The translations under genes and the position numbers were made by a program. Positions 1 to 20,181 of a DNA stretch of 20,181 nt are shown here, one piece after another. A model generated the notes under the pieces. The model saw only the letters and a program-made list of their open reading frames with translations. It searched no databases and was not told the origin of the DNA. Each line of letters starts with the position of its first letter. The stretch's first letter is position 1. This DNA comes from a virus. The stretch is from positions 1 through 20,181 of the IMG/VR virus record IMGVR_UViG_3300021964_000737; one strand, given 5' to 3'.

Positions 1-262
1 TCTGACCACTACCAGCAGTAACAGGAAAAACTACGCTTGCCCAAGGCAACTCTTCATCTGATAACTCAGATGCAACCGCAGTATGGTATCCCATAATACG
101 AACTTTAAATCTTTCTCCAAATCCCTCTTGTTCATTGTTAGAATATATTGCTGTCCCGCCACGATTCTCTCTCCAGGTTTTAGCATCAGGAATCTGACCA
201 ATCCACCAATGGAATCCGTCTTTACCTACATGATGCCTTTTAAATAAACCTTGCTCAATCAT
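1..262 (-). CDS. gp5: Baseplate hub gp5, N-terminal OB domain (partial)
   Basis: This is the first 87 codons of a protein that runs off the left edge of the window. It begins MIEQGLFKRHH and carries the segments WWIGQIPD, GERFKVRIMGYH and LPWASVVFPVTAGSG. These align by eye with the N-terminal OB-fold of T4 gp5 (WFVGVVED, GRVRVRVVGLH, LPWMSVIQPITSA). In T4 this domain sits on the gp27 trimer and anchors the central spike. Whether the lysozyme and beta-helix domains of T4 gp5 follow cannot be seen. The start codon lies 3 nt after the gp27 stop, so the two hub partners are co-transcribed. The family call is good; only the N-terminus is present. Confidence 0.85.
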   Translation of the reverse strand, partial: MIEQGLFKRHHVGKDGFHWWIGQIPDAKTWRENRGGTAIYSNNEQEGFGERFKVRIMGYHTAVASELSDEELPWASVVFPVTAGSGQ

Positions 263-265
263 TTC

Positions 266-1600
266 TTATTCTTTTCCATATGAGTCACGGACTAGTCCAA
301 GACTTGTTACTGTATTATCTGCTGTTAGTTTATGACAGACATGTGCCACTAAGTATTTACCTTCTGTCTTCTTATTTATTTCATCAGTACCGCCTGCTTT
401 TTGTTCAGGAAAAGCACAGTATATCATTTGTCCTGCTCTAATCTCAAACATACCAGGAATTGTAATGTTAGTGATGATAGTAAACAACTGATTGTATCTC
501 ATAATAGATTGAACCGTTGACCGATTAGCATCAAAGTTGGATTGTCCTGGATTATCCTTCACATACTTTAGTTGTTCTTCAGCATTATTTCCTGGAGGAT
601 TGTATCCAATATCCATAACACTAGTCATTAATCTAGAGGGACCTGCAGTAAAGTTCTTATTGACTAAATCAGCACTGTAAAATCTACCTGCTGTTTTAAC
701 CTTTCCCTTCTGCTGATTACTTCCATAGTCAATCACATTATAGTTGAAGGAAAATGGGTCATAATAAGTTGACCGGTTTCTATAAGTTCCAAGACTTAGA
801 TTCTGATGAAGATCAATGTCTCTCTCAATATCATAATCATAGATTGGCGCATCATATCCATCCTTAAGACCAACTGTTCCTGTATAAATCATTCTCTTGC
901 TTGCAGATTGTTCTAATAGTTTATCTACTGATTTAAAGTTAAATGAGTCACGGTCTTGATAGAAAAGATATCCTGCTGCATTACCTATACTTACATCGGG
1001 AACTGCCTTTGATGCTAACCAAGTACAAACATAAAAAGGTTTTCGACTGTTACCATAAAAGTTATAGTCTAAAGCAGTCGGGTCTACATTAACAGTTTTT
1101 TTACTTTTTAAAACATCTTTAACAATACTTGATACATTAGTAGATATCTTTCCTTGATATCTTTTAACAACTCTAGATAATTCATTAGACAGAGACTCAG
1201 CAGAACATAAGTCTAGAAAGTAAATATTTTTTAAACTATCTGGGGAAGCATTCCTTACACGATTCACATAGAGTTCAACTTTAATAGTACTACTACCTGA
1301 ATCACTCTCTGGAGTAGCATCTTCAATCTCAAGGTCAACTCTTTCTCCTCCTCGTACTGGAAGAAGATCTAATATTCCTCCTGGAGATTCAATTTGTTTA
1401 TTACTTTCAGGTTTAACCGCACCAGTATCTACAATGGTCAATGTAGCAGTTACAGTATTAGACAATATACTCTCATAATATGAAACATCAACCACACCAG
1501 CAGTAATATCTATTGATTTACCTGTGTTACCAGTGATAATACATTTTACTATATTACCAGATTGTAGTGGTGATATTTGACCCGTTTTTGCTTCTAACAT
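266..1600 (-). CDS. gp27: Baseplate hub subunit gp27-like
   Basis: A 444-aa protein lying between the large tail proteins and gp5, the place gp27 holds in T4. T4 gp27 (391 aa) forms the trimeric ring that bridges the tail tube and the gp5 spike. The N-terminal third looks like a tube-fold beta domain (YYESILSNTVTATLTIVDTG). The C-terminal stretch, IPGMFEIRAGQMIYCAFP then YLVAHVCHKLTADNTVTSLGLVRDS, resembles the closing domain of gp27 and related gpD-like hubs. The start overlaps the preceding stop by 1 nt (TAATG). The call rests on gene order and on these patterns rather than on long identity with T4. Confidence 0.8.
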   Translation of the reverse strand: MLEAKTGQISPLQSGNIVKCIITGNTGKSIDITAGVVDVSYYESILSNTVTATLTIVDTGAVKPESNKQIESPGGILDLLPVRGGERVDLEIEDATPESDSGSSTIKVELYVNRVRNASPDSLKNIYFLDLCSAESLSNELSRVVKRYQGKISTNVSSIVKDVLKSKKTVNVDPTALDYNFYGNSRKPFYVCTWLASKAVPDVSIGNAAGYLFYQDRDSFNFKSVDKLLEQSASKRMIYTGTVGLKDGYDAPIYDYDIERDIDLHQNLSLGTYRNRSTYYDPFSFNYNVIDYGSNQQKGKVKTAGRFYSADLVNKNFTAGPSRLMTSVMDIGYNPPGNNAEEQLKYVKDNPGQSNFDANRSTVQSIMRYNQLFTIITNITIPGMFEIRAGQMIYCAFPEQKAGGTDEINKKTEGKYLVAHVCHKLTADNTVTSLGLVRDSYGKE

Positions 1601-4600
1601 TATCCTTGCTTATATAAGAATCCTAATAACTGTTGTTTATAATAACTATTTACCACGTCTCTGGTAGACGCTGCCATTAGAACAGGACTTGAACCTCCGC
1701 CTGCTACAACAGTTTGTTGTTGCTGCTGTGAAGGCACATATATTGTATTCTCTGCACCTTGTTCATAAGATGCTAATCCACTAATAGATCTTGCTCTACT
1801 GCTAGTAACTGCTCCAGGTGTAGTAACACTTGCTCCTGCTCTAGGTCCATTAGAACTCAAGATAAGATATTGAACATAAGGTGAGGGGTTTCCAAGCCCA
1901 CCATATGTTGTTCCATTCTTTTTATTATCAACTTCAAAGTGAAGGTGTGGTCCTGTTGACATTCCAGCACCTCTATCTCCTTTTGCACCACCTGTTCGAC
2001 CAAGTGCTGTGCCTGCAGGTACTTTTTGTCCTTTCCTAACAAGAAACTCTTTAAGATGTGCAAGTCTAAATTGAAGACCTAATGATGGTGCCCAAGCATC
2101 AATTACATATCCATAATTACCGTTGCTTGCAGCATACATAATCTCTACTGGAACAGAGAGAGCAACGAAAGTTCCTACTGGTGTTCCAATATCAATACCA
2201 CCATGCGGTTTATTGCGTTCACCTGTTACGGGATGAGTTCTATTTCCATAAGGCGATCTAACCGGGAATCCACTAATCATATCACCCTTCTGTGTTCCAG
2301 TCGTTTGTCCAGCCCTTGACACAGCAGATCCTGCTATTTGTGCCTGTGATATAGATGCCGTTGGTGAGACCATTCCTGTATTTCCAGCAGTATTGAATAT
2401 GTGCCCACCTAGTGTAGTAGGATTAACATCCTGCGACCTATCATAACCAGCACTATGAGTTCTAAAACCAGTCGATTTCATAATATTATTAATATCAGAC
2501 GCAGACATCGACTTACCTTCTAATGTTGCCCTTAAACCTGCTGTATTCTCAGCCATTGCTAATGCTCTGATTGCCCTTCGTCTTTCATCCTCAGTAATAG
2601 ATGGTAATCCATTGTTGTAAGGTGTGTATTGATCTGGAGCACTAATCACATCAAATATACTACCACTCTTTGCATTGAATGTATCGGGAGTTACCTTTCC
2701 ACTTTGAATAAGACCTGCTCGGTTTAAAACAGACCTAGCAACTGCCGCCATACCTAGTTTACCTTCTCCACCTGCCTCAGCAATCATTAACTTCAATAAC
2801 AGTTCTCTTTCATTGCCCTCAAGTTTTGTAGCAGGCATAGAACCTCTTGGTGGTGGTGATTCTTCCTCCTCCTCACCTTCTTTTACCTTTGATTTATCAT
2901 CAACTTCTCCCTTTTCATCTGTGCTTGGTTGGAACAATGCAGTAACCATTGCTTTACCCATTGTACCAAATGCTCCAAGTAGTCCCAAAGGACCCGTAAA
3001 CATCTTAGGATCAAGTATTTCTTTACCACCCAACCCAAAGGGAACCCACTTTGGTAGTTTTGTTTTAGGAAGAGCTTCCCAAAATTTTGAAACAACTCCT
3101 TTCATCCAATCTAATATTTTACCACCTACCTTTGCTACTTGCCCAACAGCATCAAATATTTTCTTTTGTGCTTTCTTTGGATTCTTTTCAATGATAAGAG
3201 AATAGGCAGCATCGCCCATTACCTCACCAATCAGTCCACCAACGATTGTACCTAAACCAGGAATAGGAATAAATGTTCCTAAAAACTCACCAAGTCCAGC
3301 ACCAATTGCTTTAAATGCTGCTTGTCCAACTGGTTCATTTGAAAGTACACTCGTAGTAAAAACAATAAGTGGACCTACAATAGGAACACCACGAACACCT
3401 CTGCCTGCTCTCTTCAAAACAGGGGCCGAATTTGTAAGTTTTTGAAGATCTTCAGGTTTAGCGATTCCAAATAGTTTTTGAAGAAACGCATTTCCTGCCT
3501 TTGCTAGTTTCTTTCCTTTCCTAAACGTTCCAACAGTTGATCTCTGTAATCTTGATCCTTTGCCACCAAATGCTGTTCCAGTCTCAAGACCAGCTCCAAA
3601 TCTTCTTCTTACGCCGTCTAATCTTCCAAGTGGTCCCTTCTTAGGAGTAGGTTTAAACTGTGATGTTTTTTTTCTTGCTTGTTCTAGATCAAATCCACCT
3701 GCTGCTGCTTGTCCCGGTGAGCGATATCTTCCTGGACCTCTGAAACCTGATGTTCCTGGTCTTCTATATGTTCCAGTCCCACCACCCGTTGATCCTTTTG
3801 ATTTAGGATCATCTATAGGTGGAAGTCCACGCAATAGATTAAATTTATTTCTAGCAAATTTAAGTATTGCTCCTCCAAGTGACTTAATACCTTTAAGAAC
3901 ACCACCAGCAATCTTTCCAATTTTTCTTCCTATTGTTGCTACTAACTTAAAGGGTGCTTTGATAGCAAATTTAAGTACACCTTTTATTGCTTGAAGACCG
4001 CCTCTCAGAATCAAGAATGAAGCATAGATATTATTTTCAAGTAACTTAAATGCTGATTTCATTTTATCAACATTATTAATCATCCATAGGATGAGTCCAC
4101 CAAGTAATATGTTGGTGAAGAAGTCAATGATATTAAACTTTTTAGCAACACCCATTGCGGCAGAACCAATGCCGCCAAGATTTAGTCTTCTCTTCTCTAG
4201 ATTTTCTTCTCTTTGTTTCTTCTTCTTAGCAGATGTTACTTTCTTTTTATTATCTACTTTCTTCTTATCAATTAATAACTGCTTCTTAAGAGTCTTATCA
4301 AGTTGAGTGGTAGTCTTAACAATGCCCTGCATTGTTTTAGTTAGACTTTCATAACTAGTCTTCTGCTGTACCGTATCAACAGATCCTACATCTTTAGATG
4401 TATTAAGAAGTTTTTGATATGAAACTCTCTGTTGAGTTTTTCCTTGAGATACTTCTGCTCTCTTAACTAAAGCACCGCCTTTAGATTTTACTTTCTCTTT
4501 CTTCTTTCCCTTTACAAATTTCTTTGCTGCTTTCTTCGCACCTTCCTTCACTGCCTTCTTGGCCATCTGTGAAGTTACTAATCTTGTTGCTGCGCTAAGA

Positions 4601-4617
4601 AGAAAAGGTATCGCCAT
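1600..4617 (-). CDS. Large tail protein with SleB-like hydrolase and M23 endopeptidase domains
   Basis: A 1005-aa virion protein. Residues 20-145 are very Lys-rich and probably helical. Residues 163-182 hold a hydrophobic segment with the motif DFFTNILLGG. Residues 265-370 are Gly/Pro/Arg-rich, 410-478 are glycine-rich and hydrophobic, and 573-588 are acidic. Residues 604-740 look like the SleB/CwlJ cell-wall hydrolase family (AEAGGEG, then AAVARSVLNR; likely catalytic Glu614). Residues 783-912 are a LytM/M23 zinc peptidase with HGGID (His805, Asp809), His854 and HLHFEV (His891, His893). Two peptidoglycan-cleaving domains suggest local wall digestion during DNA injection. It lies between the amidase-bearing tail protein and gp27, where T4 has gp28/gp29. 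Domain calls are firm; a tape-measure role is inference. Confidence 0.82.
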   Translation of the reverse strand: MAIPFLLSAATRLVTSQMAKKAVKEGAKKAAKKFVKGKKKEKVKSKGGALVKRAEVSQGKTQQRVSYQKLLNTSKDVGSVDTVQQKTSYESLTKTMQGIVKTTTQLDKTLKKQLLIDKKKVDNKKKVTSAKKKKQREENLEKRRLNLGGIGSAAMGVAKKFNIIDFFTNILLGGLILWMINNVDKMKSAFKLLENNIYASFLILRGGLQAIKGVLKFAIKAPFKLVATIGRKIGKIAGGVLKGIKSLGGAILKFARNKFNLLRGLPPIDDPKSKGSTGGGTGTYRRPGTSGFRGPGRYRSPGQAAAGGFDLEQARKKTSQFKPTPKKGPLGRLDGVRRRFGAGLETGTAFGGKGSRLQRSTVGTFRKGKKLAKAGNAFLQKLFGIAKPEDLQKLTNSAPVLKRAGRGVRGVPIVGPLIVFTTSVLSNEPVGQAAFKAIGAGLGEFLGTFIPIPGLGTIVGGLIGEVMGDAAYSLIIEKNPKKAQKKIFDAVGQVAKVGGKILDWMKGVVSKFWEALPKTKLPKWVPFGLGGKEILDPKMFTGPLGLLGAFGTMGKAMVTALFQPSTDEKGEVDDKSKVKEGEEEEESPPPRGSMPATKLEGNERELLLKLMIAEAGGEGKLGMAAVARSVLNRAGLIQSGKVTPDTFNAKSGSIFDVISAPDQYTPYNNGLPSITEDERRRAIRALAMAENTAGLRATLEGKSMSASDINNIMKSTGFRTHSAGYDRSQDVNPTTLGGHIFNTAGNTGMVSPTASISQAQIAGSAVSRAGQTTGTQKGDMISGFPVRSPYGNRTHPVTGERNKPHGGIDIGTPVGTFVALSVPVEIMYAASNGNYGYVIDAWAPSLGLQFRLAHLKEFLVRKGQKVPAGTALGRTGGAKGDRGAGMSTGPHLHFEVDNKKNGTTYGGLGNPSPYVQYLILSSNGPRAGASVTTPGAVTSSRARSISGLASYEQGAENTIYVPSQQQQQTVVAGGGSSPVLMAASTRDVVNSYYKQQLLGFLYKQG

Positions 4618-4618
4618 A

Positions 4619-6781
4619 TTATCCTACGATATTATAGATTGATTTAATGACGATTAGTTCAGTATTCCTAGGGTCAGTAGCAGAAAACTTAGGCAATGTA
4701 GATTGTGACCCACTAGACGCACTATTTGGGTTAGCACCAGGGTTCTGACCACCAGGAGGCAGTATGACTACTCTAGTTCTTCCTCTTCCATCAGGGGCAC
4801 CAGGAGCAGTTAGAGGAGCATTACTTGGTCTCATCTGAACTTGTTGTTGAGTGGCGGCCGCTAAGGGAACATTACTGGGATTCATCTTTACATTTGCAAA
4901 AGAGTTCACAAGAGATTCTGTTATTCCAGTTAGTTGCTTTTCACTTAAACCAGCACCACTCTTCACTGCCTGCTGAAGTTGTGGTGACATATTACCTAGT
5001 TCAATAATACTCATGCCTCTATTAGTTGCAGCAAGACCGCCCCTATGATCTCTTGCAAATGCACCGTATGTTTTTGCGAAATAAGCTTCAACAATATTGA
5101 TTTGATCTGTTCCTTTCATAGGAAGAATCACACCTCTCCCTGTTCCAAATCCAGACTCAAGTGAGGCATCCATATGAATCTCAATCACTTCATAACCCTG
5201 TTTCTCATATGTTTTTAACTTATCTTGTTGTTGAGTAAATCCAGCAGGAGTATTTGGAGTTGAATCATGCATGTCCATCAATCTGACTGGAGCACCAGGA
5301 TACTTTGCTTTAATATTATCAACTGCATTTCTTGCTAATGAACGAGTGAGTTCTGCTTCACCAGGAGCACCCATGCCAGCAGCATGTCCAGGAACAATAA
5401 TATAACCCTTAGGTCCATCACCACCACCAGAACCATAATTTGCTGTGGGTGCTGATCCTTGTCTACCCAATCCTAACCCACCACCATTTTCAAACCCCAG
5501 AAGATTTCCTTTACCTATCTTAGGTCTATTAGTTCCCCCAGCAGCAGCATTAGCAGCAAGTAGATTTTCCCTACCATACATATCTCCTGCTTTATTACTC
5601 ATCACAACTTCACCAGGAGAAAGTGCTACCAGTTGCGTATCAGCACCCATACCAGAGATTTTTTGACCTGTTGAATCAGTTACCAGTGAACCACCAGATA
5701 ATCCTGCGACTGGTTCTGGTGCAGCAAATGGATTTTCATATGGTTCTATCATAGGGATTGACAGAACTGGTTTGTCCTCCTCTTTGATATTGTCTATAGG
5801 GTCAACACCAAAGAGTGCTAATGCTTTATTAACATTATCTTCTAGAGCATTAAAGGCATCAAAAATACCACCAATAAAATCATTAATAGGTCCTAATATA
5901 TTTTCATTTGTCCAAGTAGATATAGAGTTTATAAAATCAATAAACTTATTCACAAAATCAACAAACGGTTGAAATGCTTTTGATGGATCTTTTAAGATTT
6001 CAATAAGACGAAGTAATGCTCCACCTAATAATATATTTTTAAAGAAGTCCAGAATCATATCAAAGAAACTGCCAGCAGGTTTCAATGCTGCCTTTGCTGC
6101 ACTCTTAAACTTATTATCTTTTTCAGGTGTTTCTAACTTTGTCTCTCTTGTCTTCTTCTTTAATGTATCTGCTGCTGATACTTCTTTCTTTTCACTCTTC
6201 TTTTCTAACTGGAACTGTTTGTTGAGTGTTTCAACAATACTATTAAGATTCTCAGATATCTTATTGACTTGTGGGACTAATGTATTTTCAATAAACGCAG
6301 AAGAATCATCTGGTTTTATCTTTTGTATTTCATTTATTACATCATCCTGCAACTTAGTTTTAGTTGCTGGTCCCTGCTTCTTAGGGGCAGCACTTTTTTT
6401 CTGAATCGCACCAGAAAAGAAAGCATCTGCTTTTACTTTCTTCTTGGGTTTGGGTTTGAATCTACCTGTCTTTGATTTAACTCTCTTAAACTCATTCGTA
6501 AGAAGTTCTACTTCTTCAGTAGGCATCTGACTGTTGGACATTCTACCAGCAGCCATCTTCTCTCTGAGAAGAGTTTTATATGTATCGTAATCTATATCAC
6601 TAACATCATCTAATCCTAAGAGTCTTAGGATTATTTCTTCAATATTATCTTCCTTAACTGATTGTTTCTTCTTTGCCTTAGAAGAAATAGCAAGCGCAGA
6701 GGATCCACCAGAAGGATTAGACTTCTTCTTTCCTAATATGCTATTCAGTAGATCGTCTAGACCCTCTGGGATTTCATCCAT
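4619..6781 (-). CDS. Tape-measure-like tail protein with N-acetylmuramoyl-L-alanine amidase domain
   Basis: A 720-aa protein. The N-terminal 230 residues are Lys-rich and helical. Residues 245-257 carry DFFKNILLGG, the same motif as the neighbouring 1005-aa protein. Residues 375-410 resemble the phage tape-measure motif of the type D-x-L-x-A-x-LSPGE (here QLVALSPGEVVM). Residues 455-632 look like a zinc amidase (Amidase_3): His466 in VPGHAAG, Glu475, His536 in EIHMDAS, and catalytic Glu594 in IIELGNMS. The C-terminus is Pro/Gly/Asn-rich. The gene starts inside the end of a small ORF that is probably reached by frameshifting, which is the position of the tape measure gene in many phages. It could be the tape measure itself or a tape-measure-associated lysin. 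Confidence 0.75.
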   Translation of the reverse strand: MDEIPEGLDDLLNSILGKKKSNPSGGSSALAISSKAKKKQSVKEDNIEEIILRLLGLDDVSDIDYDTYKTLLREKMAAGRMSNSQMPTEEVELLTNEFKRVKSKTGRFKPKPKKKVKADAFFSGAIQKKSAAPKKQGPATKTKLQDDVINEIQKIKPDDSSAFIENTLVPQVNKISENLNSIVETLNKQFQLEKKSEKKEVSAADTLKKKTRETKLETPEKDNKFKSAAKAALKPAGSFFDMILDFFKNILLGGALLRLIEILKDPSKAFQPFVDFVNKFIDFINSISTWTNENILGPINDFIGGIFDAFNALEDNVNKALALFGVDPIDNIKEEDKPVLSIPMIEPYENPFAAPEPVAGLSGGSLVTDSTGQKISGMGADTQLVALSPGEVVMSNKAGDMYGRENLLAANAAAGGTNRPKIGKGNLLGFENGGGLGLGRQGSAPTANYGSGGGDGPKGYIIVPGHAAGMGAPGEAELTRSLARNAVDNIKAKYPGAPVRLMDMHDSTPNTPAGFTQQQDKLKTYEKQGYEVIEIHMDASLESGFGTGRGVILPMKGTDQINIVEAYFAKTYGAFARDHRGGLAATNRGMSIIELGNMSPQLQQAVKSGAGLSEKQLTGITESLVNSFANVKMNPSNVPLAAATQQQVQMRPSNAPLTAPGAPDGRGRTRVVILPPGGQNPGANPNSASSGSQSTLPKFSATDPRNTELIVIKSIYNIVG

Positions 6782-6953
6782 TCTGTCTTGCCTTTGACTT
6801 TTGCTCTTCGTCCTCTAAGTGTTGCTGTAGAAGTGCGACATAAACATCACGCTCCCAAGGCATCATGTTTTCAATCTCAGTTAATGAATATTTATGGTAC
6901 TGCATCAGGGCAAAATTTAACTTATAATACCCCTCAAGATCCATATGGATCAT
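6774..6953 (-). CDS. Small ORF in the -1 frame, putative tail-assembly chaperone extension
   Basis: A 59-codon ORF beginning MIHMDLEGYYKLN and containing MQYHKYSLTEIENMMPWER. It ends TGA and overlaps the ATG of the 720-aa tail gene by 8 nt. It lies in the -1 frame relative to the gp26-like gene, whose stop is 2 nt upstream of this ATG. The -1 frame is open back to 7004, so a -1 slip would add RVG plus these 59 residues to the gp26-like protein, giving about 300 aa. The W-E-R core after a helical aromatic stretch resembles the T segment of tail-assembly chaperones. Independent initiation is possible, at ATG 6953 or at ATG 6944, which has TAGGG about 9 nt upstream. That the ORF is translated is likely; its function is inference. 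Confidence 0.7.
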   Translation of the reverse strand: MIHMDLEGYYKLNFALMQYHKYSLTEIENMMPWERDVYVALLQQHLEDEEQKSKARQNG

Positions 6954-6983
6954 CCCTACGCGAAAAAACTGGATAAACCCTCC
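6938..6983 (-). promoter_or_regulatory. Candidate programmed -1 ribosomal frameshift signal
   Basis: On the minus strand GGAGGG (6983-6978) is followed after 9 nt by T TTT TTC (6968-6962), phased as X XXY YYZ in the upstream gene's codons AGT TTT TTC. Next come GCG and the TAG stop, then, 10 nt after the heptamer, the 14-nt perfect palindrome GATCCATATGGATC (6951-6938). An upstream SD-like stimulator about 10 nt from the slip site is the arrangement known from bacterial dnaX. A 5-bp hairpin could form downstream. The -1 frame leads straight into the small ORF 6774-6953. Confidence 0.7.
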
Positions 6984-7675
6984 AAAACGACAGTGCCTTT
7001 TTTCTTAGTCTTAGGATTCTTTACTTCAATTTCATGCGATAGTTTAGGCATAGTATTGAAAAACTCTTCAACTTTTTTAAACTGAAGAGAGTTCATCTGT
7101 TCTAAGAACTCATTAATCTCCTCACGACTACAATCTTCTGCTGCCCAGACATCATCTGCACTAAAGATTTTATCAATACATCCACCAATAATTTCAAAGG
7201 ATTGATCCATTGCGGAATCATCGCTAAGGTCAAAGTTGTTTTTAATAAACTGGTCAAGAGAAGGATACTTCATCTCCATTGTAAGTTCGTCATCCAGTTT
7301 AATCATCTTGTCATGGTTTTCACTGAACTTGACTTCAATCTCATCAAGATTAATCTTGACTGGAACTTCAGTCTCGCCATCATCAGGACAAATGATATTG
7401 ACTTCTACTTCTTCTCCAACAGACTTGCCTCTGATATTAAGGAACAAGAACTCAATGTCAAATGTAGGAAGGTCTTCTACTTTAATGTTTCTTGTGGAAA
7501 TACAGTTCTTGATTACGGTTTTGATTGCTGTAGTAATCTGAGTATTATCTTCGCTCTCTAAGGCAAGTACTAAAAGTTTTTCTTCTCTTACAAGGAAAGG
7601 TCTATACTTAATCTTTTGTTTGGTCGAAGGTAATTCCAACTCATATGTCGGTGTTGAAATCTTAGGTAAAGGCAT
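6956..7675 (-). CDS. gp26: T4 gp26-like baseplate hub/tail assembly protein
   Basis: A 239-aa protein starting MPLPKISTPTYELELPSTKQ with KYRPFLVREEKLLVLA and, in the middle, VEVNIICPDDGETEVPVKIN. This looks like the T4 baseplate family (gp26/gp51-like; probably Pfam T4_baseplate), usually annotated as a baseplate hub subunit in cyanophages. It would be the shorter product of a G/GT-type pair, because a slippery heptamer lies two codons before its stop and the next ORF is in the -1 frame. In T4, gp26, gp51 and gp28 act in hub and tape-measure assembly, which agrees with a chaperone role. The start ATG has only a weak ribosome site, but a late-promoter motif lies 25 nt upstream. Which T4 gene number applies is uncertain. 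Confidence 0.65.
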   Translation of the reverse strand: MPLPKISTPTYELELPSTKQKIKYRPFLVREEKLLVLALESEDNTQITTAIKTVIKNCISTRNIKVEDLPTFDIEFLFLNIRGKSVGEEVEVNIICPDDGETEVPVKINLDEIEVKFSENHDKMIKLDDELTMEMKYPSLDQFIKNNFDLSDDSAMDQSFEIIGGCIDKIFSADDVWAAEDCSREEINEFLEQMNSLQFKKVEEFFNTMPKLSHEIEVKNPKTKKKGTVVLEGLSSFFA

Positions 7676-7699
7676 AATGTTTTAATCAGTCAGTCGGTT

Positions 7700-7707
7700 T
7701 ATTTATT
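7700..7707 (-). promoter_or_regulatory. T4-type late promoter motif (AATAAATA)
   Basis: On the minus strand AATAAATA overlaps the stop of the gp54-like gene and ends 25 nt before the ATG of the gp26-like gene. The position suits a gp55/gp33-dependent late promoter (T4 consensus TATAAATA; CTAAATA-like in cyanophages). The assignment rests on motif and spacing only. Confidence 0.45.
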
Positions 7708-8509
7708 AGCCAATACTATTACTTGTTCCTAGAGTTGTTCCCGATAATAGAGTTCTATCCGGTATAATATCCCTTGATCCAAGTTGAGCATCTGTTTCAG
7801 CGCCTGCTGCGAATTGATTTCTTACACTAGTACGAGCATCAGTAGCAGTTCTTTGAGATGATGTTCCTTTAGCATTAGAAATACCAGTATCTACAACGTG
7901 TCTAATGTATGAGAACTGAACATTAACTTTTAGAATATCACTTGGACCATAACTTACAGCAGACTTCTGCATTGCTTTAGGGAAAGCACCAACATAAGTA
8001 TAGTAAAGAGCAGGTCCTGTTATCTCTTTTTCAAACTTAGTCATATAGATATTGGATTTGTATCCACCACCAGGACTTTTAGGATAACTCATCCTATAGA
8101 TGGCAGTGTCTCCTTTATATTGATCCGTAGTGCCTGGAGGCACACCTTGACCTACAATATAATCCATCCAGGTTTCAAAGAACCTAATCGTATTATAGTT
8201 TCTATCAACATAAAACTGAATATCAAAAGTATCATCATAGATTCTACGATAAGCAAACTGTTCTCTTGCTCCGTAGTAATCACCCACCTGATCGTGAGTT
8301 GCTAATGAACTACCGGGAATAGATGCTTCACTACAAAGAAGTTCAACATTCTTTCCATCAGTATTATATGTAAACCCTCTGGCTCTCAGAAAGTTCAATA
8401 CATCTCTAGGTGGTTGTAAACTTATAGCATAAGAAGAAGTTTGAGCAAGGTTCATTACCCTACTCTTCAAATCAGATGTTCTAATTCCCTTTGGACGTGG
8501 GCCAGCCAT
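7706..8509 (-). CDS. gp54: Baseplate-tail tube initiator gp54-like
   Basis: A 267-aa tube-fold protein. It contains EASIPGSSLATHDQVGDYYG, then REQFAYRRIYDDTFDIQFYVD and FFETWMDYIVG, a pattern shared by T4 gp19 tail tube and its baseplate homologues gp48 and gp54. Its length is above the T4 tube protein gp19 (163 aa) and near gp54 (320 aa). It heads the minus-strand baseplate operon. In T4, gp54 joins gp48 on the hub to start polymerisation of the tail tube. The gp54 label rests on fold pattern, size and location; a tube protein gp19 is the alternative but less likely here. Confidence 0.68.
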   Translation of the reverse strand: MAGPRPKGIRTSDLKSRVMNLAQTSSYAISLQPPRDVLNFLRARGFTYNTDGKNVELLCSEASIPGSSLATHDQVGDYYGAREQFAYRRIYDDTFDIQFYVDRNYNTIRFFETWMDYIVGQGVPPGTTDQYKGDTAIYRMSYPKSPGGGYKSNIYMTKFEKEITGPALYYTYVGAFPKAMQKSAVSYGPSDILKVNVQFSYIRHVVDTGISNAKGTSSQRTATDARTSVRNQFAAGAETDAQLGSRDIIPDRTLLSGTTLGTSNSIG

Positions 8510-8510
8510 C

Positions 8511-8518
8511 TATAAATA
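8511..8518 (+). promoter_or_regulatory. T4-type late promoter TATAAATA
   Basis: A perfect match to the T4 late promoter element TATAAATA lies in the 39-nt gap between the divergent gp54-like and gp4 genes, 30 nt upstream of the gp4 start. It would be recognised by host RNA polymerase with gp55 and the gp33 coactivator encoded in this window. Confidence 0.7.
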
Positions 8519-8548
8519 GACTCGATTACTATACTATGTAGTAGGGAA

Positions 8549-9037
8549 GTGGGAGAAAGTATAAAGTCGATATATAAACCATCCAATCCTGAGAAGTATC
8601 AGGGTAATGCTAATAATATTATTTGTAGAAGTTCTTGGGAACGTCGCTTCTGCAACTGGTGTGATAACAATCCTAACATACTGAAGTGGGCATCAGAAGA
8701 GTTTAGCATCCCATATGTTTCTCCTATTGATAATAGAGTACATCGTTACTATCCAGACTATCTGATTGAAGTTAAAGAAGTTGGCGGTAAAACTAAAAAA
8801 TATGTGGTTGAAGTGAAACCAAAGAAACAAACACAACCACCTAAGAAAGGTGAACGTGTCACTAAATCATTCATCTATGAAACCAAAACTTATGCTGTGA
8901 ATCAAGCAAAGTGGAAAGCAGCAACCGAGTTCTGTATAGATAATGGTGTTGAGTTTAAGATTATCACTGAAGACGAACTAGGTATCAAACCTTATGGATC
9001 AAGAACAAGAAGAGTATCTAGAAAGCGAAACAAATAG
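8549..9037 (+). CDS. gp4: Head completion protein gp4
   Basis: A 162-aa protein. It contains YKPSNPEKYQG, IICRSSWERRFCNWCD, EEFSIPYVSP, NRVHRYYPDY and YVVEVKPKKQ, the signature of T4-like gp4, which finishes the DNA-filled head before tail joining. The pattern W-E, then Y-x-P-D, then V-E-V-K is nuclease-like (PD-(D/E)XK/TnsA type), which the family is known to share. The start is GTG, preceded by AGGGA; no ATG is available before the conserved KSIYKPSNP segment. A late promoter lies just upstream. Confidence 0.87.
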   Translation: MGESIKSIYKPSNPEKYQGNANNIICRSSWERRFCNWCDNNPNILKWASEEFSIPYVSPIDNRVHRYYPDYLIEVKEVGGKTKKYVVEVKPKKQTQPPKKGERVTKSFIYETKTYAVNQAKWKAATEFCIDNGVEFKIITEDELGIKPYGSRTRRVSRKRNK

Positions 9038-9377
9038 ACTTGAATATGTTCGTGATGATATTATAAATCAAGGTGAACCTGATGATATGATGTTTGAGTT
9101 ATTACAGGTTTTGAATGAAGAAGTATTGGTTCCTGAGGTTGGAAGATATTATACATTCATATATCAACCTAAAACATCAAGGATTAGATATGATGAACAT
9201 CCGTTAATTGCTTGTGTTGGTATCTTCAGATGGGGTATTAGAGGCATCAACTATCACTGGGGAACATATAGAAACTACTCTTGGCAAGAAGTGATTGGAA
9301 AGTTTCATGTCGTATATCCACTTGAACTTAATGATGCTAGAGCAATCCCGTATCAGAAGTTTGAAACTTCTAGATAA
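8994..9377 (+). CDS. Conserved hypothetical protein (cyanophage structural region)
   Basis: A 127-aa acidic protein overlapping the end of gp4 by 44 nt. Its second half, PKTSRIRYDEHPLIACVGIF, then WGIRGINYHWGTYRNYSWQEV, is rich in aromatic residues and Gly and looks like a compact fold. I do not recognise a named family. Its place between gp4 and gp48 in a late operon suggests a virion or assembly role. The N-terminal 30 residues are charged and may be a coiled coil. No clear ribosome site precedes the ATG, so translation may be coupled to gp4. Confidence 0.7.
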   Translation: MDQEQEEYLESETNRLEYVRDDIINQGEPDDMMFELLQVLNEEVLVPEVGRYYTFIYQPKTSRIRYDEHPLIACVGIFRWGIRGINYHWGTYRNYSWQEVIGKFHVVYPLELNDARAIPYQKFETSR

Positions 9378-9380
9378 ATA
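9373..9380 (+). promoter_or_regulatory. Possible late promoter motif GATAAATA
   Basis: GATAAATA overlaps the stop codon of the preceding gene and is followed by an A-rich run. The gp48 ATG is only 13 nt downstream, so a transcript starting here would have a very short leader. It may be a late promoter giving near-leaderless mRNA, or chance in an A-rich gap. Confidence 0.35.
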
Positions 9381-9393
9381 AAAATAAAAAGAT

Positions 9394-10884
9394 ATGGCGG
9401 ACCAACTACCAGATGGTGTTACCTTACCTGAGGGTGTTAACAAGGGCGGGGACCTTTTATATGACCTCGATACTCCAAATGTAAAAACAAAAGATAAATC
9501 TGGCACTAAGCGTGAAGAAACGGTTAAATCCAGGTTCAATGTTAAGACTGGTAATTTTGATTTATATGTTGTAGAAAAAGGTGGTCTCTTTGGTATTGGG
9601 GGTGGTAATAAACTGTTTGCAACATACAACGCCAGCACTGATAAATTTTCCCCTGAAAATAAAGTCATTTATCAAAGAATTGCTTATGGTCAGTTAACTC
9701 CCTCCAGTAGAACACAACTTAAAGGCATAACATTCCGTACAAAAAGAGCGACATTAGCTACTCTTGACTATTTAACGGGAAATAATAAAAAGCATACCTT
9801 AGTACAAACAAAAAAAACAATCTCAGGTTATGCGGGATTTAAGGGAGTTCCTGGTGCTAGTGTTAATGTAGACTCAGACTCAGACCCAGACCCAGACCGA
9901 AACCCAGACTCCCCTCTTAACACTGATGATACTAACGTTGCACTTCCTGAAGATGGTCAGACTAGTACTCCTATAACTGAATATGATCTTAAGAGTTTTA
10001 TTAATTCACAAAGGAGAGAAGGAACATTCGGAGAAAACGTAAGTTTACAATATCCCATATATATTCCTAAAGAATTAAAGTATGACTTCATACAGATTTC
10101 TCCGTATGCATACGTGCCTGCTGGTTTAGGTTTAAAACCCACTGCTGCTGAGGACAGATATAAAAATGTAGAAAGATTACTAGGTACAGTTATATTACCG
10201 ATGCAACCTAACTTCTCAGAGTCAAACTCTGTAGAATGGGGTGGTGATATGCTAAATGCTGTTCAGGGTGAGTTAGCAAAAGGAGCACTAGGTGCAATAA
10301 ACAAAGGGTCTAAACTACAAATTGAGAAAGCTATTGAAGATCTTATTAAGGCCGGAGTAAATACAGTAGATGCGTTCGGGGTAGAAGGGAAACAATTTAT
10401 TGCTGCCTATTTTGCAGGTCAAGCAGTTAGGGCAAATATTACAGGCAGGACTACTGGTGCTGTTATCAATCCAAACCTTGAGTTACTTTTCAATGGACCT
10501 AAGTTGAGAACATTCAACTTTAGTTTTAAACTAACGCCAAGAAGTGCGAAGGAAGCAATAATGGTTAGAAAGATTATTAAGTTTTTTAAAAAGAATATGG
10601 CAGCACAAAGGTCTGCATCAAATCTATTCTTGCTAAGTCCAAACGTATTTAAACTTAAATATATTAGTGGGTTTGATGGAAAACAGAATCCATATATGAA
10701 CAAGATTAAACCTTGTGCTTTATCAGCATTTAATGTGAACTATACACCTGATGGTTCATACATGACTTATAATGATCCAAACAATCCTTCAATGACTTCT
10801 TATGATATTGGTCTATCATTCTCAGAGATTGAACCAATATATGCTGACGAAATCGACTACGCCACAAACGACATGAGTTACTAA
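9394..10884 (+). CDS. gp48: Baseplate tail tube cap gp48
   Basis: A 496-aa protein whose C-terminal 290 residues match the gp48 pattern: ILPMQPNFSESNSVEWGGD, NPNLELLFNGPKLRTFNFSF, LTPRSAKEAIMVRKIIKFFK and a final YDIGLSFSEIEPIYADE. In T4 (364 aa), gp48 caps the baseplate hub and starts the tail tube together with gp54. About 150 extra N-terminal residues precede an acidic low-complexity linker (160-172, alternating Asp with Ser/Pro) and then the conserved domain. The extra N-terminal domain is not recognised. gp53 starts 1 nt after this stop. Confidence 0.85.
   Translation: MADQLPDGVTLPEGVNKGGDLLYDLDTPNVKTKDKSGTKREETVKSRFNVKTGNFDLYVVEKGGLFGIGGGNKLFATYNASTDKFSPENKVIYQRIAYGQLTPSSRTQLKGITFRTKRATLATLDYLTGNNKKHTLVQTKKTISGYAGFKGVPGASVNVDSDSDPDPDRNPDSPLNTDDTNVALPEDGQTSTPITEYDLKSFINSQRREGTFGENVSLQYPIYIPKELKYDFIQISPYAYVPAGLGLKPTAAEDRYKNVERLLGTVILPMQPNFSESNSVEWGGDMLNAVQGELAKGALGAINKGSKLQIEKAIEDLIKAGVNTVDAFGVEGKQFIAAYFAGQAVRANITGRTTGAVINPNLELLFNGPKLRTFNFSFKLTPRSAKEAIMVRKIIKFFKKNMAAQRSASNLFLLSPNVFKLKYISGFDGKQNPYMNKIKPCALSAFNVNYTPDGSYMTYNDPNNPSMTSYDIGLSFSEIEPIYADEIDYATNDMSY
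9871..9912 (+). repeat. Tandem hexanucleotide repeat coding an Asp-rich linker
   Basis: Seven consecutive hexamers of the type GACYCA (GACTCA twice, GACCCA twice, then degenerate copies) encode alternating Asp with Ser or Pro inside gp48. The repeat is in frame and joins the extra N-terminal domain to the conserved gp48 core. Copy number could vary by slippage without breaking the frame. Confidence 0.85.
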
Positions 10885-10885
10885 A

Positions 10886-11557
10886 ATGCCTAATCCTTAC
10901 TTCCAGTATCTTCCAAACTTTGATTACGTCAGCAGGATTCCTGGTGCTAAAAATATTAATGACTATGTTCAAGTCAAAAATATTTTTAAAAGATTTAAAA
11001 TAAACTCAGAAATACTTAATGATTTATCATACTTTACCAAGTATAAGATTATTGGTGACGAAAGACCAGATCAAATTGCTTATACTTATTATAATAATCC
11101 ATATTATGATTGGGTTGTCCTGTTAGCAAACAATATTATTAATGTAGAAACAGAATGGCCATTATCTCAAGATTCATTCTACAACTATATGATAGACAAG
11201 TATGATACTGAATCAAATTTTGCTGAAGTACATCACTATGAAACGATAAAAGTACTGAACAATAGTGCTAGAGTTTTAGTTCCTGCAGGTCTTGAAGTAC
11301 CAGCAGACTATAGTATAACATATTATGATAGAAGTATTCCAGGCACAGTCACCAAAGGAAAAATCACTCAAGGGGTTACTAATCAACAATATGAAGACAA
11401 GATTCAAGATAATAAAAGGAATATCTTTTTAATTAAACCTCAATATATTACTACTATTATAGATCAAATTGAAGATGCTATGCGATATAGTTCTGAGTCA
11501 TCACAATATGTTAATGATGACTTAGTTAAAGGTGAGAATATTAGAATCTATGATTAG
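10886..11557 (+). CDS. gp53: Baseplate wedge subunit gp53
   Basis: A 223-aa protein. The segment DERPDQIAYTYYNNPYYDWV followed by VLLANNIIN matches the T4 gp53 core (RPEELANAIYGNPQLYWVLLMCND). T4 gp53 (196 aa) is the wedge protein that lets six wedges join around the hub. The N-terminus, YFQYLPNFDYVSRI, followed by a short amphipathic stretch, is also typical. The gene lies 1 nt after gp48 and is the last plus-strand gene before the convergent gp32 unit. Confidence 0.88.
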   Translation: MPNPYFQYLPNFDYVSRIPGAKNINDYVQVKNIFKRFKINSEILNDLSYFTKYKIIGDERPDQIAYTYYNNPYYDWVVLLANNIINVETEWPLSQDSFYNYMIDKYDTESNFAEVHHYETIKVLNNSARVLVPAGLEVPADYSITYYDRSIPGTVTKGKITQGVTNQQYEDKIQDNKRNIFLIKPQYITTIIDQIEDAMRYSSESSQYVNDDLVKGENIRIYD

Positions 11558-11570
11558 AAAAAAGTAATAG

Positions 11571-11608
11571 GGTCAAAAAATTGCTGGAGATTTTTTCCGA
11601 CCTTTTTT
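11571..11608 (+). terminator. Possible terminator after gp53
   Basis: GGTCAAAAAA (11571-11580) can pair with TTTTTTCCGACC (11591-11602), leaving a CC bulge and a 10-nt loop. A run of six T follows. The stem is AT-rich and imperfect, so activity is uncertain. It lies 13 nt after the gp53 stop, where a plus-strand terminator is expected. Confidence 0.45.
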
Positions 11609-11632
11609 GAAACTAAAAGTTGATTTTCGCAC

Positions 11633-11657
11633 AAAAAAAGAGGGGTATTACCCCCTC
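11633..11657 (-). terminator. Intrinsic terminator of gp32 transcript
   Basis: On the minus strand GAGGGG pairs with CCCCTC around a 6-nt loop and is followed at once by seven T. The stem spans 11640-11657 and the T run 11633-11639. It lies 58 nt after the gp32 stop. On the plus strand no T run follows, so it acts in the gp32 direction. Confidence 0.82.
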
Positions 11658-11715
11658 AAAAGATTAATGTATGCTGCTATGACCAGTAAAGTTAAACAAA
11701 CCTGGTTATACTTCA

Positions 11716-12651
11716 TCAACTATCAGCAAGTTTTGCAAAGTAAGACATAGGATCATCATCGTCATCAGAAGTGGTTGTTGTTTCAGTACCCTTTGATGCT
11801 TGGTAAGAATCTTCAAGCTTTCGCATGACATCTTCTTCACTGACTGCCTTTTGTTCTGCTGCTGCGTAGTTATCATACTCCGTTTCTTCCTGCTCTGTTG
11901 ACCTGCGGGTAGATTTGTTACCCAAAACATAATCAAGACGCTTCTTCAAGTCTTCATATGACTTGAACTGATCAGAAGCAACGAAGGCAGTCAATGAATG
12001 CTGCTTCTTCCAGATTGCTTCAAGTGCGTCATCATCTTCAAGAAGAGGTGATTGACGGTCGAACTCTGACTTATCATAGTTCCAATAACCATCCTTCTTC
12101 TGCAGTTTCAGTTTAAAGTTAGCACCACCCCAGAAATCAAATGGGTTGATAGGTGTTTCATCTTCAAACTCAGGTTGCATTACATCCATAATCTTGTCAA
12201 AGATCTTCTTACCGAACTTGTAGAGGAATACTCCACCCTCGTTCTGAGGATTGGCAGGATCTTTTACAACATAGATGTTGGCATAGAAAGACAACTTACG
12301 CTTTTGCTTACGGACAGTTTCCTTATCCTTATCGCTTCCGCTGTTCCAAAGTTCCCTATTCAATTCTCCGATAGGGTCCTTACCACCAATGGTGGTCAGC
12401 GAGTTTTCAATATACCATCCACCAGGTCCTTGGAAGGCATGAGAGAACAGTTTTACCCAAGGGAGATCTTCTCCATCAGGGGCAGGGAGGAAACGGATAA
12501 CGGCATATCCATTACCAGACTTATCCATTTCTGGTTTCCACAGACGGTCATCACTATTACCGCCAGTGTTATTCATCTTTTCTACTTCCTTGACCAGTTT
12601 ATTGGTAAGAGAACCCAGAGAAGATTGCTTTTTGAGATCCGAAAAACTCAT
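11716..12651 (-). CDS. gp32: Single-stranded DNA-binding protein gp32
   Basis: A 311-aa protein (T4: 301 aa). The core shows GNGYAVIRFLPAPDGE, GGWYIEN, KLSFYANIYVVKDPANPQNEG and YKFGKKIFDKI, which match T4 gp32. The tail is acidic and ends DDDDDPMSYFAKLADS, the part that contacts replication partners. Residues 7-11 (KKQSS) resemble the LAST motif used for cooperative binding. No cysteine is present, so the zinc site of T4 gp32 is absent. An ATG 39 codons upstream is in frame, but that stretch contains a sigma70-type promoter, and GGAG lies 8 nt before the chosen ATG. gp32 coats ssDNA in replication, recombination and repair together with gp59. Confidence 0.92.
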   Translation of the reverse strand: MSFSDLKKQSSLGSLTNKLVKEVEKMNNTGGNSDDRLWKPEMDKSGNGYAVIRFLPAPDGEDLPWVKLFSHAFQGPGGWYIENSLTTIGGKDPIGELNRELWNSGSDKDKETVRKQKRKLSFYANIYVVKDPANPQNEGGVFLYKFGKKIFDKIMDVMQPEFEDETPINPFDFWGGANFKLKLQKKDGYWNYDKSEFDRQSPLLEDDDALEAIWKKQHSLTAFVASDQFKSYEDLKKRLDYVLGNKSTRRSTEQEETEYDNYAAAEQKAVSEEDVMRKLEDSYQASKGTETTTTSDDDDDPMSYFAKLADS

Positions 12652-12722
12652 TTGATAGACTCCGTATTTGTTGTATTTGGTTTGTGTCCCGTAGCTTGGT
12701 TGAGGTTTGGGTAGCCTCTTGA
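12652..12722 (-). promoter_or_regulatory. gp32 mRNA leader, possible autoregulatory operator
   Basis: Between the predicted transcription start (near 12723) and the gp32 ATG lie about 70 nt. A short GAGG/CCTC hairpin with CCC in its loop can pair with GGG downstream, a possible small pseudoknot. After it comes a long unstructured A/C-rich stretch up to the ribosome site. T4 gp32 represses its own mRNA through a leader pseudoknot followed by unstructured RNA. The similarity is in architecture only. Confidence 0.35.
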
Positions 12723-12729
12723 ACCATGA

Positions 12730-12758
12730 ACTATAAGATAGTTTCAGTGGTTTGTCAA
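12730..12758 (-). promoter_or_regulatory. Sigma70-type promoter for gp32
   Basis: On the minus strand the -35 TTGACA (12758-12753) is separated by exactly 17 nt from the -10 TATAGT (12735-12730). The -35 overlaps the end of the DUF1825-like gene. This gives gp32 transcription independent of the upstream operon and by host polymerase without phage late factors. Confidence 0.75.
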
Positions 12759-13090
12759 GCAGACTCATTAATAGTTTTTTTCATCTTTTCAATGATGTTC
12801 GTCATATTAGAAAAGACATAATTAAGATCCACATCAGGAGGGAATCCTAGTTGTTGAGCAGAAGATAAGATATTATCCTTCATTACTTTTGCTTCGGGAT
12901 CATCAGAAAGAGTCATCCTAGCATACAGAATTTGTTGTTTGTTCAACAATTCCTCAAGCAGTTCAACATGTTCTAGTTTGTCATCATTATTCATTGTAGA
13001 AAAAGAGAAAACCTTTTCATAGATCTTATCTTGAAGTTCTGTGATTGCTTTCATCTCTTCTTGAACAAAGTCTGAACTAAAGAAACTCAT
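12755..13090 (-). CDS. DUF1825-like protein
   Basis: A 111-aa all-helical protein beginning MSFFSSDFVQEEMKAITELQ, with a middle segment LEELLNKQQILYARMTLSDD and a C-terminus LNYVFSNMTNIIEKMKK. The pattern FFxSxxVQEExK ... LxxLxxKQxIxxxRxxLSDD ... MxxxxExMK recalls the cyanobacterial DUF1825 family. ATG 13090 is chosen over an in-frame TTG at 13102 because GGAGGG lies just upstream and the ATG overlaps the gp59 stop (ATGA). It lies between gp59 and gp32. Some cyanophage annotations may call such a protein gp33, but the true gp33 pattern is in the gene at 13867. Family recognition is from memory and moderate. Confidence 0.7.
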   Translation of the reverse strand: MSFFSSDFVQEEMKAITELQDKIYEKVFSFSTMNNDDKLEHVELLEELLNKQQILYARMTLSDDPEAKVMKDNILSSAQQLGFPPDVDLNYVFSNMTNIIEKMKKTINESA

Positions 13091-13698
13091 AACCCTCCGC
13101 AAATAATTTGTTTCAACATTTTCTTATACTTGAACACGTCTATATGTATAAAGGAATTATACTTAGATATTCTCATAGAAAGAAACTTCCATACAGGATC
13201 CTTTAACTTTTTATCATAGTCATCTTTGAATCCAATAATCTTATTCAAGATAACAATTGATTCTAAAGACAAGTGTCCAGCAAGGTGCTCTTTGATGATT
13301 GAGGAGTGCTTAGTTCCTTCAATCACCAGCATAGCATCAAAGTCCTGACCTGTAAACACGTCTTCAATTTCTGTTTTAAATGTATACGTTAGTGACTGCA
13401 ACCGCTTCTTCCAGTCAGTAAAGTTTTGTTCACCATTACGGACAATCTCTCCAATCCATAATGATTGAGGGTCATCACAAGATACAAAGTTAGACACAAA
13501 GAACTGAACTACTTCCTCATCGTTCTTCTGTCTACTTAGTTTCTCAAAGAAAAACCTATCACGTCGTTTATAAAAACTATCTAGAGATGCACGGGACTTA
13601 CCACCATATCTATGGTAATCATAACTCTCTTTAGTAAAATGGTTTTTCAATCCAAGGTAGGATTTATAGCAATCAAAGGGAGTCACTTTCGGGATCAT
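13087..13698 (-). CDS. gp59: Helicase loader gp59
   Basis: A 203-aa protein (T4 gp59: 217 aa). The segments CYKSYLGLKNHF, YDYHRYGGK, YKRRDRFFFEKLS and then SLWIGEI match T4 gp59 (YKLYLMIKQHM, YDVIKYN, YQKRRDKYFFQKLSEKY, DAWIGDI). gp59 binds fork DNA and gp32 and loads the gp41 helicase. The start ATG overlaps the upstream small ORF by 26 nt, and the end overlaps the DUF1825-like gene (ATGA). The order gp33, ORF, gp59, DUF1825, gp32 places late-transcription and replication partners in one operon. Confidence 0.88.
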   Translation of the reverse strand: MIPKVTPFDCYKSYLGLKNHFTKESYDYHRYGGKSRASLDSFYKRRDRFFFEKLSRQKNDEEVVQFFVSNFVSCDDPQSLWIGEIVRNGEQNFTDWKKRLQSLTYTFKTEIEDVFTGQDFDAMLVIEGTKHSSIIKEHLAGHLSLESIVILNKIIGFKDDYDKKLKDPVWKFLSMRISKYNSFIHIDVFKYKKMLKQIICGGL

Positions 13699-13870
13699 CT
13701 ACTTCTTCAAAGTCAATAATGTTTTCAAGTTTCACAATATGTTTCCCATCTATGAGATAGGTATGTGATTCATCAATCATTCCCAAGTATTTCAGTTCAT
13801 CTTCAGGAATATTATTTTCCCGAATTGCTGCTAGCATTTGATGATGTCTGAGATCTTGGGATGATATCAT
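13673..13870 (-). CDS. Hypothetical small acidic protein
   Basis: A 65-aa protein, MISSQDLRHHQMLAAIRENN then YLIDGKHIVKLENIIDFEEV, with an acidic C-terminus. The ATG overlaps the gp33 stop (ATGA), and the end overlaps gp59 by 26 nt, which argues for coupled translation. No family is recognised. A role in late transcription or replication is suggested only by position. Confidence 0.6.
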   Translation of the reverse strand: MISSQDLRHHQMLAAIRENNIPEDELKYLGMIDESHTYLIDGKHIVKLENIIDFEEVDDPESDSL

Positions 13871-14136
13871 AGTGGAAGTTTAGCGTGAGAAGTCTTCTTG
13901 AGCAAGTTAAGTTCAATTGCTTCACACTTCAGTTTTTCCTTCAGTGGTTTAGATATAAGTTTGGGAATAGATTCTACATCAAGATTGTTCTTCTCGCAAA
14001 AGAATACAATCGCATCAATATACTTCATACCTTTGTTGGTATGAGCAATAGATTCAATCTCTTCCGCAAACCTTCTAGAGCAATAGAACTTTGTCTCTAT
14101 TAGATTTTCGATTTCTTTGTTGTCAGGACTTACCAT
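13867..14136 (-). CDS. gp33: Late-transcription coactivator gp33
   Basis: An 89-aa protein. The stretch GMKYIDAIVFFCEKNNLDVE, then LKEKLKCEAIELNLLKK, aligns with T4 gp33 (GMSYLEATTAFLEENSIPET, then IIEKIQSEAIDENLLRP), keeping the Tyr, the Asp/Glu-Ala pair, the Asn, the EAI box and N-LL. T4 gp33 (112 aa) bridges RNA polymerase and the sliding clamp to activate late promoters with gp55. The N-terminus is shorter than in T4. ATG 14136 is chosen because the longer reading starts with TTG deep inside the nuclease gene; with this start the overlap is 14 nt. The late-promoter motifs nearby are its expected targets. Confidence 0.8.
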   Translation of the reverse strand: MVSPDNKEIENLIETKFYCSRRFAEEIESIAHTNKGMKYIDAIVFFCEKNNLDVESIPKLISKPLKEKLKCEAIELNLLKKTSHAKLPL

Positions 14137-14794
14137 ATTCCTGGAGTTTAAATTCAACAAACTCTCTAATATATTTGGAGAGAAGTTGGATGTACTTTTT
14201 CTTGTCATACTCTTCATAAATTGTGGTCTCACCATTTTCACACGACATGATAATGACAAACTTCTTTACCATTATACCAGTCATCTCGTATAACATGCAA
14301 GCATATGCTGCACATTGTACAAAATGATGGTCAACCCATCCTCTAGGTTTGGGTTTCTTTGCTGTTTTAAAATCAATGACCGCAAGTTCACCGTCATACT
14401 CAGCAATACAATCTACACTACCAGCAACACCCAGTTCATAACTAAACAAAGACTGTTCGATAGCATGAATGTTATCGATTTTATCAATCTCTCCTTTTGC
14501 TTGCTTAAAAAGAAACTCAGACAGTGGTTGTACTGTCGGAAGATCCTTGTTGCGAAGATAGTATTCAGCAAGGGTATGCATATCAGTGCCCCTGCTAGTT
14601 GCTTGCTTGGTTATCTTGTTTGCTTCATCATTACCAACTTTCTTTCTCCAGTTAATGAAGATTTCTCGATTGTAATGACTAATGATGGACGTGATTGATA
14701 CTAACTTTTGTCCATCGGGTGTATCATAATACCTAACTCCATCAACCATCTGTCTACTGAGAGATGGATATTCAATTTCAACATGATTAAACAT
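14123..14794 (-). CDS. PD-(D/E)XK nuclease, RecB/Cas4-like
   Basis: A 223-aa protein with the motifs of RecB-type nucleases: SRGTDMHTLAEYYL (His73), Glu113 in HAIEQSLFS, Asp128 in VAGSVDCIAEY, LAVIDFKTAKKP (Asp141, Lys143) and QCAAYACML (Gln160, Tyr164). All catalytic positions appear intact, so it should be an active exonuclease or single-strand nuclease. In the phage it may act in recombination, DNA repair or host DNA degradation. The start overlaps the PhoH stop by 1 nt (TAATG), and the end overlaps gp33. No zinc or iron-sulfur cysteine cluster is seen. Confidence 0.82.
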   Translation of the reverse strand: MFNHVEIEYPSLSRQMVDGVRYYDTPDGQKLVSITSIISHYNREIFINWRKKVGNDEANKITKQATSRGTDMHTLAEYYLRNKDLPTVQPLSEFLFKQAKGEIDKIDNIHAIEQSLFSYELGVAGSVDCIAEYDGELAVIDFKTAKKPKPRGWVDHHFVQCAAYACMLYEMTGIMVKKFVIIMSCENGETTIYEEYDKKKYIQLLSKYIREFVEFKLQEYGKS

Positions 14795-15546
14795 TACATA
14801 CCTAGTTCAAGTTTAGCAATAATATACTCTTTAACGAGTCCACTCCTACAGATGTCTTCTGCTTCAAACTCTACCATACTAAATGAAGGCATGTTCTTAA
14901 GGATACGAATGAAATCTACGATGCCATTCCTCTCTGCTGTTTTAATCAAATCAGTTTGAGTTGCATCACCACAGAACATAATCTTACTATTCTCACCAAC
15001 ACGGGTAATCATAGAGTCTAGTTCATGAAAGTTTAGATTCTGGAACTCGTCAACAATAACAATAACATTATCAAGAGTAGTTCCACGAATAAAGGATGTA
15101 CTCCAGAAACTGATTGTGCCTTGTGCCTTGAGGTTAGCATAAAGCATTTCAAACGCATTGTCATCAGGCATCTCAAACATATATTTTACCATATTCTTAT
15201 ATGGAATCTGGTAAAGTGAAGATTTATCTTCATGATCACCAGGGAGAAAACCAATCTCTCTGGTAGGTACAAGCGACCTGACGATGTATATTTTATCGTA
15301 GGGTGTACTAGGGTTCAATACATCTAAGATAGCATTGTAGAGGGTAATAAAGGTCTTACCTGTACCTGCACATCCATATGCTACAAGGTTTTGATCTCTC
15401 TTATACTCTTCAAAAAACTTTTCCTGATTCTCAGTAAGTGGTTCAATCTTTCTAGTGTAATCTAGATTAATTGGTTTCTTTCTTTTCATTGTACGATTAC
15501 TCGTGCCAAATGGAACCGGGTTGTCTTTCTTTTTTCTGACAGGCAT
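14794..15546 (-). CDS. phoH: PhoH-like P-loop ATPase
   Basis: A 250-aa PhoH family ATPase. The Walker A motif is GCAGTGKT at residues 58-65; Walker B is VIVIVDEFQN with Asp166 and Glu167; GDATQTD forms the sensor region. These show an intact ATPase of the helicase-like PhoH group. PhoH genes are frequent in marine phages; their function is not settled (links to phosphate stress and RNA metabolism have been proposed). ATG 15546 is preferred to an in-frame TTG three codons upstream, because it is followed by the conserved basic N-terminus and lies 5 nt after the previous stop. Confidence 0.92.
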   Translation of the reverse strand: MPVRKKKDNPVPFGTSNRTMKRKKPINLDYTRKIEPLTENQEKFFEEYKRDQNLVAYGCAGTGKTFITLYNAILDVLNPSTPYDKIYIVRSLVPTREIGFLPGDHEDKSSLYQIPYKNMVKYMFEMPDDNAFEMLYANLKAQGTISFWSTSFIRGTTLDNVIVIVDEFQNLNFHELDSMITRVGENSKIMFCGDATQTDLIKTAERNGIVDFIRILKNMPSFSMVEFEAEDICRSGLVKEYIIAKLELGM

Positions 15547-15551
15547 AATAA

Positions 15552-15800
15552 TCAAATAGGTTTTACTATAGATCCAGGAGCTTTAGATGCTTTGCGAAGA
15601 ACATCATTCCATCCGGGATGTGATTTTTTCAACTTATCATAAACCTCACCAACCTCTCCAACTCCAGGGAATGTGGAAGGGTCTGAATAGTCACGGGACC
15701 AATTTGGATTGTCCACTCTCCACTGATCCCATTCGTGAATACTCATCTTCACTTCTTTTTGTTCACCAGTTTCGCTGTTAACAACAGGGTATGACGGCAT
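15552..15800 (-). CDS. Small conserved protein, FmdB-like without cysteines
   Basis: An 82-aa protein beginning MPSYPVVNSETGEQKEVKMS, then EWDQWRVDNPNW, and ending HPGWNDVLRKASKAPGS. The N-terminal layout, short beta strands around an expected knuckle followed by a W-x-x-x-NP-x-W helix, recalls FmdB-type zinc ribbons, but the cysteines are absent. It is probably a degenerate or cyanophage-specific relative. ATG 15800 is preferred to a GTG two codons upstream because AGAGGTG forms a ribosome site before it. It precedes PhoH in the same operon. Function unknown. Confidence 0.65.
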   Translation of the reverse strand: MPSYPVVNSETGEQKEVKMSIHEWDQWRVDNPNWSRDYSDPSTFPGVGEVGEVYDKLKKSHPGWNDVLRKASKAPGSIVKPI

Positions 15801-15819
15801 AGTCACCTCTTCAGTGTAG

Positions 15820-15826
15820 TATTTAG
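15820..15826 (-). promoter_or_regulatory. Late promoter-like motif CTAAATA
   Basis: On the minus strand CTAAATA overlaps the ThyX stop and lies 20 nt before the FmdB-like gene. CTAAATA has been proposed as the late promoter element of cyanophages. PhoH and the replication genes would not be expected to be late only, so it may be a second promoter or chance. Confidence 0.35.
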
Positions 15827-16461
15827 ACCCATTCTAGAGCAGCACCAATGATTGGAAACTGCTCACAGAAGATTTTCTTACATCCTTCTGCAATAATCAT
15901 ATGTTCTTTTTGAGTACCATTAGAGGCTCTCAAATCAATATAATGCATCCAAGAACGAAGTGAACCGCTCATATAGAGTCGAGTCCCTACGGCAAGGGGA
16001 AGCACCATTCTAGAACACTCTTTTGCCACACCACTTTCAAGCATCTGTTGATACAGTGCCATAGAAGAATCAAACAGAGTCTGCATCTGCATCTCTAGTT
16101 TCTGTTTGATAAATGGATCAAGGTCATCAGTAGAGTTCTGACGATTCTTTGTATCCTGACGACGTAGTTCAGGTAATGGAATGTTTTCACTTAGCAAAGA
16201 TGAATCTGCATAGCGTTGAGAAAACTCCTGGAATGTAAAAGACCTGTGTCGGAGCACTTGAGCTGCGATTGCCCTAGAAGTTTCAATTTCAAGAGTCATG
16301 AATGACTGTTCAAAAATACTCCAGTGCTTGTGCTTAATACAATACTTAAGCAATCCTTCAAAAGAATCATTACCTTGATTAGATGGATTACTAACTCTGG
16401 CACAATAAGCAATATGTTTTTCAGCATCAGGCGTTGCTGAGACAAGTGATACTTTATTCAT
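15823..16461 (-). CDS. thyX: Flavin-dependent thymidylate synthase ThyX
   Basis: A 212-aa protein with the ThyX signature RHRSFTFQEFSQRY at residues 71-84 (RHRx7S) and a C-terminal RSWMHYIDLR box for substrate binding. It makes dTMP from dUMP using FAD, NADPH and methylene-tetrahydrofolate, supplying thymidine for phage DNA. The usual family length is 200-250 aa. The ATG overlaps the end of a 58-aa ORF, so it is translated from a common message with the small genes upstream. Confidence 0.95.
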   Translation of the reverse strand: MNKVSLVSATPDAEKHIAYCARVSNPSNQGNDSFEGLLKYCIKHKHWSIFEQSFMTLEIETSRAIAAQVLRHRSFTFQEFSQRYADSSLLSENIPLPELRRQDTKNRQNSTDDLDPFIKQKLEMQMQTLFDSSMALYQQMLESGVAKECSRMVLPLAVGTRLYMSGSLRSWMHYIDLRASNGTQKEHMIIAEGCKKIFCEQFPIIGAALEWV

Positions 16462-16630
16462 CGTTTTTAATCTCTTTGCGGACCTTTTTAAGTTCTTTGA
16501 GTTCTGATTTAATCATCTGATAGGCATCTTCAGGTGATAGTTTCTTTGCCATTTCCATAGCACTGATAACTTCAACTCTGGTTCCAAAATGCTGGAGTGC
16601 TCGCTCAAAGGAGTCTAGTTCTTCATACAT
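16454..16630 (-). CDS. Hypothetical 58-aa helical protein
   Basis: A 58-codon ORF, MYEELDSFERALQHFGTRVE, then MAKKLSPEDAYQMIKSELKE, ending in a Lys/Glu-rich helix. It reads as a coiled-coil mini-protein of about 7 kDa. Its stop overlaps the ThyX start by 8 nt, and it starts 2 nt after the preceding ORF. No family is recognised. The tight spacing supports translation. Confidence 0.65.
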   Translation of the reverse strand: MYEELDSFERALQHFGTRVEVISAMEMAKKLSPEDAYQMIKSELKELKKVRKEIKNDE

Positions 16631-16632
16631 GG

Positions 16633-16800
16633 TTAATCTGGATATCCATCATCGTCATAGGTTTCATCATAATCAAGGATGGGTGCTTGGTATTTAGTGT
16701 CGTATTTGTAAGACTCAACATCAGAATAAACTTCAGACTCCAAAGCATCAACTAGGAGTCTCAAATTCCTGACGATAAGTTTAAGTTTATCCTTTTCCAT
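16633..16800 (-). CDS. Hypothetical 55-aa acidic protein
   Basis: A 55-codon ORF, MEKDKLKLIVRNLRLLVDAL, then ESEVYSDVESYKYD, with an acidic tail DYDETYDDDGYPD. The N-terminal half is a probable amphipathic helix; the rest is likely disordered. The ATG directly follows the T run of a terminator hairpin and no ribosome site other than the T run lies between, so expression would need readthrough. No family is recognised. Confidence 0.6.
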   Translation of the reverse strand: MEKDKLKLIVRNLRLLVDALESEVYSDVESYKYDTKYQAPILDYDETYDDDGYPD

Positions 16801-16830
16801 AAAAAAATGAGGACTAGTCAGTTAGTCCCC
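16801..16830 (-). terminator. Intrinsic terminator abutting a start codon
   Basis: On the minus strand GGGGACTA and TAGTCCTC form an 8-bp stem (one G-U pair) around a 6-nt loop, then A and seven T. The last T is directly followed by the ATG of the 55-aa ORF. It follows the DUF4278-like gene and may reduce transcription into the ThyX genes. Confidence 0.75.
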
Positions 16831-16862
16831 ATAATAGCATCATTTATTGGACAATGCAACTA

Positions 16863-17006
16863 TCAACTCTTAGATGCGAACTTGCGTTCGATTTTAATAC
16901 CACGATACATTAGATTGTGGTTGTGGTTTTGAGTTTGTTCTTCCAACACAGCGGCTTTGTATGCCTCTTTGTCGTACTGTTGTCCTCTATAAGTGATTGT
17001 AGTCAT
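16863..17006 (-). CDS. DUF4278-like mini-protein
   Basis: A 47-aa protein with two YRG units: MTTITYRGQQYDKEAYK at the N-terminus and LMYRGIKIERKF near the C-terminus. This doubled YRG pattern recalls DUF4278 proteins of cyanobacteria and their phages, whose function is unknown. A good ribosome site, AGGAG, lies 8 nt before the ATG. The ATG overlaps the stop of a 30-aa ORF. A terminator follows within 35 nt, so this may be the end of an abundant short early transcript. Confidence 0.75.
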   Translation of the reverse strand: MTTITYRGQQYDKEAYKAAVLEEQTQNHNHNLMYRGIKIERKFASKS

Positions 17007-17095
17007 TGGTATACTCCTGAAGTTGGGTGAAAGTTGAACCTTCTCTGCTTACGCAGGATCCGTTTTTCCCGTTCCTTCAGTCGTGTGCGTCCCAT
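17003..17095 (-). CDS. Possible 30-aa basic micro-protein
   Basis: A 30-codon ORF, MGRTRLKEREKRILRKQRRF and a short tail, with about half of the residues Arg, Lys or Glu. It starts inside the end of the 53-aa ORF and its stop overlaps the start of the DUF4278-like gene (ATGA). The two-sided overlap is typical of translationally coupled phage genes. Its small size keeps confidence moderate; a nucleic-acid-binding role is only suggested by charge. Confidence 0.45.
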   Translation of the reverse strand: MGRTRLKEREKRILRKQRRFNFHPTSGVYQ

Positions 17096-17238
17096 ATACA
17101 CTCAGGTGTAGATTCCTTTACGGTCTCTATCAACTCTACCTTAAAAGCATTTGAGATATTCTCATTTGCTTTCATCCTCAGCATAATAGCATCGGCTTGT
17201 TGGCAGGTGAGTGATGAATAGAATAATAGTTCTAACAT
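17077..17238 (-). CDS. Hypothetical 53-aa protein with hydrophobic N-terminus
   Basis: A 53-codon ORF, MLELLFYSSLTCQQADAIML, then AFKVELIETVKESTPECIWD and a final AHD. The N-terminal Leu-rich stretch ending in Thr-Cys could be a short membrane or export segment. The second half is acidic, ends near a Cys, and I believe it resembles a small family common in cyanophages, without known function. It is the first gene after a strong promoter. GGAG lies 11 nt before the ATG, partly inside a hairpin. Confidence 0.65.
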   Translation of the reverse strand: MLELLFYSSLTCQQADAIMLRMKANENISNAFKVELIETVKESTPECIWDAHD

Positions 17239-17243
17239 GGGAT

Positions 17244-17309
17244 GAACGGCTCCGTTCCGCGACTTACTTGCGTCTCCTAATCAAGTCCAAATTTGTTCCA
17301 AATTAGGAG
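17244..17309 (-). promoter_or_regulatory. Structured 5' leader with two hairpins
   Basis: The leader between the promoter and the 53-aa ORF holds two inverted repeats. CTCCTAAT (17274-17281) and ATTAGGAG (17302-17309) form an 8-bp stem with a 20-nt loop. GAACGG (17244-17249) and CCGTTC (17252-17257) form a small hairpin whose loop carries the GGAG ribosome site. Masking of this site could regulate translation; that is inference. Confidence 0.5.
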
Positions 17310-17324
17310 ATGAACGACAGGTCT

Positions 17325-17353
17325 ATTATAGACCTCATACTATATTTAGTCAA
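17325..17353 (-). promoter_or_regulatory. Sigma70-type promoter, near consensus
   Basis: On the minus strand the -35 TTGACT (17353-17348) and the consensus -10 TATAAT (17330-17325) are exactly 17 nt apart. It follows the stop of the 59-aa ORF and drives the mini-gene cluster towards ThyX. This is the best host-type promoter in the window and implies early expression by unmodified cyanobacterial RNA polymerase. Confidence 0.85.
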
Positions 17354-17360
17354 GAGTGAA

Positions 17361-17540
17361 TCAAAATCCCTCTTTCTGTGCTTCCTCAACCATCTTAGAC
17401 ACATAGTTTTCTGTGCCGTCAATGGTTTTAATGGTAAACAAATTAGACTTCTGATACTTCTTAATCTTCTTATACTTTTTTAAGAGAGTGCTAATCTCAT
17501 CAGAAGACATATCAAAGTCTACATCAAATCCACTACTCAT
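17361..17540 (-). CDS. Hypothetical 59-aa protein
   Basis: A 59-codon ORF, MSSGFDVDFDMSSDEISTLL, then a Lys/Tyr-rich helix KKYKKIKKYQK and KTIDGTENYVSKM. The ATG overlaps the stop of the upstream gene (ATGA), supporting coupled translation. An acidic start followed by a basic helix gives it a bipolar charge. No family is recognised. A promoter for the next genes begins 7 nt after its stop. Confidence 0.62.
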   Translation of the reverse strand: MSSGFDVDFDMSSDEISTLLKKYKKIKKYQKSNLFTIKTIDGTENYVSKMVEEAQKEGF

Positions 17541-17806
17541 TTCTTTTTACTCGATTTAGGTTGTGGTTGTGGCTGCTTAGGGTCATTCCAAAGTTTTGGA
17601 TTTACAGTCCCTGCAGATTGTGTGATATCTAATAGTCCAGACTTGTACTGGTCATAATAATGATCAAAAATAGATACTTTTTTTGAGCAGATTACAATAT
17701 CATATTTAATTTCTTCTTTATCACTATACTTAACAAGAAAAGCATTGTTAGGTAGCAACTTATCTTCTGCTAGAGTTGGATCACAATTAGTCTCGTAAAT
17801 CTTCAA
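17537..17806 (-). CDS. Hypothetical 89-aa protein, TTG start
   Basis: An 89-aa protein, KIYETNCDPTLAEDKLLPNN, then KYDIVICSKKVSIFDHYYDQ, with a C-terminus of Pro-Gln repeats and a run of Ser/Lys. The start codon is TTG, overlapping the upstream stop (TTGA), and is preceded by GGGGAGGT. The globular part is about 65 residues. Family unknown; the arrangement with the next two genes suggests one operon. Confidence 0.7.
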   Translation of the reverse strand: MKIYETNCDPTLAEDKLLPNNAFLVKYSDKEEIKYDIVICSKKVSIFDHYYDQYKSGLLDITQSAGTVNPKLWNDPKQPQPQPKSSKKK

Positions 17807-18258
17807 GACCTACCTCCCCATTGAATGTCTGGGAATGCAGTTTCAACTGCGCCTTTTGTCAGTTTATACTTAGACTGAAGTCCTTTATCCTTTACAAGGC
17901 AAAGCAAATCTGCTTCTGCAGGATGAAGACCTTCAAGAATCTGAATAAACATAGACTCTCTACGAGTCTTGGAGAGATTTGGGTTACCTCCTTGTACAAA
18001 GTGATATAGATTTCTGTATTCCTTCCTCAAAGAGGTGTGGTCTGTACCGATAGGAACATCATTCTTTTCGTATGGTACATCTCCTTCAGGTAGAAGAGAG
18101 ACTACAGTGTCATCAAAGTTCCAAATAAGAAGAGATTTAAGTGCAGCACTTGAAAACTCTTTCAATACTTCAACTTTTTTAGTTACCGTTCTCTGCTTAC
18201 TAACATGATCAAGAATCTCATGCATGAAAGGATTAGGTGGAAGTGGTGATTTAGGCAT
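17803..18258 (-). CDS. Conserved cyanophage protein, DUF6433-like
   Basis: A 151-aa protein with FMHEILDHVSKQRTVTKKVE, then ALKSLLIWNFDDTVVSLLPE, FIQILEGLHPAEADLLCLVK and AFPDIQW. The pattern of a first helix, a W-x-FD-x-x-V-x-x-LP segment, then LEGLHPxEAxLL, recalls the DUF6433 family that is common in cyanophages. No enzymatic motif is visible. The gene has an ATG start about 22 nt downstream of an ATAAATA motif. Function unknown. Confidence 0.75.
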   Translation of the reverse strand: MPKSPLPPNPFMHEILDHVSKQRTVTKKVEVLKEFSSAALKSLLIWNFDDTVVSLLPEGDVPYEKNDVPIGTDHTSLRKEYRNLYHFVQGGNPNLSKTRRESMFIQILEGLHPAEADLLCLVKDKGLQSKYKLTKGAVETAFPDIQWGGRS

Positions 18259-18280
18259 AGTATTTCAAATCAGGTTAGGT

Positions 18281-18288
18281 TATTTATT
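18281..18288 (-). promoter_or_regulatory. Late promoter-like motif AATAAATA
   Basis: On the minus strand AATAAATA overlaps the stop codon of the membrane protein gene and lies 22 nt before the DUF6433-like start. The spacing equals that of the other late candidates in the window. Confidence 0.38.
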
Positions 18289-18508
18289 CTTCCCCTTCAG
18301 AATAATCTTCAAGGGTATTCTCAAATCTTACAGCAAGAATATCATCTGGTAAAATTTGACCATGTTCATCGAACATTTCAGGATGGGTAGGTATAAAAGT
18401 TGAGTTTCTTTCGATCACATATTCTTTAAGTAGGTATCCGATTACTCCTCCTACCAAAAGAAATATCACAGAAATTACAGTCGATAGCGTTAAAGTTACT
18501 GCTAACAT
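18284..18508 (-). CDS. Small single-pass membrane protein
   Basis: A 74-aa protein with one transmembrane helix at residues 4-27 (VTLTLSTVISVIFLLVGGVI) containing a GGVIG motif, followed by a polar tail with HPEMFDEHGQILPDDILAVR and an acidic end. The topology is probably N-out/C-in, since the segment after the helix has Lys and Arg. Such one-helix proteins with a HPEMFD tail seem conserved among cyanophages; function unknown. GGGGAGG 7 nt before the ATG is a strong ribosome site. It starts 1 nt after the preceding stop. Confidence 0.78.
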   Translation of the reverse strand: MLAVTLTLSTVISVIFLLVGGVIGYLLKEYVIERNSTFIPTHPEMFDEHGQILPDDILAVRFENTLEDYSEGEE

Positions 18509-18509
18509 T

Positions 18510-18755
18510 TTAGTCCTCCCCTTTTAGAGATTCTTTTGTTTTAACATCTAAACTAAAGTCTAGAAATAAATTAATCTCTTTCTTAAAAAAAGGAATAACT
18601 CTTCCAAACTTTATCTCAAAAGTTTTGGGCGCGTCTGGTTTTCTCCTTTTGTTTCTAAGTAGTAACTCTACACCTCGATTGAGATTTAGAGGTGGGTCAC
18701 TGTCACGATTATTTATTGGTCTTTCGTTTTCGTCCTGGTCTTTTTTCTTGTTCAT
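18510..18755 (-). CDS. Hypothetical 81-aa basic protein
   Basis: The ORF reads MNKKKDQDENERPINNRDSD, then NRGVELLLRNKRRKPDAPKT and FGRVIPFFKKEINLFLDFSL. The first 50 residues are highly charged, the end is hydrophobic/aromatic. In-frame ATGs at 18782 and 18767 would lengthen it by 9 or 4 residues; 18755 is chosen because GGAAG lies directly before it and the overlap with the upstream gene is smaller. No family is recognised. Confidence 0.55.
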   Translation of the reverse strand: MNKKKDQDENERPINNRDSDPPLNLNRGVELLLRNKRRKPDAPKTFEIKFGRVIPFFKKEINLFLDFSLDVKTKESLKGED

Positions 18756-19062
18756 ACTTCCATGCATCCTCAAGTATACCATAAAGGTATTTTCTTATTT
18801 TTCGTGCCTCTGGTTTTCTTATATGACCATATCCTTCACGAAGTTGTTGATGCATTCCATCAGCACCACCTTCAAGATATTCATCTAAGTCTAATATTAA
18901 AAGATTGATTTCTTTTGCGGTAGAACTTTCAATAAACTCAGTTGCATCTCTCTTGGTAGCCTGAATACTTTTCAAGTACTGGTACATGTTTATCACATAT
19001 TTTCCTTGAAAAGCATGATCAATTGCGTGCTCTACAATGTCATATAAGTCTACGTTATCCAT
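18709..19062 (-). CDS. Hypothetical 117-aa protein
   Basis: A 117-aa mostly helical protein, MDNVDLYDIVEHAIDHAFQG, then INLLILDLDEYLEGGADGMH, ending in a basic tail RPGRKRKTNK. The ATG overlaps the glutaredoxin stop by 1 nt (TGATG). The charged C-terminus may bind nucleic acid. I do not recognise the family, but its fixed place after glutaredoxin suggests a conserved phage gene. Confidence 0.72.
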   Translation of the reverse strand: MDNVDLYDIVEHAIDHAFQGKYVINMYQYLKSIQATKRDATEFIESSTAKEINLLILDLDEYLEGGADGMHQQLREGYGHIRKPEARKIRKYLYGILEDAWKYEQEKRPGRKRKTNK

Positions 19063-19307
19063 CAGACCAGTTTATTTTCTTTCAGGTATTTAACAGTTTC
19101 TTGACATCCACCAAGTTTTTGTCCATTTGATAATACCTGAGGGAAGGTAGAACCTGGTCCAAACTCAGCATAAAACTCGCTCTTCTTATAATCTCTATCG
19201 AGTTTATACTCAACGTAAGTAAGTTCGGCAAGTTGAAGGGCAGTAATTACTTTTGTACAGAAAGGACATCCATTTTTAGAGTAGACTGTGAACGAAGGTG
19301 AAGTCAT
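19062..19307 (-). CDS. grx: Glutaredoxin
   Basis: An 81-aa glutaredoxin. The dithiol site is CPFC at residues 14-17, the cis-proline loop is TFP at 54-56, and GGC follows at 66-68. It reduces disulfides, in phages most likely serving ribonucleotide reductase (T4 nrdC role). ATG 19307 is chosen: the longer reading begins with GTG inside the upstream mini-gene and adds residues outside the glutaredoxin fold. The gene is followed at once by the 117-aa ORF. Confidence 0.92.
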   Translation of the reverse strand: MTSPSFTVYSKNGCPFCTKVITALQLAELTYVEYKLDRDYKKSEFYAEFGPGSTFPQVLSNGQKLGGCQETVKYLKENKLV

Positions 19308-19311
19308 AGTT

Positions 19312-19473
19312 TTATTTACTTTTAGATTTATGTTTGTAAGCACAGGATTGTCTCGCCCATGCCCTTGAGAGACTATTTACATAACTACAGACTTGCCCTT
19401 CTTCACCACAGTGAGGACATGCTGATCCTGGTGGATCTTCAGGATACCTAATCTTCTTTTTTCGCAGGCTCAT
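19312..19473 (-). CDS. Cys-rich mini-protein, possible zinc ribbon
   Basis: A 53-codon ORF, MSLRKKKIRYPEDPPGSACP, then HCGEEGQVCSYVNSLSRAWA and a basic end. The cysteines at 19, 22, 29 and 44 (CPHC-x6-C-x14-C) could bind one zinc ion. It overlaps the end of the upstream gene by 26 nt and ends 4 nt before the glutaredoxin ATG. The compact overlap and metal-site pattern support a real gene. A nucleic-acid or protein-contact role is possible. Confidence 0.65.
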   Translation of the reverse strand: MSLRKKKIRYPEDPPGSACPHCGEEGQVCSYVNSLSRAWARQSCAYKHKSKSK

Positions 19474-19723
19474 ATGGATGTGCTGGGTTGTGTTCTCTAC
19501 TCATAGGTTGGGAAGACTCGAAAGGGTCCCGTGATTTGTTTTTAATTACAATGAAGGCGTCTTTATTATATTTACGAGTACCGTGTGGAGTTGCCCACTT
19601 TTTATTGTAATTCTCACCTTGGTGAATGCCAGAAACTACTGTGCCACCAATCTCTACCACAATGTCATCATCGTTGTCCCATCCAAGAGTGTTCATTGTC
19701 TCTGCAATTTTAGAAGCAAGCAT
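19448..19723 (-). CDS. Hypothetical 91-aa protein
   Basis: A 91-aa protein, MLASKIAETMNTLGWDNDDD, then IVVEIGGTVVSGIHQGENYN, then KDAFIVIKNKSRDPFE and a Pro/His-rich tail. The middle part looks like a small beta fold. GGAG lies 13 nt before the ATG, which is long. It follows PurM by 33 nt. Family unknown. Confidence 0.68.
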   Translation of the reverse strand: MLASKIAETMNTLGWDNDDDIVVEIGGTVVSGIHQGENYNKKWATPHGTRKYNKDAFIVIKNKSRDPFESSQPMSREHNPAHPYEPAKKED

Positions 19724-19756
19724 ATAAAATAGACTACTCCTTCAAGTTTAGCAGTA

Positions 19757-20181
19757 TTATTGTTGGTTGTAAAGGTCTTTCACTTCTCCAATAACCCAAG
19801 ATCTCATACCAAACGGAGTGTCAGCAATCAAAGTTTGAGTGTGCTCTACTAACTCTTGTGGAACAACTAGACAGAATCCAATACCAAGATTGAATACATT
19901 ACGCATCTCATCCTCAGCAATGTCTCCTGCCTGCTGGATCTTGTTAAAGAGTTCTGGTCGTTCCCAAGCAGAGTAATCAACATCAACCGTAAGACCTGCT
20001 GGAAGACACCTAGGAAGGTTCTCAGGCAGTCCTCCACCAGTGATGTGTGCCATGCCTAAGATAGGAACCTCATCCAACAGGTACTGGATCAGACGGGCAT
20101 AGATGGTGGTCGGTATCAGAAGCTCTGGCATCTCCTTATAGTAAATGTAATTTCTATTAAGCAAATAGTTAACAAGAGTAT
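19757..20181 (-). CDS. purM: Phosphoribosylaminoimidazole synthetase PurM, C-terminal part
   Basis: The C-terminal ~141 residues of PurM, open to the right edge of the window, so the N-terminal ATP-binding half is missing here. The segments LLIPTTIYARLIQYLL, GMAHITGGGLPENLPR, AEDEMRNVFNLGIGF and WVIGEV are diagnostic. PurM closes the imidazole ring (FGAM to AIR) in purine synthesis. It is a host-derived metabolic gene carried by many cyanophages, boosting nucleotides for phage DNA. The true start lies outside the window. Confidence 0.93.
   Translation of the reverse strand, partial: TLVNYLLNRNYIYYKEMPELLIPTTIYARLIQYLLDEVPILGMAHITGGGLPENLPRCLPAGLTVDVDYSAWERPELFNKIQQAGDIAEDEMRNVFNLGIGFCLVVPQELVEHTQTLIADTPFGMRSWVIGEVKDLYNQQ

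Follow-up and report, generated by a model that had tools for sequence, protein, structure and literature searches.

A probable programmed −1 frameshift at the gp26–gp51 junction of T4-like phages

Known frameshifting systems and the layout of the locus

The −1 frameshift of the lambda-type tail chaperones (Xu, Hendrix & Duda 2004) was described in a 2016 review as widely conserved "except T4" (PMC5009743). In the Vandenendeviridae and Andersonviridae, the TAC locus carries a conserved −1 frameshift in the tail chaperone gene, with a GTTTTT motif (PMC12846349). T4-like TAC genes were identified by Vladimirov et al. 2022 (as related in PMC10274946 and PMC12846349). This work is cited by PRFect for T4-like phages with separate short and fused genes, and in PMC12846349 for the slippery poly-T runs that TAC-N genes of T4-like phages contain. 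Going by these citing statements, the core idea of a T4-like TAC frameshift has probably been published already, and the remark in the first-pass annotation of this DNA that no such description was known for the T4-like family does not hold against that attribution. The covarying stem-loop, the selection test on the SD-like element and the order-wide survey presented below may be new.

The window, which is the whole stretch of DNA analysed, is a 20-kb virus record (20,181 nt), to which, among named phages, myoviruses of Synechococcus and Prochlorococcus are closest. All the features described here are on its minus strand. A gp26-like gene of 239 aa (6956..7675; PF12322 T4_baseplate, E 2.3e-74; phrog_150, E 1.8e-80) ends with the codons TTG GAG GGT TTA TCC AGT TTT TTC GCG TAG. 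The heptamer TTTTTTC, in frame as T_TTT_TTC, is read directly in the sequence at 6962..6968, as is the gp26 stop TAG at 6958-6956. Upstream, a putative SD-like 5' stimulator, GGAGGG (6978..6983), is separated from the heptamer by a 9-nt spacer. Downstream, the 14-nt palindrome GATCCATATGGATC (6938..6951) starts 10 nt past the heptamer and corresponds to a stem-loop, in which a 5-bp stem (6951-6947 with 6942-6938) closes the loop 6946-6943. The −1 frame is open from position 7004, i.e., 46 nt ahead of the gp26 stop, and enters an ORF of 59 codons (6953-6774). The first-pass annotation had already read the gene end and the phase of the heptamer correctly to the base, had placed GGAGGG and the palindrome at these same distances, and had pointed out that the narrow stretch in which the shift is allowed contains the heptamer; all of this was borne out.

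The 59-aa ORF is a member of a genuine protein family, gp51 (phrog_634, "baseplate hub assembly catalyst"; E 1e-28), and has a further match at the C-terminal end of phrog_150. In the annotations of relatives this C-terminal part is listed as a separate "gp51". Counted from the heptamer, 62 aa would be added in the −1 frame (RVGMIHMDLEG..., 6774..6962; phrog_634, E 1e-28), and this extension aligns with T4 gp51 at its C-terminal end (prob 96.8). The predicted transframe gp26-gp51 product would be 300 aa long (6774..7675), with 238 zero-frame and 62 −1-frame residues, and is colinear with the T4 gp51 family. Directly downstream, the start of a 720-aa ORF (4619..6781) overlaps the end of the 59-aa ORF by 8 nt. 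The small ORF had been said to end on the start of a tape-measure-like gene: the junction is confirmed, and the 720-aa ORF is a tape-measure candidate by position only, no tape-measure family match having been obtained in the protein-family searches (Pfam-type and phrog). Within 1600-6781 of the window, the 720-aa protein and a 1005-aa protein share a match to phrog_35029 close to the N-terminus, and the latter also matches Peptidase_M23 and, weakly, a cell wall hydrolase. No Rfam family and no tRNA was found on scanning the window.

This layout shares with lambda gpG/gpGT a short chaperone ORF, a −1 heptamer near its 3' end, a −1 C-terminal extension and then a long ORF, and the modelled N-domain fold resembles the HK97 chaperone. 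It differs from lambda, the heptamer of which is G_GGA_AAG, in the slippery sequence, in the protein family (PF12322) and in the SD-like and stem-loop elements. The three-part design with an upstream SD-like element, a slippery heptamer and a downstream stem-loop is that of E. coli dnaX, although the dnaX heptamer is A_AAA_AAG instead of T_TTT_TTC, and the shift shortens the product in dnaX whereas it lengthens it here. The T-rich slip site of the Vandenendeviridae and Andersonviridae is a further shared trait, in other phage families, and is closer to the GTTTTTC of a Vibrio phage described below than to the heptamer of the window.

We consider it very probable, from the comparative sequence evidence, that programmed −1 ribosomal frameshifting at this junction makes two proteins, TAC-N and TAC-NC, in the manner of lambda gpG/gpGT and by means of a dnaX-like three-part signal. 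The comparisons that follow uphold the reading put forward in the first-pass annotation, a G/GT-like frameshift in which an SD-like stimulator lies 5' and a stem-loop 3' of the slip site. In this model, most ribosomes would finish at the gp26 stop and release the 239-aa TAC-N. A fraction of them would be paused by the stem-loop ahead and by GGAGGG pairing with 16S rRNA, and would slip back one base on U_UUU_UUC, the tRNAPhe re-pairing on UUU UUU. The slipped ribosomes would then continue in the −1 frame and produce the 300-aa gp26-gp51 fusion, TAC-NC. If the lambda proteins are a guide (PMC5009743), a role in coating or binding the tape measure may fall to the N part, and one in recruiting the tail tube subunits to the C domain. 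We infer the slippage itself, its efficiency, the stimulating roles of the two flanking elements and the gpG/gpGT-like action of the two proteins; the three-part signal is directly testable in a reporter.

Conservation and codon choice at the slip site

Five viral-contig scans with gp26 queries (two of them small), together with named records, provided 326 loci and 279 distinct junctions. An in-frame T_TTT_TTN heptamer situated 0-1 codons before the stop was present in 275 of these 279 junctions: 254 were TTTTTTC, 12 TTTTTTA, 6 TTTTTTG and 3 TTTTTTT, the T_TTT_TTA, TTG or TTT forms being found in divergent members. Elsewhere in these gp26 genes, the background rate of an in-frame T_TTT_TTN was 0.00058 per codon (34 of 58,754 codon positions), so the recurrence of the heptamer at the same place is not due to chance. 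Among the named phages that agree are P-SSM2, P-SSM7, AS-szw, Marzo, phiM9, QD01, Atu_ph04, 121Q and others. The signal had been proposed for a T4-like cyanophage; it is indeed present in cyanophages but is not confined to them, as it extends over the Kyanoviridae, several genera of Straboviridae, the Pootjesviridae, Menderavirus and jumbo phages, with the T4-type phages as the exception.

The four junctions without the heptamer were those of T4, Erwinia COW86c, Vibrio BX-1 and the locus L249. T4 and COW86c are of the two-gene type, discussed below. In Vibrio phage BX-1, a member of the Ackermannviridae (L092, 2492-3420), the sequence is GTT TTT CGC, with a non-canonical GTTTTTC, and in Vibrio phage D510 (L344, 439-1395) it is CTT TTC AAG, with no canonical heptamer. 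The −1 extension is kept in both, which suggests a different slip site. In L249, on a 236-kb contig (1495-2394), the T-run is short by one T and gp26 and gp51 form a single ORF; either a homopolymer error or a genuine fusion could account for this. This locus was considered as a counter-example and dropped, since with one T missing gp26-gp51 reads as an in-frame fusion.

The use of codons at the slip site was compared with an expectation based on each gene's own codon use, among representatives at 95% identity. In this set, which was picked for having the heptamer and excludes just 4 of the 279 junctions, the base preceding TTT-TTC was T in 229 of 229 cases (140 expected) and the first Phe codon was TTT in 229 of 229 (164 expected). 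The second Phe codon was TTC in 208 of 211 (60 expected). Judged against this expectation, the codon choice at the heptamer is selected beyond the amino-acid need. The first −1 codon is usually CGN (Arg), which would give FFR in the transframe protein, and the preference for TTC fits dual coding because its C opens this first −1 codon.

The fusion could also arise by slippage during transcription, and not on the ribosome, at the six consecutive Ts, which are extended in a few members (L079, for instance). However, the run is almost never lengthened, the second Phe codon is held as TTC at the frequency given above, and ribosomes are what an SD-like element and a stem-loop act on, so that we regard slippage during transcription as extremely unlikely.

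The flanking elements

For ribosomal frameshifting, the two elements flanking the heptamer were analysed in 117 clusters defined at 80% identity. An SD-like motif was found within 24 nt upstream of the heptamer in 115 of the 117 cluster representatives, and in about 97% of the clusters it ended 8-9 nt before the heptamer. The pairing with the anti-SD was −7.6 kcal/mol, synonymous randomisation gave −6.1 kcal/mol (t = −8.8), and the effect was near zero at eight control positions. By this test the SD-like motif is selected beyond the synonymous expectation. An alignment of the junction against a synonymous background had been suggested in the first-pass annotation, and both parts of it, the codons at the heptamer and the SD-like motif, came out above expectation. 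A role of GGAGGG as the gp51 SD was rejected: the motif is too distant from any start, and its spacing is constant to the heptamer and not to the start.

On the 3' side, the 42-nt segment beginning 3 nt past the heptamer had a mean folding energy of −8.6 kcal/mol versus −4.8 kcal/mol in dinucleotide shuffles (t = −11, n = 117), and this folding peak was the sharpest within the roughly 460 nt scanned. Covariation was measured by counting pairs explicitly and comparing the counts with shuffles and slides. For the 5-bp stem, 61 cells changed on both sides were counted in 106 near relatives, compared to a shuffled mean of 23.6 (0 of 500 shuffles reached this number), and two pairs of the stem took the top two ranks for mutual information out of all column pairs tested. 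The arms of the stem hold reverse-complementary codons (ATC/GAT, GTC/GAC, GTT/AAC, ACT/AGT, ATT/AAT), and therefore the amino acids change together while the pairing is kept.

The clade of P-SSM2 shows a different stem, of 10 bp, in which one pair is U-A, G-C or A-U with 24 cells changed on both sides. The total of such cells in this clade exceeded that of all 500 shuffles, and the number of pairs having changes on both sides was not above the shuffles. For the 106 close sequences RNAalifold returned no consensus stem, and for the 60 sequences of the P-SSM2 set 3 pairs only, probably because the register and strength of the stem vary. In some lineages the stem is weak or absent. A second folding region stronger than shuffled (t about −6.8 across relatives) was visible about 219 nt past the heptamer, at 6700-6745 in the window, close to where the next gene starts.

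In the window's nearest clade the stem-loop contains CATATG. It is conceivable that, in addition to the frameshift fusion, some free C domain is made in this clade by internal initiation, the stem-loop sequestering the ATG; in the window, ATG 6944 has AGGG upstream and could serve as a start for the C domain by itself. In the P-SSM2 clade, however, this ATG is missing or out of frame and the stem is still there, and such a double origin of the C domain seems to us rather unlikely.

The −1 reading frame, gp51 and the case of T4

Past the heptamer, the −1 frame was open over 56-71 codons in 267 of the 267 junctions with enough sequence. A −1 stop was present immediately 5' of the heptamer in ten of the 117 clusters, and therefore in these the shift must occur at the heptamer itself. 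The annotations, in which gp51 is listed as its own gene, correspond to another reading: ribosomes terminating at the gp26 stop would reinitiate nearby on an ATG belonging to gp51, which would then be an independent protein, and the T-run would merely encode Phe-Phe. An ATG is the fourth −1 codon in 56 of the 117 clusters, and the window offers ATG 6953 as a possible start, besides the one at 6944. Against this, 43 of the 117 clusters have no ATG within the first 14 −1 codons, and in S-CAM1 and S-WAM2 the frame is conserved though no gene is annotated there. A separate gp51 would also leave unexplained the selection on the third base, the SD-like motif and the stem, as well as the correspondence of T4 gp51 to the full fusion, and we hold it to be very improbable. 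The public annotations themselves are uneven: the gp51 start is placed deep inside the domain in P-SSM7 and C48C1, and gp51 is left out in S-CAM1, S-WAM2, AS-szw and LPCS28. As the cyanophage "gp51" entries are either a C-terminal fragment or missing, many genomes need a joined CDS.

Returning to the frameshift product, a virtual fusion was assembled from the zero-frame and −1-frame parts of diverse relatives and compared with the T4-type proteins by hhalign. T4-type gp51 (249 aa) was colinear with the fusion from residue 6 to the end, over 242 columns and across the frameshift join (prob 99.5). T4-type gp26 matched the N part only and stopped at the join (prob 99.3). As judged from these alignments, T4 gp26 is the N domain and T4 gp51 is the N plus the C domain. 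The two are separate genes in T4, 44RR and COW86c and are adjacent in EC-F2. These four phages carry the two forms in separate full-length genes, whereas the group of the window has one gene and a −1 ORF, and the heptamer is missing in the two-gene phages where it was checked (T4, COW86c).

The chaperone nature of the N domain was approached with a structure model of gp26 (pLDDT 85.8), the close structural matches of which were viral gp26 proteins. For residues 1-86 of the model, a second-look aligner gave the HK97 tail assembly chaperone 2ob9 as the best PDB match (Z 7.9), followed by 3fgx (7.7) and 3klu (7.3), which also belong to phage-like tail chaperone families, before a drop to 4.7. Foldseek of the model against the PDB was not significant (E 0.89), and solved structures searched by sequence gave no match. 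There is moderate support from the model for a chaperone fold of the gp26 N domain.

Most relatives of T4, including abundant marine cyanophages, keep the frameshift signal, and the two genes of T4 correspond to the two products predicted from this signal. We lean slightly towards a scenario in which the dnaX-like three-part signal, with a covarying stem-loop that shifts its register between clades, is the ancestral source of both tail chaperones in T4-like phages; the T4 lineage would have exchanged it for two full genes, gp51 being the hard-wired frameshift product. The C-terminal extension is not uniform across the survey. In the jumbo phages 121Q (L093:2315-3360) and Atu_ph07 (L346:709-1551), the gp26 homologs end with CAT TTT TTC and the −1 frame runs into very different C-terminal extensions.
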